Part shown: positions 1-56,147 of the stretch, piece after piece | Layout: the number at the start of each line of letters is the position of its first letter | Position numbering within the stretch: position 1 is the first letter of the stretch | Source of the DNA: a bacterium | GTDB taxonomy: Bacteria; JAMCPX01 | DNA: 56,147 nucleotides | Direction: 5' to 3' | Assembly: GCA_021792615.1 (NCBI GenBank) | Contig: JAJYUJ010000018.1 | Coordinates: 1-56,147 of the forward strand | Program-made: the position numbers and the translations under genes | Notes under the pieces: model-generated | What the model saw: the letters and a program-made list of their open reading frames with translations, nothing else | Told to the model about the DNA's origin: nothing | Databases searched by the model: none

Positions 1-45
1 TATTTTTATTCTGTTCCATTATCCCTCTACCCTTTTCAAATGTCC

Positions 46-63
46 ACTAGCCAACTGGCTAGT
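46..63. repeat. short perfect inverted repeat
   Basis: ACTAGCC and GGCTAGT form a 7-bp perfect stem around a 4-base loop, followed on the plus strand by CTTGTTTTTG. It could be the terminator of a plus-strand gene left of the window or a dimeric operator. The stem is short, so the role is open. The rest of the first 132 bases shows no gene. Confidence 0.35.
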
Positions 64-132
64 CTTGTTTTTGCAACGTATTTAAATATAAGGGCTTTTT
101 AAATTTGATGATTTTTGCTGGTTTTCAGAAGT

Positions 133-663
133 TTAGAATACTCCGTTCTCAAGCTCCTTGACCTTATTGAGAAACTCAGTTCTGTTGGAAACATAAAATG
201 TGTCGTAGAGATGGGAGAGATGATATTTAACGTTACAGGTTTTAAGGTTAGCGAGCCGTGCTATTTCGTTATTGCTGAATCCCTTGCTTAGATACGAAAT
301 GATCTTGAACTCATTTAAAGAAATCTTGTATTCGGATTTCAGGATTTTGAATAAATCCATCTTCCTCAATCTTCTCTTAGTCAGGGTCATAAGATAGAAC
401 TTGTTTTTACCGATCGTTACCACCTTTATCATAAGAAAAAACTGGGAATCATGGTTGGACTGTATTCTCATCACTGCTCTTTTTCTCTTACCCATATTGT
501 GGATATATTTTGACAAAACTGCAGATCGATCTGTTCCGAAGCATTTGTGGAAAAGGTGTTCGAACCTGCTGTTTTCCAAAACAACATTAAAAGAGCTGTC
601 CACAAGGGCAACACCCTGTTCGAGATACTCAAGAATATCTATAGGAAAAACATCTTGTTTCAT
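133..663 (-). CDS. PAS-like / LuxR-type (GerE HTH) transcriptional regulator
   Basis: This is a 176-residue protein. The N-terminal part (about residues 8-95) has the look of a small PAS-like sensor fold (IDILEYLEQGVALVDSSFNV). The C-terminal 60 residues are a LuxR/GerE helix-turn-helix, with LSKGFSNNEIARLANLKTC as the recognition region and VKYHLSHLYDTFYVSNRTEF after it. I start it at the ATG at 663 because AGGAGAG lies just upstream. An in-frame ATG at 717 lacks this site. No receiver Asp pattern is seen, so it is probably a one-component regulator rather than a two-component response regulator. The ligand is unknown. It is a single gene, separated from the outer-membrane protein gene upstream by a terminator. 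Confidence 0.72.
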   Translation of the reverse strand: MKQDVFPIDILEYLEQGVALVDSSFNVVLENSRFEHLFHKCFGTDRSAVLSKYIHNMGKRKRAVMRIQSNHDSQFFLMIKVVTIGKNKFYLMTLTKRRLRKMDLFKILKSEYKISLNEFKIISYLSKGFSNNEIARLANLKTCNVKYHLSHLYDTFYVSNRTEFLNKVKELENGVF

Positions 664-743
664 ATCTCTCCTATCCTTATAATCATAGCGTAATTTTTCG
701 GAAACTGAAAGTATCATGGTAATCTATTTTCTATCACGGGACG

Positions 744-764
744 ACTTACAGATTACTTACAGAT
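744..764. promoter_or_regulatory. tandem 10-bp direct repeat, possible operator
   Basis: ACTTACAGAT occurs twice (744-753 and 755-764) with an 11-bp period, one helical turn, about 80 bp upstream of the LuxR-type regulator start. That geometry suits a protein bound twice on one face of the DNA, perhaps autoregulation. The function is inferred from position only. Confidence 0.3.
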
Positions 765-841
765 CGCGATAAATTGACCAATCCTTTGTTTCGGAGACAG
801 TCTGTCCTCAACGGGAAAAAGACAGCATTGAAGGTGAATTG

Positions 842-869
842 AAAAAAGGCGAGGCAGTGCCTCGCCTTT
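842..869 (-). terminator. Rho-independent terminator of the outer-membrane protein gene
   Basis: An 11-bp perfect stem (AAAGGCGAGGC with GCCTCGCCTTT) and a 3-base loop is followed on the minus strand by a T-run. It lies 18 bases past the stop codon at 887. Confidence 0.85.
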
Positions 870-886
870 AAGAACGGTTTTAGATT

Positions 887-1507
887 TTAATTAAAATAAT
901 AGTGTATACCGGCTTGCAGGAAGTCTGCGGTATTGAAACCAAGGTTATCGCCTGCAAAGTGATCTCCGCTACCCGAGTATGATTGATAACCAAGTCCTAA
1001 TTCTATATTGAATCCGAGTTCTGGTAACTGGGGTATAAAGAACTCGGGTCCTGCAAAGAAATTCACCCCTGTTCCTATCAATACCCCATTAGCTTTAGAA
1101 TCTACATCTGTGTACATTAATGACATGCCAGCATTGAAGTTTACATACTGCTTCGATATGATGGCATAAAATGCTTTTAGACCCACATCAAATACGTTTG
1201 TGTCACCGCCGATCGGACCTGCATATTGATTCCCTCCAAGATCGAACTCACCGCCGATAGGGCCTATCAGGACTCGAAAAGAAATATCCGAGGGAGCTTC
1301 GGAAGTACCGGGGAAATTAGGTGATACATACATTTGCTTGTTAAATCCTACACCAAACCTGGGAGTCCACTTGGATATACCGGTATCCTGTCTCATCTGA
1401 TACCTTTGCCCCGGATCATTTTGTCTGCTTACATAACCCGCTTTTGCCGAAACTGTTAAACCGAGAATCATCAATGATGCAATAACGCTTACGCTTAATT
1501 TTTTCAT
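887..1507 (-). CDS. secreted outer-membrane beta-barrel-like protein
   Basis: A 206-residue protein. It has a clear Sec signal peptide (MKKLSVSVIASLMILGL..., probable cleavage at SAKA-G near residue 24). The mature part is rich in alternating aromatic, Gly and hydrophobic residues (FRVLIGPIGGEFDLG, LGFNIELGLGYQSY) and ends in AGIHYYFN, an aromatic C-terminal strand typical of outer-membrane barrels. Its size suits an 8-stranded barrel of the OmpA/OmpW type. The start at 1507 is set by TAAAGGAGG upstream; a further in-frame start 9 codons upstream is unlikely. It has its own terminator, so it is probably monocistronic. No specific transport role can be assigned. Confidence 0.72.
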   Translation of the reverse strand: MKKLSVSVIASLMILGLTVSAKAGYVSRQNDPGQRYQMRQDTGISKWTPRFGVGFNKQMYVSPNFPGTSEAPSDISFRVLIGPIGGEFDLGGNQYAGPIGGDTNVFDVGLKAFYAIISKQYVNFNAGMSLMYTDVDSKANGVLIGTGVNFFAGPEFFIPQLPELGFNIELGLGYQSYSGSGDHFAGDNLGFNTADFLQAGIHYYFN

Positions 1508-1567
1508 TTTTCCTCCTTTAAAGATATTTGTCATATCTATATCCCTTTTTTACATGGTTTGTCAAAA

Positions 1568-1789
1568 CTATTTTGCAGGGCTTTTCATGCAATCCGCACA
1601 CACGACTATCGTCTTCGGCACGACAAGTTTCAGATAACTCGAGTCGGGTTTATCCTGTTCATTACTTGCTATCGTAACCGGTTCCGTATCCCCGGTAACC
1701 TCGATATAGTAATCGACAATACAATGATCTTTAAAATGGATGGTTTGATGAACAGGCCTGCCGCACTTTGAGCAGTAAAGGACCGACAT
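1568..1789 (-). CDS. small protein with two CxxC pairs (putative zinc-binding)
   Basis: A 73-residue protein that I do not recognise. It begins MSVLYCSKCGRP and ends near VVCADCMKSP, so C6/C9 and C64/C67 could form one four-Cys zinc site or rubredoxin-like knuckle bringing the two ends together. It begins 17 bases after the stop codon of the LapA/LapB-like gene and is co-directional, so it is probably the last gene of that operon. The ribosome-binding site is weak (GGGAC). Reading the frame further upstream to 1921 would overlap the LapB-like zinc ribbon in another frame and is unlikely. The Cys pairs and position support a real gene; the function is unknown. Confidence 0.6.
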   Translation of the reverse strand: MSVLYCSKCGRPVHQTIHFKDHCIVDYYIEVTGDTEPVTIASNEQDKPDSSYLKLVVPKTIVVCADCMKSPAK

Positions 1790-1806
1790 TCTATGTCCCG
1801 ATCGAA

Positions 1807-3162
1807 TTATACGGGCAGATTGCGGAGCTTGGATGGTACAGGTTTGAAAGATTCCAGTTCTTTGCTTGTTTTCAGTGTCAGGCTGCCGGCAATCGTACAC
1901 ACCTGACATTCTGCCGTCCATACAAATGCTTCATGCCCGCAATGAGGGCACACGTACGGAAACTTTAATTGTATACCGCCCGCCTGGGTGGATTTCAATT
2001 TTTTATATGCCGAGGAATAATCTCCTCTTTTCGCCAATAGTTCCGCATTGAGTATCTCTGTCGACGGTATGCGTATCCATTTATTATCGAGATAGGAGAG
2101 CTGCTCGGAAGCATCATCGACCATTTCGAGCCGGAGCAGAAGCTTCGCAAACATAATTCTCGTCAGCAGGTCGTCCGGGCCGTCGGACAGCAATCTCCGG
2201 TAAAACCGGATCAGCTCGAAAGGATTGTCATGCTTCAGATAAATATCCTCCATCCTGATCAGGAATACCGCATTGTGCGTCATTGCATACCCTGCCTCCC
2301 ATTCCTCGATGGCCTTTTCCATTTCACCTTTGTTGTTCAGCAGTATTTCCCCGCTTGTTATGTATGCGGGTACAAATTCCGGATTGAGTTTCTTTACATC
2401 ACCGAGTTTTTTCAGTGCAAGGTCAGCGTCACCGCTCTGAAGGATTGCAACTGCGTATTGATATTTCAGTTCTCCCAGCCTCAGCCGCTGCTCTTTATAA
2501 TCCTGCGTCCCTTTCGCAAGCTTCATGATAATCTTATGCGTCCTGTAAGCCTCTTCCGCTTTTTCTGCTGCTATATAGGCATCTCTCAGGAGAGAGAGGA
2601 AATAGGTATTTTCTTCCTCTATGCTCACCAGTTTTTTCCCCACATCTATCATACTGTTCAGTTCTTTCGTCAGAGCGTATACCCTGTACAGGAGGAGAAG
2701 GAGCGGTATATTTTCGGGATCCTGATATTTAATTTTTAACAATATTTTCAATGCGCCCGGATTATCCTTGAGCATGAGATAAGATTCCGACAGTTTGATG
2801 TGCGCTTTTATGTTGAAAGGATTTTTCGCAATGGCATCTATGAAATAAGATTTGGCCTTTTCTGCGTCTCCTTTCATGAGTTCAAAATTACCTTTCTCCA
2901 CCAGCGATACGCTCAGGCTCTCCTTGTTCGTCTGGTTCTTTATCTGCCAGTCCCTGTAAATCCTGCTTGCCTCCCGGATAAGGCTGACAAGCGCCATCAA
3001 AAGCATACCGAGTATGAAAGAGGCTATAACGACGGCAGATGCCGTCGTATGAATGGATGTTGTCCTTGACAGAAAGAGTTCTATCTCTTTTCCATTGAAC
3101 AGCGAAAGATACCCGAACAAAAAAAGTATAACAATCAGTAAAAATACCATTGCCTGATACAT
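1807..3162 (-). CDS. LapA/LapB-like fusion: two TM segments, TPR domain, C-terminal zinc ribbon
   Basis: About 451 residues. Two hydrophobic helices near the N-terminus (QAMVFLLIVILFLFGYL and ASAVVIASFILGMLLMALV) with a short loop resemble LapA/DUF1049. A long TPR region follows (about residues 65-390; repeats such as AEKAKSYFIDAIAKNPFNIKAHIKLSES). The C-terminus has a rubredoxin-like CPHCG...CQVC knuckle as in LapB/YciM. In E. coli LapA and LapB are separate proteins that control LpxC turnover and LPS synthesis at the inner membrane. Here the parts appear in one chain. Start at ATG 3162 with AGGTGA upstream; GTG at 3171, next to the rlmH stop, is an alternative. It is co-oriented with rlmH. 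An LPS-related role is inferred from architecture. Confidence 0.72.
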   Translation of the reverse strand: MYQAMVFLLIVILFLFGYLSLFNGKEIELFLSRTTSIHTTASAVVIASFILGMLLMALVSLIREASRIYRDWQIKNQTNKESLSVSLVEKGNFELMKGDAEKAKSYFIDAIAKNPFNIKAHIKLSESYLMLKDNPGALKILLKIKYQDPENIPLLLLLYRVYALTKELNSMIDVGKKLVSIEEENTYFLSLLRDAYIAAEKAEEAYRTHKIIMKLAKGTQDYKEQRLRLGELKYQYAVAILQSGDADLALKKLGDVKKLNPEFVPAYITSGEILLNNKGEMEKAIEEWEAGYAMTHNAVFLIRMEDIYLKHDNPFELIRFYRRLLSDGPDDLLTRIMFAKLLLRLEMVDDASEQLSYLDNKWIRIPSTEILNAELLAKRGDYSSAYKKLKSTQAGGIQLKFPYVCPHCGHEAFVWTAECQVCTIAGSLTLKTSKELESFKPVPSKLRNLPV

Positions 3163-3171
3163 TTTCTTCAC

Positions 3172-3636
3172 CTATTTATGATACGGCAACCCATGCATTA
3201 TTGAAAAAGCCCTATAAACCTGTTCTGCGATTATGACCAAGGTCAGCTCATGGGGAAAGGTCATGGGCGATAACGACAACACAGTATCCGCCCCCTGTTT
3301 CACAGAACTATCAATACCTACGGGTCCGCCAATTATTATATTCATAATCTTTATGCCGCTTAGTATACGCTTATTTAAAAAGTTTGCAAATAACTCCGAA
3401 CTCATCGTTTTGCCGCCTTTATCAAGAACAATATTATAGCAGCCTTCCATAAGTTCTACCAGTTTTTTTGCTTCCTTTCTCAAAGCACTGATCTCTGAGT
3501 TTGATGTAAGCGGTTCCTGCCGGATCGTCTTTAACGATATTGCTGAATACTTTCTTATCCTTTCAAAATAGCGTTCGGTCAGCTTCTGCACATGTTCATC
3601 TTTCGGCAATCCGACGGATACTATCGTGATGAACAT
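3172..3636 (-). CDS. rlmH: 23S rRNA (pseudouridine-1915 N3)-methyltransferase RlmH
   Basis: 154 residues, the normal family length. It is a SPOUT methyltransferase that uses SAM to methylate pseudouridine 1915 in helix 69 of 23S rRNA on assembled 70S ribosomes. The family hallmarks are present: a start MFITIVSVG, the knot region IIGGPVGIDSSV with the Gly-rich SAM loop, the LSPMTFPHELT segment, and the C-terminal RAFSIMHGLPYHK. I choose ATG 3636, two bases after the rsfS stop codon; upstream in-frame codons overlap rsfS and add non-homologous residues. The pairing rsfS-rlmH is widely conserved and places both in late ribosome maturation and silencing. Confidence 0.95.
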   Translation of the reverse strand: MFITIVSVGLPKDEHVQKLTERYFERIRKYSAISLKTIRQEPLTSNSEISALRKEAKKLVELMEGCYNIVLDKGGKTMSSELFANFLNKRILSGIKIMNIIIGGPVGIDSSVKQGADTVLSLSPMTFPHELTLVIIAEQVYRAFSIMHGLPYHK

Positions 3637-3638
3637 TA

Positions 3639-3941
3639 TTATTCTATCACAGCCCTCTGGGCATCCGACCACAACCCGTCTATGTCATAATACGATCTCA
3701 TGGTATCAAGAAAGATATGCACGACGATATCGTCATAATCCACAACGATCCAGGCACCGGTCTTCTCTCCTTCCACGCCCTGAGGTTTGATCCCGGTCTT
3801 GCCGAGTTCATCCATGACATACCCTGCAACGGCACGGGATTGCCTATCGGATTTAACGGAACAGATTATAAAATAATCAACGATGCTTACATGCTTCCTC
3901 ATATCTATAACAACGACATCTTCCGCCAGTTTGTCGGACAA
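3639..3941 (-). CDS. rsfS: ribosomal silencing factor RsfS (Iojap family)
   Basis: RsfS binds uL14 and blocks joining of the 30S and 50S subunits in starvation. The family core is clear: AEDVVVIDMRKHVSIVDYFIICS, then SDRQSRAVAGYVMDEL, and WIVVDYDDIVVHIFLDTMRSYYDIDGLW. The annotated TTG at 3941 gives 100 residues but has no ribosome-binding site, and family-like sequence (QELIKKIKTLL) continues upstream in the same frame. No ATG, GTG or TTG is available there. ATT codons at 3978-3980 or 3984-3986 lie downstream of a GGAG at 3997-4000 and overlap or abut the nadD stop, so a rare ATT start is plausible. The product identity is secure; the start is not. Confidence 0.92.
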   Translation of the reverse strand: MSDKLAEDVVVIDMRKHVSIVDYFIICSVKSDRQSRAVAGYVMDELGKTGIKPQGVEGEKTGAWIVVDYDDIVVHIFLDTMRSYYDIDGLWSDAQRAVIE

Positions 3942-3981
3942 CAGCGTCTTGATTTTTTTTATAAGTTCCTGCGTGGGAATA

Positions 3982-4653
3982 CTAATAGTACAGTCGCTCC
4001 TTTTCTATATATTCTATTACCGGATCCGGCGTAAGATAACGGATCGACCTGTGCTGCCGGACAAGTGCCCTTATCCCGCTTGATGAAATATCAAGCACCG
4101 GCAAAGAAGACAGGTAAACCTTTTTTCCGTTTTTATGCATCAAAATTCCTTCTTTTTCTTTATACCAGAATTCATTCTTGAGGTCAACCGGCACAAGCTG
4201 CTCCAGATTTGCGGAGGTGATGTGTCTCGTTACGACTATCATATTACACAGGGAAAAAATGAGCGATGGCGAATTCCACGTGTTTATATGCGCAAAATCG
4301 TCTTCGCCGAGGATAAAGCTCAACCCGGTATCGCTGCCGTATTTCTGCACAAGAGCCTGCAGGGTCCTGTACGTGTAGGACGGTGCAGGAAGGCGTTCTT
4401 CGATATCTTCGAGTATAAAACCGGGGTTGCTTTGGATCGCCACGGCGGTCATTTCTTTTCTATGGCGGTATTCCAGCACAGACTCCGCAGTCTTGTGCGG
4501 CGGCACGAAGGTCGGAATAAACAGGACATTATCGAGGGAGAACCGCTGCCGTATTTCTTCAGCCCCCCGCAGATGGCCTATGTGTATGGGGTTGAAGCTG
4601 CCCCCGAGGATGCCGAGCCCGCTCATAATCTTATACTTTTTCCCCGCATGCAA
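3982..4653 (-). CDS. nadD: nicotinate-nucleotide adenylyltransferase NadD
   Basis: NadD joins nicotinate mononucleotide and ATP to form deamido-NAD in NAD synthesis. The nucleotidyltransferase signature GGSFNPIHIGHL is near the N-terminus, followed by FIPTFVPPHK, and the C-terminal ISSSGIRALVRQ is the (I/V)SST-x-IR motif. Two starts are possible: TTG 4653 (223 residues, AAGGGAATAGGG upstream inside the end of proA) or ATG 4626 (214 residues, starting MSGLGILGGSFN, which fits the family N-terminus better). The gene sits between proA and rsfS in a tightly packed minus-strand operon. Confidence 0.93.
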   Translation of the reverse strand: MHAGKKYKIMSGLGILGGSFNPIHIGHLRGAEEIRQRFSLDNVLFIPTFVPPHKTAESVLEYRHRKEMTAVAIQSNPGFILEDIEERLPAPSYTYRTLQALVQKYGSDTGLSFILGEDDFAHINTWNSPSLIFSLCNMIVVTRHITSANLEQLVPVDLKNEFWYKEKEGILMHKNGKKVYLSSLPVLDISSSGIRALVRQHRSIRYLTPDPVIEYIEKERLYY

Positions 4654-4657
4654 TACC

Positions 4658-5911
4658 CTATTCCCTTACCTGACCACTGCCCATGATGACGAACTTCTGT
4701 GCGGTCAGCTCCTCAAGCCCCATGGGCCCGAATGCATGCAGCTTCGAAGTCGATATGCCTATCTCGGCTCCAAGCCCGAGCTGGAACCCGTCGCTGAACC
4801 TCGTTGATGCATTGACCAGCACGGTCGATGAATCCACCTCCCGGAAAAACCTCATAGAGTGTCCGACATTACTCGTTACGATAGAATCCGTATGATGCGA
4901 CCCGTAATGGTTGATATGCCCGATAGCCTGATCCAGCGAATCCACAACCTTTACCGAAAGGATAAGGTCAAGATACTCCGTAAACCAATCCTGTTCTGTT
5001 GCCGGCTTTATATCATGAACAATACCCCGCGTTCTCTCACACCCCCGGATCTCGACCCCAGCTTTTTTATACAGGGTTATCATCTCCGGCAGGAACTGCC
5101 CTGCGATATCCTTGTGGACAAGCATGGTCTCCATGGCATTGCAAACACCCGGCCTTTGGACTTTTGCATTGAAGCAGACTGCCTTTGCCATGTCTTTATC
5201 CGCATCCGCATCGACGAAAACATGACAAATACCTTTGTAGTGTTTCAACACCGGGATGCGCGAATGCTCTGCAACCGCCCGTATCAGTGACTCTCCGCCC
5301 CTCGGTATGACAAGATCGATGAGTTCATCCTGCTTCAAAAATTCATACAGCACATCTTTATCTGTCGTATCGATGAACTGAATGGCTTCGGACGGGAGAT
5401 CCGCCTTTTTCAAGGCATCGGACAGCACAACGGCAATCGCCCTGTTCGAATTGATTGCCTCGGAACCGCCCTTGAGGATCACGGCATTCCCCGATTTGAT
5501 ACACAAAGCAGAGGCATCCGCCGTAACATTCGGTCTCGCTTCGTATATCATCAGGATAACGCCGAGGGGGATGCGCATCCTGCCGACCAGCAGACCGTTC
5601 GGCCGTGTCCACGCCTTCGTGATCTCGCCGACCGGGTCTTTCAGCGCTTTGACCTCGCGGATGCTGTCGATCATGGACTTGAGTGTCTTTTCCGTAATCG
5701 TAAGCCTGTCGATGAAAGCGCTCTGCAATCCCTGCTTTTTTGCAGCACCGACATCGATATCGTTCGCTTCCCGGATCAATGCGCTGTTCTGCAAAAGCCC
5801 TTCAGCCATATATTCAAGCGCTGCATCTTTTTTTGCCGTGCCTGCAGCACCGAGTTTCAGTCCCGCGTATTTCGCCTTTTGAGCTATGCCGGTGACATCG
5901 CTTTTATTCAT
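4658..5911 (-). CDS. proA: gamma-glutamyl phosphate reductase ProA
   Basis: 417 residues, the normal length. It is an aldehyde-dehydrogenase-fold enzyme reducing gamma-glutamyl phosphate to glutamate semialdehyde with NADPH, the second step of proline synthesis. The catalytic Cys lies in VQRPGVCNAMETMLV. Other family segments are PLGVILMIYEARPNVT, GNAVILKGGSEA, DLVIPRGGESLI and, near the end, FSDGFQLGLGAEIGISTSKLHA (shortened here to its ends FSDGFQ and IGISTSKLHA as landmarks). ATG at 5911 is preceded by AAGGATTG. proB lies directly upstream on the same strand with 104 bases between them, in which I see no gene. Confidence 0.96.
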   Translation of the reverse strand: MNKSDVTGIAQKAKYAGLKLGAAGTAKKDAALEYMAEGLLQNSALIREANDIDVGAAKKQGLQSAFIDRLTITEKTLKSMIDSIREVKALKDPVGEITKAWTRPNGLLVGRMRIPLGVILMIYEARPNVTADASALCIKSGNAVILKGGSEAINSNRAIAVVLSDALKKADLPSEAIQFIDTTDKDVLYEFLKQDELIDLVIPRGGESLIRAVAEHSRIPVLKHYKGICHVFVDADADKDMAKAVCFNAKVQRPGVCNAMETMLVHKDIAGQFLPEMITLYKKAGVEIRGCERTRGIVHDIKPATEQDWFTEYLDLILSVKVVDSLDQAIGHINHYGSHHTDSIVTSNVGHSMRFFREVDSSTVLVNASTRFSDGFQLGLGAEIGISTSKLHAFGPMGLEELTAQKFVIMGSGQVRE

Positions 5912-6015
5912 AGTTTCAATCCTTAATCCTCTCGTGTACAGGCCGGACGAAGCGATCCAAAGATACTATCCTCCGCGGCGCACAAGCACCGCTCCTCATG
6001 ACACCCGGACTGTTG

Positions 6016-7152
6016 CTATCTAAAAGGTACATCCTGATTGTTTATTGTCAAAATGAGGTTATCCCGGTGAATGACCTCGTCGCCTTTGGAATATCCCAGT
6101 GAACCGTTTATCTGGGATGATTTTTTGCCCTTTATCTTTCCGATCTCCGTGACGGAATAATTCGTTATCCCCCTGCCAATCTCCCTTCCGCGAACATCCG
6201 CTATACTTATGACATCTCCCTGTTTAAACGTCCCGGATACAGTCACTACACCCGCGGCAAGCAGGCTCTTCTGCTTTAACACCGCAGACAGGGCGCCCTC
6301 GTCCACGGTAATCGAGCCTGACGATTTCAAAAGGAGGCTGACCCATTTCTTGGCACCGCTTATCTTCTTCTGATTCGCAACGACAGTCGTACCGAGCCTT
6401 TCGCCGCCTTCCCGCGTAAACTGATCTGCCAGTTTTGTTACGATATTTTCTATCCTGCCGTTTGCTATCGTCGTGCTTATCCCAATCCGTGCAAGCTGAC
6501 GGGCAGCGGATATCTTGGTTTTGATGCCGCCGACACCATACCTGCTCTTGCCCTCCCCGAATATCCTGTACTGTTCTATATGTTTTATTTCATCGATAGG
6601 TTTTGCATCGCTGTAGGTATGAGGATCTCGGTCGAATATTGCATCTATATTGCTGAGGATGATAAGCCGGTCCGCATTGATCATTGCGGCAACCATCGCA
6701 GAAAGCGTATCGTTGTCCCCCACTTTTATCTCCTCGACTGCTATTGCGTCATTCTCGTTCACGACGGGGATGAAACCCTTTTCAAGCATCAGTTCCATGG
6801 ATCTCCGCGCATTGAGGTATCTTTGCCGGTCAATAAAATCCTCATGCGTAAGAAGCACCTGGGCAACGAGTTTATTGTAGGGCCTGAGGTTGGTCAGATA
6901 TGCGTTGATAAGCAGGGGCTGTCCTATGCTGGACAACACCTGCTTATTCGGAATACTGACCGGCGCGAGTGATTTCCCCGCAAGGGAGCTGCCGAATGCA
7001 ATGGCGCCCGAGGATACAATCACGACGGCGTATCCCTTTTCGATCACCTGCGCTATGTCCCTGGCAAGCGACTTGAACCTGACGGGATCCGGGGTACCGT
7101 TCTCAAGGGTTAAAACAGAACTTCCTATTTTAACAACCAGTCTTTTCATCAT
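6016..7152 (-). CDS. proB: glutamate 5-kinase ProB with C-terminal PUA domain
   Basis: About 378 residues. It phosphorylates glutamate at the gamma carboxyl, the first and feedback-regulated step of proline synthesis. The amino-acid kinase domain starts RLVVKIGSSVLT; other motifs are AIVIVSSGAIAFG-like VIVSSGAIAFGSS, PVVNENDAIAVEEI, FGDNDTLSA-like VGDNDTLSAMVA, and YGVGGIKTKISAA. The last 110 residues form a PUA domain (DEGALSAVLKQKSLLAAGV...RGITNYS), as in long-form ProB. The start is an ATGATG pair at 7152/7149; a further frame extension to 7188 overlaps obgE and is not expected. The order obgE-proB-proA is typical of deltaproteobacterial and Gram-positive blocks. Confidence 0.96.
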   Translation of the reverse strand: MMKRLVVKIGSSVLTLENGTPDPVRFKSLARDIAQVIEKGYAVVIVSSGAIAFGSSLAGKSLAPVSIPNKQVLSSIGQPLLINAYLTNLRPYNKLVAQVLLTHEDFIDRQRYLNARRSMELMLEKGFIPVVNENDAIAVEEIKVGDNDTLSAMVAAMINADRLIILSNIDAIFDRDPHTYSDAKPIDEIKHIEQYRIFGEGKSRYGVGGIKTKISAARQLARIGISTTIANGRIENIVTKLADQFTREGGERLGTTVVANQKKISGAKKWVSLLLKSSGSITVDEGALSAVLKQKSLLAAGVVTVSGTFKQGDVISIADVRGREIGRGITNYSVTEIGKIKGKKSSQINGSLGYSKGDEVIHRDNLILTINNQDVPFR

Positions 7153-7162
7153 TGTCTTTGTG

Positions 7163-8149
7163 TTACAATTTTTTCGCAATCTCATCAATCAGTTTATCGA
7201 TGCCTTCACCGCTCGCACAGGACACGGGGTAAAGATCGATAGTGTGCGTCTTGAATACCTCTTTATAATCCAACAATTGATTTCTTACAACAGGAATATC
7301 GATTTTATTGATCACAACGAGCTGATCCTTTTTAACCAGGGACCCGCCGTAACTCTGTAATTCGTTATTTATGATAAGATAGTCGTTATACGGATCGCTG
7401 TCTCTCGTTGCATCCAGTATATGGACGATGAGTTTTGTCCTCTCGATGTGTTTCAGGAACTGGTCCCCCAGCCCTTTTCCTTTATGCGCCCCCTCTATCA
7501 GTCCTGGTATGTCTGCAATGACGAAACTCTTCTCGTCCTTGTAACGCACAATACCCAGTATCGGGGCTATGGTCGTAAATGGATAATCGGCTACCTTTGG
7601 TTGAGCGTTGGACACCCTTTTGATGAGACTGGACTTACCCACGTTCGGAAATCCCACGAGTCCGACATCCGCGAGCAGTTTCAGTTCAAGCCGGATGTGC
7701 CTTTGTTGCCCCGGTCCACCGGGTTCCGACTCAAGCGGCACCTGATGGATCGAACTGACGAACCGGGAGTTTCCTTTCCCTCCCTTGCCGCCCTTTGCAA
7801 TGATGATCTCCTGACCGGGCTCCGACAGATCGGTTATAAGCCCCGCGGTGTCGGCATCGTATATCTGCGTTCCAACGGGTACCTCGATGATGCGGTCCTC
7901 GCCGTTCCTGCCGTACTTGTTCTTGCCTTTGCCGTGGACGCCGTTTTCTGCACGGTAATGCCGCACATAGCGGAAATCGATCAGGGTAGAGAGCCTCGTC
8001 GAACTGCGGATGACGATATTGCCGCCGTTTCCTCCGTCACCGCCGTCAGGGCCTCCCCTCGGTATATACTTTTCCCGTCTGAAGCTGACGCATCCGTTTC
8101 CTCCATTACCGGCCTTGATCTGGATCTCTGCAGTATCAATGAATTTCAT
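7163..8149 (-). CDS. obgE: GTPase ObgE/CgtA
   Basis: 328 residues. Obg GTPases take part in 50S assembly and the stringent response. The Gly-rich Obg domain covers residues 1-158 (KAGNGGNGCVSFRREKY, then GGDGGNGG). The G domain follows: P-loop GFPNVGKSS (166-174), switch region TTIAP, DIPGLIEGAHKGKG (G3), VINKID (G4) and SCASGEG (G5). There is no C-terminal OCT domain, so this is the short form. The start MKFIDTAEI at 8149 is canonical. It lies 389 bases downstream of rpmA; the gap holds a palindromic repeat element. Confidence 0.97.
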   Translation of the reverse strand: MKFIDTAEIQIKAGNGGNGCVSFRREKYIPRGGPDGGDGGNGGNIVIRSSTRLSTLIDFRYVRHYRAENGVHGKGKNKYGRNGEDRIIEVPVGTQIYDADTAGLITDLSEPGQEIIIAKGGKGGKGNSRFVSSIHQVPLESEPGGPGQQRHIRLELKLLADVGLVGFPNVGKSSLIKRVSNAQPKVADYPFTTIAPILGIVRYKDEKSFVIADIPGLIEGAHKGKGLGDQFLKHIERTKLIVHILDATRDSDPYNDYLIINNELQSYGGSLVKKDQLVVINKIDIPVVRNQLLDYKEVFKTHTIDLYPVSCASGEGIDKLIDEIAKKL

Positions 8150-8538
8150 ATAAGCATTCTACAAATTAAAAGTACAAACGAGTTGATCGGGGTTGGTCCG
8201 CTAAAAACCAAATATTTTTTGTTCTTGGTAAGTTTCTATGCATGCACATTGCCTTCTTTATTTTTGCACGTATCCGGTTCTTCTGTCTTCGCTATGCCCC
8301 TTCCCTGTCATTCCCGCGAAAGCGGGAATCTAGGAAATAAATTCCCGGGAAAAGTTCTCTCAAGACTGAAAATGCAGGGGCTTGCCCATAGGGTAAGGAC
8401 TGGATTCCGTGTCAAGCACGGAATGACGAAATCAAGATTTTGCCCCTATCACTAAGAAAATGAAATCTTATCGAAAACGTTTACTATCGTTGAGAAAAGC
8501 AGAGAAACCGATTTTAATATCCCGCAACACTATTTCTG
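8150..8538. other. gene-free gap between rpmA and obgE
   Basis: No coding sequence is supported here. The plus-strand frame through it lacks a start with a ribosome-binding site and has no recognisable domain. The middle third is the GTCATTCC palindromic element listed separately; the rest is AT-rich unique sequence. No clear terminator follows rpmA, so transcription may run into obgE. Confidence 0.6.
8307..8427. repeat. GTCATTCC-family palindromic element (copy 1)
   Basis: The element starts GTCATTCCCGCGAAAGCGGG and ends CGTGTCAAGCACGGAATGAC, so its ends are inverted copies of GTCATTCC and each end is itself a hairpin. The layout, two palindromes in opposite orientation around a 70-base centre, resembles REP/BIME or MITE-like elements. 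Related copies are at 20013-20168 and 27493-27520. Confidence 0.75.
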
Positions 8539-8790
8539 TCAGGCAGGTACTACGTTAACGGTTACCTTGTCGCTCGAGTGCGTGAATTTAACAATACCTT
8601 CCTTGAGTGCAAATATCGTAAAATCCTTGCCAAGACCTGTATTCTTTCCCGCTTTGAATTTTTCACCGACCTGCCGCACGATAATGCTGCCGGCCTTTGC
8701 CGTCTGTCCTGCAAAGAGCTTGACCCCGCGTCTTTGCCCCTGACTATCCCTTCCATTTACCGAACTGCTTTGTCCTTTTTTATGTGCCAT
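8539..8790 (-). CDS. rpmA: 50S ribosomal protein bL27
   Basis: 83 residues, full length. bL27 reaches into the peptidyl-transferase centre with its N-terminus. Family features are [20 protein letters not shown], the [21 protein letters not shown] core and [10 protein letters not shown]. The start has no N-terminal cleavage extension of the Firmicutes type. It is 9 bases downstream of rplU on the same strand. Confidence 0.97.
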
Positions 8791-8799
8791 GAGAACACC

Positions 8800-9123
8800 T
8801 CAATTATTTTTGTATATTATGTCTTCGACCTTGACCGTTGTAAGGATCTGACGGAACCCTTGCTTCTTCCTGTAATTCTTCCTTCTCCTGTGTTTGAAGA
8901 TAACAACCTTATCGCCTTTTTTCTCTCCCAATACCTTTACCTTGACAAGCGCATTGGCAACTACAGGCGTACCGATAACGGTACTGGAACCATCATTCAC
9001 GAGAAGAACATCGGTAATGTTCAGCTCCGCATCCTTTTTAACATCGTCTATCCTGTCCAGTGCAACAACATCACCCTGCTTTACCGTGTATTGTTTCCCG
9101 GAATGTTTTATCACTGCGTACAT
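8800..9123 (-). CDS. rplU: 50S ribosomal protein bL21
   Basis: 107 residues. It begins MYAVIKHSGKQYTVKQGD, the usual bL21 start, and ends IKVEDIIYKN-like KVEDIIYKNN; the FKHRRRKNYRKKQGFRQ segment is the RNA-binding basic loop. I place the start at ATG 9123 because GAGGG lies just upstream; an in-frame ATG at 9141 would add six residues that the family lacks. It is the first gene of the minus-strand ribosomal/proline block. Confidence 0.97.
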   Translation of the reverse strand: MYAVIKHSGKQYTVKQGDVVALDRIDDVKKDAELNITDVLLVNDGSSTVIGTPVVANALVKVKVLGEKKGDKVVIFKHRRRKNYRKKQGFRQILTTVKVEDIIYKNN

Positions 9124-9152
9124 CTGACCCTCACTTTTCATTAGATTAGACC

Positions 9153-9181
9153 TTGCTACCTAATAAAACTAATCTTGTCAA
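9153..9181 (-). promoter_or_regulatory. possible sigma-70 promoter of rplU
   Basis: A perfect -35 TTGACA (9176-9181) is followed after 17 bases by TAGCAA, a poor -10 (3 of 6). It is placed correctly about 30 bases before the rplU start. The -35 is good and the -10 weak. Confidence 0.35.
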
Positions 9182-9534
9182 GTGAATGCAGGAGTCTGTC
9201 ATTCAAACTCAAAAAGTGCTCAGGAGAACAATTAAAATGCTCTACTGGGGCATTCAGCGTGAAAGTCCTTTATAAGAAGATGACTGTTATGAAAAATAGT
9301 TATTCCCTCCCTTGACGGGAGGGATAAAGGGAGGGTGAATTTTGCCTTATATTTCACCCCCACCTATCATCCCCCGTCAAGGGGGAGGAAATTTTAGATG
9401 TGCACTTTTGAAATTTAGCCAACAGTGAATGCGGGAATCCATTCACTGCAACGGGTACTCCACGGGGAAAGTACCGTCATGGCACCCGAGATGAATAAGC
9501 GGTCTTTGGGGTTCGTCCTTCCCTTTGACTTTAA
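9182..9534. other. intergenic region between divergent rplU and SDR genes
   Basis: No gene is supported. The centre holds a CCCTCCC-type inverted-repeat element (9305-9390). The remainder is unique AT-rich sequence with no strong hairpin. Confidence 0.55.
9305..9390. repeat. CCCTCCC/TTGACGGGAGGG inverted-repeat element (copy 1)
   Basis: It begins CCCTCCCTTGACGGGAGGG and ends CCCCCGTCAAGGGGGAGG, with GGGAGGGTGAA and TTCACCC facing inward, so the whole unit of about 86 bases is a long imperfect palindrome. A second copy with the same layout is at 32776-32873, and fragments are at 13449-13494, 29360-29410 and 34058-34119. Confidence 0.7.
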
Positions 9535-9562
9535 AAATAACACCGTTATAATACTCCTATTC
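9535..9562 (+). promoter_or_regulatory. sigma-70-type promoter of the SDR/glycyl-radical-enzyme cluster
   Basis: TTGACT (9535-9540), 16 bases, then TATAAT (9557-9562). Transcription would start near 9569, leaving about 22 bases before the SDR ATG at 9592. This also rules out the in-frame TTG at 9565 as the start. Confidence 0.7.
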
Positions 9563-9591
9563 TTTTGAGGGGAAGGGAATCGGGCATAACC

Positions 9592-10374
9592 ATGAAATCA
9601 CTGTTGGGTAAAAAGATATTGGTTACCGGTGCTACAGGCGGGTTTGGCAGAGAATTTGCAAAACAACTCCATGGGTTGGGTGCGCATCTTATACTCAGCG
9701 GCCGCGACCAATCGAAACTCGACGACATTTCCGGCACCCTGGGTCCGTCACCCTCCGGGGGCAAGGTTATCGGCACGATCAAGGCAGACCTTTCGAACAG
9801 AGCAGGGTGCGAAGAGCTCTACGCCGGGTGTACGGCAATAACAACCGGGCTCGACGTTTTGATAAACAACGCAGGCATTATCGCGTACGGGGATTTTCAC
9901 CAGGTCCCCCTGGATACGTGGGAACGGCTTATGGAAACAAACCTGCTTGCGGCAATGCGCCTTACCTACCTGTTTCTTCCGGCCATGCTGAAAAGAAAAC
10001 AGGGGCATATTGTACTCATGTCATCCGTTGCAGGGTTTGTCGGTACCAGGAACAGTACGGCATATTCTGCCTCGAAGTTCGGTCTGCGTGGATTCGGCCT
10101 CTCCCTGTACGGTGAGGTGCATCCCAGTGGCATCGAGGTGACCATGCTCTATCCTTTCTGGGCCGACACGCCGATCCTCCAGTCGGAAGATTACGGCAGC
10201 AAATCCACGGGCAAGGTGATCCGGGCTGTTGTGGACAGGGCCGATGATGTCGTCAGAGAGTCGATAGCAGGGATACGGAAAAACAAGCTGTCCGTTTACC
10301 CGGGTCCGGTTGCGAAGGTACTGCACCTTGCAAACAAAGTCATCCAGATCAGGGGCAGCCAGCGGAAGGGCTAA
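9592..10374 (+). CDS. short-chain dehydrogenase/reductase (classical SDR)
   Basis: 260 residues. It is an NAD(P)-dependent oxidoreductase with a Rossmann fold: cofactor loop VTGATGGFG (Gly at 13, 17, 19), NNAG motif after the fourth strand, catalytic Ser in LMSSVAG and the YSASK catalytic Tyr/Lys pair. The family acts on hydroxyl or keto groups of sterols, fatty acyl chains, sugars and others; the sequence does not give the substrate. The ATG follows GAGGGGAAGGG. It is the first gene after a strong promoter and lies 46 bases before the glycyl-radical enzyme gene, so the two are probably co-transcribed and may act on the same hydrophobic substrate (inference). Confidence 0.88.
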   Translation: MKSLLGKKILVTGATGGFGREFAKQLHGLGAHLILSGRDQSKLDDISGTLGPSPSGGKVIGTIKADLSNRAGCEELYAGCTAITTGLDVLINNAGIIAYGDFHQVPLDTWERLMETNLLAAMRLTYLFLPAMLKRKQGHIVLMSSVAGFVGTRNSTAYSASKFGLRGFGLSLYGEVHPSGIEVTMLYPFWADTPILQSEDYGSKSTGKVIRAVVDRADDVVRESIAGIRKNKLSVYPGPVAKVLHLANKVIQIRGSQRKG

Positions 10375-10420
10375 GCATGGACGGACGCGGCATAGATACC
10401 ATGTTATCAGGAGGTACGGT

Positions 10421-13408
10421 ATGAAAAAAGAAGCAAAAAGATCCATCGTTTCGAATCCTTTGGTTTTGCAGAACATTATGTACGTGCTCCTGCAGGCCAT
10501 GTCATTGAAATTCACCTTCAGCAGGAAGTTCAGGGAAATGATTAAAAATGAGTACAATACGTTCAACAAGACAATCGCCATTCAGACGCGGGATAAATCC
10601 GTAAAGCTGTACATGGTCTTCCATAACGGCAAGATGAAGGTGCGGCACGGCATCCCTGAAAAAGCAGACCTCACCATCATCTACAAATCCCCGGAAATCA
10701 TCAGGGAATTTGCCACACTCTCGCCGGAAGACATGTTGAACTATCTGCTGACCAATAAGATTACTTTCAAGGGCAACCTGAGCTATCTTTCCAGGTTTGC
10801 GTACCTGCTGAACAACTTTATTCCGCCTAAAGCAGACAAAAAAGCGGCACCGGATGCAGCGGCAAAATCCGTGACTGCCAAAGCGGCGACCGGAGAAAAC
10901 ACTGCCCGGCTTATATCCCGTGCCGGCGAATTGACGGCACAAACCTCGGACAGGGTAATGTACCTTGGCGAGCCTTACCTGCAGAAATATACCATCGCAG
11001 ACTTCCCGGGTCTCGCAGCTCAGCGCGCCGCACACTTTACAGCGAAGCCTTCGATCTGTCCGGAGAGGCCTGAACTCATAACGCGATATTTCATGGAAAC
11101 CGGGTTCGAGCACGACCGGGACGGCAACAGGAGGCCGCCGGTACTCAGGCAGGCACAGGTACTCAACTATATTCTGAGCAACAAAAGGCCAATTATTCGC
11201 GCCAACAACATGCTTGCCGGGACCACGACATCGAGGGATGTCGGGGTCGTCATCTACCCTGAGGGACACGGCATTACGCTCTGGCCCGAATTGAAAACCA
11301 TAACAACAAGAAAAATCCAGCCTTATGGTATCGATGATTATACCGTAGAATTGCTGGACAAGAAGGTATTCCCGTTCTGGTCTGATCGCAACGTACGGGA
11401 ATACGCGCGCGCAACCAACAATTTCCCGAGATACCAGGAACTCGATGAAAAGTTCGTATTGTACTTTATGTGGAAGACCGTTGCCCTTTCTCACACAGTC
11501 CCGGATTTCCCGCGAATGCTGAAATACGGCATTATGCCGGTCATTGAAGATGCAGAAAAACGTAAGAATGCTGCGGGTGACGAACGGCAAAAAACATTTT
11601 ACCAGGCAACCGGGATCGCACTGCAGGGGGTACTCGACTATGCGGCTCATCTGAGAGAAGAAGCCGTGCGTCTGACGGCAAAAGCACAAAAACAGGGTGC
11701 GGACAACAGGACGGCGGAGCATTATAAAAGGTTTGCAGACATGCTGGAACAGGTGCCGGCACGCGGGGCACGCACACTGTACGAGGCCGTACAATCCCTC
11801 TGGATACTGTGGATTGCCCTTCACAATGAGAGTACGAATGCGGGTTTGTCACTCGGTCATCTGGATCTCTGGCTGCAGCCGTACTTTGAATCGGACATGG
11901 AGAAGCTGAAAACAGCGGCAGAAAAAGAAGCATACGTAAAGCAGGCAATAGAGCTCATCGGGAACTTCTTTTTCAAATGCCAGGATCACCTCCCGCTCGT
12001 TGCCGATATAGGCAACAAGCTCTTCGGGGGTTCATCCTCTGATCAGGCGATCACGCTCGGCGGCGTTGATGAAAACAATAACAGCGCGGTCAACGACATG
12101 ACCTACATTTTTCTGAAGGTTACGGAGATGCTCACGATGCGGGATCCCAACATGAATGCCCGCTACTATCCGGGCATCAACTCAGACACCTATTTGAGGA
12201 GGCTTGTCGAGGTGAACATGGTAACATCGGCAACCCCTTCCCTGCACAATGATAAGGCGATGATACAATCGCTGAAGAGTATCGGTTTTAAAGAAGAGGA
12301 TGCGCGGCAGTGGTGCGCAACAGGGTGTGTCGAGCCTACCATACCGGGCAAACACTTCGGCCATACAAACAGCATGATGTTCAACATGGTAGCAGCACTC
12401 GAGATGGCGCTCAACAACGGCGTCCATCCCCTTGCAGAAGAACAGATCGGCACAAAGACAGGCAGTATCGAGGAAGACGCCTTCCCCACCTTCGAAGACT
12501 TCTTCCATGCGTTCGAGGGACAATTGCGCTTCCTTGCGTACCAGACCATAGACTATAACAACAGCCTCGGTGCTGCACATCAGGTCATACGGCCGACGCC
12601 GACCCTCTCGTCCATGTTCGAAGGGCCCATGGAAAGTGCCAGGGATCTGACCGAGGGCGGGGCGCTGTACAACACATCAGGCGTCGCGTGTATCGGGCTG
12701 ACCGATATCGTCGACAGCCTTATGACGATAAAAAAGCTTGTTTACGATGAGAAGAAAACGGACTTCAAAACACTCCATAAAGCCATTGACAACAATTTCG
12801 AGGGTTACGGGAAGCTTCATACCATGATTCAAAACAAGGTTGCCAAGTTCGGTTCCGACAATCCGGAAGTAAACGGTCTTGCCCAGAGGGTCGTGGACAC
12901 GGTCTTCGACATATTTTACAACAGGACGAACTACAGGGGCGGGCATTATCTCGTAGGGTTCTGGAGTATGTCGAACCATGTTGCATTCGGTACGCTTTCG
13001 GGTGCCCTGCCGAGCGGAAGGCTGCAGTACAAACCGTTTACCCCGGGATTGACGCCGGAGAATGTTAAGGGCGTTGACCTGCTTTCGAGCATACGGACCA
13101 TAGCAGGGCTCAAGCCGGACAAGATGCCGAACAACATAGCGTTTAATGTGAAGGTAGCTCCGGACTCAAGGGATTCACACAAGGAAACCGTCGACCAGAT
13201 CACAGCGTACGCAAAATCCTACTTTGAGCTCGGGGGCATGCAGATGCAATTCAATATCGTAACCACGGAAACGTTGCAGGACGCCATGGAAAATCCGGAA
13301 AATTACAGGAACCTTCTGGTCCGTGTGTCCGGTTATAATGCCTACTTCGTGGAGCTGGATAAGGACCTTCAACTCGAGATCATCAACAGGCAGCAGATGA
13401 GGGTATGA
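10421..13408 (+). CDS. glycyl-radical enzyme (PFL-like) with N-terminal SCP2 lipid-carrier domain
   Basis: 995 residues. Residues about 35-133 match the SCP2 sterol-carrier pattern: a strand region VKLYMVFHNGKMKVRHG, then EKADLTIIYKSPE, LSPEDMLNYLLTNKITFKGN and LSYLSRFAYLL. An Ala/Lys-rich linker (135-162) joins a pyruvate-formate-lyase-like domain. The active-site thiyl Cys is C636 in ATGCVEPTIPG with E638 two residues on, the CxE arrangement found in eliminase and decarboxylase types (choline lyase, diol dehydratases, hydroxyphenylacetate decarboxylase). The radical Gly is G971 in RVSGYNAYF. The start is fixed by CAGGAGG before ATG 10421. Its activase follows in the same operon. The substrate is unknown; the carrier domain suggests something lipid- or sterol-like. 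The enzyme would be oxygen-sensitive and cytosolic. Confidence 0.9.
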   Translation: MKKEAKRSIVSNPLVLQNIMYVLLQAMSLKFTFSRKFREMIKNEYNTFNKTIAIQTRDKSVKLYMVFHNGKMKVRHGIPEKADLTIIYKSPEIIREFATLSPEDMLNYLLTNKITFKGNLSYLSRFAYLLNNFIPPKADKKAAPDAAAKSVTAKAATGENTARLISRAGELTAQTSDRVMYLGEPYLQKYTIADFPGLAAQRAAHFTAKPSICPERPELITRYFMETGFEHDRDGNRRPPVLRQAQVLNYILSNKRPIIRANNMLAGTTTSRDVGVVIYPEGHGITLWPELKTITTRKIQPYGIDDYTVELLDKKVFPFWSDRNVREYARATNNFPRYQELDEKFVLYFMWKTVALSHTVPDFPRMLKYGIMPVIEDAEKRKNAAGDERQKTFYQATGIALQGVLDYAAHLREEAVRLTAKAQKQGADNRTAEHYKRFADMLEQVPARGARTLYEAVQSLWILWIALHNESTNAGLSLGHLDLWLQPYFESDMEKLKTAAEKEAYVKQAIELIGNFFFKCQDHLPLVADIGNKLFGGSSSDQAITLGGVDENNNSAVNDMTYIFLKVTEMLTMRDPNMNARYYPGINSDTYLRRLVEVNMVTSATPSLHNDKAMIQSLKSIGFKEEDARQWCATGCVEPTIPGKHFGHTNSMMFNMVAALEMALNNGVHPLAEEQIGTKTGSIEEDAFPTFEDFFHAFEGQLRFLAYQTIDYNNSLGAAHQVIRPTPTLSSMFEGPMESARDLTEGGALYNTSGVACIGLTDIVDSLMTIKKLVYDEKKTDFKTLHKAIDNNFEGYGKLHTMIQNKVAKFGSDNPEVNGLAQRVVDTVFDIFYNRTNYRGGHYLVGFWSMSNHVAFGTLSGALPSGRLQYKPFTPGLTPENVKGVDLLSSIRTIAGLKPDKMPNNIAFNVKVAPDSRDSHKETVDQITAYAKSYFELGGMQMQFNIVTTETLQDAMENPENYRNLLVRVSGYNAYFVELDKDLQLEIINRQQMRV

Positions 13409-13448
13409 TATACACAGGGAATAAACTCCCGTGAGAGACAACAGGGTG

Positions 13449-13494
13449 TCAGAAATTCCCGGCCTCCCTTTTCGGGAGGGATACGGGGGAAGAT
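13449..13494. repeat. fragment of CCCTCCC-type repeat
   Basis: CCTCCCTTTTCGGGAGGGAT is one arm of the CCCTCCC repeat family, here lying between the glycyl-radical enzyme and its activase. It includes the GGGGGAAG that may serve as the activase ribosome-binding site. Confidence 0.55.
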
Positions 13495-13497
13495 GAA

Positions 13498-14430
13498 ATG
13501 AAACCTAACGCAATACCTGATAAAGAGCGGGCGGAAACACGGGCAAGGATCGTTGACCTCAAGAGAAATTCTCTTGACGACGGTCCCGGCATCCGCACCC
13601 TTATCTTTTTCAAGGGGTGTCCGCTCCGGTGTGTATGGTGCCACAACCCGGAGACGAAACATGCCTACGAGGAGCTTATGTTCGATGCGAAGGTATGCAT
13701 CTCCTGCGGCGATTGCGCACAAGCATGCAAAGAGCACGCCATAGACCTTGCGGATCCCCGGAGGATCGACAGGCAGGTCTGCACCAGATGCATGGACTGT
13801 GTGGAAGTATGCCCGTCCGGAGCACTCAAACGTGCGGGAAGACTTTATACGGTTGATGCATTATATTCGGAGATCATGAAAGACGAGCCTTTCTACAGGT
13901 ATTCTGCCGGAGGGGTGACGTTTTCCGGGGGAGAGCCTGCGGTATATATACATTTTATCTCGGAACTTTCCAGAAAACTCAAATCAGCGGGCATACATTT
14001 GAATATCGAAACATGCGGACTGTACAACCATGCATTGTTCGATAACCTTGTGCTCCCATACCTTGATATGATATTCTTCGACATAAAGTTTATAGACCCG
14101 GTACTGCATAAGCAGTATACAGGCAGCACAAACGGCATTATTATGCAAAATTTTCTGAGTTTACATTCAAAAAACAATATTCCGCTCATCCCGAGGGTAC
14201 CTCTTATACCGGGCATTACGGCAACAGAACAAAATCTCGCCTCCATAGCAGCGTTCTTAAGCGGGCAGGGAATAAAGAAGGTGGAGCTGCTCGCCTACAA
14301 CCCTCTATGGACGGATAAGTCTTACGGGCTGGGTCACGAACTGGATTATGACAGGAAAAAATTCATGGATAAAGGCGAAATAGTCAAGATAAAACAGATA
14401 TTTAGCAATTTCGATACCGGAAAATTTTAA
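13498..14430 (+). CDS. glycyl-radical enzyme activating protein (radical SAM)
   Basis: 310 residues. It reduces SAM to a 5-deoxyadenosyl radical and abstracts hydrogen from G971 of the neighbouring enzyme. The radical-SAM cluster motif CPLRCVWC gives C41, C45 and C48. Two ferredoxin-type clusters follow: C67-C70-C73-C77 and C95-C98-C101-C105, the insert typical of activases for non-PFL glycyl-radical enzymes such as BssD, CutD and HpdA. GVTFSGGEPAVY is the GGEP SAM-binding motif. The ATG is preceded by GGGGGAAG. Only 89 bases separate it from the enzyme gene, so co-transcription is likely. Confidence 0.94.
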   Translation: MKPNAIPDKERAETRARIVDLKRNSLDDGPGIRTLIFFKGCPLRCVWCHNPETKHAYEELMFDAKVCISCGDCAQACKEHAIDLADPRRIDRQVCTRCMDCVEVCPSGALKRAGRLYTVDALYSEIMKDEPFYRYSAGGVTFSGGEPAVYIHFISELSRKLKSAGIHLNIETCGLYNHALFDNLVLPYLDMIFFDIKFIDPVLHKQYTGSTNGIIMQNFLSLHSKNNIPLIPRVPLIPGITATEQNLASIAAFLSGQGIKKVELLAYNPLWTDKSYGLGHELDYDRKKFMDKGEIVKIKQIFSNFDTGKF

Positions 14431-14436
14431 ACCCCC

Positions 14437-14465
14437 TTGACTATTTAGAATTTAGTATATATAAT
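14437..14465 (+). promoter_or_regulatory. near-consensus sigma-70 promoter of rpoH
   Basis: TTGACT (14437-14442), 17 bases, TATAAT (14460-14465). Transcription would begin about 14472, 19 bases before the rpoH ATG, with AAAGGAGGAGG in the leader. The short leader argues against a long RNA thermometer of the E. coli rpoH kind. Confidence 0.8.
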
Positions 14466-14490
14466 AGCAAGCTTAAAGGAGGAGGCTAAT

Positions 14491-15303
14491 ATGCAAATGG
14501 TTTTAAATGACAATCTAACAAAATACCTGGCGCAGATAGACAAGTATCCTCTTTTGACTCCACAGGAGGAAAAGAGACTTGCCATGCGGTACTATGAAAG
14601 AAAGGATATAAACTCAGCGCATAAACTGGTGACTTCCAACATGAGATTCGTCGTAAAGATAGCCCTTGAATACAGGCACTATAACGTCAAGCTGATGGAT
14701 TTGATTCAGGAGGGTAATTTAGGCCTGATGATGGCTGTCAAAAAATTCAATCCATACAAAGGGTTCAGGTTGATCTCCTATGCCGTATGGTGGATAAGGG
14801 CTTACATACAAAACTTCATCATGAAGACATGGAGCCTGGTGAAGATAGGAACAACACAGCTTCAGAGAAAGCTGTTCTACTCACTGAACAAGGTTCAGCC
14901 GGAAAACAATGCGGATATGCTCATTGACGAAACCAAGATAGAAAAAAAGGCCAAAGACTTTGAAAACCGCTTAAGATTAAGGGACGTTTCCCTTGATGTG
15001 ACGCTGGATGAGGAAAGCAGGGAATCCCATCTCGATCAACTCGTGGATGAAGACGAGAACCTTGAAGAGCGTATCAGCAAACAGGAAGAGGACACGGTCC
15101 TCAAACAGACCGTAGGCCAGGCAGTCAAGACCTTACCGGAAAGGGAACAATACATAATCAAGTTCAGGGTCATGGCAGACAACCCCCTTTCCCTTCAGGA
15201 GATAGGCGAGAAATACAACATTTCGAAAGAGCGCGTGCGCCAGCTCGAACAAAAGGCATTAGGCAAGCTGAAACACTCCATTGTTCCGGCAATAGCATCA
15301 TAA
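14491..15303 (+). CDS. rpoH: RNA polymerase sigma factor RpoH (sigma-32)
   Basis: 270 residues. It directs RNA polymerase to heat-shock promoters. Region 1.2/2 begins NLTKYLAQIDKYPLLTPQEE; region 2 contains KLMDLIQEGNLGLMMAVKKF and FRLISYAVWWIRAYIQ. The RpoH-specific segment WSLVKIGTTQLQRKLFYSL covers the RpoH box. Region 4 ends LQEIGEKYNISKERVRQLEQ. The start has a perfect AAAGGAGGAGG. It is monocistronic between its own promoter and terminator. A groEL gene lies about 16 kb away, without an obvious sigma-32 promoter in front of it. Confidence 0.93.
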   Translation: MQMVLNDNLTKYLAQIDKYPLLTPQEEKRLAMRYYERKDINSAHKLVTSNMRFVVKIALEYRHYNVKLMDLIQEGNLGLMMAVKKFNPYKGFRLISYAVWWIRAYIQNFIMKTWSLVKIGTTQLQRKLFYSLNKVQPENNADMLIDETKIEKKAKDFENRLRLRDVSLDVTLDEESRESHLDQLVDEDENLEERISKQEEDTVLKQTVGQAVKTLPEREQYIIKFRVMADNPLSLQEIGEKYNISKERVRQLEQKALGKLKHSIVPAIAS

Positions 15304-15326
15304 CGAAATAACATACAAAACAGCTT

Positions 15327-15360
15327 AAAGGGGTGGCAGAGTGATCTGCCACCCCTTTTT
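15327..15360 (+). terminator. Rho-independent terminator of rpoH
   Basis: A 14-bp perfect stem, AAAGGGGTGGCAGA with TCTGCCACCCCTTT, with a 4-base loop (GTGA) and a run of T. Confidence 0.92.
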
Positions 15361-15415
15361 ATTGGACATTTCTATCCAAAAGGTGTATATAAGTGTCTGA
15401 AAGGAGGACGGTACC

Positions 15416-15934
15416 ATGAAATTAACCCCACTCGACGTACAGCAGCAGCAGTTCAGGAAAAAGCTCGTAAGCGGTTATGACAGACGGGAGGTTGACACGT
15501 TTATGGAGCTTGTCCGCAATGAGATGGAAGAGCTCATCACGGAAAATATTAATGTCAAGCAGCAGATAAAAGATAAGACCGAAAGTCTCAACGAATACAA
15601 GGACAGGGAGCAGACAATCAAAGAAACCATGCTTACCACCCAGCAGCTGAAAGATGATATCCATGCAAATGCCGTCAAGGAGGCACAACTCATTATTGCA
15701 GACGCCAAGATCAAAGCTGAAGAGATTATCAACGGCGCACAGGGCAGATATATGGAGATTATCAATGAGATCAAGGAATTGAGAAGACAGAAGATCCAGC
15801 TCGAGGCAAATCTGAAGGCGGTGCTGGAAGTGCATTTGAAGATGCTTGACACGGAAATCGTTAAAGAACAAAAAGACGTAGACGATACGCTTGCACTCAT
15901 GACGAACAAGTCCAAAAATTCTAATGTCAGATAA
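15416..15934 (+). CDS. DivIVA-domain protein
   Basis: 172 residues. The N-terminus (LTPLDVQQQQFRKKLVSGYD, then REVDTFMELVRNEMEELI) is the DivIVA lipid-binding module that senses curved membrane. The rest is a long coiled coil (about residues 35-150) with heptad-like Glu/Lys/Ile spacing. In deltaproteobacteria DivIVA-like proteins are often found next to DUF167 genes, as here. The start has AAAGGAGGACG. It probably organises polar or septal proteins, but no partner is visible. Confidence 0.88.
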   Translation: MKLTPLDVQQQQFRKKLVSGYDRREVDTFMELVRNEMEELITENINVKQQIKDKTESLNEYKDREQTIKETMLTTQQLKDDIHANAVKEAQLIIADAKIKAEEIINGAQGRYMEIINEIKELRRQKIQLEANLKAVLEVHLKMLDTEIVKEQKDVDDTLALMTNKSKNSNVR

Positions 15935-16166
15935 AACCGAGCATTTTTATGTCTCTGTAAAACCCCTATCGAGAACAAGCGAGATAAAACAGGAAGATAA
16001 CCTTCTCAAGGCTTACGTGAAAGCTGTCCCTATTGACGGAAGAGCCAATGAGGAATTATTATATCTATTGAGCCGCTATTTTAAGGTCAGGAGATCGGAT
16101 ATTAAGATACAGAGCGGCAAAAATTCGAAGAAAAAGTTGATACAGATCGTCAGGAAGGGAGAATGA
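15924..16166 (+). CDS. DUF167 / YggU-family protein
   Basis: 80 residues. Family features are FYVSVKPLSRTSEI, LLKAYVKAVPIDGRANEELL (the PxDGxAN signature) and SDIKIQSGKNSKKKLIQI. The biochemical function is not established. It overlaps the end of the DivIVA gene by 11 bases, which suggests translational coupling. Confidence 0.9.
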   Translation: MSDKTEHFYVSVKPLSRTSEIKQEDNLLKAYVKAVPIDGRANEELLYLLSRYFKVRRSDIKIQSGKNSKKKLIQIVRKGE

Positions 16167-16169
16167 ATA

Positions 16170-16427
16170 ATGCCGACATACGATTATGAGTGCACAGCAT
16201 GCGGATATAAATTTGAGATGTTACAGAAAATATCGGAAAAGCCCGTCACAACATGTCCAAAGTGCAAGGGCAAGGTTAAAAGGTTAATATCTGACAGCGG
16301 TTCGTTTATTTTAAAAGGCAGTGGCTGGTATGCCACGGATTATGTCAAGGACAATAAAACACAGACCCATGCGCAGAATAAAACAACGAATCAATCTGCA
16401 GACAAAACACCCGCCAGCAACAAATAA
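16170..16427 (+). CDS. FmdB-type zinc ribbon protein
   Basis: 85 residues. It begins [20 protein letters not shown] and has a second CPKC pair, giving the C8/C11 and C31/C34-type zinc ribbon of the FmdB/putative regulatory family. The tail ([11 protein letters not shown] then Thr/Asn/Lys/Gln) is low complexity, as is usual for the family. It is co-directional and 3 bases after the DUF167 gene. Confidence 0.9.
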
Positions 16428-17391
16428 CCGGAAACACAAGGCCCTTCTATTTCAGGAATATCTGTTCGTGCCTGTAGTACTCTTTTCGGCACTTTTCATC
16501 ATCGTAATCTTTCCGACGACCGGTTTTTGCTGGGGCCCCATGTCCCACATAGACCTTGCTACGGAAGTATTGAACTTCTCCCAACTGCTTGCACCGCAGG
16601 TTATGGAACTGATCAGGTCGTATCCTTATGACTTTCTTTACGGCAACATCGGCGCGGATATCGTTATAGGAAAGAACTTCACGAAGTACGAATACCATTG
16701 TCACAACTGGCTCGTGGGCAATCAGGTGTTCGAATCGGCAAAGAACGAGCACCAGAGGGCTTTTGCCTACGGTTATATAAGCCACCTTGCGTCGGACGTC
16801 ATCGCTCACAATTACTTTGTCCCGAATATGATCATAACCATGTACAGAAAAAAAATGTTCCTTCACTCGTACTGGGAAATCCGCTTTGACAGGCTGGTGA
16901 ACGATAAGGCCGTAAAAACCATAGAAAGGACACTGAAACTGAGACACAAGGATGACAATGACCTGCTCAAACATACCCTTGAAAAAACGCTGTTTTCTTT
17001 CTCCACGAACAAGAATATCTTTAACAGCGTGATGCAGGTCAACAAGAGGAAACTGCTCAGAAACCTTTTCAAAGGGTTGACCTCCGAAAAAAAATGGCTT
17101 TTTTCGATTGATCAATTCGATACGTACAAACATTATTCCATCGATGCTATTTTTGATGTACTCAACAAGGGGAACGAGTCAATTTATACGCAGTTCGACC
17201 CAACCGGCATAGAGGTTATTCACATCGCTTCCCAGGTGAGGAAGGAACTCAACAGGCTGCACCGCAAACAGAAGTTATCCGAGCATGACATGCAGAATAT
17301 AACACACAGTATACTGCCCGAGTTTCCCCCTGGTTTATATTCGGAATATGCCCCGGCGGTTCATCAAAAGAGCGGAAGGAGCGGGGGATAA
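16369..17391 (+). CDS. zinc-dependent phospholipase C-like protein with N-terminal membrane segment
   Basis: About 340 residues. A hydrophobic stretch ([17 protein letters not shown]) is followed at once by [15 protein letters not shown], the W-G-x-x-x-H N-terminal motif of pfam00882 zinc phospholipase C-like proteins, whose Trp normally becomes a metal ligand after signal cleavage. Other candidate ligands are [11 protein letters not shown]-like [15 protein letters not shown] and [17 protein letters not shown] (His and Asp positions). The start is uncertain: ATG 16369 overlaps fmdB by 59 bases and has no ribosome-binding site; 16321 is further upstream. Cleavage before the Trp or anchoring are both possible. 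The substrate may be a membrane phospholipid, but this is only a family-level guess. Confidence 0.72.
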
Positions 17392-17590
17392 GCAGCAGAG
17401 AGAAAGGAGACGGGGGAAAACGTCAACAACTCCCCGTCGCAGGGAATGAAGATCGTCACTCTCGGTTCTTAATTTTAAATTTTTAATGTTGGACTTCTTC
17501 CGACATCGCGCTCTTCGGTGTCATTCCTCTTTCGATAAGAGTAATAAAAAGGAGTTATGAATTGAGAACATCCGTCCTGACAGGCGAATT

Positions 17591-18238
17591 ATGACAAAGC
17601 AAGCGAATAGAGATATAAAACGAATTTTATGTTACCGGCTTTCGCTTCTCATGGTTCTTCTGGTATCCGCGGTTGCCCTGACCGTACTGATTGAGGCGGG
17701 TAAAACGGACGCATTCGACGCTTTTATTACAGGCATTATCCAGCACAACAAATCACGCACCATGCAAATCCTCATGGAAATGGTTACGTTTACCGGCACC
17801 GCGTACGGTGTCATACTTATTCTGGCAGGCATCGGTATCTGGTTATGGCGCCGCAGGGCATTTTCTGTATTGAAAGATTTGTTGGGCATATCGCTTTTCA
17901 GTTTTATAACGGAGGTTTCGGTCAAAGAGCTGGTACACAGGTCACGGCCTTCAAGCTGGCTTGGAATAACCGCGCCGGGATATTCTTTCCCGAGCGGTCA
18001 CTCCATCATGGTCTTCGTAATAGCCGTTGAGCTTATCATCATCCTGCACAGGTTTGGCCGTGCCCGATGGTGGATGGTGACGGCGCTCCTTTGCATTGCC
18101 GCAGCAGTAGGCATGAGCCGCATATACCTCGGGGTCCATTGGCCTACGGATGTCCTCGGGAGCTGGCTTATGGGATCGATTATCATAACTGCAGTGAACA
18201 TTGTCGATATTGAAGAACCTCGTCGTAAACGACAATGA
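17591..18238 (+). CDS. PAP2-family membrane phosphatase
   Basis: 215 residues with about six membrane segments. The PAP2 catalytic motifs are KELVHRSRP, PSGHS and SRIYLGVHWPTD. Such enzymes remove phosphate from lipids such as undecaprenyl diphosphate or phosphatidate. ATG 17591 lacks a ribosome-binding site. A strong AAAAAGGAG at 17546-17554 lies six bases before an in-frame ATT (17561), which would add ten residues. That ATG overlaps a tiny ATG-AAT-TGA frame. The correct start is therefore open. The gene is monocistronic by appearance and followed by a convergent gene. Confidence 0.9.
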   Translation: MTKQANRDIKRILCYRLSLLMVLLVSAVALTVLIEAGKTDAFDAFITGIIQHNKSRTMQILMEMVTFTGTAYGVILILAGIGIWLWRRRAFSVLKDLLGISLFSFITEVSVKELVHRSRPSSWLGITAPGYSFPSGHSIMVFVIAVELIIILHRFGRARWWMVTALLCIAAAVGMSRIYLGVHWPTDVLGSWLMGSIIITAVNIVDIEEPRRKRQ

Positions 18239-18304
18239 AGTAATAACCCGAATTTTCATCCAGCCGGCAGCGGGACTCAATCCCTCCCGTCGCGGTGCTC
18301 TTAT

Positions 18305-19861
18305 TTATTTGAGGGGTATCGTGATAATACCGTTCACCGGCGAATCCTGCGTCATATAAAGAAGAGTCCGGTCGGGACTGAAGACAAACTCCCCGTCACC
18401 ATTGGTGCTGATGTCCTGAACAAAGATCGATAGCTTGTTGCCGCAAGTAATGTTAGGATTATACTTGTATATCGCTGCCGTGCCCGCATCGAGGATGTAC
18501 ATATTTCCGCCCGCATCGAACTTTATACCACTCGGGCATATAAGCCCGGACACAACAGTCGTGGTAACGGTGCCCGCTGCGTTTATCTCATCGACACTGC
18601 CGTTATTGCAATCCCCGACGTAAACATTACCGGCGTTATCCGTTGCAACGGCATTCGGCAATCCAAAGCCCGAGGCAAACAGCGTTGCAGTGCCGTTACT
18701 TGTCACAGAGGTAATCGTTCCGTCCCCGCTATTGGCAACGTAAAGCGGCCATGATTGCCCGTCTCCTGAAAATGCAAGTGCAACAGGCGTTGTACCTACA
18801 TCGGTAAAGACGGAAGCAGGAGCAGCGCTTCCGGGTACAGCTATAACATTGTTCCCTCCGGAGTTTGCGGCATATAGCGCGCCCTCAGGCGAAAATGCTA
18901 CGTCGGCAGGGCCGTTTAAGAGTCCATTAGGATCATTGGAATATGTCGATATCGCCCCGGAAGGCGTTACTTCAAGGATATCATTATTCGTATAATTTGC
19001 TATGTAGAGGTTGCCCGATGTATCCGTTGTTATGCCTATGGGCGCATTGATTGTCGCAAACGATTGATCGTCTGCCAATACGCGGAACGGCGTAAACAGC
19101 ACAGGATTCGAGTAAGGCACGTGTGAATCGCCGGAATCCACTATAACATTTCCAAGGGTGGCATTGCCTGGAACTGTCGCCGTTATGTAGGTATCTGTCC
19201 AGCTCTGCACGGTTGCAGCCACTCCGTTAACCGTCACGGTTCCTGGTGTCGTAGAAAAATTATAACCCGACAGGGTAATCGTGGAGCCGGTCAATGCAAT
19301 CACAGGGTCTATAGCGGTAATGACCGGCACATTCGCATAGATATAAACGATTCCGGCAAAATCCGAGGTTGCATTAAAGCCTATCTCTTTTGCCATGGAT
19401 TGCGTGTTCGAGGGAATTGTAAACTGCGAGCCCGCAGTCCCCGAAGTAAAAAGCCAGCCCCATGCCCCGTCAACAGGGGTATTGGTAAGCCAGCCTGTGC
19501 CGAGATCGGCATCGCATACGGTAGCTGAACCGGAAGCAAGCATATATGCCTGCATTTCAACGCCGGTCCAATCGCTTGAATCATTGTTGTTTATGTATAC
19601 AGGTGCGGTTATGGATGTGCCGTTAAAAACAGCATTGCCTACCTGAAAAACGCCTGCGTACGGTGTTATATTCTGTCCCGCTAACTCCGGCGTTACATCT
19701 ATGGATTTTATTGAGAGCTCATGGGTATTCGCTTTATAGTCGATTGCATAGGCTGCCTTAGGTATGTTGGCCTGCCTTTGAGGTGTTGATACACCGCTGC
19801 ATCCTGCAAGAGAAAATATCGAGATAAGAAGTATTAAAAATCGTCTGAATTGTTTAATCAT
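18305..19861 (-). CDS. lipoprotein with IPT/TIG domain and NHL-type beta-propeller repeats
   Basis: 518 residues. A lipoprotein signal ends SLAGC (lipobox 18-21, lipidated C21). An IPT/TIG immunoglobulin-like domain follows (ITLSGYNFSTTPGTVTVNG). Then come six or so NHL/SMP-30-like blades (ITTDTSGNLYIANYTNNDIL; NAVATDNAGNVYVGDCNNGS). It is probably exposed on the cell surface or in the periplasm. No enzymatic residues can be proposed. ATG 19861 is chosen because it directly precedes the signal; the ribosome-binding site is poor. It is co-oriented with the PilY1 gene but separated by a terminator and 690 bases. Confidence 0.8.
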   Translation of the reverse strand: MIKQFRRFLILLISIFSLAGCSGVSTPQRQANIPKAAYAIDYKANTHELSIKSIDVTPELAGQNITPYAGVFQVGNAVFNGTSITAPVYINNNDSSDWTGVEMQAYMLASGSATVCDADLGTGWLTNTPVDGAWGWLFTSGTAGSQFTIPSNTQSMAKEIGFNATSDFAGIVYIYANVPVITAIDPVIALTGSTITLSGYNFSTTPGTVTVNGVAATVQSWTDTYITATVPGNATLGNVIVDSGDSHVPYSNPVLFTPFRVLADDQSFATINAPIGITTDTSGNLYIANYTNNDILEVTPSGAISTYSNDPNGLLNGPADVAFSPEGALYAANSGGNNVIAVPGSAAPASVFTDVGTTPVALAFSGDGQSWPLYVANSGDGTITSVTSNGTATLFASGFGLPNAVATDNAGNVYVGDCNNGSVDEINAAGTVTTTVVSGLICPSGIKFDAGGNMYILDAGTAAIYKYNPNITCGNKLSIFVQDISTNGDGEFVFSPDRTLLYMTQDSPVNGIITIPLK

Positions 19862-20485
19862 GGTAATTACTAGTATATAATGTCTTTCGTTTCTTGTCAA
19901 GGCATGGAGGGACATTTGTCATTTAAAATTGAAAAGTGGACTGATTTAAACTATACAAATTAGTTTAGCGGAAGGAATTGATTGGTAGAAACATATCAAC
20001 CTCAACGACCTCGTCATTCCTGCCCGTGGACTTCTCCGAAGATATGCTTGAGCAGGAATCCAGTTCTTAAAATAGTTGTCTGATTTCGCAGGAACGACCT
20101 ACTGATTTTTAATGTTTTGGAAATGACGGAGGAGTGAGAAACTGGATTCCCACTTTCGTGGGAATGACACAAAACCAGTGTAGATAGATGTACATAACTA
20201 CCGTCACAGACGATGATTTCTTCTCTTATTCTCAATGGAGCGGAGATAAGACTGAGAAACGGCATGATTTCGTAAATGAAGAATTATTCGATCAAAAGTC
20301 AGTGCACTTTTCAATTTTAAATGACACGCTTGTGAGATATACTTAACATTTAGCCGTCCATTTGTATAGTATAGTTTCATGTATTTACGCCCATTCTGGA
20401 TCGATAAAATTAACATGGCATGGCAGAAACGCCCTATTGTATGGCTATCCGGTGTAAGAAGGGCCGGTAAAAATACCATAAAATA
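19862..20485. other. intergenic region with repeat element
   Basis: No gene is supported. It holds a palindromic GTCATTCC element (20013-20168) and unique AT-rich sequence. A minus-strand frame of 111 codons across it (20204-20539) has repeat-derived content and no ribosome-binding site. Confidence 0.55.
20013..20168. repeat. GTCATTCC-family palindromic element (copy 2)
   Basis: GTCATTCCTG at the left end and TTCGTGGGAATGAC at the right end are inverted, with an inner ATTTCGCAGGAACGAC. The right end repeats GGATTCCCACTTTCGTGGGA, which matches the ends of copy 1. It is longer, perhaps two nested units. Confidence 0.65.
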
Positions 20486-20507
20486 AAGGCGGGCTTTCGC
20501 CCGCCTT
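20486..20507 (-). terminator. Rho-independent terminator of the minor pilin operon
   Basis: AAGGCGGGC/GCCCGCCTT forms a stem with a short TTTC loop, followed on the minus strand by TTATTTTA. It lies 42 bases beyond the pilY1 stop codon and ends the operon. Confidence 0.85.
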
Positions 20508-20548
20508 GTGCAGTATCGTCCTTCAATTAAATCAACCAATAAAATCCA

Positions 20549-23500
20549 CTATCTTCCGCCGTGCGTACTCCACGTGTTCTGAGGATTCATAAAGGTACTT
20601 TCCACGTTCTTGGGTATGCATAACTGCAGTATAGGATACATGAGCATGTTTGCCCCGGATATAGAGCCCACATTAAAGATAGACCCTTCTGATGTAGAGC
20701 CGTATATCTGTGTACTCAAGGCCATGCTCCCTGCCCCGCTCCCGCACGCCGGCATGCTGAATGGGGTTGGTGTCGTAGTGCTGCTTCCACCACTGCCGGG
20801 TGTACCAACGATACTTGTAACCGGTATAGGAGGCGACGGTATACCCTGCGCTGTCGATTTAGCAAACACCAACTGGCCGGTTTTATATCCTGTACCCGGA
20901 ATCTGGTATATCGCCATACCAAGCATAGTGCCTGTACCGCCGAGCGTGTTACAGCTAAACTGCGTCGTACTTTGCGCAACGCATGCATTCTGATCCGGCG
21001 TAAACACGCTGAAGTACTCTACGCCGCCTGTTGCATAAGGTATGCTCAAGCTCTTTGTACCGAATGCCGTGTCCGTGAATGAAGAAAGCGTTATCCACCA
21101 GCCGGCACCGGCACCGCACAGCCCCGAGTTGAGACCGCTGATGAGACTCGTACTCGTCAACTGTGTCAGGTTGCTGCCGGTCAAAAGCGGCGTCTGCGTA
21201 ACATACGGCATGGGGGTATTGATCTCGTAAAGGTTATTGACCGGTGTACAGCTCAATGGATTATTCCTGCTTCCTGCAGCTATACCAATCCAGAGATCCC
21301 CACAGGGATCGCCTATGGCACTGGGCTGATAATAAAACTCCTGCCCCTGATTTCTCGGCGTAGGCGGAGGATTCTGTGCTGCAAAAACTCTCTGACCGGA
21401 GAAGCAGTTTGTATCCGATGACGAGATACACGTTTTAACGATATTATTGCCTCCAAGATCGCCTGCCCATACGCCCGGAGGATTATCTCCGAGGTGGAGG
21501 AACGAGAACTGCCATAACTGTCCTCCAAGGTCAGGAGCAAAGGCTTCCATCCACCAAGGATGTATGGTCCCAAGCATTCCCTGCGTAATACCGATAGGCG
21601 TTGCTGCTATAGGAGCTGTCATGTTCGGATCATCATTGATATCATATTTCCACACAAGCTTGCCTGTTGCTATGTCTATCATATAGAAGGCATTGCCTCT
21701 TGCCGGCGTCAGGATGCCCGGGTCCCATCCGCCATTGAGCAAGGCAACCCATCTAAGCTGCGGTGTTGCGAATGAAGCACCGGTTGCCGGATCATAGCCC
21801 AGCCACACGGGTCCTATGGGTGGCGGATTCGGTGCAACCTCCCCAAAGGTAAAGCCCATGTCGTTTGTCGTAAACTCCCACATAAACTTCGGATGAAGGG
21901 TATTGGTTATATCGAGGCAGATATAGTATGTGCCTCCAAGCCTCTCACCGATAATCATGATCGTGTGCCAGTATGCGGCGTTTCCACTCAATCCAAGGCC
22001 GTTGTCAACACCCGGCAGATACACATCCCTTACAAACGGTGACGCGTCCACATAATAAACATGGGTTGTTGACGTGGTTGTATAGATACCCTCTGTTGTC
22101 CAGTACTGGCCTGTTGTGGTTGTTTGCACAAGTGCCGGGTCATACATGTACTGGAGCTTGGGCAGCAGGTCGTACGGTATAAACGCCCAAACCTCCTGTC
22201 CTGTACCATAATCGAATTTGGCATTGCCGTCAGGCACATAGTTTCCTGCCGCATTGATGGTTGCCCCTCCTTCATAGCCTCCCGCATAGAATGCGTGGAT
22301 CATACCGTCATTAGCCCCTGCTATAACGATCTGGGGCCTGTTATATACGGCATTGAGATATTTTTGATAGTCTAATGATGTTATCTGCGGGTCTGACAAT
22401 TGCACCCAATCCCCCGCTAACGAATCTGTGGATATAAGCGTTGGATCCGAGTGAAAAATATCACCGAGAACATACATACTTCCTAATTTTGGTCCGAGCA
22501 CATAATTAATAATATTATCCATGGTTGTCGTGTCTGTCACTCCAAAATCAGATGGGGACAGGTTGGAATTTGATGTTGCAAATTGTTGGGCAACACCAAG
22601 GAGAGCATCACCGCCTGCAGCCCACGTAGAATCTCCATGGCCGGTTGTCGTACTTGTGAAGCCTGAAAGTAAGGCAGGCGTAACCGTATAAACATTGCGC
22701 AGGTTCGGTGCAAGGTAACACGGCGGTGCATTGATGCCTATATCGTCGACATTGCTGGTGCACAAAGGCAGGTTTGTACTATCTGAAAGATCCGCCCCTG
22801 CATCCCATACAGGAGGCGGCACTGATTGCGCATTGCATTGACCGGCTATATTGCCGGTAAAGGGTAAGCCGTTTTTATCATACAGGCTGATGGTGCCGGT
22901 GGCGCTTGCAGCGCCGGTGTATTCCCTGAGATGGCCAATCCAGAAATTCTGATTTTGGGGAACAAACGAGGCAATGAATGCCTTGAAAATATTTGTTGTT
23001 GTTGTCCCGTTCAATCCCTCAGTAACAAGCTGGGGAAGGCTTGGCGTGCCGTAGGTGTGGTTATTCTTAACAATGCTTGTAAGAAACGTCACCAAAGCAT
23101 TTTGAAGATCGTTTGAAGCGCCTGTTGCAACAGTAAATATCCCGCCCCCCTCGCTTGCTGCCTGTGACAATGCATAGGTGTTCAGTGCCTGTCCATCAGC
23201 TGATGTTCCTGCAAAGCCAATGGTAAACGTATTTACAAAGGGTTGCGAGAGGCCGCTGCCTGTACATTGTTGTGTCTGACCGGCAGGTCTTAATGTTTTA
23301 TTCGCCATAAACCCGGCAACCGCTGCTATGTTACAAGTGCCGTTAGGAGCATTTTGACACGCGCCGTTATCGTAGTAATTTGCATTGTCATAGCTGCCTA
23401 TGGGCCAGTCCGTAAAGCCATTGGGCCCTGTATTTTCATTACCGTCTGTCAAAACAATCACATAGTTTTTTTCGCAGGCAATGCTCGTGTCTTTGCACCC

Positions 23501-24547
23501 GCACCATGAGTCCGCATCAGATACACATGCGTCTCCAAGGCTTCCTCCCACTATATTAGAACAATAACTTTGTCCACTACAAGCGAGATCGTTATAAAAC
23601 GTTGCATTTGTCTTGTAGTTAGCATAATAGCCGCCAACCTGCGCCAAAGCACCTGCAAGCGGTGTACTGTGATCCCATGTAAGGGAATAAATAGCGCTTA
23701 AATAATTATTACGTGAGGGTGGAGTGCCAAGTTGATTACAGGGCGGGGATATATCAACGTCTGTCTGAGCACCCGTGCTGCTGCCGTTAAACGAGAATAC
23801 ACCAAGCCTGACATTGGGAAAATTAAGTATGTTACTGATAGCTGCCCTTGCCTGGACGAACTTCGGCGGATAGAATTCAAGCAGGTTGCCTGTATAAAAG
23901 GAAACACCTCCATTGCCATCCCATCCATCATACCAGTAGCCATAATTCTTAAGCTGGTTTACGCAGATGTTTCTAGAAACCGGCGTATAATATCTCTGGT
24001 TACAAAAATATTGAATTGTCCCACAGTCCTCCCAATAACTTGGAATATTCCCGCCGGGCCCTTTTGAGTTAACTGTTTGACAATAATTCCGACCTGTATA
24101 CGGACCAAAATATCCATTGATATACACATGCGAACCGCTCGGATTTCTGTTATCAGCCAAAGGCCCTTCTGTGCTTAAGCCTGCCGAAGTGCCGCCATAA
24201 AAACATCCCTCTCCACCCGGTTCTACATTGGTGTCAAAGCATGTTGGGTTGCCCGCATTATAGCCATAGTTTTTATTGGGGTCATAGCCCAGTTGCGTAT
24301 TAAAATAGGGATTCGAGTTGTTTTGATCAATGCCACATGCGTCTTCCCCATCAGGCACTGCGCAGGGCAGGGATGTCATAGATCCGGAGGTATCCATCAA
24401 TATGGCAACATCCGGAGGCGGGAGATTACTAACCGGCGTTAAGAACAGGGATGTATCGTCTCCTATGCCTTTGGGAGGCAGGGAATCGATCATCAATACC
24501 ATGATAGCTGCCATGATTATATATTTTATCAGTTTTCTTGTGTTCAT
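20549..24547 (-). CDS. pilY1: PilY1-like type IV pilus tip/adhesin protein
   Basis: 1332 residues. A signal-like N-terminus (KLIKYIIMAAIMVLMI) is followed by a von Willebrand factor A domain with MIDAS motif DTSGSMTS (D52, S54, S56). A long Cys-rich stretch spans about residues 60-430. The C-terminal half is a PilY1/PilC beta-propeller (AFIPYDLLPKLQYMYDPALV, IVIAGANDGMIHAFYAGGYE, GTYYICLDITN). PilY1 primes pilus assembly at the tip with the minor pilins and can act as an adhesin or calcium-responsive regulator of retraction. ATG 24547 follows AAAGGAGAATACG. It is the last gene of the pilin operon, 11 bases after pilX. Confidence 0.9.
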   Translation of the reverse strand: MNTRKLIKYIIMAAIMVLMIDSLPPKGIGDDTSLFLTPVSNLPPPDVAILMDTSGSMTSLPCAVPDGEDACGIDQNNSNPYFNTQLGYDPNKNYGYNAGNPTCFDTNVEPGGEGCFYGGTSAGLSTEGPLADNRNPSGSHVYINGYFGPYTGRNYCQTVNSKGPGGNIPSYWEDCGTIQYFCNQRYYTPVSRNICVNQLKNYGYWYDGWDGNGGVSFYTGNLLEFYPPKFVQARAAISNILNFPNVRLGVFSFNGSSTGAQTDVDISPPCNQLGTPPSRNNYLSAIYSLTWDHSTPLAGALAQVGGYYANYKTNATFYNDLACSGQSYCSNIVGGSLGDACVSDADSWCGCKDTSIACEKNYVIVLTDGNENTGPNGFTDWPIGSYDNANYYDNGACQNAPNGTCNIAAVAGFMANKTLRPAGQTQQCTGSGLSQPFVNTFTIGFAGTSADGQALNTYALSQAASEGGGIFTVATGASNDLQNALVTFLTSIVKNNHTYGTPSLPQLVTEGLNGTTTTNIFKAFIASFVPQNQNFWIGHLREYTGAASATGTISLYDKNGLPFTGNIAGQCNAQSVPPPVWDAGADLSDSTNLPLCTSNVDDIGINAPPCYLAPNLRNVYTVTPALLSGFTSTTTGHGDSTWAAGGDALLGVAQQFATSNSNLSPSDFGVTDTTTMDNIINYVLGPKLGSMYVLGDIFHSDPTLISTDSLAGDWVQLSDPQITSLDYQKYLNAVYNRPQIVIAGANDGMIHAFYAGGYEGGATINAAGNYVPDGNAKFDYGTGQEVWAFIPYDLLPKLQYMYDPALVQTTTTGQYWTTEGIYTTTSTTHVYYVDASPFVRDVYLPGVDNGLGLSGNAAYWHTIMIIGERLGGTYYICLDITNTLHPKFMWEFTTNDMGFTFGEVAPNPPPIGPVWLGYDPATGASFATPQLRWVALLNGGWDPGILTPARGNAFYMIDIATGKLVWKYDINDDPNMTAPIAATPIGITQGMLGTIHPWWMEAFAPDLGGQLWQFSFLHLGDNPPGVWAGDLGGNNIVKTCISSSDTNCFSGQRVFAAQNPPPTPRNQGQEFYYQPSAIGDPCGDLWIGIAAGSRNNPLSCTPVNNLYEINTPMPYVTQTPLLTGSNLTQLTSTSLISGLNSGLCGAGAGWWITLSSFTDTAFGTKSLSIPYATGGVEYFSVFTPDQNACVAQSTTQFSCNTLGGTGTMLGMAIYQIPGTGYKTGQLVFAKSTAQGIPSPPIPVTSIVGTPGSGGSSTTTPTPFSMPACGSGAGSMALSTQIYGSTSEGSIFNVGSISGANMLMYPILQLCIPKNVESTFMNPQNTWSTHGGR

Positions 24548-24558
24548 CGTATTCTCCT

Positions 24559-25326
24559 TTATTTCGGTGCACCGTAATAAACAACCTGTTCGCATTCCAT
24601 GCTCGCCGTGCCTGCAGTCCCTATAACGGGACCAATGGTATAGGTATTGCCGCCGAAGCCGAAGCTCGTCGGCAGGGTACTTGCCCGTGAGCCGCTCACA
24701 CTGCCCGGACCGGCAACAGAGGAAAGCTGGCTAAGGGGTATTAATGGGTTGACCGTCGGCGTAAAATAACCCACTGCATAGCTTGATCCTGCGTTTGCTG
24801 TCGGTTTCGGTGTGCTATAAATACCGTTATAGAACGTTGCCTGCGGTGATGATGTCGGAGTATTGACATAGGTACCGTTGATACTGGATGCTACGTAATT
24901 CGGATTCCCCGCAACGTAAAACGGGTGGCTGCACAGATTCGCCATGCCTGCATTGACACCTGCAATTGATGCCACCTTTGCACCAATCTGTGTCCTCTGG
25001 TTGCCGGACAGGCTCACATCCGTTGTCGCAACCATCATTGCACCCATACCTGCTATGGTCAGGGCAACAAGCGAGAGCAGGGTTATGATGAGAACGTAAC
25101 CTGCATTATTGTCATTACGAGCCGTATGCGAAGTAATCTCTCTGCTTATAGATTGCTTCGTCATTCCATTCCTCGCAATGACCTGTTGACTGTCATCGCG
25201 AGCGGCGACGAAGCAATCCTTCAATTCTGGCAGATTGCTTCGTCGTCCGTATAAAGCGGACTTCTCGCAACGACTTGTGTGACCGTTATTGTTAGAAGAG
25301 TAAAATAATTCATTTTGTTTGTTCAT
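24559..25326 (-). CDS. pilX: PilX-like minor pilin with repeat-derived leader
   Basis: 255 residues. The hydrophobic segment AGYVLIITLLSLVALTIAGMGAMM (about 75-98) and the SGNQRTQIGAKVASIAGVN region are typical of PilX-type minor pilins. The first 74 residues are unusual: residues about 17-73 are a translation of two copies of the GTCATTGCGAG repeat family (REITSHTARND, MTKQSISR). The original leader was probably MNKQN...NNAG. The start at 25326 is set by AAGGAGAATACC. PilX works with PilV, PilW, FimT and PilY1 to prime assembly. Prepilin peptidase cleavage at G76 is plausible, although the +5 residue is Ile rather than Glu. Confidence 0.75.
   Translation of the reverse strand: MNKQNELFYSSNNNGHTSRCEKSALYGRRSNLPELKDCFVAARDDSQQVIARNGMTKQSISREITSHTARNDNNAGYVLIITLLSLVALTIAGMGAMMVATTDVSLSGNQRTQIGAKVASIAGVNAGMANLCSHPFYVAGNPNYVASSINGTYVNTPTSSPQATFYNGIYSTPKPTANAGSSYAVGYFTPTVNPLIPLSQLSSVAGPGSVSGSRASTLPTSFGFGGNTYTIGPVIGTAGTASMECEQVVYYGAPK
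25111..25182. repeat. GTCATTGCGAG-family element inside pilX (copy 1)
   Basis: 72 bases starting GTCATTACGAGCCGTATGCG and ending CCTCGCAATGAC. It is nearly identical to the copy at 27581-27652 and is translated in frame as part of the PilX leader. Confidence 0.8.
25192..25274. repeat. GTCATTGCGAG-family element inside pilX (copy 2)
   Basis: It begins GTCATCGCGAGCGGCGACGA and ends TTCTCGCAACGAC, an imperfect inverted pair with GAAGCAATC/GATTGCTTC in the middle. It is adjacent to copy 1 and also in frame with the PilX leader. Confidence 0.7.
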
Positions 25327-25336
25327 GGTATTCTCC

Positions 25337-26992
25337 TTATAAAACGCTGTTTAGATACAGCTTTGTCTGTGTTCTGAGGTTTGGCAGCGGTATGATACCC
25401 TGATATGTTACCCTCTCGTAATTCGCGAGAGGTCCGAGCGTCGGCGTTGGGTAAGGGATGCTCGTTGTATTATGGTCCGCCACCCATAATTGCGGTGCAG
25501 TAGCAACGCTCTGGCTTGGAGAAGAAGACCGCGCAACAATGGTCAGGATCACTGCATTGATGTTCATGGGATTCTGATGCAGCGGCGGAGATGCACTGGT
25601 CGGGTCATAATAGTTGTTTGCAAAAGAAGGAAATACCGGAATAGCCTGCGAACCCATAATGTCGGGATTTGTAGTGCTATTGTCATCCATGATAAATTGG
25701 ACCTGAAAATCCTCGATGTCTTCTGCAAGCGGAATGGGCTGCTGACCGTTTATCTGCATCATCAGGGTCGGGTGGTTCGGATCCGAGTAATCCACATAAA
25801 CATGCACTACGTTGACCTTTTGAATAAAGCCGCTGTACCCGTTCATAATTGTGTTGAACCTTGGTGCATATAGCTGCATTGAATCGATTTCATTATAAAA
25901 CCCCTGATTGCTCGACAGGGGCACATTGTTTACCGCTGCTGCAGTCGGGGCTACAGCGCCATCCGGCCCTATCGTAGCAAGCGCGGATGCAAGAAACGTG
26001 GGGTCTATTAAAAAAACCGTATCAGAGGGCTGTAATCCTATGTAAGGATATATGTTGTTAAAACCTATAGTAATGGGACTATTGGAAGTGTCCATGTTGA
26101 GGTTTACTCCCAAATAACTGGGGTCTCTGTATGCAAAGGTAAGGCTGTCCGTTCCATAGGGCGTACACGCAGTCCAACCTGCTTGATTGCACTGTGTACC
26201 GTCTATGGTTGCCGTTTGATACGTATCCGGTACTCCATTGGCATTACAGTAATACTGTGACGTGTATTGGGAATAATAAAAACAAAATGCCGCAGAGTCA
26301 TGAAATGACGCTAAAGCAGGACCGGCCGCAAAACCCGGGGGCGCTGTGTCTGATTTCGTTATGCCGAATCCTGCATTGGTCATCATGCCTGCAATGGTGT
26401 CAAAGGCTGTGCGTGCATTGTCCTGCAGCTCGGTTGACATGCGCGTTGATGTGTATGCCTTGCTCTGCAGGATGAACGTGCCCATGACGCCTATCAAGAT
26501 GATCGATGACAAGACCAGTGCTACTGCCATTTCAACGAGGGTAAACCCCGTTACATCTGCCAGCCCTTTCTGTAACAAGCCACTTCTTTGCGATAATCTT
26601 TTCAACGCATTCCTCATCCTCCCAAACAATGAACCTTCAAGATGTAACGGGGTAAACCCATCTACATCTGCCAGCCCTTTCTGTAACAAGCCACTTCTTT
26701 GCGATAATCTTTTCAACGCATTCCTCATCCTCCCAAACAATGAACCTTCAAGATGTAACGGGGTAAACCCATCTACATCTGCCAGCCCATTTCGTAACAA
26801 GCTGCTCCTTTGCGATAATCTTTTCAACGCATTCCTCATCCTCCCAAACAATGAACCTTTAAGATGTAACGGGGTAAACCCATCTACTTCCCTTATCGAA
26901 AAATGAGATCTATTCTTAAAACTCTCTGGAGTCCTGCCTTCGCAGGAATAACAGGCATAAGACATTGATTTACGAAATAAAGTATTTGTCAT
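25337..26992 (-). CDS. pilW: PilW-like minor pilin with 149-residue repeat-built leader
   Basis: 551 residues. The prepilin motif is TG-FTLVEM with cleavage after G149 and Glu at +5; the hydrophobic helix AVALVLSSIILIGVMGTFIL follows, and the mature part (about 402 residues) has a PilW-like region (LQDNARTAFDTIAGMMTNAG). The leader is abnormal: residues 36-146 are three tandem 37-residue repeats, each VDGFTPLH(L)..., encoded by a 111-bp DNA repeat, and the first 30 residues contain a translated palindromic repeat. Typical leaders have 6-30 residues. The start at 26992 is supported by AAGGAGATTTCT. PilW is part of the priming complex with PilV, PilX and PilY1. Confidence 0.78.
   Translation of the reverse strand: MTNTLFRKSMSYACYSCEGRTPESFKNRSHFSIREVDGFTPLHLKGSLFGRMRNALKRLSQRSSLLRNGLADVDGFTPLHLEGSLFGRMRNALKRLSQRSGLLQKGLADVDGFTPLHLEGSLFGRMRNALKRLSQRSGLLQKGLADVTGFTLVEMAVALVLSSIILIGVMGTFILQSKAYTSTRMSTELQDNARTAFDTIAGMMTNAGFGITKSDTAPPGFAAGPALASFHDSAAFCFYYSQYTSQYYCNANGVPDTYQTATIDGTQCNQAGWTACTPYGTDSLTFAYRDPSYLGVNLNMDTSNSPITIGFNNIYPYIGLQPSDTVFLIDPTFLASALATIGPDGAVAPTAAAVNNVPLSSNQGFYNEIDSMQLYAPRFNTIMNGYSGFIQKVNVVHVYVDYSDPNHPTLMMQINGQQPIPLAEDIEDFQVQFIMDDNSTTNPDIMGSQAIPVFPSFANNYYDPTSASPPLHQNPMNINAVILTIVARSSSPSQSVATAPQLWVADHNTTSIPYPTPTLGPLANYERVTYQGIIPLPNLRTQTKLYLNSVL
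26555..26887 (-). repeat. three tandem 111-bp repeats in the pilW leader
   Basis: Exactly three 111-bp units (26555-26665, 26666-26776, 26777-26887 by codon boundaries). A partial fourth copy merges into the true prepilin motif: TACATCTGCCAG is shared by repeat and gene, and the repeat sequence GGGTAAACCCATC becomes GGTAAACCCCGTT at the authentic GFTLVEM. The first unit, nearest the start codon, is the most divergent. 111 is a multiple of three, so the frame is kept. Confidence 0.92.
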
Positions 26993-27005
26993 AGAAATCT
27001 CCTTA

Positions 27006-27455
27006 TTAGTAATGGGCTGCCGGGAGCGTTACGGTAAAATTACCATTTGCCCAGCTTATGGTTATAGCGATGCTTTTTAAATTATTCACCGTACCGCTGT
27101 TCATGGTCGTAACGTTTTTGACCACCCAGCCTACCTGATAAATATTCCCGATGTTATTGGCAATGCATTGGCCCGACGAATCCACAGCGACATTACAATC
27201 TGCGCAGGACAGGCACGCATCGGAACTTGCACCGTAGCCATGAGTGCCGGTCGATAACGCAGGAGCATCCATAGGCAACTGCCCGAGCTGTGTTGCAAGG
27301 GATTGGGCAAGGTAGTTCTCCACGGTATTATTGTTGCCGATCACAGCACCCCGCGTGGCAAGCACCTGCATACCCATCATACCGAGCACACCGATGGTAA
27401 ATAAGAGCATGGAAACAATGACCTCTAAGAGCGTGAAGCCGTTTTGGTTTTTCAT
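27006..27455 (-). CDS. pilV: PilV-like minor pilin
   Basis: 149 residues. Short normal leader MKNQNG-FTLLEV, Glu at +5, then IVSMLLFTIGVLGMMGMQ. The body contains VENYLAQSLATQLGQLPMDA and four Cys in ACLSCADC, which may form disulfides or bind metal. Start ATG 27455 follows GGAGT. It is upstream of pilW by 13 bases. Minor pilins of this type form the tip complex. Confidence 0.85.
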   Translation of the reverse strand: MKNQNGFTLLEVIVSMLLFTIGVLGMMGMQVLATRGAVIGNNNTVENYLAQSLATQLGQLPMDAPALSTGTHGYGASSDACLSCADCNVAVDSSGQCIANNIGNIYQVGWVVKNVTTMNSGTVNNLKSIAITISWANGNFTVTLPAAHY

Positions 27456-27550
27456 AAATAAAACTCCTTCTTAAAGGCCGGCATCCAATATGTCTGGATT
27501 CCCGCGTTCGCGGGAATGACGCACAAGGTAAAACATCTTTGATTTTTCAT
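27452..27550 (-). pseudogene. duplicated, truncated start of a pilV-like gene
   Basis: The frame MKNQRCFTL with a ribosome-binding site (GGAGGAATTATCC) matches the start of pilV (MKNQNGFTL) but then runs into a translated GTCATTCC palindrome (VIPANAGIQ) and ends at the start of the real pilV. It therefore looks like a duplicated pilV 5-prime end interrupted by a repeat at the prepilin motif. Nothing downstream of the motif survives. Confidence 0.7.
27493..27520. repeat. GTCATTCC-family palindrome (copy 3)
   Basis: TGGATTCCCGCG/CGCGGGAATGAC, a single hairpin arm of the family, interrupting the duplicated pilV start. Confidence 0.7.
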
Positions 27551-27580
27551 GGATAATTCCTCCACAATGATTTGTTGACC

Positions 27581-27652
27581 GTCATTGCGAGCCGAATGCG
27601 AAGTAATCTCTCTGCTTATAGATTGCTTCGTCATGTCATTCCTCGTAATGAC
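27581..27652. repeat. GTCATTGCGAG-family element (copy 3)
   Basis: 72 bases, starting GTCATTGCGAGCCGAATGCG and ending CCTCGTAATGAC. The middle AAGTAATCTCTCTGCTTATA is identical to the copy within pilX. Here it lies between the pilV remnant and the FimT-like gene. Confidence 0.8.
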
Positions 27653-27666
27653 TGTTAATTGTATCA

Positions 27667-28479
27667 TCAGTAAAACTCCTTTACCGCACCGGTCAGTCCT
27701 ATGACACCGACCGCGCACTCCCTTCCGCTGTACTTGCTGGTTACATCACTTGACGGAATTATGGTGACACTGCCGCCATTATTGCCGGCAGCCCCGCCAG
27801 CCCCTAAGAACAGGGCAGAGCCGTCGGGCTGGAATGCTATCGCTCCGACATTGCCGGTGCAGAAGGTGCATGAATTCGGTATTGCACAGGGCTGGCTATT
27901 CAATCCCGTAACGATACAATAATCCGTAGCCACGGTAAAACCTGATGCTGAACTCGGGACCAGAGTAGTTGGAAATACTATGGCCGATATCAGGGTATTT
28001 ACCGTGCCGTTGAATTCGCCATTCTGAACACAACCGATGTTTGCATTTTGGCAATTATTATTTGTATCATTTATGGTAAAATAACAGTTTGTCCCCCCTG
28101 CGTTTGTAGGGAGATTTCCAACAGTTGTAGGACAGTTGTCCGCTGTATAGAAAAAAACGACTTGATTGTTGCCGTTTTTTATCGCATTCATCCGTGCCGT
28201 TACCAGGGTATTGGTTATGTTGTCGCATGCACTGCTCGTCTCGAAATTTAAATACCAGCTTCGCATGTTCGGAGAAGCTACGATGGCCATAATGCCTATA
28301 ATCACGATAACAACCATCAACTCCACGAGGGTGAATCCCGAAAAATTATCTATTCCATGATTGTTCCCTGTTGCTTTCTCTAACGGTATAAGGGATTTGT
28401 TCGTCATGTTCATACCATATAAAGAAACAGCTGAGTTTTTTTTATTCCCATTTTCTAACGGGATAAACCCTTTATTCAT
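27667..28479 (-). CDS. FimT/GspH-like minor pilin with duplicated leader
   Basis: 270 residues. The functional motif is SG-FTLVELMVVIVIIGIM with cleavage after G48 and Glu at +5. The 48-residue leader includes two earlier motif-like pieces, KGFIPLEN (residues 3-10) and NKSLIPLEK (27-35), coming from a short DNA duplication (TTTCTAACGGGATAA at both places on the plus strand). Start ATG 28479 has GGAGG upstream. The mature domain has the FimT/GspH N-terminal NMRSWYLNFETSSA. As the first gene of the operon it would initiate expression of the minor pilins. Confidence 0.83.
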   Translation of the reverse strand: MNKGFIPLENGNKKNSAVSLYGMNMTNKSLIPLEKATGNNHGIDNFSGFTLVELMVVIVIIGIMAIVASPNMRSWYLNFETSSACDNITNTLVTARMNAIKNGNNQVVFFYTADNCPTTVGNLPTNAGGTNCYFTINDTNNNCQNANIGCVQNGEFNGTVNTLISAIVFPTTLVPSSASGFTVATDYCIVTGLNSQPCAIPNSCTFCTGNVGAIAFQPDGSALFLGAGGAAGNNGGSVTIIPSSDVTSKYSGRECAVGVIGLTGAVKEFY

Positions 28480-28632
28480 AAACAGCCTCCGCTATATTGT
28501 TTAGCAACAAACATACCATTGTATGAAATAAAAATCTACAAGAAAATCCAATGTGTTAAGAACTATATCCATTAAACATCTTTAATATTATCAGTGAAAA
28601 ACATGGAGATATGTGCAAAAATTGCACAATCA

Positions 28633-29031
28633 TTAACTCCTTAAAATTTCCCAGAATCTTCTGGGTGTGATTATTCGGATATCGCCGAACGTTTTTAAGG
28701 TTAAGAGATCGTCATCTCCGGTTATGATGAACTGCGCTTTACCTTTCAGGGCTGTTCCTATGATTTTAATATCGTCCTTGTCCCTGCAAATGGAATCGTC
28801 CATCTCATGAGGTTCGACTATATCACCATTTTTTCTTATATATCCGATAATATCCTGTACTACCGTATCAGGTACCTTTATTTTTTTAGTAAGATTTCTC
28901 TCTACCTCAACGAGGATTTGTTCGCTGAAAACAATTGTATGGTCTGAAATGCATATTTCAAAAACTTCTGCACATAAGCCACGGGCGGCAAAGGCAGCTA
29001 CAATTACATTGGTGTCCAGTACTATCCTCAT
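28633..29031 (-). CDS. PIN-domain toxin of a toxin-antitoxin pair
   Basis: 132 residues. PIN ribonuclease fold: VLDTNVIVAAF (D6), E42 region VEVERN, acidic RDKDD (84-87) and FIITGDDDLL (D106-D108). It belongs to the COG1569 putative toxin group. It overlaps the antitoxin gene by four bases (ATGA). PIN toxins usually cut RNA and are blocked by the RHH partner. It lies 150 bases upstream of the pilin operon. Confidence 0.87.
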   Translation of the reverse strand: MRIVLDTNVIVAAFAARGLCAEVFEICISDHTIVFSEQILVEVERNLTKKIKVPDTVVQDIIGYIRKNGDIVEPHEMDDSICRDKDDIKIIGTALKGKAQFIITGDDDLLTLKTFGDIRIITPRRFWEILRS

Positions 29032-29246
29032 GAAATGGTTCGGAAAATGTCTTCGTCAGTCAGCAGACCTTGTATTTCTGCAAAAGGAAGAACTTTCCTC
29101 CTTAGTTGTTGAAAATGCTTTGCGGCAATATAGCGGACAAGAGCATCCCTTATAAGCTCGCTTTTTGTGGTATTTTCTCTCTTTGCCACGATGTTCAATT
29201 GCCTTTGAAGATCTTTCGGGAGTCGTATGCTCATGGTATCCTTCAT
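29028..29246 (-). CDS. ribbon-helix-helix antitoxin
   Basis: 72 residues. MSIRLPKDLQRQLNIVAKRE and TTKSELIRDALVRYI are the strand-helix-helix of a CopG/Arc-type DNA-binding antitoxin; the C-terminal 30 residues would wrap the PIN toxin. The start ATG 29246 has CAAGGAGGTT. An upstream in-frame start would add 15 residues with no ribosome-binding site. It is the first gene of the pair and probably represses it. Confidence 0.85.
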   Translation of the reverse strand: MKDTMSIRLPKDLQRQLNIVAKRENTTKSELIRDALVRYIAAKHFQQLRRKVLPFAEIQGLLTDEDIFRTIS

Positions 29247-29359
29247 TTTTAACCTCCTTGTTCCTGTAAGACAATGTAACACAGAGAGCATGGGATATCA
29301 ATAAGGTTATATAAACCCTAAAATGCAATAAGGAGGTTTACTTATTCCCGCGATCCATA

Positions 29360-29410
29360 ACCCCCTTGTTCCCCCTTGAAAGGGGGAAGTCCCCTCCTGA
29401 TAAGGGGGTT
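29360..29410. repeat. CCCTCCC-type repeat fragment
   Basis: AACCCCCTTGTTCCCCC..GGGGGAAGT..AGGGGGTT, a nested palindrome with arms like those at 9305 and 32776 but diverged. Confidence 0.5.
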
Positions 29411-29439
29411 AAAACGAGATTTCAGTCTCCCGTAAGCTT

Positions 29440-29540
29440 GTCATTGCGAGGGTCCAGATGGAGGCGGGACGACGAAGCAATCTACGCGCATAGGAATTGC
29501 TCGACCCAGCTTCGCTGTGTGCCCGTCGGTTCGCAATGAC
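29440..29540. repeat. GTCATTGCGAG-family element (copy 4)
   Basis: It starts GTCATTGCGAGGGTCCAG and ends GGTTCGCAATGAC, with GAAGCAATC in the middle. It is longer than the pilin copies and lies in noncoding sequence. Confidence 0.7.
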
Positions 29541-29691
29541 AGAATTCCTGTGTTTCTTTTCCCGGATTTTCGAAGACTACCTATATTTGACGCGCGCCCC
29601 TTCCCTGCCTGGTGGGTACCCCATCGCTCATTGCATAAACTTCCTTATTTTCCAATCGCATTTTCCGGGTAAGTCATTGCTTCCCAAAAGC

Positions 29692-29715
29692 AAAGGCGGG
29701 CTTGCGCCCGCCTTT
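29692..29715 (-). terminator. Rho-independent terminator of groEL
   Basis: AAAGGCGGGC/GCCCGCCTTT with a TTGC loop is followed on the minus strand by TTTGCTTTT. It is very similar to the pilY1 terminator. Confidence 0.85.
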
Positions 29716-29770
29716 ATACAAATCAAAACACCAGTTCCAAAAGGGACACAGCCCTCTCAGAAATGTTTCA

Positions 29771-31441
<1,671 letters not shown>

Positions 31442-31512
31442 TTATTGCAAACCTGCGTAATGAATTGCTCTAAACTATCAAAAACAGGTAAAAACATGCA
31501 GTATCAATGTAA

Positions 31513-31540
31513 AATATAATGAATACTTTTCTGTTATCAA
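31513..31540 (-). promoter_or_regulatory. sigma-70-like promoter upstream of groEL
   Basis: TTGATA (31535-31540), 16 bases, TATATT (31513-31518), giving a leader of about 90 bases before groEL. No CIRCE inverted repeat and no convincing sigma-32 pattern are seen. Confidence 0.45.
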
Positions 31541-31553
31541 GGGATAAAGTATA

Positions 31554-32597
31554 TCAGTCCAGTAAACCGACTACAAGAACATCTCTGCCGGGTGCGAAAA
31601 CAAAATGTATGATGCCGTCCTTGCCCTCAGCACCCTTCGGTGGATTTGCATCCCATGTGGCCCTCTTGCAAGCCTCAATAGCAAGGCGGTCCCATGCCTG
31701 CGAACCGGAAGATCTCAGCAATTTCACGGAAAGCAATTTGCCCTGCGCATTCATGTTCGCCTCAACATAAGCATATCCTTCCATATTACTCAAGTCTTCC
31801 TGCGTTACGCCGCTGTTTCGCACATCGAAAATAAACCGGTCGAAAATCCTGTATGCAACACGCCGTACAAAGCCTGCATACACGAAGCTTTTTGTGTTCA
31901 GCAGCGTCACATCGCCCTCTTTAAGACCCGGGAGGTAATTGTTGTCACCTATGCCCGGTATAGATCTCATCCTCGAATAGGAAGGCAGCAGTGAGTTAAG
32001 CGCAAGCTTCTCATCTTTACCGGATTGGCTGCTATTGCCCGTTTGATTGTTATTTTCTCCTGCTGCTGATGGTGCTTTTTGAGAGGACAGGGAAAGTCCG
32101 GAATGATCCGGTTCCAGAACCTGCAGCTTCGGGGATTGCTGCTGGTTCTGCTGCTGCGGATTTGTACCCGCGGGAGGTATCTTCGGCTTCACGCTGACCT
32201 CGAGAGATTTTTGGTGGTCCGTACCATAGCCTCCGCCCTTATGCCTGCTGACCATCTCCTGGCTGACACTCTGGTTCCAATCGGAAAGATACGCTGTTTT
32301 TTTCGGTTCCTGCTGAACAAGAGGTTTCGGAACGTCCACAATCTGATTCTTGATGACGAGGGGCTGCTGTTTCTCTTTTGCGAGTGTTTTGTTGTTTTTT
32401 TTCGATGCGGGGTAAGGGGTGCTCTCCTTAAGGGCCTCCGGCGGAATGGTGCTGAGCTGCATGTAGTCGTTTTCCGGCCGGCTCACAGCAGGAGAAACGT
32501 TTAAAATACTCAGTCTGAACGCATACAAGATCATAATATGCAGCAAGGCTGATATAAAAATGGCTATTTCGAGATTTCTTGTACTCTGCTTGTTCAT
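31554..32597 (-). CDS. TonB-like energy-transducing protein
   Basis: 347 residues. An N-terminal membrane helix (IAIFISALLHIMILYAF) is followed by a Pro/Lys/Gln-rich spacer (about 45-190) and a C-terminal TonB domain (MEGYAYVEANMNAQGKLLSVKLLRSSG, then DRLAIEACKRATWDANPPKG; each shown in part). TonB proteins couple the proton-motive force to outer-membrane transport, but many orphan TonB-like proteins serve motility or export. No ExbB/ExbD genes are near. It is upstream of groEL in the same direction but separated by a promoter. Confidence 0.82.
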   Translation of the reverse strand: MNKQSTRNLEIAIFISALLHIMILYAFRLSILNVSPAVSRPENDYMQLSTIPPEALKESTPYPASKKNNKTLAKEKQQPLVIKNQIVDVPKPLVQQEPKKTAYLSDWNQSVSQEMVSRHKGGGYGTDHQKSLEVSVKPKIPPAGTNPQQQNQQQSPKLQVLEPDHSGLSLSSQKAPSAAGENNNQTGNSSQSGKDEKLALNSLLPSYSRMRSIPGIGDNNYLPGLKEGDVTLLNTKSFVYAGFVRRVAYRIFDRFIFDVRNSGVTQEDLSNMEGYAYVEANMNAQGKLLSVKLLRSSGSQAWDRLAIEACKRATWDANPPKGAEGKDGIIHFVFAPGRDVLVVGLLD

Positions 32598-32965
32598 CCT
32601 TAATTATTGTATGCCGAAATGAAAAACTTTCAAGTATTCTTTATGTACAGGGAAAAGAAAGGGGGCAAGGGGATGGCTTGCCCTGCCCTGCTATTTCTGC
32701 TACCTTCTTATCTTACACTTACCGGAAATTGAAGAACCACACCGTAAACAGGCTGTCCAATAATATACAAAATTACTTCTCCCCCTTGACGGGGGAGACA
32801 GAGAGAGGGTGAAAGTTGCGGATATTTAATGGTTTTATCACCCTCCCTTACATCCCTCCCGTCAAGGGAGGGACAAAAAAGCGCATTGTCGGACGACCTG
32901 TAAACGGCATGGATTCTTCGCCGGTATGGAATATATCAATCGTATTGTTCGATAAAGGAGATGCC
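32598..32965. other. intergenic region with CCCTCCC repeat
   Basis: A divergent gap between the TonB-like and enoyl-CoA hydratase genes. The repeat copy at 32776-32873 occupies a third of it. The reading frame from 32816 into the hydratase is only a translation of the repeat and is not taken as coding. Confidence 0.6.
32776..32873. repeat. CCCTCCC/TTGACGGGAGGG element (copy 2)
   Basis: It starts TCTCCCCCTTGACGGGGGAG and ends CCCTCCCGTCAAGGGAGGGA, with GAGGGTGAAA and TCACCCTCCC facing inward. It matches the layout of the copy at 9305-9390 but the inner sequence differs. Confidence 0.75.
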
Positions 32966-33748
32966 ATGGAAGAGAATGCCGTCATCACAAAAAAAGCGGA
33001 TGGAATAAAGTATATCGTTATAAACAGGGAAAGCAGGATGAATGCCGTTAATCCTGAGACCGTAAAAATGCTCCAGGCCATTGCCGAGGAGACAAAACAG
33101 GAAAGGGATGTAAGGGCTGTTGTCATTACCGGTGCCGGGAAGGCATTTTCAACGGGTGCAGACCTCAAATGGACTCCGGGATCAGACGAGCTCCAGCACA
33201 TGGAGAACAGGGTCTGGCTGTTCGAGCATGCCATAAAAGCAATCTATTCACTGCCCGTTCCGACCATTGCGGCAATCAGGGGACATGCAGTCGGATACGG
33301 CTTGAGCATTGCCCTTGCCTGCGACATGAGGGTAGCCTCGGACGATGCGAAGATGGGTATGCTCTTTACCAAGATAGGACTTATGCCGGACGGAGGTGCA
33401 TCATACTTTCTGCCAAGGATCGTCGGTATAAGCAAGGCACTTGAGCTTACCTATACCGCGGATGTCATCGATGCGCAGGAGGCTCTCAGCATAGGGCTCG
33501 TCAACAGGGTTGTCCCGCCGTCCGGCCTTGAGAAAGAGGTTGAAGACCTTGCGAAGAGATTAGCCAAGGGGCCTCCAGTTGCCTACAGGTTTGCAAAACA
33601 AGCCATGCAAAGCGGCATTGAGTACGATCTCGAAAAAATATTCGAAAAAGAGGTGATAGGACAGACCAAATGCCTGATGACCGGTGATTTCATGGAAGGC
33701 GTATCGGCCTTCCTCCAGAAGCGCGCCCCTGAGTACAAGGGAGAATAA
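32966..33748 (+). CDS. enoyl-CoA hydratase/isomerase family protein
   Basis: 260 residues, crotonase fold. Oxyanion-hole elements are GKAFSTGADLK and IRGHAVGYGLSIALACDMRV, with MPDGGASYFLPRIVG as the third landmark. The position of the catalytic Glu pair of classical hydratases is not both conserved (GPDGG-type loop has D rather than E), so it could be an isomerase or a dehydratase on another acyl-CoA. The start at 32966 has AAAGGAG. It stands alone, with no acyl-CoA dehydrogenase or thiolase nearby. Confidence 0.85.
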   Translation: MEENAVITKKADGIKYIVINRESRMNAVNPETVKMLQAIAEETKQERDVRAVVITGAGKAFSTGADLKWTPGSDELQHMENRVWLFEHAIKAIYSLPVPTIAAIRGHAVGYGLSIALACDMRVASDDAKMGMLFTKIGLMPDGGASYFLPRIVGISKALELTYTADVIDAQEALSIGLVNRVVPPSGLEKEVEDLAKRLAKGPPVAYRFAKQAMQSGIEYDLEKIFEKEVIGQTKCLMTGDFMEGVSAFLQKRAPEYKGE

Positions 33749-34165
33749 AGGATCATTCAGATAACAGGTTACCTTGTAGTCCTCCCTCTATTCATCCCCT
33801 TTGACGCTTATCATTGACCACATCCGTTGCTGGACAGATCAGAAGTGAAAAAGAAAGGTAATGGAATAAGAGGCAGGAAAACAAAGATTTAATATCCCTC
33901 ACTTAAGAGGCTATCCGACAAATTATTTTTCTCCGTCCCTCGATGCGAGGGAGCGGGGTACCCATACTGTATATTCTTTCTGAAGCACCTCTGTGTTTTT
34001 ATATATCAATTATTAATATTAGTCGGTCCATAATTGTATTGTCGTTAAAGACAAAATCCCTCCTGCCCTCACTTTACAAAAGGGAGGAATCCCCCTCTTT
34101 GGAAAAGAGGGGATAGGGGAGATTTTTGAAGAATATGTCTAATCAATCATGGACTCCTTAGTAAT
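33749..34165. other. gene-free region with palindromic fragments
   Basis: Between the hydratase and the 13-residue-repeat gene. It has a CCCTCC/GGGAGG fragment pair at 34058-34119 and a small hairpin CCCTCGATGCGAGGG near 33935. No gene is supported. Confidence 0.55.
34058..34119. repeat. CCCTCCC-type repeat fragment
   Basis: CCCTCC...GGGAGG and CCCCTCTTTGGAAAAGAGGGG form two adjacent hairpins resembling degraded arms of the CCCTCCC family. Confidence 0.45.
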
Positions 34166-34396
34166 CTAATGAATAGGAACCGCTTTCAATTCCATTTTCC
34201 AGCACCCGGAATTGATATCATTAGATAAAAATGAATCATTTACTACATGAAGACAGGGCATGACATGAGCACCTATGTGTACGCCTTCTCCTTTTGCGAT
34301 CCACCAATATTCAGGTGCGGTGGTGATACCCGGAGAAAGATCTGAACCAAAATAAATGTAGCACAGAGAATTTGGAGGCTGCGCCAACAGGTAATA
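34166..34396 (-). pseudogene. C-terminal part of the 13-residue-repeat protein, past an in-frame TGA
   Basis: 77 codons in the same frame as the gene upstream, starting directly after its TGA. They read YYLLAQPPNSLCYIYFGSD and end in GCWKMELKAVPIH. The Cys spacing (LCY, PCL, GCW) and the continuous domain feel with the segment before the stop (GRCYDIQVSYVQAF) suggest one domain split by the stop. No ribosome-binding site or good start is seen within the piece. A TGG-to-TGA change would restore a 523-residue protein. Confidence 0.6.
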
Positions 34397-35734
34397 TCAA
34401 GCAGCATTATTACTGAAGGCCTGTACATAACTTACTTGAATATCATAACATCTGCCCTTGACGCTGTAGGGGTCTGAAAGTGCCGCTAAATCCTGAGAAG
34501 ATTGTATTCCATTGGGGCAGATTGTTTGTATCCGTTTTGCAACAGATATACTCACTGAATGGTTTTTGTACCACAAAGCTTTATCTATGCTAAATCCTTC
34601 GGATTTCCATTCTACAGCCTTATTCTCCTCAAACCCTGCGTTCTTCCAATCGATAAACTCTTCTAAACTAAACCCTGCTTTGTGCCACTTGAGATATTCT
34701 TCTCTACTAAGCCCGGCAGTATATAAATCTTTAGCCTCATTCGAATTGAGTCCAGCATCTTTCATTTTTCTGGACATAAACGGATCAAAACCAGTTTTTT
34801 TCCATGCCAAGGTTTCCTCTATATCGTATCCTTCATCTTTCCATTCAACATATTCTTCAAGACTTATTCCGGCATCTTTTAACGAATGGGCCTTATCAGG
34901 ATTGAGACCGGCCTTCTCCCATGCCTTAGACATATATGGATCAAAACCTTCATTCTTCCACTTTTCTGCCTCATCCATGTTGAATCCAGCATTTTTCCAT
35001 TGAAGATATTCATAAAAACCAAATCCGGCATCTTTTATTGTCTTAGCAGTGTCGGGACTAAATCCATTATTTTTAAATACCCATGCGTCATGTACATTAA
35101 AGCCAGCCTCTTTCCACTTTGTATACTCATCCATGCCAAATAGTTTATTTTTCAATGCTTGCGCTTCATCTGGATTAAATCCAGCTTCTTCCCATTGCTG
35201 AGCTTCATATTGATTAAAACCGGCCCTTTCCCATTTTTGCGAATCATCTGCTGTCTGATCCGGTCTTAGCCCCTTGTTTCTCCATTCAATAGCTTTATCC
35301 AGGTTGAAACCATCCATCTTAAATTCCACAGCACTCTCTGGATTAAACCCCTTTTTTTCCCATTTCGAATATTCCTCCGGAGTGAATCCCTCGTTTTTTA
35401 AAATGGTAACCTCTGTCAGATTACGGGCCAGGTTCTTCCACTTATGGTATTCATCTATGCTTATCCTGGAATTCCTCAATTCTACGGCACTCGTAAGATC
35501 AATCCCTGCTTGCTTATAGTGTACAGCATCTTTTGGATAGAAACCATTATAACTCCACATAAAAGCATCAGAAGGACTAAATCCATTATAACTCCATTTT
35601 AGACTATCAAAGAAACTAATCCCGTTCCCCTTCCATTTATTCGTATGTATATAAAATATGAGACTACTGAGCACAATAAGAAAAACAACCGTAAAGAGTC
35701 CCCATTTTATTTGTTTGATAAAAGAATATGCCAT
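34397..35734 (-). CDS. membrane-anchored protein of about 24 exact 13-residue repeats
   Basis: 445 residues up to the TGA. An N-terminal membrane helix (IKWGLFTVVFLIVLSSLIFYI, in part) is followed, from about residue 47 on, by repeats of 13 residues of the form GF-x-x-x-[EA]-[YAS]-x-x-W-K-x-A, for example GFNMDEAEKWKNE and GFSLEEFIDWKNA. In the middle the repeats recur in groups of four (YxxW, AxxW, SxxW/M, AxxL types), a 52-residue super-period. The remainder is a Cys-containing region (CPNGIQSSQDLAAL...KGRCYDIQV) that seems to continue beyond the stop. I do not recognise a described family; such repeats usually form helical solenoids. The protein would face the periplasm or outside if the helix is N-in. 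Confidence 0.8.
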   Translation of the reverse strand: MAYSFIKQIKWGLFTVVFLIVLSSLIFYIHTNKWKGNGISFFDSLKWSYNGFSPSDAFMWSYNGFYPKDAVHYKQAGIDLTSAVELRNSRISIDEYHKWKNLARNLTEVTILKNEGFTPEEYSKWEKKGFNPESAVEFKMDGFNLDKAIEWRNKGLRPDQTADDSQKWERAGFNQYEAQQWEEAGFNPDEAQALKNKLFGMDEYTKWKEAGFNVHDAWVFKNNGFSPDTAKTIKDAGFGFYEYLQWKNAGFNMDEAEKWKNEGFDPYMSKAWEKAGLNPDKAHSLKDAGISLEEYVEWKDEGYDIEETLAWKKTGFDPFMSRKMKDAGLNSNEAKDLYTAGLSREEYLKWHKAGFSLEEFIDWKNAGFEENKAVEWKSEGFSIDKALWYKNHSVSISVAKRIQTICPNGIQSSQDLAALSDPYSVKGRCYDIQVSYVQAFSNNAA

Positions 35735-35813
35735 ACTGTGTTCTCAGATATTTTTAATACCACCTGTGAAACAGAGGTTTACATATGTATGCCTGCATTG
35801 CTTTACTACCAAC

Positions 35814-38372
35814 CTATTCCTGGAAAGCTCTAGGACTATTCCCGGTAGAAACTGACACCGAGCTTGAAACTGTCGTGCCGTTCGTATTGGTTACAAAAAC
35901 AGAAACTGTACCCTGATAAGGAAAGACACGCGGGGCTATTACAGTTGCAGTTGTTCCATAGCCTATAACAACCCAACCGGGTGTTGCTGACCACGTATAC
36001 TGCAGCGCATCCCTTTCAGATAAAAAAGGATTAACCATTGCTGTTGCAGAATAACCTGCACCTATTGGATTTGATGGTATCGTGAAACTCAGATTCTGTG
36101 ATAGGTTATACGGAGAATATTGTGGACCTTTTGTAACACCAACTATTTCAGTAAAATTGCCGTCTTTCGGATGCGTGATGAATACATTGCCGGATCCATC
36201 TATTGCAATTTGTCCTGTCTCAAGTCCAACCGGCATATTATAAGCTCCGACTAAATCGCCATTCCGGTCTAATTCGGTCACTTGCCTGCTGCCTTTGTTT
36301 GCTAACCATAGATTGCCCATTGCGTCCACTGCCATACCTGCCGGGCAATAACCTCTATATGTGTCATGATAGGTTCTGATTGGAAAACCGCCAGACTCGA
36401 TCATTGATTCTGGCTGTCGCAATTGGATTACCTTTCTGCTGCGTGCACTGCCCACCCATATACTACCGGAAGGGCCGATCGCCATTGACAGGGGATTCAT
36501 GTCTACTTCGAATAGATTGGCAATAGTCCCGGTATGGTTCACTTCAACAACAGCCTTTCCCTCATAAAGTGCCACCCATAAATTGCCGGACATATCTATT
36601 ACCAGATTTGCCGGTCCAATTCCGACAATATATTTTCCAATCAACTCACCATTCTGACTTAACTTTATCACACTATTACTACCGCTGCTAACAACCCATG
36701 CATTACCTTGCGCATCGATTGCGATATCTTCTAACCATAAGCCAGGTATATGATACGTGCCAAGAGTTACCCCTGCCGCACTTAATTTGGTAACAGTGCT
36801 GCCGTCATGATTGGCTACCCATACATTCCCAGTTGCATCTATCGCTAAGGCTCTTGGTTGTACACCCACCGGGTATATTCCTATAATATTACCCGCGGGA
36901 CCTAACTGCGAAACAGTATTGTTGTCAATGTTTGCCATCCATATATTATTAGAGTGATTTACAGCTATACTAAAAGGCGCTAAATGATTAGCATTGGAAA
37001 TAATGTTTCCCTCAAATCCCCGGGAAGTGATTTCAATTAAACTTTGCGAGTAATTCCGGCTATGATCTAATACAAATACGCTTCCGTAGAGGTCTACTGT
37101 AATGTTCATAAGGTCTACCCCAATGTTGTACGTATTTATTATAGTACCGTCCTGATTGAGCTTAAAAATGGTTTTCTTATTATTTACAACCCAAATATTT
37201 CCCGAATCGTCCGCAACAACTGCAACCGGATTGTTACCGATGGAGTAGTCACCAAGCATCATTCCATCAGGCGTCAGTTTAAAAACATGGCCATGACCTT
37301 GTATGCTTGCTGTAACCCAAATATTGCCGCGCATATCCGTCGCTATCCCTCTGGGGTTATGGCCAACATTATAATTTCCGGCAAGAGTCCCTGTAGAGCT
37401 TAATTTTGTTACGTCATAACCTCCATTATTTGCCACCCATACATTCCCGGACACATCTATTGCTATGCCGAAAGGCTTTTTCCCTACAGCATAAGTACCT
37501 ATGACCTTGCCATCAGGATTCAGCTTGGTTACACTATTGCTGCCGTTGTTTACAACCCAAATATTACCGGCATAATCTGTTTTTATACCCATAGGCTTAT
37601 CCCCAACATCATAGGTACCGACCGTAGCTAATGTATAAAATTCCGATGCACCGTACGTCCCTAAGTTAATCATAGGACGCCTCGACAAATTCATAGTATG
37701 TGGGGACAAATTCTTATTTTCAATTCTGAATTTCGTTACATCATTACTGCCAACGTTTGATACCCATATATTCCCGGATCCATCTGTTGTTATTCCCCAT
37801 GGTTCTCTTGCTGTTATATAAATATCCTGTGGAGTAGAGCATGCCGGTTTTGAGCGAGCACTCTCACCAAAGCTGTTTTGCTCTGTTACCTCAAAGCAAT
37901 AAGCTTTACCGTTCGTCAAGCTTGTTATGGTATAGCTGGTGGTATTTGTAAAACCGACCTTCAAGTAATGGCCATTAAACCTTTTTGCCCTATAAATGTT
38001 GTAGTGCGTGAGATAACTCTCTTTCTTTCTCTGTAACGCCTTGCTGACTTTACCTTTTCTGATTGTACGTTTCATCCATCTATTGAAATGCCTATAGTAA
38101 TCTTCTTTGAATTTTTTTACGTTAATAGGCATACCCCAAACAAGGATTACTTGTCTATATCCGGGAGTTATCGAAATATAACTCGGCGGAAATGGTCTAT
38201 TGATTCTGGTATGCTTGGGAGATGAAGAGGCAGGAAACAGAGCTGCTTGGGGGAACGTCATCCCTCCCCTGACAGATTTGTTGGCAGACAACATAAAGCC
38301 GAAGATTAATAAGAAAACGAAGATTTTCATCTTTCTAAATTGAAAAGTTTTCAATGCTTTTAAAATGGGCAT
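35814..38372 (-). CDS. secreted fibronectin-III plus NHL beta-propeller protein
   Basis: 852 residues. Signal peptide (KIFVFLLIFGFMLSANKSV), then an Fn3-like domain (YNIYRAKRFNGHYLKVGFTN ... GKAYCFEVTEQNSFGESA), then about twelve NHL/virginiamycin-B-lyase-like blades of the type GIAIDVSGNVWVANNG-YDVTKL, and a C-terminal PKD/Ig-like domain (YTWSATPGWVVIGYGTTATV). The propeller repeats are highly similar to one another. ATG 38372 follows AAAGGTGGTG; an earlier in-frame start lacks the signal. It precedes the 13-residue-repeat gene by 79 bases on the same strand, so the two may be one unit. Surface recognition is plausible; there are no catalytic residues. Confidence 0.8.
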   Translation of the reverse strand: MPILKALKTFQFRKMKIFVFLLIFGFMLSANKSVRGGMTFPQAALFPASSSPKHTRINRPFPPSYISITPGYRQVILVWGMPINVKKFKEDYYRHFNRWMKRTIRKGKVSKALQRKKESYLTHYNIYRAKRFNGHYLKVGFTNTTSYTITSLTNGKAYCFEVTEQNSFGESARSKPACSTPQDIYITAREPWGITTDGSGNIWVSNVGSNDVTKFRIENKNLSPHTMNLSRRPMINLGTYGASEFYTLATVGTYDVGDKPMGIKTDYAGNIWVVNNGSNSVTKLNPDGKVIGTYAVGKKPFGIAIDVSGNVWVANNGGYDVTKLSSTGTLAGNYNVGHNPRGIATDMRGNIWVTASIQGHGHVFKLTPDGMMLGDYSIGNNPVAVVADDSGNIWVVNNKKTIFKLNQDGTIINTYNIGVDLMNITVDLYGSVFVLDHSRNYSQSLIEITSRGFEGNIISNANHLAPFSIAVNHSNNIWMANIDNNTVSQLGPAGNIIGIYPVGVQPRALAIDATGNVWVANHDGSTVTKLSAAGVTLGTYHIPGLWLEDIAIDAQGNAWVVSSGSNSVIKLSQNGELIGKYIVGIGPANLVIDMSGNLWVALYEGKAVVEVNHTGTIANLFEVDMNPLSMAIGPSGSIWVGSARSRKVIQLRQPESMIESGGFPIRTYHDTYRGYCPAGMAVDAMGNLWLANKGSRQVTELDRNGDLVGAYNMPVGLETGQIAIDGSGNVFITHPKDGNFTEIVGVTKGPQYSPYNLSQNLSFTIPSNPIGAGYSATAMVNPFLSERDALQYTWSATPGWVVIGYGTTATVIAPRVFPYQGTVSVFVTNTNGTTVSSSVSVSTGNSPRAFQE

Positions 38373-38558
38373 ACATTCACCACCTTTTATTTTATTCGAC
38401 TTTGGCGTGTATCCTCCTGAATAATATCCATTTTTACAGTACAAGAAATCTGAATCACTGTCTATACTATTTTGAGCACTCACGTTATCTTGAGAAATTT
38501 CAATGAATAAAAAATAATCAATTCCCCGTACTATAATTGCCGGTAGCGTATTTTTTCC

Positions 38559-40082
38559 TCACGTAAAATCCTTTCCGATATACGCCTTGTTGATGCCTTC
38601 ATATCCCCCGCCGGGAAAGGGCTTGAAATTGCGGAGGCGATCCCGCATTGCGGTGATGTCCTTCATATACCAGAGGCTTACATAGGGCAGGTCTTCTGCC
38701 ACGATACCCTGCACCCGCTTGTACAGGGACAAAGATGCATCCATATCCAGCGTGCCCCTTGCCTGCTTGAGCAGTCGATCGACTTCGGGGTTTTCGTAGT
38801 ACCCTCTATTTGCCCCGTAGGGCGGGACAGAATGGGAATCGAAGGCATAATATAAAATATCCGGGTCCATGACGCCGACCCACCGTAAGGTGTAGATCTG
38901 AAAATTTCCATGCCGGATATCATTGTAAAACGTTGCCCATTCATACGATCGGAGATTTACCTTTATTCCGAGCTGTTCAAGCTGAAAGGCAATAGCATGA
39001 GCAACACGCATGGAGAGAGGATTATCCGAGGTTTTGAAATCAAGCGTAAACCTGTATCCGTGTTTTTCCGGAAAACCGGCTTTATCAAGCAAGCGTCCGG
39101 CCAGGGCCGGGTCATAGTCATACCGCTTTATGTCCGCATTATACGCCCTGTTCCACGGCGGCAGTATGCCTGATGCGGGCTCTGCCTGATTGAATAAGAC
39201 ATAGCGGATAATCGCCTGCCTGTTTATGGCATGGGCGATTGCCCTGCGGACGTCTTTTTTTCTCAAAACCGGGTCCCTCATATTGAAACCAAGATATTCG
39301 TAAGCGTTCCCATGTCCTTCGATGACACGGATGTGCTTGTTGTTCATAAGTCCTTTTACAGCGTCCGGAGGCACTGCATTAACCAGCAGGTCCACACTGC
39401 CCTTTTCGAGTTCGAGAACGCGCGTAAGATCGTTGGGAATAATCCTGAATATGAGCCTTTTTATAAGAGGGGGGCCGTCCCGGTAACCCGGAAATGCCCG
39501 AAGCTCCACAAAACGGGACTGGCTGTACCGGTAAAGTCTGTACGGCCCGGTACCGGCAAGTCTGTCAATGGACAGTACCTTTTCCTGAGCGAGCGTGTGC
39601 GGTATAATGCCTATGGTCAGGGCTGTCAGTATGGGTGCGTACGGCTCTTTCAGACGGATGACCAGGTTATACGGGCCTTGCAAAACCACCGCTTTCACAT
39701 GAGAGAGGGCTTCCCGGTACGGAGAATACTCCGGCGAGTTTATGACTCTCTGTATAGTTGCAGCAACATCTCCGGATGTGAAGTCAGTGCCGTCCTGAAA
39801 CCGTATCCCTCTTTTTAAGGTAAAAGCGATGTCCTTATTGTGCAGAGAAAAGCTTTCTGCAAGCTGGGGCACGAGAGCCCCTTTCCTGTTGAACCGCATC
39901 AATCCTTCAAAGCACAGCCTTGAGATCTGCTCGGAATAAGCGTCTGTTGCATACCCGGGATCGAGGTTTGCCGGAGTGCCTTCAATGCCGATGACGAGGG
40001 TCCGGACACCGGATGATCTGCTGTGACATGAATTCAGGAACAACGGTAAGATCAGGACAAGTGCCCGCAGTAATTTTCTCAT
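38559..40082 (-). CDS. oligopeptide-type ABC substrate-binding lipoprotein
   Basis: 507 residues, SBP_bac_5 family. Lipoprotein signal MRKLLRALVLILPLFLNSC (lipidated C19). Family landmarks are GTPANLDPGYATDAYSEQI, FTLKRGIRFQDGTDFTSGDV and RRAIAHAINRQAIIRYV. It would deliver peptides or similar ligands to an ABC permease, but no permease or ATPase gene adjoins it. Its role alone is therefore unclear. Confidence 0.9.
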   Translation of the reverse strand: MRKLLRALVLILPLFLNSCHSRSSGVRTLVIGIEGTPANLDPGYATDAYSEQISRLCFEGLMRFNRKGALVPQLAESFSLHNKDIAFTLKRGIRFQDGTDFTSGDVAATIQRVINSPEYSPYREALSHVKAVVLQGPYNLVIRLKEPYAPILTALTIGIIPHTLAQEKVLSIDRLAGTGPYRLYRYSQSRFVELRAFPGYRDGPPLIKRLIFRIIPNDLTRVLELEKGSVDLLVNAVPPDAVKGLMNNKHIRVIEGHGNAYEYLGFNMRDPVLRKKDVRRAIAHAINRQAIIRYVLFNQAEPASGILPPWNRAYNADIKRYDYDPALAGRLLDKAGFPEKHGYRFTLDFKTSDNPLSMRVAHAIAFQLEQLGIKVNLRSYEWATFYNDIRHGNFQIYTLRWVGVMDPDILYYAFDSHSVPPYGANRGYYENPEVDRLLKQARGTLDMDASLSLYKRVQGIVAEDLPYVSLWYMKDITAMRDRLRNFKPFPGGGYEGINKAYIGKDFT

Positions 40083-40140
40083 GCTGTTTTTTTATACCAG
40101 CAGGATGTGCTCTGTCAATCCGCTCCGGCAAACAAAATGT

Positions 40141-40171
40141 TTGACATAATTTTGATCTATCTGATTATATG
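40141..40171 (+). promoter_or_regulatory. possible promoter of the small coiled-coil gene
   Basis: Perfect TTGACA at 40141-40146 with AT-rich ATTATAT 17-19 bases later. The -10 is ambiguous. It is in the right place for the gene at 40190. Confidence 0.35.
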
Positions 40172-40189
40172 GATGCAGGAGGTGAGTTT

Positions 40190-40567
40190 ATGAAGAAGAA
40201 ATCTACAGATCTTTTTGGGGGGTTTTCCGTGAATGATATTGTCGAGAAGCTCTTTGCGTCAAAAAAACTTCAACCGGTGCTTGACAGGACGGTCGAACAG
40301 ATGATGAAAATGAAATCCAGGCTTGACACGGTCATGCCCATGGCACTCGGTGCGTTTAATCTTCCCTCCGCAGAAGATATTAGAAAATTAAACAACGAGG
40401 TTGCAAGGCTGGATGCCAAACTTGAGGCCCTGTCGAAGCTGCTGACCTCGAAGAAAAAGGTAAAGAAAAGAAATCCTGCGAGAAAAACAAAACCAGCCGC
40501 CCCCGCGAAACACGAAGAAATAAAAAAGGAAACAGCACCTCAGAGCTCCGAAGAGCCGCAGCAGTAA
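40190..40567 (+). CDS. small coiled-coil protein, PhaE/phasin-like
   Basis: 125 residues. An amphipathic N-terminal half (FGGFSVNDIVEKLFASKKL; DRTVEQMMKMKSRLDTVMPM) leads to PSAEDIRKLNNEVARLDAKL, which resembles the conserved C-terminal stretch of PhaE-type and phasin-type proteins of polyhydroxyalkanoate granules. The tail is Lys/Pro/Ala/Glu-rich. Start ATG 40190 follows CAGGAGGTG. No PHA synthase is in the window, so the granule link is speculative; a general coiled-coil regulator is an alternative. Confidence 0.5.
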   Translation: MKKKSTDLFGGFSVNDIVEKLFASKKLQPVLDRTVEQMMKMKSRLDTVMPMALGAFNLPSAEDIRKLNNEVARLDAKLEALSKLLTSKKKVKKRNPARKTKPAAPAKHEEIKKETAPQSSEEPQQ

Positions 40568-40600
40568 CACCATCAGGAATGACGCGAGAATAAATTAAAT

Positions 40601-40670
40601 ATTAAAGATTCAATATTAAAGATTCAATATTAAAGATTCAAGATTAAAGATTCAATATTAAAGATTCAAA
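40601..40670. repeat. 14-bp tandem repeat, five copies
   Basis: Five units of ATTAAAGATTCAAT with only end-base changes. It lies between convergent genes. Related AT-rich fragments (AAATTAAAAATTTAAGATTC near 48030) occur elsewhere. Confidence 0.9.
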
Positions 40671-40677
40671 ATGCGGG

Positions 40678-41736
40678 TTAACCGACCAGTTTCAGAAAGG
40701 AATTCTTAACATTCTTGATCTGTTTTTTTATCTTATCGGAAGCAGACGTGGACATTTCCTTTTTCAATTTTATCTCTCCGAGAATATGCTTTAACTGCGG
40801 GATCTTCTTCCACGTGGCAATGGCACCGGCAGCTATGAATTCGGTCCTTTTATTTTTGGACAGATACCCGGGGTTGCTTGAATAAAAATCGCCTATGGAC
40901 GGTACGATCTTTACGTCTGCATCCGTTCCCCATTTTTGGTCGTTAAAATTTTTCCCGAACAACCCCAATGTCCTGAGAAGGGTTTTCAGGGGTTTTGCAT
41001 TTTTGTCCGTTATGTCCCTCGTTGCATATTCCAGTCCTGCGCCGCCTGCCATGATCAGCGGCTTTAAAATACCGGTCGAGGTCGCAAGCTTCAACATCCT
41101 CGATAAGGACAGGCCTGACCCATAAAGAAATTCATTGTATATATTGACGATGGAAACAATGATCACATCCGCCCCTTTTGACCGCAGCCATTCCACGGGT
41201 ACATCATTGCCGAATGAACCGTCGACAAGGAGCATCTTACCTACCTTTGCGGGTTTCCATATACCGGGCACCGCACACGAAGCATAGATCGCGTCACGCA
41301 AATAGCCTTCATGGATGTAAATGGGCTTTCCGGAAACGATGTCGAGGGCCGTAATCTCAAGGGGTATTTTTACATCGTCAAACGTCGCATCGCCAAGCAT
41401 GTCTTTCAGCCACCCCTTGAAATATCCCGAATCAAAGAGTTCATCGTTTTTGTTTTTCTTGATCTTGAATATGGATTTGTTTTTTAACGTTTTTTCAAAT
41501 GCCGACCAGCTCGAATGATAACCGTACAGAGCATACAGGCTTGCAACGATCGATCCTGCACTGCTGCCGGTTATGAAATCGATAGGAATAAATTCGTTGT
41601 AAAGAACGCGGAGCACGCCGACATGGGCGAGTCCCCTTATCGCACCACCGCTCAGGCAGACGCCGATCTTCAATGGAGTTCTGGGCTTTTGATCATACTC
41701 GTTCATGAGTTTTTCCAATGGCTTCTTATTCTTCAT
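40678..41736 (-). CDS. patatin-like phospholipase (RssA type)
   Basis: 352 residues. Oxyanion loop LSGGAIRGLAHVGVL, nucleophile elbow GSSAG (S59) and the Asp of the dyad in LVDGSFGND. Patatins cleave acyl groups from membrane lipids; bacterial members are cytosolic or surface-exposed, and this one has no signal. Start ATG 41736 follows GGAGGTAGG, so an upstream GTG (41748) is not used. The C-terminal 100 residues (GAIATWKKIPQLKHILG) extend the RssA-like length. Confidence 0.88.
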   Translation of the reverse strand: MKNKKPLEKLMNEYDQKPRTPLKIGVCLSGGAIRGLAHVGVLRVLYNEFIPIDFITGSSAGSIVASLYALYGYHSSWSAFEKTLKNKSIFKIKKNKNDELFDSGYFKGWLKDMLGDATFDDVKIPLEITALDIVSGKPIYIHEGYLRDAIYASCAVPGIWKPAKVGKMLLVDGSFGNDVPVEWLRSKGADVIIVSIVNIYNEFLYGSGLSLSRMLKLATSTGILKPLIMAGGAGLEYATRDITDKNAKPLKTLLRTLGLFGKNFNDQKWGTDADVKIVPSIGDFYSSNPGYLSKNKRTEFIAAGAIATWKKIPQLKHILGEIKLKKEMSTSASDKIKKQIKNVKNSFLKLVG

Positions 41737-41903
41737 TCCTACCTCCACGAAATGAGTATACTACGGGATGAGATCGGTATGCAACTGTTTTTTTGATTCC
41801 ACAATCAAATACGGGTCTGACCGAAAAATGTTTTTGGCTAAACTCGAAAAGGCGTTTGAAAGAAAAAGGGCTTATCGGCCGGCGGCTGATTCCCTTATCG
41901 CAT

Positions 41904-42734
41904 TTACCTGGTTAACGAGAACAACAACTCCGGGTCGACCTTGCTGTCCGCTATCCGGACGCCGAAGTGCAGGCTTGGCCCTGTAACACGGCCGGTATCG
42001 CCGATGTATCCGATCGTCTGTCCCTTTTTCACATACTCTCTGTTTTTTACCGCGTATTTCCCGAGATGAAAATACATGGAATAGATGCCCTGTCCGTGGT
42101 TTATCAGAATGCTGTTGCCGCCAAAAAACAGATTACCTTCAAAACACACGATGCCGTCATTCGTAGCAGCGACCGGCGTGCCTGACTTTCCGGCTATATC
42201 GATACCGGTATGCGATTCCCTGGGTTCTCCGTTGAAAAACCTCCTCACCCCGAAGGGCGTGGTAATAATGCCGTGAACAGGCAGAATAAAATCACCCCTC
42301 CACAGGGGAGTCGTTTTGTCGTTTGCAAAGATCACGTCCAGCTCTTTTTCTTCCTTTATCGCCCTTTTCAGTTCAGCGGACGTAAGCTCTACAAAATTTT
42401 CCGGAAGTTTAAGATACTGGGCAGGGTAGACATGTCTGTGTATCGTGACAGCCACAGACGTTATCGGCGAAGCAGTACCGCTTTCATACAGGCGTATGCG
42501 GTCATTCCCATCGGGATGGGCAAGATCGATACCGAGCAAAAACCGGACCGTACCGCTTCCTCTCAGGGGAACGTCGGCCTTGTCGAACCTGACATCATAG
42601 CTTGTACCGGAAACAAGCCCGCTCACGGTTACCATGAAGGGACTTCCAGGATGGAGCCGGGATGGGGTCTCGGTCATATAGACACCATGGCCCTGCAGCA
42701 TAACCAGCATGACGATTCCTATAAACGGATTCAT
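41904..42734 (-). CDS. M23-family (LytM-like) peptidase domain protein, altered HxH motif
   Basis: 276 residues. Signal-like N-terminus (PFIGIVMLVMLQGHGVYM). The N-terminal half is Ig-like (SGTSYDVRFDKADVPLRG). The M23 domain starts at PVHGIITTPFGVRRFF, with metal ligands His/Asp in HTGIDIAG and a His in SMYFHLGKY. The last motif reads GPSLHFG: H256 is the expected metal ligand but the first His of the HxH pair is Ser (S254). That could reduce or abolish catalysis. Such degenerate LytM proteins (EnvC, NlpD) activate amidases. Confidence 0.85.
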   Translation of the reverse strand: MNPFIGIVMLVMLQGHGVYMTETPSRLHPGSPFMVTVSGLVSGTSYDVRFDKADVPLRGSGTVRFLLGIDLAHPDGNDRIRLYESGTASPITSVAVTIHRHVYPAQYLKLPENFVELTSAELKRAIKEEKELDVIFANDKTTPLWRGDFILPVHGIITTPFGVRRFFNGEPRESHTGIDIAGKSGTPVAATNDGIVCFEGNLFFGGNSILINHGQGIYSMYFHLGKYAVKNREYVKKGQTIGYIGDTGRVTGPSLHFGVRIADSKVDPELLFSLTR

Positions 42735-42813
42735 TGTGTTTGATGGGTACCTTTCTTAATTCTGCTTTTTAAAATAGTTTGTTTTGTTTTGCAAGGACAA
42801 TGTTCTCTCCGTC

Positions 42814-45585
42814 TTATCCCGTATTCTTCAATCCGGCAGAGATGGCGTTGATGCTCATCAGAACAGGATAGGTAAGCCGGTTGATTTCTTTTTGGGACAG
42901 CTCGTTTGATTTCAGCCTGTCCAGCAGGATCGTCTGAATATACGTAGGTGCGTCTATGTAGGGCTCGCGGAGTTCCAGGGAAATCCGCAATCCGGGCTGG
43001 TGCTCAAGCAAATACTTTTGTCCCGTTACGAGGAGTAACATCCTTTTGCTCAATGCATATTCATGCTTTACCATATCGAAAAAATCCTTCGAACCCTTTA
43101 TATCCCGCGCAAGGTTTGCATACCGCAACGCGATGTGCATGTCTGCCTTTGCCATGCTCATTTCGATATTATCAACGAGGACCTTAAAGAACTGCCAGTC
43201 CTTATACATGTGCTGCAAAAGCATTGTGCCGTCCCGGTGCGCCTTTAAAAAGGCGCTCAGCGCAGAGCCGAAGGAAAACCATCCCGGGATATTGTGCCTG
43301 CTTTGAGCCCAGCTGAACGACCACGGGATAGCCCGGATCGAATCGATCGTCCCTCTTCCTGCCCTGAACGAAGGCCGTGAGCTTATGTTGAGCTTTGCTA
43401 TTTCGCGGACAGGGGTAACGGAAAAGAAATACCCTGCAAGCAGAGGATTATCATGGATAGAGCTGCGGTAGTGGGCGTACGCGTCTTCTGCGATCTCCTC
43501 CATGCTGTCCTCGTATAGCTTCCTGTTCACACCCGCATGCGTAAAGCTTGCGGAAATCACGCCGGATACAATGGATTCGAGGTTATAGAGCGCGGTATCG
43601 GTATTGGCATATTTGGAGGACACGACCTCGCCCTGTTCCGTAAACTTTACATAGCCGTTGATAGTGCCCGCGGGCTGTGCTTTGAATGCCTTATACGTCG
43701 GTCCCCCTCCCCTGCCGATGCTGCCGCCCCTGCCGTGAAAAAACAGGATCTTGACGCCGTATTTTTGCGCAAGAGCAACGAGACGGACCTGCGCCCGGTA
43801 TAGTGTCCATGAGGCCTTGAGTATGCCGCCGTCTTTATTGCTGTCCGAATAACCGAGCATGATCTCCTGCTTCATACTGGCGTTTCTCAGGATGGACAGG
43901 TAGAGCTTGTTCGTAAATGCATGCTCCATGGTATCCGGTGCATTCTCGAGGTTTTGGATAGTCTCAAACAAGGGCGCAATACCTATTGAAGAACCCGTCC
44001 CTTCTTTCCCGGTCTTCACCAGCCCTGCTATCTTTGCCAAAAACGCGACCTCGAGGATGTCGCTGAACCCGTGGCTCATGCTGATGATATAGGTTTTGAT
44101 GGCATCCTTGCCAAGTGTCTGTTGAATGCGATGTATCGTTTTGAATACCTCCATCGTCCCCTTTGCGGTTTTCGACAACCCTGACGGTACGCTGAAATTG
44201 CCCTGGAGACAGGCAGTCAGCATCTGCTGTCTCGACTCTTCGTTCTCCCGGGCGTACGCTGCGCCGAGCAGTTCGTCCACGACTTTTTCATGCACGGTAT
44301 GGTGCTGCCGTACATCCAGTGACGCAAGATGAAATCCGAACACATGAGCCCTCGTTATGAGCGCCGAGACCTCTTCATGAGCTATATCGCACGCCTTGTT
44401 CCTGCAGAGGCTGTCGTGGATCAGCGTCAGGTCGCCGATGAACTCGCCGGCAGTATTGTATGCGCCGCTTTTATGCTCCCCGAGAGCGAGCAGCCGGGCA
44501 TACATGAGCGTCAGTTTCTGGCGGTAGTATTCGGTAGGACTGATGTTTTGGAAATCGACGAGCCCGGATACCGTATCGAACCTCTTAAAATCTTCCCGAA
44601 TGGATTTCTTTAACGCCGGAGATACGCCTGCCTGCCGTTCCGACATGGAAAGACTCCTGAACAGCGTGTTGATGTCCTCGCGGTACAGAGACAGGACCGT
44701 ATCCCTGTGCATGTCCATGGTAGCCGATATGGTATCCTGCGTTACCGAGGGATTGCCATCCATGTCGCCGCCAATCCATGATCCGAACCGCATAAAATTG
44801 CGGGGTATGACAACGCCGGGATATACGCGCTCTATCGCGGTGCTGACCTTCCTGTACAGCTTGCCGATGCCGTGATAAAAGGTATGACGGAAATAAAACA
44901 TACCGTTGAACACCTCGTCCGAAACCTTCACGCTCCTGTTTCGAATCTCATCCGTCTGCCACAGCTTCGTTATTTCATGCATGATGAGCATTTCGTAATG
45001 TCCGGGTTCACCTCCGGCTCCGCACTCCAGCATACCGCACAAATAATCGTATATCTTCCGGTGCTTCATCATGATCGTGTGCCGCTTGGTCTCCGACGGA
45101 TGTGCCGTGATAACCGGTATAACGGCGAAGTGTCCCAAAAAAGATTGTACGGTTTCCCTGCTGTACCGTTCGCCCGCCATGTTCGAGACGCAGGTGTAGA
45201 CCGATAATTCGTCCTGACCGAAGGCGAACGATGCCGCACCGGAACCGTAGGCATAGTATTCTTCCGCAATGTTGACGAGCTGGAAGTACAGGGCAAAAGC
45301 CCTGATCAGGTCTGCCATCTGTCCGGGCTGAAGCCGCGAAAGGGTGTCCATTATTTTCTTTTCACGTGCAGGACTATAGTGCTTTCTCAATGCCTTGATG
45401 TTCAGCCGTATATTTTCTTCCAGCCTGAAAAATTCCTCGCCGCGCTGTTTTATCAGAACGTCTCCCAGCAAATGTCCGAGCATGTTTATCGTCGATGCCA
45501 GGGATGATGCCGGACCCGAACCATGTCCGGTACGCCGGGGCACCGGTGCGGACCCTGAACTCCCCGCTGCTTTTTTTATGACCAT
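42814..45585 (-). CDS. ppc: phosphoenolpyruvate carboxylase
   Basis: About 923 residues. It adds bicarbonate to PEP to give oxaloacetate, refilling the TCA cycle. Conserved motifs are VITAHPSETKRHT, FGSWIGGDMDGNP, FHGRGGSIGRGGGP, IPWSFSWAQSRHNIPGW and the C-terminal SINAISAGLKNTG (the NTG end). The start at 45585 (MVIKKAAG) is preferred over an upstream frame extension that overlaps the next gene. It overlaps the metallophosphoesterase by 10 bases. The context, three genes in a row without terminators, suggests one operon of unrelated functions. Confidence 0.96.
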   Translation of the reverse strand: MVIKKAAGSSGSAPVPRRTGHGSGPASSLASTINMLGHLLGDVLIKQRGEEFFRLEENIRLNIKALRKHYSPAREKKIMDTLSRLQPGQMADLIRAFALYFQLVNIAEEYYAYGSGAASFAFGQDELSVYTCVSNMAGERYSRETVQSFLGHFAVIPVITAHPSETKRHTIMMKHRKIYDYLCGMLECGAGGEPGHYEMLIMHEITKLWQTDEIRNRSVKVSDEVFNGMFYFRHTFYHGIGKLYRKVSTAIERVYPGVVIPRNFMRFGSWIGGDMDGNPSVTQDTISATMDMHRDTVLSLYREDINTLFRSLSMSERQAGVSPALKKSIREDFKRFDTVSGLVDFQNISPTEYYRQKLTLMYARLLALGEHKSGAYNTAGEFIGDLTLIHDSLCRNKACDIAHEEVSALITRAHVFGFHLASLDVRQHHTVHEKVVDELLGAAYARENEESRQQMLTACLQGNFSVPSGLSKTAKGTMEVFKTIHRIQQTLGKDAIKTYIISMSHGFSDILEVAFLAKIAGLVKTGKEGTGSSIGIAPLFETIQNLENAPDTMEHAFTNKLYLSILRNASMKQEIMLGYSDSNKDGGILKASWTLYRAQVRLVALAQKYGVKILFFHGRGGSIGRGGGPTYKAFKAQPAGTINGYVKFTEQGEVVSSKYANTDTALYNLESIVSGVISASFTHAGVNRKLYEDSMEEIAEDAYAHYRSSIHDNPLLAGYFFSVTPVREIAKLNISSRPSFRAGRGTIDSIRAIPWSFSWAQSRHNIPGWFSFGSALSAFLKAHRDGTMLLQHMYKDWQFFKVLVDNIEMSMAKADMHIALRYANLARDIKGSKDFFDMVKHEYALSKRMLLLVTGQKYLLEHQPGLRISLELREPYIDAPTYIQTILLDRLKSNELSQKEINRLTYPVLMSINAISAGLKNTG

Positions 45586-46661
45586 CCCCGTATCTCGCTT
45601 TCCACCCGGTAACGCCCATGCCATTCCCGCAAACTTGCCCGGGGCTGGTTTGACTCATACTCGATCAATGCATAGGTAAGCCTGGAGTGTCTCCCCGGGT
45701 TGTCGATACCCATATCGACGATGTCGGTCCATGTGCCGGTATTCAGGTATTGCTTGCCCTGCTCTTCCCGGTGCATTGCCCGGTGCGTATGCCCGAATAT
45801 TACGATCCGGTAATTGGTGTGTTTGGATATTGCTACGGCGATATCCGTAATGGACCCCAATTTGAATGATTCCATGACATGCTCGATGGTCAAATGGAAT
45901 TTTCTCCGCCTCTGCGTGTCCGGGTGAAACCTGTTGACGATATAAAACCAAACCATCTGCATCAGGGTGGCGGTTGTTTTTCTCGTATCGAACAAAAGCC
46001 CCCAGCGTATGTATCTCCTCAAAGGCTTTATCCGGTCGAGATAGGGGGTGTCCTTCTTTCTCGGATAGATGAACGTTAATACAAAATAACTGCCCCACGG
46101 TATGTTGAGTACCGTTTCCCCGTTGAGCGGGGATTTCTTTATGGAATCCATGGTCGAAAAGCCGTTCAGAATATCATAGTTGTTGCCGTGCTCTATGTAG
46201 ATACCGTCAAACGTTCTGGAACGGTGGTATATCTCTATACGGGGTGAAATGATATTTTTCAAAAGCTCTTCGACCTTGCCCCAGAGCAGGCCCTGATCGT
46301 GGTTTCCCACCAGGATGCTTATATGGTGGTTCAGGGAATACATGAACCGCCGCAGCGAATCGAAAAATACCGGGTGTCCTTTTGCGATACGCTGCAGCAT
46401 GATGAGGCAATCAAACTCCGTAATGGTAACGCCGTCCTTCAGTATGTCCGCCTGGAGCAGGTTCAGGAAGTCTCCGTTTATGATGAGTTCGACATCGCAG
46501 TGCCTGTAGTTGCCCTGTGTGTAGTATTCCAGAAATTCATCGAAGCTTTCATCGAAGAAAAAATCTTCGTACGGGTTCCGTATGCCTTCGTCCGTAAACC
46601 TGCCCCTGCCGAGATGCAGGTCGCTGACGACAAGTTTGATGGCGTCCACCATATTCTTCAA
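45576..46661 (-). CDS. calcineurin-like metallophosphoesterase
   Basis: 361 residues. Metal-binding motifs DLHLGRG (D14, H16), INGDFLN, GNHD and GHTH are in order. It resembles UDP-diacylglucosamine hydrolase-like and other phosphoesterases, but the substrate is not clear. The TTG at 46661 overlaps the upstream stop (TTGA), while an ATG at 46652 is also possible. The C-terminal 180 residues add basic segments (RIKPLRRYIRWGLLFDTRK) not found in the minimal LpxH type. Confidence 0.85.
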   Translation of the reverse strand: MKNMVDAIKLVVSDLHLGRGRFTDEGIRNPYEDFFFDESFDEFLEYYTQGNYRHCDVELIINGDFLNLLQADILKDGVTITEFDCLIMLQRIAKGHPVFFDSLRRFMYSLNHHISILVGNHDQGLLWGKVEELLKNIISPRIEIYHRSRTFDGIYIEHGNNYDILNGFSTMDSIKKSPLNGETVLNIPWGSYFVLTFIYPRKKDTPYLDRIKPLRRYIRWGLLFDTRKTTATLMQMVWFYIVNRFHPDTQRRRKFHLTIEHVMESFKLGSITDIAVAISKHTNYRIVIFGHTHRAMHREEQGKQYLNTGTWTDIVDMGIDNPGRHSRLTYALIEYESNQPRASLREWHGRYRVESEIRGWS

Positions 46662-47971
46662 CCGTTATCCTTGGAGGACAGCCGCTCTTTTATTGCCCTG
46701 TAGCACTCCATGCTCGACTCATGGGCTATGTCGCCGCCGGCACCCGGTGCAGCGGTGGTGTCGCCGACCAGATAAAGGTTTTCGATGCCTCGTATCCGGT
46801 AATCCATACGCTTGTCTCTCAGCTGGCTTATATTGAGTTCCACGCCGTCAACGGTATTCAGTCTCAGTACGCGCTTGAAGAGTGTCTTTGTTTTCAGCTG
46901 CGGGAAAAGTCCTTCTATCCTGTTCTCGAGCTGCTGTTGATATTCCTTTATCTTGTTCTGTTGTTTCATATCTTCATTATGGACCGGACAAAACCACGTC
47001 AGAAGGGACTTGCCTGCCGGTGCCGTATCGGATGACAGGTTTGATACGAAACAACCGAAACTGACCGGATCCTCGAGATAGAGAAGCCCGTCGATATCGC
47101 TGATGTGACCGTCTATGGCATAATCTATGGATATGCCGGACGTCGGGACGAGACCGACGGCTGTTTTCAATCTCTCGTCCTTTATCTGTTTTATATCCAT
47201 TATCCTGCCGAGTTCCTGGGACGGCATGTCTAGAATGATATTCTTCGCATTCAGGATCCCGTCTCTTGTTTTTACCCCGGCAGCCCTGCCGTTTTCGATG
47301 ATGACCGAATCAACCTTTACGCCCGTCCGGATCTCTCCGTTTTCCCTGACCGCATCCGTGAGAGGAACAAGGATATCCTTCTGCCAGCCATGGACCGGGT
47401 ATTCGACGGATATACCGGTTTTCAAAACCATGGTTATGTTCTCGGCCAATGCCTGCGCGGATGCAACCGACGGCAGGGGACACACCAGCATGGATGCACA
47501 AACAAGGTTGAAATACCTCTTTAACCCGCCCCGGACACCGGCACCCTGCATCCATTCTTCTACCGTATACCGCTTGAATCCTTCATCGCTTCCCCGTTTT
47601 AATCCTATCATAATCCTGAGTGCCTTAAGGCGCTCGGAAAAGGTAAACAAACCGCTTGTCAGGAAACCGGACGGACCTGTGGGAAAAAGAATAAAGCGAT
47701 TGTTCTTATCGATAACATAGGATTTTCCCAGCGGCTGAAAACGGATCTCTTTCCCTATCTGCCTCAGGACATTGGCGACTGCGCTTTTTCTGCCAAACCT
47801 TACCAGGTGAATCCCATTGTCGAGTTCAAAACCGTCTTTCGAATGGACGAAGGTACGGCCGCCGGTATGCTCAGCCTGCTCGATGATAAGTAATGAATAG
47901 CCGTCGTGGCTCAGCAGTGCACCGAGTTCGAGACCCGCTATCCCTCCTCCGACAATGATAAAATCATACAT
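46658..47971 (-). CDS. FAD-dependent amine-oxidase/phytoene-desaturase-like protein
   Basis: 437 residues. The Rossmann dinucleotide motif is at the N-terminus (IIVGGGIAGLELGALLS), followed by EHTGGRTFVHSKDGFELDNG. The C-terminal flavin-proximal motif is YLVGDTTAAPGAGGDIAHES. Protoporphyrinogen oxidases, phytoene desaturases and amine oxidases share this fold, so the substrate is open. Start ATG 47971 follows GGGAGGG. The two downstream genes overlap or abut it. Confidence 0.85.
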   Translation of the reverse strand: MYDFIIVGGGIAGLELGALLSHDGYSLLIIEQAEHTGGRTFVHSKDGFELDNGIHLVRFGRKSAVANVLRQIGKEIRFQPLGKSYVIDKNNRFILFPTGPSGFLTSGLFTFSERLKALRIMIGLKRGSDEGFKRYTVEEWMQGAGVRGGLKRYFNLVCASMLVCPLPSVASAQALAENITMVLKTGISVEYPVHGWQKDILVPLTDAVRENGEIRTGVKVDSVIIENGRAAGVKTRDGILNAKNIILDMPSQELGRIMDIKQIKDERLKTAVGLVPTSGISIDYAIDGHISDIDGLLYLEDPVSFGCFVSNLSSDTAPAGKSLLTWFCPVHNEDMKQQNKIKEYQQQLENRIEGLFPQLKTKTLFKRVLRLNTVDGVELNISQLRDKRMDYRIRGIENLYLVGDTTAAPGAGGDIAHESSMECYRAIKERLSSKDNG

Positions 47972-48100
47972 AATACCCTCCCTTGCAGCGATTCCTATCG
48001 CTGACAACTCAAAACTCAATATTTAACTCGAAATTAAAAATTTAAGATTCAATAAATAGCATCAGAAAACATTATTTTTTTCTAAAATGGGTTAGGGAAT

Positions 48101-49414
48101 TCATGTCTCGGATTTGACTTCGAGTTTCTTCATGATTTTCAGCTTCTCGAGCCTCCTGCCCCGTATTTTAAGAACGAATATTTTGACCTGTTCATCCTCA
48201 TAGTGCTCGCCTGCTGCGGGATAATGCCCCATGGCCCCGGTAACAAATCCGCCAATCGTACTTACCTTCGAGTCGTCGAGGCTGACGCCGAGGGCGTCAT
48301 TGATGTCCGAAATATTCACATTGCCCAGAACAACGATACCGTCCTGGACGCGCTGTATCGGCTCTTCTTCCTGCTGGTCGTATTCGTCACGGATCTCTCC
48401 GACAATTTCCTCAAGCACATCCTCCATGGTCACAATGCCGGATATGCCGCCGTACTCATCCGAAACCACGGCCATTTGAATATCCTTTTTCCTGAATTCC
48501 TTTATGGCATCGTCCAGCCTCATGGTATCCGGGATAAAGTGTGCAGCGCGCAGTATTGCCGGGAGCTGCTTATTTTTAATTTTTGCGTCGATAAGGTCTT
48601 TGATGTGTATGATGCCGATGATATGATCGATGTCTTTTTCGTACACCGGCATCCTCGAGTAGCCGGATTCTATCATCTTATTCAATGCGTCATCCACGGG
48701 TGTGTCTTTCTCGATAGCCACTGTATCGACACGGGGTGTCATGATTTCTTTTATCATCGTATTGCTGAATTCGAGCACGGAATAGATGAGTTTTCTTTCA
48801 TCAGGCTCTACAACACCTTCCTTGGTGCCTTCGTCTATGATGGCCCGTATCTCCTCTTCGGTAATAATCGACAAACCGCCCTTTAATTTCAGGCCGAACA
48901 ATCTGCCGACGACCTGTACCGACAGGGTAAGGAATTTTACCAGGGGATAGAGGAACTTGAGTATCAGATTGATGACCGGGGCAGTGATCGTCGCAATCCT
49001 CTCGGGGTATTCGACGGCTATCGCCTTGGGAAACAGCTCTCCCAGCACAAGGAACAGGTAGGAGATGATCATGGTAACAAAAAATATGGAAACCATCTGC
49101 CACTGGTATATGCTAAAAAAACCGATATGGGACTCAAGGAAAATTGCAAGCGGTTCTGCGTACCACTGTGCAGCTATAGCGGATGACAGGAAACCGACAA
49201 CGGTAACCATGATCTGGATGATGGAAAATAAGCTCCTGGTATCGTCCAGCAGGGATGTTACATTGTCCCAGAGGCGGTTTTTGCCTTTTTCCCTCTTGAG
49301 CCCTTTCGCCCGTACCGTGATGATTGCTATTTCTGCGGCCGCAAAAAAGGCGTTTATAAAAATCAAAAACCCGAGCAAGATCAATTCGGATATAATAGAA
49401 TCGGCGGTTCCCAT
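48101..49414 (-). CDS. CNNM/CorC-family membrane protein (hemolysin C-like)
   Basis: 437 residues. An N-terminal DUF21/CNNM transmembrane domain with about four helices (ISELILLGFLIFINAFFAAA), a CBS pair (IKEIMTPRVDTVAIEKDTPV and HFIPDTMRLDDAIKEFRKKD) and a CorC_HlyC domain (VQDGIVVLGNVNISDINDAL). Family members are Mg or other cation transporters or exchangers. Start ATG 49414 has GTGGAAG; longer frames upstream would extend into the promoter region of the ATPase. It is divergent from the P-type ATPase, with 155 bases between them. Confidence 0.9.
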   Translation of the reverse strand: MGTADSIISELILLGFLIFINAFFAAAEIAIITVRAKGLKREKGKNRLWDNVTSLLDDTRSLFSIIQIMVTVVGFLSSAIAAQWYAEPLAIFLESHIGFFSIYQWQMVSIFFVTMIISYLFLVLGELFPKAIAVEYPERIATITAPVINLILKFLYPLVKFLTLSVQVVGRLFGLKLKGGLSIITEEEIRAIIDEGTKEGVVEPDERKLIYSVLEFSNTMIKEIMTPRVDTVAIEKDTPVDDALNKMIESGYSRMPVYEKDIDHIIGIIHIKDLIDAKIKNKQLPAILRAAHFIPDTMRLDDAIKEFRKKDIQMAVVSDEYGGISGIVTMEDVLEEIVGEIRDEYDQQEEEPIQRVQDGIVVLGNVNISDINDALGVSLDDSKVSTIGGFVTGAMGHYPAAGEHYEDEQVKIFVLKIRGRRLEKLKIMKKLEVKSET

Positions 49415-49568
49415 GACTTCCACTTTAGCGAATCCGTACGTATTGTCAAGAATGCGTCGAGCGCCGCACGCAGAGCGCCCTGGCCTTTTAAGCCAAAATA
49501 ATACTTGATTATGAAAATAAACACTATAAATTATGTGGATTATTTTAAATGAAGAGGAGAGGGTTTTT

Positions 49569-51995
49569 ATGGATCGAACGTTAATGAGAACATCTGAATA
49601 CAAAAAATTATCTATTGAGGAAACGCTCGGAAAATTGCAGACATCGGCAGCAGGGCTGAAAGAATCCGAGGCCGTGAACAGACAGCAGATCGACGGCTAC
49701 AACGAGATCACGGAAAAAAAACAAAACCCGCTTTTGCAATTCGTATCCCGGTACTGGGGACCTATGCCGTGGCTTCTGGAACTTGCAATGGTGCTTTCCT
49801 TCCTGCTGGATCGTCCTCTCGAGGGTATCATCATCCTCGTCCTGCTGACCGTCAATGCGATCATAGGCTATATACATTCGCGCAATTCCCAGAGAGCAGT
49901 CGAACTCCTGAAAAACAAGCTTGCAGTCAAGGCACGGATATTGCGGGAAGGGAACATGGCACTGAGGAATGCGCGGGAGGTTGTGCCGGGCGATATCATC
50001 ATGGTGAAACTCGGCGACATCATACCGGCAGATGGAAAAATTATTGGCGATACCATTTCGGTTGACGAATCTTCGTTGACCGGGGAATCGCTGCCGAAAG
50101 AGGCACACCAATCGGATATTGTGTATTCCGGCTCGGTCGTCAAGCGCGGCGAGACGCGGTGTGTTGTCGTGAATACGGGCGCGAACACCTATTTCGGCAG
50201 AACCGCCGAACTGGTGAAAATAGCGAAACCGAAGTCCCATCAGGAAGAAGTGATGATGACGATTGTAAAGTATATGATGTATCTGGGGATAGTGGCCTCG
50301 CTCATTGTTGCGGTATATGCGGTCATCATGGGCTTTAAGCTAATCCTGATAGTGACCTTTATCGTTACCTTTCTTATGGGAGCCGTTCCTGTAGCGCTCC
50401 CCGCGGTACTGACCATCGTGCAGGCCGCAGGGGCAGTCGAACTCTCAAAAAAGAATATCCTCGTAACCAAGCTCGATTCCGTGGAAGACGCTTCGTCCAT
50501 AGATATTCTCTGTCTTGACAAAACGGGGACCATAACGCAGAACAACCTGTCGGTTACCGATAGCGTATCGTTCAACGGCTGCACAAAAGAAGACGTCATC
50601 AGACTCGCAATGCTTGCTTCCCAGGAAAAGGGTATGGACGCCATAGACCTCGCCGTTATTGCATACGGTAAATCCCTCGGTATCGATAAAGCCGTGGCAT
50701 CATACCGGCAACTTTCCTTTACGCCGTTTGATCCGTCTATCAAGCGGACCGAGGCTGTTATCGCTGACGGCGCAGAGAAATTCAAGGCCGTCAAGGGTGC
50801 CGCACAGACGATCATCGGCCTGAGCGAAGGTATGGACAAAGACACCATGGAAAAGATTGAGGCGGCCGTAAAAGAATTCTCCATGAAAGGGTACAGAACA
50901 CTGGCTGTCGGCAGGACACAGGGCAGAGACAGCGGAGAGCTCAAGTTCGTCGGACTGGTTGCACTCGCAGACCCGCCGAGGAAATGTGCGGCCAAGATGA
51001 TAGAAGAGATACGTGCTTTAGGCATTAAGCCCATGATGCTCACCGGCGACCATGCGGCAATAGCGAAAGAGATAGCCAAGCAGGTAGGCATCGGAAGCAA
51101 TATCATAAGCATGACGGAGATCAAGGACCTACCTGAAGAAGAACAGGTCAAAATCGTAAAACAAAGCGATGGGTTTGCCCAGATATACCCGGAGGATAAA
51201 TATAAGATCGTCAAGCTCCTGCAATCCAGCGGCCATACGGTCGGCATGACCGGTGATGGTGTAAATGACGCTCCGGCGCTTAAACAGGCGGAAATGGGTA
51301 TAGCGGTCAATAACTCCACGGATGTTGCAAAGGCATCGGCAAGCGTGGTCCTGACCGAAGACGGTATCAGCGTTATCGTGGACGCAATCAAGGTAAGCAG
51401 GGAAACCTTCCAAAGGATGCTCTCATGGGTCATCAACAAAGAGACAAAGGTCATAGGATTCGTCGGCGTCCTGACCGTCGGATTCTTCTGGCTTCACAGG
51501 CTCGTGCTCTCCCTGCTCGGCATGTCCCTGCTGGTATTCGCAAACGATTTCATAACCATGTCCCTTGCGACGGACAACGTAAAACACACCAGCAACCCGA
51601 ACACCTGGAACGTAAAAAACATTACGCTGGCTTCGCTGGCTCTCGGGATACTGCTCATCCTGGAAACCCTCGCGGTCATGGTCATCGGCAAGCACTATTT
51701 CCATATTACCGACAAACAAATGCCCACCCTTGTTCTTTTGAACCTGGTATTTGCCAGCCAGTTCAGGATCCTGATCGTGCGGGAACGGCAGCGTTTCTGG
51801 TCTTCGCTTCCGGGGAGGGAGCTGCTCCTCTCGACATTCGCAGCCCTTGTTTTGTTCGTGCTCCTTGGCACGTATGGCTGGATAATACCGTCTATGAGTT
51901 TCTATAAGGTACTGCTGGTTCTGGGACTATCGGCACTGTTTACGTTAGGTCTTGATTTTCCGAAATACTCGCTTTTCAAGAAATTCGGGCTGTAG
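49569..51995 (+). CDS. P3A-type (plasma-membrane H+-ATPase-like) cation ATPase
   Basis: 808 residues. It contains the N-terminal cation ATPase domain (VPGDIIMVKLGDIIPADG, ESSLTGESLPKE in the A-domain), the ion pathway helix VTFLMGAVPVALPAVLTI that is typical of fungal/plant-type proton pumps, the phosphorylation Asp D317 in CLDKTGTITQ, and GDGVNDAPALKQAEMGIAV in the P-domain. The C-terminus has the expected four-helix region. Bacterial P3A members exist but are rarer than K- or metal-type. Start ATG 49569 follows GAAGAGGAGAG. A proton export role is inferred by family. Confidence 0.9.
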   Translation: MDRTLMRTSEYKKLSIEETLGKLQTSAAGLKESEAVNRQQIDGYNEITEKKQNPLLQFVSRYWGPMPWLLELAMVLSFLLDRPLEGIIILVLLTVNAIIGYIHSRNSQRAVELLKNKLAVKARILREGNMALRNAREVVPGDIIMVKLGDIIPADGKIIGDTISVDESSLTGESLPKEAHQSDIVYSGSVVKRGETRCVVVNTGANTYFGRTAELVKIAKPKSHQEEVMMTIVKYMMYLGIVASLIVAVYAVIMGFKLILIVTFIVTFLMGAVPVALPAVLTIVQAAGAVELSKKNILVTKLDSVEDASSIDILCLDKTGTITQNNLSVTDSVSFNGCTKEDVIRLAMLASQEKGMDAIDLAVIAYGKSLGIDKAVASYRQLSFTPFDPSIKRTEAVIADGAEKFKAVKGAAQTIIGLSEGMDKDTMEKIEAAVKEFSMKGYRTLAVGRTQGRDSGELKFVGLVALADPPRKCAAKMIEEIRALGIKPMMLTGDHAAIAKEIAKQVGIGSNIISMTEIKDLPEEEQVKIVKQSDGFAQIYPEDKYKIVKLLQSSGHTVGMTGDGVNDAPALKQAEMGIAVNNSTDVAKASASVVLTEDGISVIVDAIKVSRETFQRMLSWVINKETKVIGFVGVLTVGFFWLHRLVLSLLGMSLLVFANDFITMSLATDNVKHTSNPNTWNVKNITLASLALGILLILETLAVMVIGKHYFHITDKQMPTLVLLNLVFASQFRILIVRERQRFWSSLPGRELLLSTFAALVLFVLLGTYGWIIPSMSFYKVLLVLGLSALFTLGLDFPKYSLFKKFGL

Positions 51996-52008
51996 CGGGA
52001 TGAAAAAT

Positions 52009-52082
<74 letters not shown>

Positions 52083-52182
52083 ATGAAGTCACAAGTTTTC
52101 GGTTACGGAATATTAGATATAATGTTTGTTCTCTTCCTTGTCAACCCTGTTAGTTGCCCGCGGGCAACCCCGCTGCATTCGC

Positions 52183-53835
52183 TTACCGGTACTCGCCGAA
52201 GACCTCTCTGAGTGTGTTGGAGATCTCGCCGACGGATGCATAGGTCTTGACCGCCTCGTAGATAGAGGGCATGAGGTTCTGTTTTGAACCCGCCGCCTGT
52301 TTCAGTCTCTGGAGCGCCTGCTGTACTGCCCCGTTGTCCCTGTTCTTCCGCACGTCCCCGAGCCTGCTGACCTGAGCTTTTTCGATTCCAGGATCGACCT
52401 TCAGTATGCCGATTTGCGCGGGCTCGTGGTCCGTAAATTCATTGACACCGACGATGATGGTTTCCTTCTTTTCGATGTCCTGCTGGTACGCATACGCGGA
52501 CTCTTCGATTTCGCTTTTGAACAAACCGTTCTGTATCCACTTTATCGCCCCGCCCGTTTTCTCGATTCTAACGAGGTAATCGTTCACCTTCTTTTCTATT
52601 TCGCCGGTCAGCGACTCCAAGGCATAGGAACCCGCAAACGGATCGACGAAGTCCGCAACCCCGGATTCATGGGAGATGATCTGCTGGGTCCTCAGGGCAA
52701 GTTTCACGGACGCTTCCGTGGGGAGTGCAAGGGCCTCATCCCGGGAATTCGTGTGCAGGGATTGTGTACCGCCGAGCACCGCTGCAAGCGCCTGAATGGT
52801 GACCCTGACGACGTTGTTGTCCGGCTGCTGGGCTGTCAAGGTCGCACCGCATGTCTGTGTATGGAACCGCAGCATCATGGATTTCGGATTTTTCGCGTGA
52901 AACCGCTGTTTCATGATACCCGCCCATATCTTCCGTGCGGCCCTGAACTTCGCTATCTCTTCGATGAGGTTGTTATGCACACCGAAGAAAAACGAAAGTC
53001 TCGGTGCAAACTCATCGATGTCCAGACCCGCACTGAGACCGCTCTTTACATACTCGACGGCATCGGCAAAGGTAAACGCCAGTTCCTGTACGGCATTCGC
53101 CCCTGCCTCCCGGATATGATACCCGGATATGCTGATGGTATTGAAGTTTGGGACATGCGTCTTGCAGTATGCGAAGATGTCCGTTGTAATGCGCAGAGAA
53201 GGTTCGACCGGGAATATGTAGGTGCCCCGCGCAATATACTCCTTCAGAATATCGTTCTGGATTGTGCCCTCGAGTTTATCGTGTGCCACTCCCTGTTTGT
53301 CTCCAACAGCCATATACATGGCGAGCAGGATTGCGGCTGTCGCATTGATGGTCATCGACGTGCTTACCTTATTGAGCGGTATGCCGTCAAAGAGGATCTC
53401 CATGTCCCGCAGCGTATCGATGGCAACGCCCACGCGCCCGACCTCGCCCGCACTGACCGGGTTGTCCGAATCGTATCCCATCTGTGTCGGCAGATCGAAA
53501 GCAACGGAAAGCCCTGTCTGACCTGCATCGAGCAGGAGCTTGAACCGCTGATTTGTTTTGAGCGCATCGCCAAAACCCGCATACTGCCGCATAGTCCAGA
53601 ACCGCGATCGGTACATCAGCGGCTGTATGCCCCTGGTGAACGGGTATTCACCCGGAAAACCGGAACCGGAAAGATAATCAAGGGGTTCGGTATCAAGAGG
53701 GGTGTAGAGAGGTTCTATCGTTATTCCGGATGAAGATGCAAAGGTCTTTTTCCTCTGTTTTGATGCACCCTGGGCCTGTTTCCATTTCCCGAATCTCTGT
53801 TTTAATTCGTCATCCGGAGTACCTTTGGTCATCAT
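52183..53835 (-). CDS. methylmalonyl-CoA mutase, catalytic subunit without B12-binding domain
   Basis: 550 residues, the length of the separate catalytic domain found in archaea and some bacteria; the cobalamin-binding subunit would be elsewhere. The substrate residues of methylmalonyl-CoA mutase are kept: [10 protein letters not shown] gives T81, R83 and Y85, and R203 lies in IARGTYIFP, matching the Propionibacterium residues 85, 87, 89 and 207 with a constant offset of four. Isobutyryl- and hydroxyisobutyryl-CoA mutases replace the Tyr or the Arg. So it probably interconverts methylmalonyl- and succinyl-CoA. Its start overlaps the biotin carrier gene (ATGA), linking it with propionyl-CoA carboxylation. 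Confidence 0.93.
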
Positions 53836-54362
53836 TCCATCCTTGTATCTATATCGAGCAGAGCGGCGTTGTTTTCGACCTTGTCCCCGACCCTGACATG
53901 CACGCCCGTTACCCTGCCGTCTGCAGGAGATTTCACTTCATTCTCCATCTTCATGGCCTCGATAACCACCAGCGGCTGTCCCTTTTTAACCAGAACACCC
54001 GGTTCCACCTTTACCGCAACGATCTTGCCGGGTATGGTAGCCGCTATCTTAAAAACCTTCTTGTCTTCATGGAGCTTCTTTTCTTTGTCCTTGAGCGCAT
54101 CAACCCGCGTCATGATCTTTACGGAATAATTGTGTCCGTTGACGCAAACGGTGTCCGCAGTCTTGTTTTTATAGAGTATGATGTCATAGGAACTTCCATT
54201 GCTCAAAATAGAATAAACACTGACGCCGTCGCTGCCCTGTTTCAGCAGAGAAACGTCGACGGGAACGGCCTTGCCGTCGACCATGCACGTGTATGTGTTC
54301 TTTTCTCCCGCTACAATATCAACGGTATGTACGACATCATCTATATCTACCCGTATGTTCAT
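53832..54362 (-). CDS. biotin carboxyl carrier protein of an acyl-CoA or pyruvate-type carboxylase
   Basis: 176 residues. The C-terminal biotinyl domain has EAMKMEN with biotin on K138 and the [19 protein letters not shown] core. The N-terminal 100 residues form a linker-like region of BCCP type. ATG 54362 is preceded by GAGGAAAGG. It is joined to the mutase by a four-base overlap. Propionyl-CoA carboxylase and methylmalonyl-CoA mutase form one pathway, so this carrier may serve the carboxylase; the carboxylase subunits are not in the window. Confidence 0.88.
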
Positions 54363-54418
54363 GTTTAGCCTTTCCTCACAAAGATCCTTCCTGCGGGGGG
54401 TGCTCCCTGTAACTGCCG

Positions 54419-55078
54419 CTAAATCTTTTTGAGCCTTCTTTTGACTGCCTGCAGAATACCCGGCAGTCCGACGTTGAGGACCAGATTGACAAAGGGATCG
54501 GGCACAATAAAACCGGGATCCGCAAAGGCGCTGTAAATAACAAGCGTCTTGTCGCCGGCATACGGTATCAGGGTCCACGATCCCCGGTCTGATTTCATAT
54601 TCCCGGTAACCATTTCCCACGTGTTCTGCCATTTGTTCTCACCCTTGGTGTCGGTGAGTTTAATAATATACCATAGATTTTTAAGAGGCCAGGGCATATC
54701 CAGGAGATTGAAAAAAAACCCCGGGGCATCGCCCATTTCCGGGACCCGATGCTTTTTTAAAAACTCTATGAGAACTTTGGGATCAGCCGCAAAACGATCG
54801 AACTTAAGATCCAGAGCCTCTTTCAGTACCGCCGGATCGAAAAGTATACTCTCTGTCGTGTTCGGCATGAAATCCTTGAAATTGTTGTGGTCATGGATTA
54901 CCGCCCAGACCTTTTGTGCGGGTGCGTCGATCACGGATACCGCCAGACCATTTTTTATGCCCGTACCCGGTACGGTCTCAAACGCACGCACTATCTTACC
55001 GTTTTGGATCTCCCCGACCTGCTGTTCGGTAAGCTTTAAATCGTAATTTTGTTCAAAATATTGTTTGGTAAATTCCAT
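54419..55078 (-). CDS. START/SRPBCC-like protein
   Basis: 219 residues. The central part (ISAPAQKVWAVIHD-like VIDAPAQKVWAVIHDHNNFK, in part) and the C-terminal helix (PDPFVNLVLNVGLPGILQAV) resemble the START-like/SRPBCC fold used to bind lipids, polyketides or quinones. It is upstream of the BCCP by 56 bases on the same strand. The function is unknown; a lipid-binding or dehydratase role is possible. Confidence 0.75.
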   Translation of the reverse strand: MEFTKQYFEQNYDLKLTEQQVGEIQNGKIVRAFETVPGTGIKNGLAVSVIDAPAQKVWAVIHDHNNFKDFMPNTTESILFDPAVLKEALDLKFDRFAADPKVLIEFLKKHRVPEMGDAPGFFFNLLDMPWPLKNLWYIIKLTDTKGENKWQNTWEMVTGNMKSDRGSWTLIPYAGDKTLVIYSAFADPGFIVPDPFVNLVLNVGLPGILQAVKRRLKKI

Positions 55079-55294
55079 AACACGCAGCCTTTATTGGGCG
55101 TATCATCTATGCGGAAGAAGTGCAAGCTGAACATACAGGACCCGGGTGCTCCCCGGTTTAATGATTTATTAGGGGAGGCTATTTACGGCAGCACCAATAC
55201 TTGCGTTCGCATAAGAATGTGACGTTCCCCCCGAAAACCAGAGCACTTGCACTTAGAGTCTCCAGTTAGTAAAAGATAGCAAAAGGAGGCAAAG

Positions 55295-55561
55295 ATGCAA
55301 GCAAAAAGGTATACCGAGGAACAAATCATACGTGTTCTTGAGGAAGAGCGAGCCGGGGCAAAGGTCATGGATCTGTGCCGTAAATACGGGATGAGCGATG
55401 CGACGTTTTACAACTGGAAAGCGAAATACAGCGGCATGACGGTCAGCGATCTGCGCAGACTGAAATTCCTGGAGGAAGAGAATCGCAAACTGAAGCGCAT
55501 TGTAGCGGATCAGGCACTGGATATTGCGGCACTCAAGGGAATAAACTCAAAAAACTGGTAA
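55295..55561 (+). CDS. IS3-family transposase OrfA
   Basis: 88 residues. The helix-turn-helix YTEEQIIRVLEEERAGAKV, then KYGMSDATFYNWKAKY, is followed by a leucine-zipper stretch (LKFLEEENRKLKRIVADQAL). The final codons include A-AAA-AAC at 55549-55555 in the zero frame, the classical -1 slip heptamer, followed by TGG and stop. A AAAGGAGG precedes the ATG. Confidence 0.93.
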   Translation: MQAKRYTEEQIIRVLEEERAGAKVMDLCRKYGMSDATFYNWKAKYSGMTVSDLRRLKFLEEENRKLKRIVADQALDIAALKGINSKNW

Positions 55562-56147
55562 AGCCCAAGGTCAAGCGAGCAGCCGTGGAATATGTGGTAA
55601 GAGGCTTTGGGCTGAGCAAACGAAAGGCATTACAGCTGGTACATTTATGCTGGGCCAGTTATATATACCGGGGAAAAGGCAAGGGAGACGATGCGTTACG
55701 CAAGCGGATGCATGAGATTGCACAGCAGCGGCGGAGGTTTGGAGCTCCCCGTATTTATACTATGCTGCGCCGAGAGGGATGGAAAATGAATCATAAGAAG
55801 ATAGATCGGCTGTATAAGGAAGAGAAGCTGTCATTGAGGCTGCGGAAACGTAAACGGCTGCCGGCACGGCAGCGGATATCCCTTATGGTTCCAAACGCAC
55901 CGAATAAGTGCTGGTCCATGGATTTTGTATCAGACAGCATTGCACAGGGGCGAAGATTCCGTGTTTTAAACATCGTTGATGATTACACGAAGGAAAGTCC
56001 TGCTATGGAGGTAGATACGTCTCTTGGAGGTGTTCGAGTAGCGCAGGTTTTAGAGAGGTTAAAGCAAACCAGAGGATTACCTGATAGAATCAGAACTGAC
56101 AATGGTCCTGAATTTATCAGCCGTGCACTGGATGAATGGGCATATCA
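55549..56147 (+). CDS. IS3-family transposase OrfB, partial (runs off window)
   Basis: Read in the -1 frame after the slip. It shows the HTH region (RGFGLSKRKALQLV), ARRRFGAPRIYTML-like QRRRFGAPRIYTMLRREGW, the first catalytic Asp in WSMDFVSD and the second Asp in RTDNGPEF. The third residue (Glu) lies beyond the window. Whether the full element is intact cannot be judged. Confidence 0.9.

Follow-up and report, generated by a model that had tools for sequence, protein, structure and literature searches.

A gene run in the window (the whole contig JAJYUJ010000018.1, 56,147 nucleotides) raises the question of why a glycyl-radical enzyme (GRE) should carry an SCP2-type lipid-carrier domain, and on what kind of substrate such an enzyme would act. 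According to the original prediction, the SCP2 domain would capture a hydrophobic substrate and feed it to the radical site. The features of the locus are collated in Table 1.

Table 1. Features of the SCP2-GRE locus (window coordinates) and the basis of each assignment.
Feature	Position	Strand	Basis
Putative sigma-70-type promoter, TTGACT-16-TATAAT	9525–9552	+	11/12 consensus match
SDR, 260 aa	9592–10374	+	adh_short E=1e-47; PRK06181 149.6 bits; GATGGFG and YSASK motifs
SCP2-GRE, 995-aa glycyl-radical enzyme	10421–13408	+	ATG at 10421, stop at 13408; Pfam PFL-like, Gly_radical and SCP2
SCP2 domain, residues ca. 13–133 (Pfam stretch 46–130)	10457–10819	+	PF02036 24.2 bits for the isolated domain; AF2 model and Foldseek match to SCP2 folds
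Linker, Ala/Lys/Pro-rich, residues ca. 134–186	10820–10978	+	Composition; pLDDT 26–45 over ca. 135–176, mostly disordered by prediction
PFL-like domain, residues 206–857	11036–12991	+	PF02901 E=2e-156
H358, equivalent of the HypD His160/CutC Asp216 position	11492–11494	+	Invariant, 55/55 members
Cys loop C636-V637-E638 (CXE motif)	12326–12334	+	Invariant, 55/55 members
Gly_radical domain with G971 (RVSGYNAYF; G971 codon 13331–13333)	13043–13351	+	PF01228 E=7e-23; S970-G971 invariant
GRE activase, radical SAM with two extra 4Fe-4S motifs	13498–14430	+	TIGR02494 285 bits (cut-off 174); Cys positions

The predicted three-gene layout, with the SDR gene 5′ and the activase gene 3′ of the GRE gene, was recovered with all genes on one strand (gaps of 46, 89 and 60 bp along the gene run, the first two separating these three genes). 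In the SDR the GATGGFG and Y158xxxK motifs are present, and PRK06181 is the best NCBIfam model, with a score below its cut-off. The activase, for which two extra clusters had been proposed, contains CxxxCxxC (C41/45/48) and eight additional cysteines in two ferredoxin-like motifs (C67–C105). The near-consensus promoter ahead of the genes does match at 11 of 12 positions, but such sites are no commoner in the region than in shuffles (5 observed, 6.4 in shuffles), and the assignment is no more than a plausible guess. A gene for a sigma-70-family factor (270 aa, 14491–15303) lies 3′ of the activase gene both here and in L009, L010 and L011, and has its own 11/12 promoter-like site (14437–14465). 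About 2 kb downstream, outside the direct gene run, zinc-dependent phospholipase C-like and PAP2 phosphatase genes were observed (16321–18238); similar-looking genes are also found downstream in L010, and a role in lipid metabolism might be considered for the pair.

The SCP2 assignment was tested by profile and by fold. With Pfam, the whole protein gave an SCP2 match slightly below the cut-off of 21.3 bits (19.6 bits, E=0.0012), and the isolated N-terminal 140 residues gave one above it (24.2 bits, E=4.4e-5); a profile match at E≤0.01 was obtained for 30 of 70 N-terminal domains of the family. Alignments of the N-terminal domain against the PDB by sequence profile yielded nothing significant (SCP2 entries at E of about 0.4 only), and a fold search was therefore needed. 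When an AlphaFold model of the domain (70 sequences, pLDDT 83.2, pTM 0.77) was submitted to Foldseek, SCP2 folds alone were returned at E≤0.001. The best match was UbiJ-SCP2 (6h6p, E=4e-7, TM 0.70 on target); the others were A. fulgidus AF1534, human and yeast SCP2 and the SCP2-like domain of SdsA1/Pisa1. By profile and by fold the N-terminal region is thus an SCP2 domain, as proposed, and the proposed C-terminal limit at residue 133 was retained, whereas the start was moved by the fold comparison from residue 35 to about 13. The first helix of the domain is hydrophobic. The linker of about 50 residues that follows, predicted to be disordered, is as expected for a mobile arm. Built from 13 sequences, the model of the whole protein (pLDDT 70.8) carries no information on domain docking or on a channel. 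In a close relative (L009, the same gene as L005; G005), a single in-frame TGA (8463–8465) was observed in the SCP2–GRE linker, and the next ATG, GTG or TTG of the frame comes at about residue 225; an assembly error, a pseudogene or recoding are all possible.

The search for proteins combining SCP2, PFL-like and Gly_radical domains, which had been suggested as a check, returned many of them across phyla, and the window enzyme belongs to a broad family rather than standing alone. Homologues of the whole architecture (44–89% identity in a first set) were found in the window's own small phylum, Bacillota, Desulfovibrio- and Desulfoluna-labelled genomes, Caldilineales, Lokiarchaeota and Lachnospiraceae. 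In the Desulfoluna class, 75 of 291 genomes matched the N-domain profile (A2) and, by our own count, about 50 contain a fused ORF of about 850–1,080 aa; in the Asgard phylum, the corresponding numbers are 26 of 196 genomes and about 24. The family is rare in the sampled Clostridia and Chloroflexota (1 of 251 genomes in the latter). Plasmid records contain GREs, none with SCP2 among the matches listed (alignments start at residue 198 or later). Several sulfate reducers carry 2–4 paralogues, and since a sequenced isolate, Desulfoluna limicola, is among them (four fused copies and one stand-alone SCP2 copy), the family is accessible to direct experiment. Tandem pairs and a triple of SCP2-GRE genes were observed in L074, L075 and L076; the first two of these loci have one activase gene in between, and in the third no activase gene was seen. 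The window's genome itself has a second, distantly related GRE with GCIE instead of GCVE (G000:C31:22869–24971; L002).

A second architecture was found in which SCP2 is encoded separately. In 19 intact loci, a GRE of about 810–865 aa is followed directly by an SCP2 gene and usually then by the activase gene; these GREs have no N-terminal domain (alignment to the window protein starts at residue 180 or later), and about 25 matches to stand-alone SCP2 proteins of 135–230 aa were obtained. In L103, L104, L106 and L109 the SCP2 gene also adjoins the GRE gene and is overlapped by a longer ORF on the opposite strand. Since fused and split forms both occur, SCP2 is a regular partner of this GRE, either by fusion or as an operon gene, and this fusion and fission is the strongest evidence that SCP2 matters to the enzyme. 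A DUF6765 protein is encoded next to the split GRE-SCP2 operon in seven loci (L086, L092, L095, L101, L103, L105 and L106).

Membership in the GRE superfamily follows from the PFL-like barrel, the Gly_radical domain, the radical glycine and Cys loop, and the radical-SAM activase. The predicted C636 (in GCVEP) and G971 (in RVSGYNAYF) were located at these positions, with E638 beside the cysteine, and C636, E638, H358, S970-G971 and W848 are invariant in all 55 family members aligned. The CXE motif in 55 of 55 members and the best structural matches, which are eliminases, place the family among the GRE eliminases in the broad sense. HypD depends on the Glu of its CXE motif and on His160, both essential, and for other eliminases this Glu, tuned by the His, is regarded as the base in ketyl-radical formation (PMC7077986); the roles of the HypD His160/CutC Asp216 position are described in PMC7077986 and PMC8473560. 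The contacts to small substrates are replaced: the position of HypD D278 is occupied by A, V, T, M or I across all 55 members, that of HypD Y450/CutC Y506 by M, L, S or I (F once), and that of HypD F340/CutC F395/GDH Y339 (a numbering offset from the published Ser334/Phe389/Phe333 equivalence) is never aromatic. Judged from these residues, the catalytic centre of the eliminases is kept and the pocket remade, which is compatible with a larger, less polar substrate and is no proof of one. Small polar molecules enclosed within a sealed barrel are the substrates of the known GRE eliminases.

A maximum-likelihood tree built from 96 GREs joins the fused group (SH-aLRT 100) and the split group (99) as sisters in one clade (100). 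Closest to this clade among the sequences sampled are A. fulgidus PFL2 (2f3o) and a GRE from an Acinetobacter plasmid (SH-aLRT 99); GDH, CutC, HypD, YbiW and PflB fall outside. The separation from characterised families is shown by the tree for CutC, HypD and GDH, the tree having been built without BssA, HPAD, IslA, IAD, PhdB and HpsG; by score ranking, BssA, HPAD and IslA are further off. No NCBIfam equivalog cut-off was reached (CutC 372/1050, HypD 371/1100 and HpsG 341/1000 bits). The characterised eliminases were accordingly rejected as identities, CutC, HypD and HpsG/HpfG by score and GDH and PD by the replaced contact residues, as was an ordinary diol dehydratase on scores and residues together; pyruvate formate-lyase was ruled out by TIGR01255 (123/994 bits). 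The closest structures are HypD, GDH, propanediol dehydratase, CutC and 2f3o, the last of unknown function. Among the nearest relatives without SCP2, a GRE with its activase was observed on Acinetobacter and Moraxella plasmids (L116, Acinetobacter towneri plasmid), that is, in genera usually held to be aerobes.

The neighbourhoods of 72 fused loci, some of which end at contig ends, contain an activase gene at most four ORFs away in 45 cases and a TetR regulator in 35. An SDR gene is present in 16 of the 72 (and in L009 and L089); these neighbour counts are raw and uncorrected for background, and SDRs, like aldehyde:ferredoxin oxidoreductases (AORs), are common genes. For the classical SDRs, PRK06181 ranks first or near the top of the NCBIfam models, as for the SDR of the window; extended SDRs, at times fused to a classical one, are OleD-, HpnA- or 3beta-HSD-like. 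The SDR as a functional partner fared in two ways: it recurs near distant members, but in the window's family it is limited to the genus, and it is not obligatory. Within the genus, the linkage is found in a second species (L009), and in a third the SDR gene ends one contig and the GRE gene begins another; a different genus of the family has its SDR orthologue at an unlinked site, and there the GRE gene is preceded by a gene for a hydrolase_4 protein (monoacylglycerol-lipase type). AMP-forming acyl-CoA ligases and enoyl-CoA hydratases are further repeated neighbours. The Asgard loci encode a divergent FAD enzyme resembling carotenoid isomerase and phytoene desaturase together with a PaaE-like reductase, and an AOR (clusters of 8–9 members in 20 loci); in L213–L216, L218, L221 and L224 the FAD enzyme and reductase genes were observed beside the SCP2-GRE gene, often with an AOR gene. 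An aldehyde-oxidising neighbour fits an elimination product. With 19 acyl-CoA dehydrogenase and 7 SCP2 matches, lipid metabolism is prominent in the window's genome. The neighbour sets vary among subclades, and the substrates therefore probably differ between them.

Taken together, the enzyme is rather probably a radical lyase acting on a hydrophobic, presumably hydroxylated substrate that is captured by the flexibly tethered SCP2 domain, with SCP2 as the standing partner in a distinct GRE clade. The reading that needs the fewest assumptions is a hydrophobic substrate, since SCP2 accompanies the enzyme throughout, fused or encoded next to it, and redox genes of the lipid type are found repeatedly in the vicinity; the patchy SDR linkage counts against the explanation. 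In the proposed mechanism, the activase would generate the radical on G971, and SCP2 (a flexible arm here, a free subunit in the sister clade) would bind a poorly soluble or membrane-embedded substrate and hand it to the barrel. The thiyl radical of C636 would take a hydrogen atom next to a hydroxyl group, E638, tuned by H358, would accept a proton to give a ketyl radical, and departure of the neighbouring group would leave an aldehyde or ketone, which SDRs or, in the Asgard loci, the AOR could process.

Three other readings were weighed against this one. SCP2 might have a structural or regulatory role, serving to tether the enzyme to a membrane or a protein, to dock the activase or to shield against oxygen, on a barrel that acts on an ordinary soluble substrate. 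UbiJ-SCP2, the closest fold match, is not only a lipid binder but also a scaffold, and both the hydrophobic first helix and the position of the split SCP2 gene between the GRE and activase genes would suit such a role; the other close fold matches, however, are carriers with a ligand bound and SdsA1 carrying alkyl ligands, no member keeps the small-substrate contacts in its barrel, and lipid-type redox neighbours recur, so that we regard this reading as unlikely, though the least so of the three. Chemistry other than elimination, such as radical decarboxylation of a hydrophobic carboxylic acid, is less probable still. Indoleacetate decarboxylase also has a Cys-x-Glu motif (Cys500/Glu502; PMC6181972), so the motif alone is no proof of elimination, and some members have acyl-CoA ligase, CoA-transferase-like and enoyl-CoA hydratase genes in their vicinity. 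Against it, the decarboxylase models score lower (IAD 267, HPAD 191 bits) than CutC and HypD (about 371), and HPAD ranks well below the eliminases by fold and in the PDB search; the tree does not contain decarboxylases.

A hydrocarbon-activating fumarate addition of the X-succinate synthase type would go with abundance in sulfate reducers and with a hydrophobic partner domain. BssA (148 bits) and MasD (178 bits) nevertheless score far below 2f3o (373 bits), their folds rank lower, CXE and the H358 position are of the eliminase type, and no recurrent BssB/BssC-like small-subunit gene was seen in the sampled neighbourhoods, inspected without profiles and without systematic coverage of short ORFs; this reading is very improbable. 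The carrier-fed radical lyase is thus the preferred explanation. Its substrates can be named by speculation (alkylglycerol ethers, long-chain diols, hopanoids or steroids, isoprenoids), and the family probably degrades greasy molecules without oxygen. As a more tentative proposal, which we hold to be possible and not the likelier outcome, it would be a new class of radical enzyme for anaerobic lipid processing, in which a carrier feeds a glycyl-radical lyase that attacks isoprenoid or membrane-type lipids, such as ether lipids (at their glycerol or hydroxylated part), long-chain diols, hopanoids or steroids, and it would be common to sulfate reducers, the poorly known phylum of the window and Asgard archaea.

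The claim that no GRE with such a domain has been described agrees with a text search across 5.39 million open-access papers, in which no GRE with an SCP2 or sterol-carrier domain was found; recent papers on limonene and benzene activation concern other enzymes. The family is large and apparently undescribed, in sulfate reducers as well as Asgard archaea, and what is new is the GRE clade with its partner module, not the catalytic principle. If the preferred explanation is true, GRE-eliminase chemistry would be extended to hydrophobic substrates by means of a constant lipid-carrier partner, and part of the oxygen-free degradation or remodelling of lipids by anaerobic microbes of sediments, some of them related to the ancestor of eukaryotes, could be explained.

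Among known systems, A. fulgidus PFL2 (2f3o) is the best PDB sequence match, belongs to the nearest tree group and shares the GCVE Cys loop, but its solved chain (776 aa) is without SCP2 and the match begins at query residue 236. Glycerol and propanediol dehydratases, CutC and HypD share the barrel (TM on target of about 0.8), CXE, the His at the HypD His160/GDH position and the activase; the solved eliminase chains, in contrast, lack SCP2, their contacts are replaced in all 55 members, and NCBIfam scores amount to about one third of the cut-offs. UbiJ-SCP2 resembles the N-terminal domain most closely in fold but is part of a ubiquinone biosynthesis complex without a GRE. The alkylsulfatases SdsA1 and Pisa1 also combine an enzyme with an SCP2-fold domain (fold match E of about 1e-4), which has been proposed to recruit alkyl chains; unlike the SCP2-GRE, they are non-radical sulfatases of the metallo-beta-lactamase type and carry this domain at the C terminus.

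Follow-up and report, generated by a model that had tools for sequence, protein, structure and literature searches.

The window analyzed here, a stretch of 56,147 nucleotides of bacterial DNA, contains a pilW gene whose product begins with a long and repetitive leader. This raises the question of where the repeats come from and how they relate to the cleavage motif that follows them. The features considered are listed below.

25337..26992, (-): pilW, open reading frame for a 551-aa minor pilin with a 149-residue leader (PF16074 and N_methyl; AAGGAG)
26549..26881, (-): three-unit array, 111 bp each (GFT plus element, 37 codons)
26864..26881, (-): decoy 1, GFTPLH, left junction
26753..26770, (-): decoy 2, GFTPLH, junction from tandem duplication
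26642..26659, (-): decoy 3, GFTPLH, junction from tandem duplication
26531..26548, (-): GFTLVE, the true prepilin motif, restored by the right junction (N_methyl 149-170)
26546..26652, (-): element copy, 107 bp, both ends intact, CCCCGTTACATCT ... AGATGTAACGGGG
26923..26954, (-): separate palindromic repeat of the GTCATTCCTGCGAAAGCAGGAATCC type, read as PilW leader residues about 13-24
27667..28479, (-): gene for a FimT/GspH-like prepilin that carries an insert of this family in decayed form (MNKGFIPLE...SLIPLE...GFTLVE)
28339..28468, (-): the decayed insert itself, within the FimT-like leader; the orthologues of G006, G007 and G008 have the empty site

The leader of PilW

The protein contains a PilW domain (PF16074, E=8e-7) and, on residues 149-170 in Pfam, an N_methyl segment (PF07963), which identifies it as a PilW minor pilin; AAGGAG, a Shine-Dalgarno sequence at 26999-27004, lies six bases upstream of the ATG at 26992. 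TRF detects a 111-bp unit in 3.2 copies at 26534-26887 with 95% matches, far more than chance would give, and in codon register the units occupy 26881-26771, 26770-26660 and 26659-26549. The sequence-only reading had placed three 111-bp repeats ahead of the true motif and called the 149-residue leader unusually long. TRF and the codon register agree with it, and residue 149 (26548) is the first of the true cleavage motif, GFTLVE. Each decoy has the sequence VDGFTPLH, in which Pro is at +3 and His at +5, in agreement with that reading, and the last repeat does grade into the true motif, with GFTLVE at the right junction. Cleavage of the GFTPLH decoys would plausibly be poor, given the His at +5 and the fact that a hydrophobic stretch does not follow.

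Units 2 and 3 differ solely in the last codon, and units 1 and 2 differ at seven bases, five of which alter residues. Because the source assembly is a draft of 77 contigs, the repeat number may be inexact; a pure assembly artifact is argued against by the differences among the copies. The 107-bp copy (L225) has 14-bp perfect arms, an RNA fold z of -5.6 and TTTA on either side (26653-26656 and 26542-26545). This variant, which has GTTACA ends, occurs less often than the GTTAGA type, and no GIY-YIG gene matches its interior. The leader is very probably the product of a mobile element that landed in the cleavage motif and was then tandemly duplicated to three copies.

Elsewhere in the window, 34397-35734 (-) encodes a 445-aa protein with degenerate repeats of about 13-14 residues (AGFxxxEAxxWKN), and 40594-40669 holds a tandem array of the 14-bp ATTCAATATTAAAG.

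A dispersed element with TTTA duplications

A search of the family for the decoy codons returns nearly one constant nucleotide string, TTTACCCCGTTAGA/CA, most copies of which are outside pilin genes, and an inverted partner, TCTAACGGGGTTTA, is located 60-120 bp from most decoy-type strings. The family ends are terminal inverted repeats, CCCCGTTA(G/C)A..T(C/G)TAACGGGG, with a 4-bp target duplication, TTTA. The arms are paired and co-varying, and an Rfam search of the element returned no RNA family. Three features of MITEs, namely terminal inverted repeats, a short target duplication and many copies at unrelated sites, are present, and a GIY-YIG element with the same ends is a candidate for the autonomous partner.

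The sequence-only reading had offered two origins for the repeats. That of a spreading repeat ending in this region stands, and that of a duplicated, decayed cleavage motif does not: the GFT of the decoys derives from the TTTA duplication within the motif codons, and the left inverted repeat is read as PLH or PLE. It is highly improbable that the repeats were born within pilW, by duplication of the motif region and decay of the upstream copies to decoys. Such an origin would fit the equality of unit length and decoy-to-motif distance and the near-identity of units 2 and 3, but the decoy DNA and its inverted partner also occur between genes, in dapF and in a GspE-type gene, empty sites exist, and the agreement between decoy and motif is limited to TTTA, the Gly codon and a single C after them.

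In a scan of the genome collection, end pairs are found in at least nine phyla or phylum-level groups, with a pattern that requires the TTTA flanks and hence is not evidence for them. Among the matches listed are Omnitrophota, Patescibacteria groups, Deltaproteobacteria, Nitrospirae, Nitrospinota, Planctomycetota, Cloacimonadota, Elusimicrobia, KSB1 and WOR-3. Of 28 chosen genomes, 24 have matches to a flank-free pattern, a single genome holding up to ~38 copies, and the reversed pattern has no match in the same 28; the genomes compared are mostly drafts. The source genome (G000) holds ~24 copies, and many genomes carry intergenic copies without a pilin role there. Where the flanks were not demanded, exact 4-bp direct repeats are present at 26 of 42 copies, hardly ever longer and nearly always TTTA or TAAA, which is the same on the other strand; the other 16 copies have no matching 4-bp repeats and are located outside pilins. 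In G394, 20 copies are 94% alike and their flanks are 25-32% alike, like random DNA, with TTTA..TTTA around 17 of the 20.

Several observations concern the copies themselves. The 20 copies of G394 (L263-L282) all face one way with respect to TTTA, which is odd for a transposase with symmetrical ends. The interiors of L019, L136, L192 and L263 consist of two hairpins and a linker such as AATTCCTTATAGA, common across phyla, L235 (2885-3086) is a copy with another structured insert within it, and six viral contigs (L362-L367) have paired element ends. The ~12 near-identical copies of G000 (L217-L262) were considered as a recent burst, which was rejected, as they are passengers of a larger dispersed repeat.

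No autonomous IS was found around the lone ends in G000, and an end-pair search of 1.27 Mb of loci gave no convincing long pair enclosing a transposase. No description of the family, of GFTPLE or of GIY-YIG genes linked with such elements was found in the literature searched, which covers few subscription journals. The end sequence does appear in 19 papers, and of the ten listed none deals with an element of this kind. The closest likeness is to several known systems. Rickettsia palindromic elements (RPE), like other protein-coding palindromes, are palindromic dispersed elements of about 100-150 bp, both intergenic and fused in frame in proteins, and are described as Rickettsia-specific (PMC2229807). 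The present element is likewise intergenic and in frame within proteins, but it differs from the described RPE in its TTTA duplication, its recurrent prepilin-motif target, its occurrence across many phyla and the GIY-YIG gene of its full-length form. Terminal inverted repeats, a short target duplication, the absence of genes and many copies are shared with the bacterial MITEs Correia/NEMIS, RUP and ERIC, whereas no IS with the present ends was found and the sole gene found between them encodes an 88-aa GIY-YIG nuclease. REP/REPIN sequences, which are linked to RAYT transposases, are also small, palindromic and often intergenic; unlike them, the present element has ends of the CCCCGTTA type without a GTAG tag and has a target duplication.

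Prepilin motifs as landing sites

The target is the TTTA within the GFT codons GGN-TTT-ACN of prepilin motifs. The left junction, GGN TTT A/CC CCG TTA GAA (the slash marks the boundary), encodes GFTPLE, with PLH or PLE read from the left inverted repeat (ACC CCG TTA CAT/GAA), and the right junction, CTA ACG GGG/TTT ACN, encodes LTGFT, with the Gly at -1 from the GGGG of the element itself. Because the right end (..ACG GGG/TTTA) rebuilds LTGFT, the protein keeps its cleavage motif and has the insert as part of its leader.

Prepilin motifs are present at 47 right junctions, 41 of which have a recognizable left end; many uncultured bacteria thus carry relatives of the element in this cleavage signal. 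The inserts are multiples of three in 35 of these 41 (binomial 9e-12) and open throughout in 33. Prepilin motifs occupy 16 of 94 right junctions versus 7 of the 2393 remaining TTTAC sites in those contigs, which were picked for holding the element, and 21 of 63 right junctions in 11 Omnitrophota genomes picked for having one. A search of 386 mostly unrelated genomes for the GFTPL..GFTL pattern returned this family only, with a gap so narrow that the window itself was missed.

Empty sites are provided by the FimT-like gene at 27667-28479. The orthologues in G006 and G008 have the empty site ATGAATAAGGGNTTTACYCT, where the window has ATGAATAAAGGGTTTATCCCG..GGATTCACCCTC, and those of G006, G007 and G008 have a short leader that is uninterrupted through GGNTTTACNCT. 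The FimT-like genes of the window and of G001 depart from the empty-site alignment at TTTA and rejoin it at TTTAC or TTCAC. In-frame insertions are also found in dapF (MKLHFT/PLE..LTG/FTKMHALGNDF) and in a PilB/GspE-type ATPase gene. The in-frame copies in dapF, the GspE/PilB-type gene and other proteins are at L137 (1185-2190), L106, L169, L118 and L158.

Translation of PilW probably begins at the upstream ATG. A start within the last repeat (the ATG at GRM or the TTG after GAGG), which would give a leader of 23-24 residues and leave the repeats untranslated, is unlikely. Each unit does have an in-frame ATG and TTG, and in the insert-bearing prepilins of L110, L111 and L320 the reading frame does not continue through the insert, which requires a start inside or after it. 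However, the ATG at 26992 is preceded by a good AAGGAG, the single-copy relatives G001 and G005 have an upstream ATG without an internal one, the frame is kept in most inserts, and the pilW array is open throughout.

The following course of events would account for the leader. A MITE-like, non-autonomous 107-bp element very probably entered the TTTA of the GGN-TTT-AC codons of pilW, duplicating TTTA, and at the right end its terminal GGGG restored Gly-Phe-Thr to the cleavage motif. The pilin would still be made because the insert is an open multiple of three, and the inserted residues would be leader for the prepilin peptidase to remove; the insert may be neutral. The peptidase should discard the insert with the leader, and the prepilin motif would therefore be a tolerated landing place; this loss is, we infer, the simplest reason that prepilins tolerate the element. 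Two later tandem duplications between near-identical junctions (GTAxxxGGGTTTACCC, 111 bp apart), by recombination or slippage, then very probably produced the three copies.

The duplication step is consistent with the relatives. Repeat number does vary, a point that the sequence-only reading had proposed checking: the window has three copies, and the PilW proteins of G001, G004, G005 and G008 have a single insert with a decoy 36-38 residues upstream of the motif, a distance matched by the 37-codon unit of the window. The junctions GTAGATGGGTTTACCC (left) and GTAACGGGGTTTACCC (right) are similar enough to allow slippage or unequal recombination. The latest duplicates are units 2 and 3, which are almost completely identical. 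L076 is an independent tandem insert, and at L156 the rebuilt motif has itself received a second, different element. Several genera retain a one-copy insert in PilW, which might suggest that the long leader is put to use in membrane targeting or in control of the amount of PilW. That is very unlikely, since the linker is unconserved among the relatives and the changes between units 1 and 2 mostly (5 of 7) alter residues.

GIY-YIG genes between the inverted repeats

A full-length form of ~280 bp carries a gene for a GIY-YIG endonuclease of ~88 aa precisely between the same inverted repeats. In the source genome, two distant ends bracket an 88-aa GIY-YIG protein. Related proteins in other phyla are likewise enclosed, at 263-290 bp, by two ends that pair and are adjusted to each other, such as TCCCGTTAGAGAT/ATCTCTAACGGGA with TGAA on either side. 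L283 and L284 were considered as two insertions, which was rejected in favor of a single orthologous insertion. The encoded protein has the GIY-YIG domain (PF01541, E=5e-16) with conserved Y, R and E in the alignment, its nearest solved chains are the UPF0213 proteins 1zg2 and 1ywl, and it was not found in the plasmids searched. The right end codes for its C-terminal LTG; the flanking DNA supplies the stop codon in most free copies. Some short copies retain only the 3' end of the gene. At L319 and L328, a complete endonuclease runs in frame into a prepilin, and the full-length element therefore lands in the same prepilin motif; L328 also has a small insert within the GIY-YIG part.

The GIY-YIG endonuclease is, on balance, the probable driver of mobility of the ~280-bp form. 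It is quite possible, if somewhat doubtful, that its gene is a passenger of another enzyme (Y1/RAYT-type, DDE or tyrosine recombinase). GIY-YIG enzymes are not known to produce target duplications with inverted repeats, which favors a passenger, as does the single orientation in G394. On the other side, the element contains no gene other than GIY-YIG between its ends, and the inverted repeats, which encode the C-terminal LTG, track the GIY-YIG clade: they accompany 14 of 15 proteins of one supported group in the tree and are absent from remoter ones, with none found below ~56% identity. Additionally, other GIY-YIG clades are within other repeat families. The domain is shared with free-standing GIY-YIG homing endonucleases and UPF0213-type proteins; in contrast to the former, the present gene exactly fills the space between inverted repeats and is found at unrelated sites, not at one homing site, and the dispersed sites with target duplications would argue against simple homing into a single cognate site.

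In a second GIY-YIG clade (L368-L397), GTCATT..AATGAC palindromic repeats are found on the left of 15 of 30 genes, on the right of 22 and on both sides of 13, versus 1 and 0 of 30 in a distance control at 600 bp; the GTCATTCCTGCGAAAGCAGGAATCC-type repeat in the PilW leader belongs to the repeat type that adjoins GIY-YIG genes. Gene-free GTCATT..AATGAC copies in the window are at 25111-25182, 27581-27652, 27495-27521 and 26923-26954. At L294 and L297, GIY-YIG genes of further clades are within other perfect inverted repeats (CCCAGCCCCTCC and CCCCGCCCTTCC), with TGAA on either side. By description, the GTCATT..AATGAC repeats appear to resemble the CGTC-tagged REPs, which are reported without a dedicated transposase (PMC3733652), whereas second-clade GIY-YIG genes are found between the repeats here.

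The chances appear about even that a ~280-bp self-propagating element (88-aa GIY-YIG nuclease, 4-bp duplication, many phyla) feeds non-autonomous derivatives and uses prepilin motifs as protein-level safe sites, made safe by the peptidase's removal of the insert, and that other clades act likewise for the widespread GTCATT (CGTC-type) repeats. Apart from that wider reading, mobile DNA is seen to enter proteins repeatedly where a host peptidase should discard the insert. This explains the odd long prepilin leaders and GFTPLE motifs of many uncultured bacteria, and the leader lengths and start sites of insert-bearing pilins are easily mis-annotated. Additionally, small GIY-YIG nucleases are candidate enzymes for dispersed palindromic repeats, some of which have been reported without a known mobilizer.
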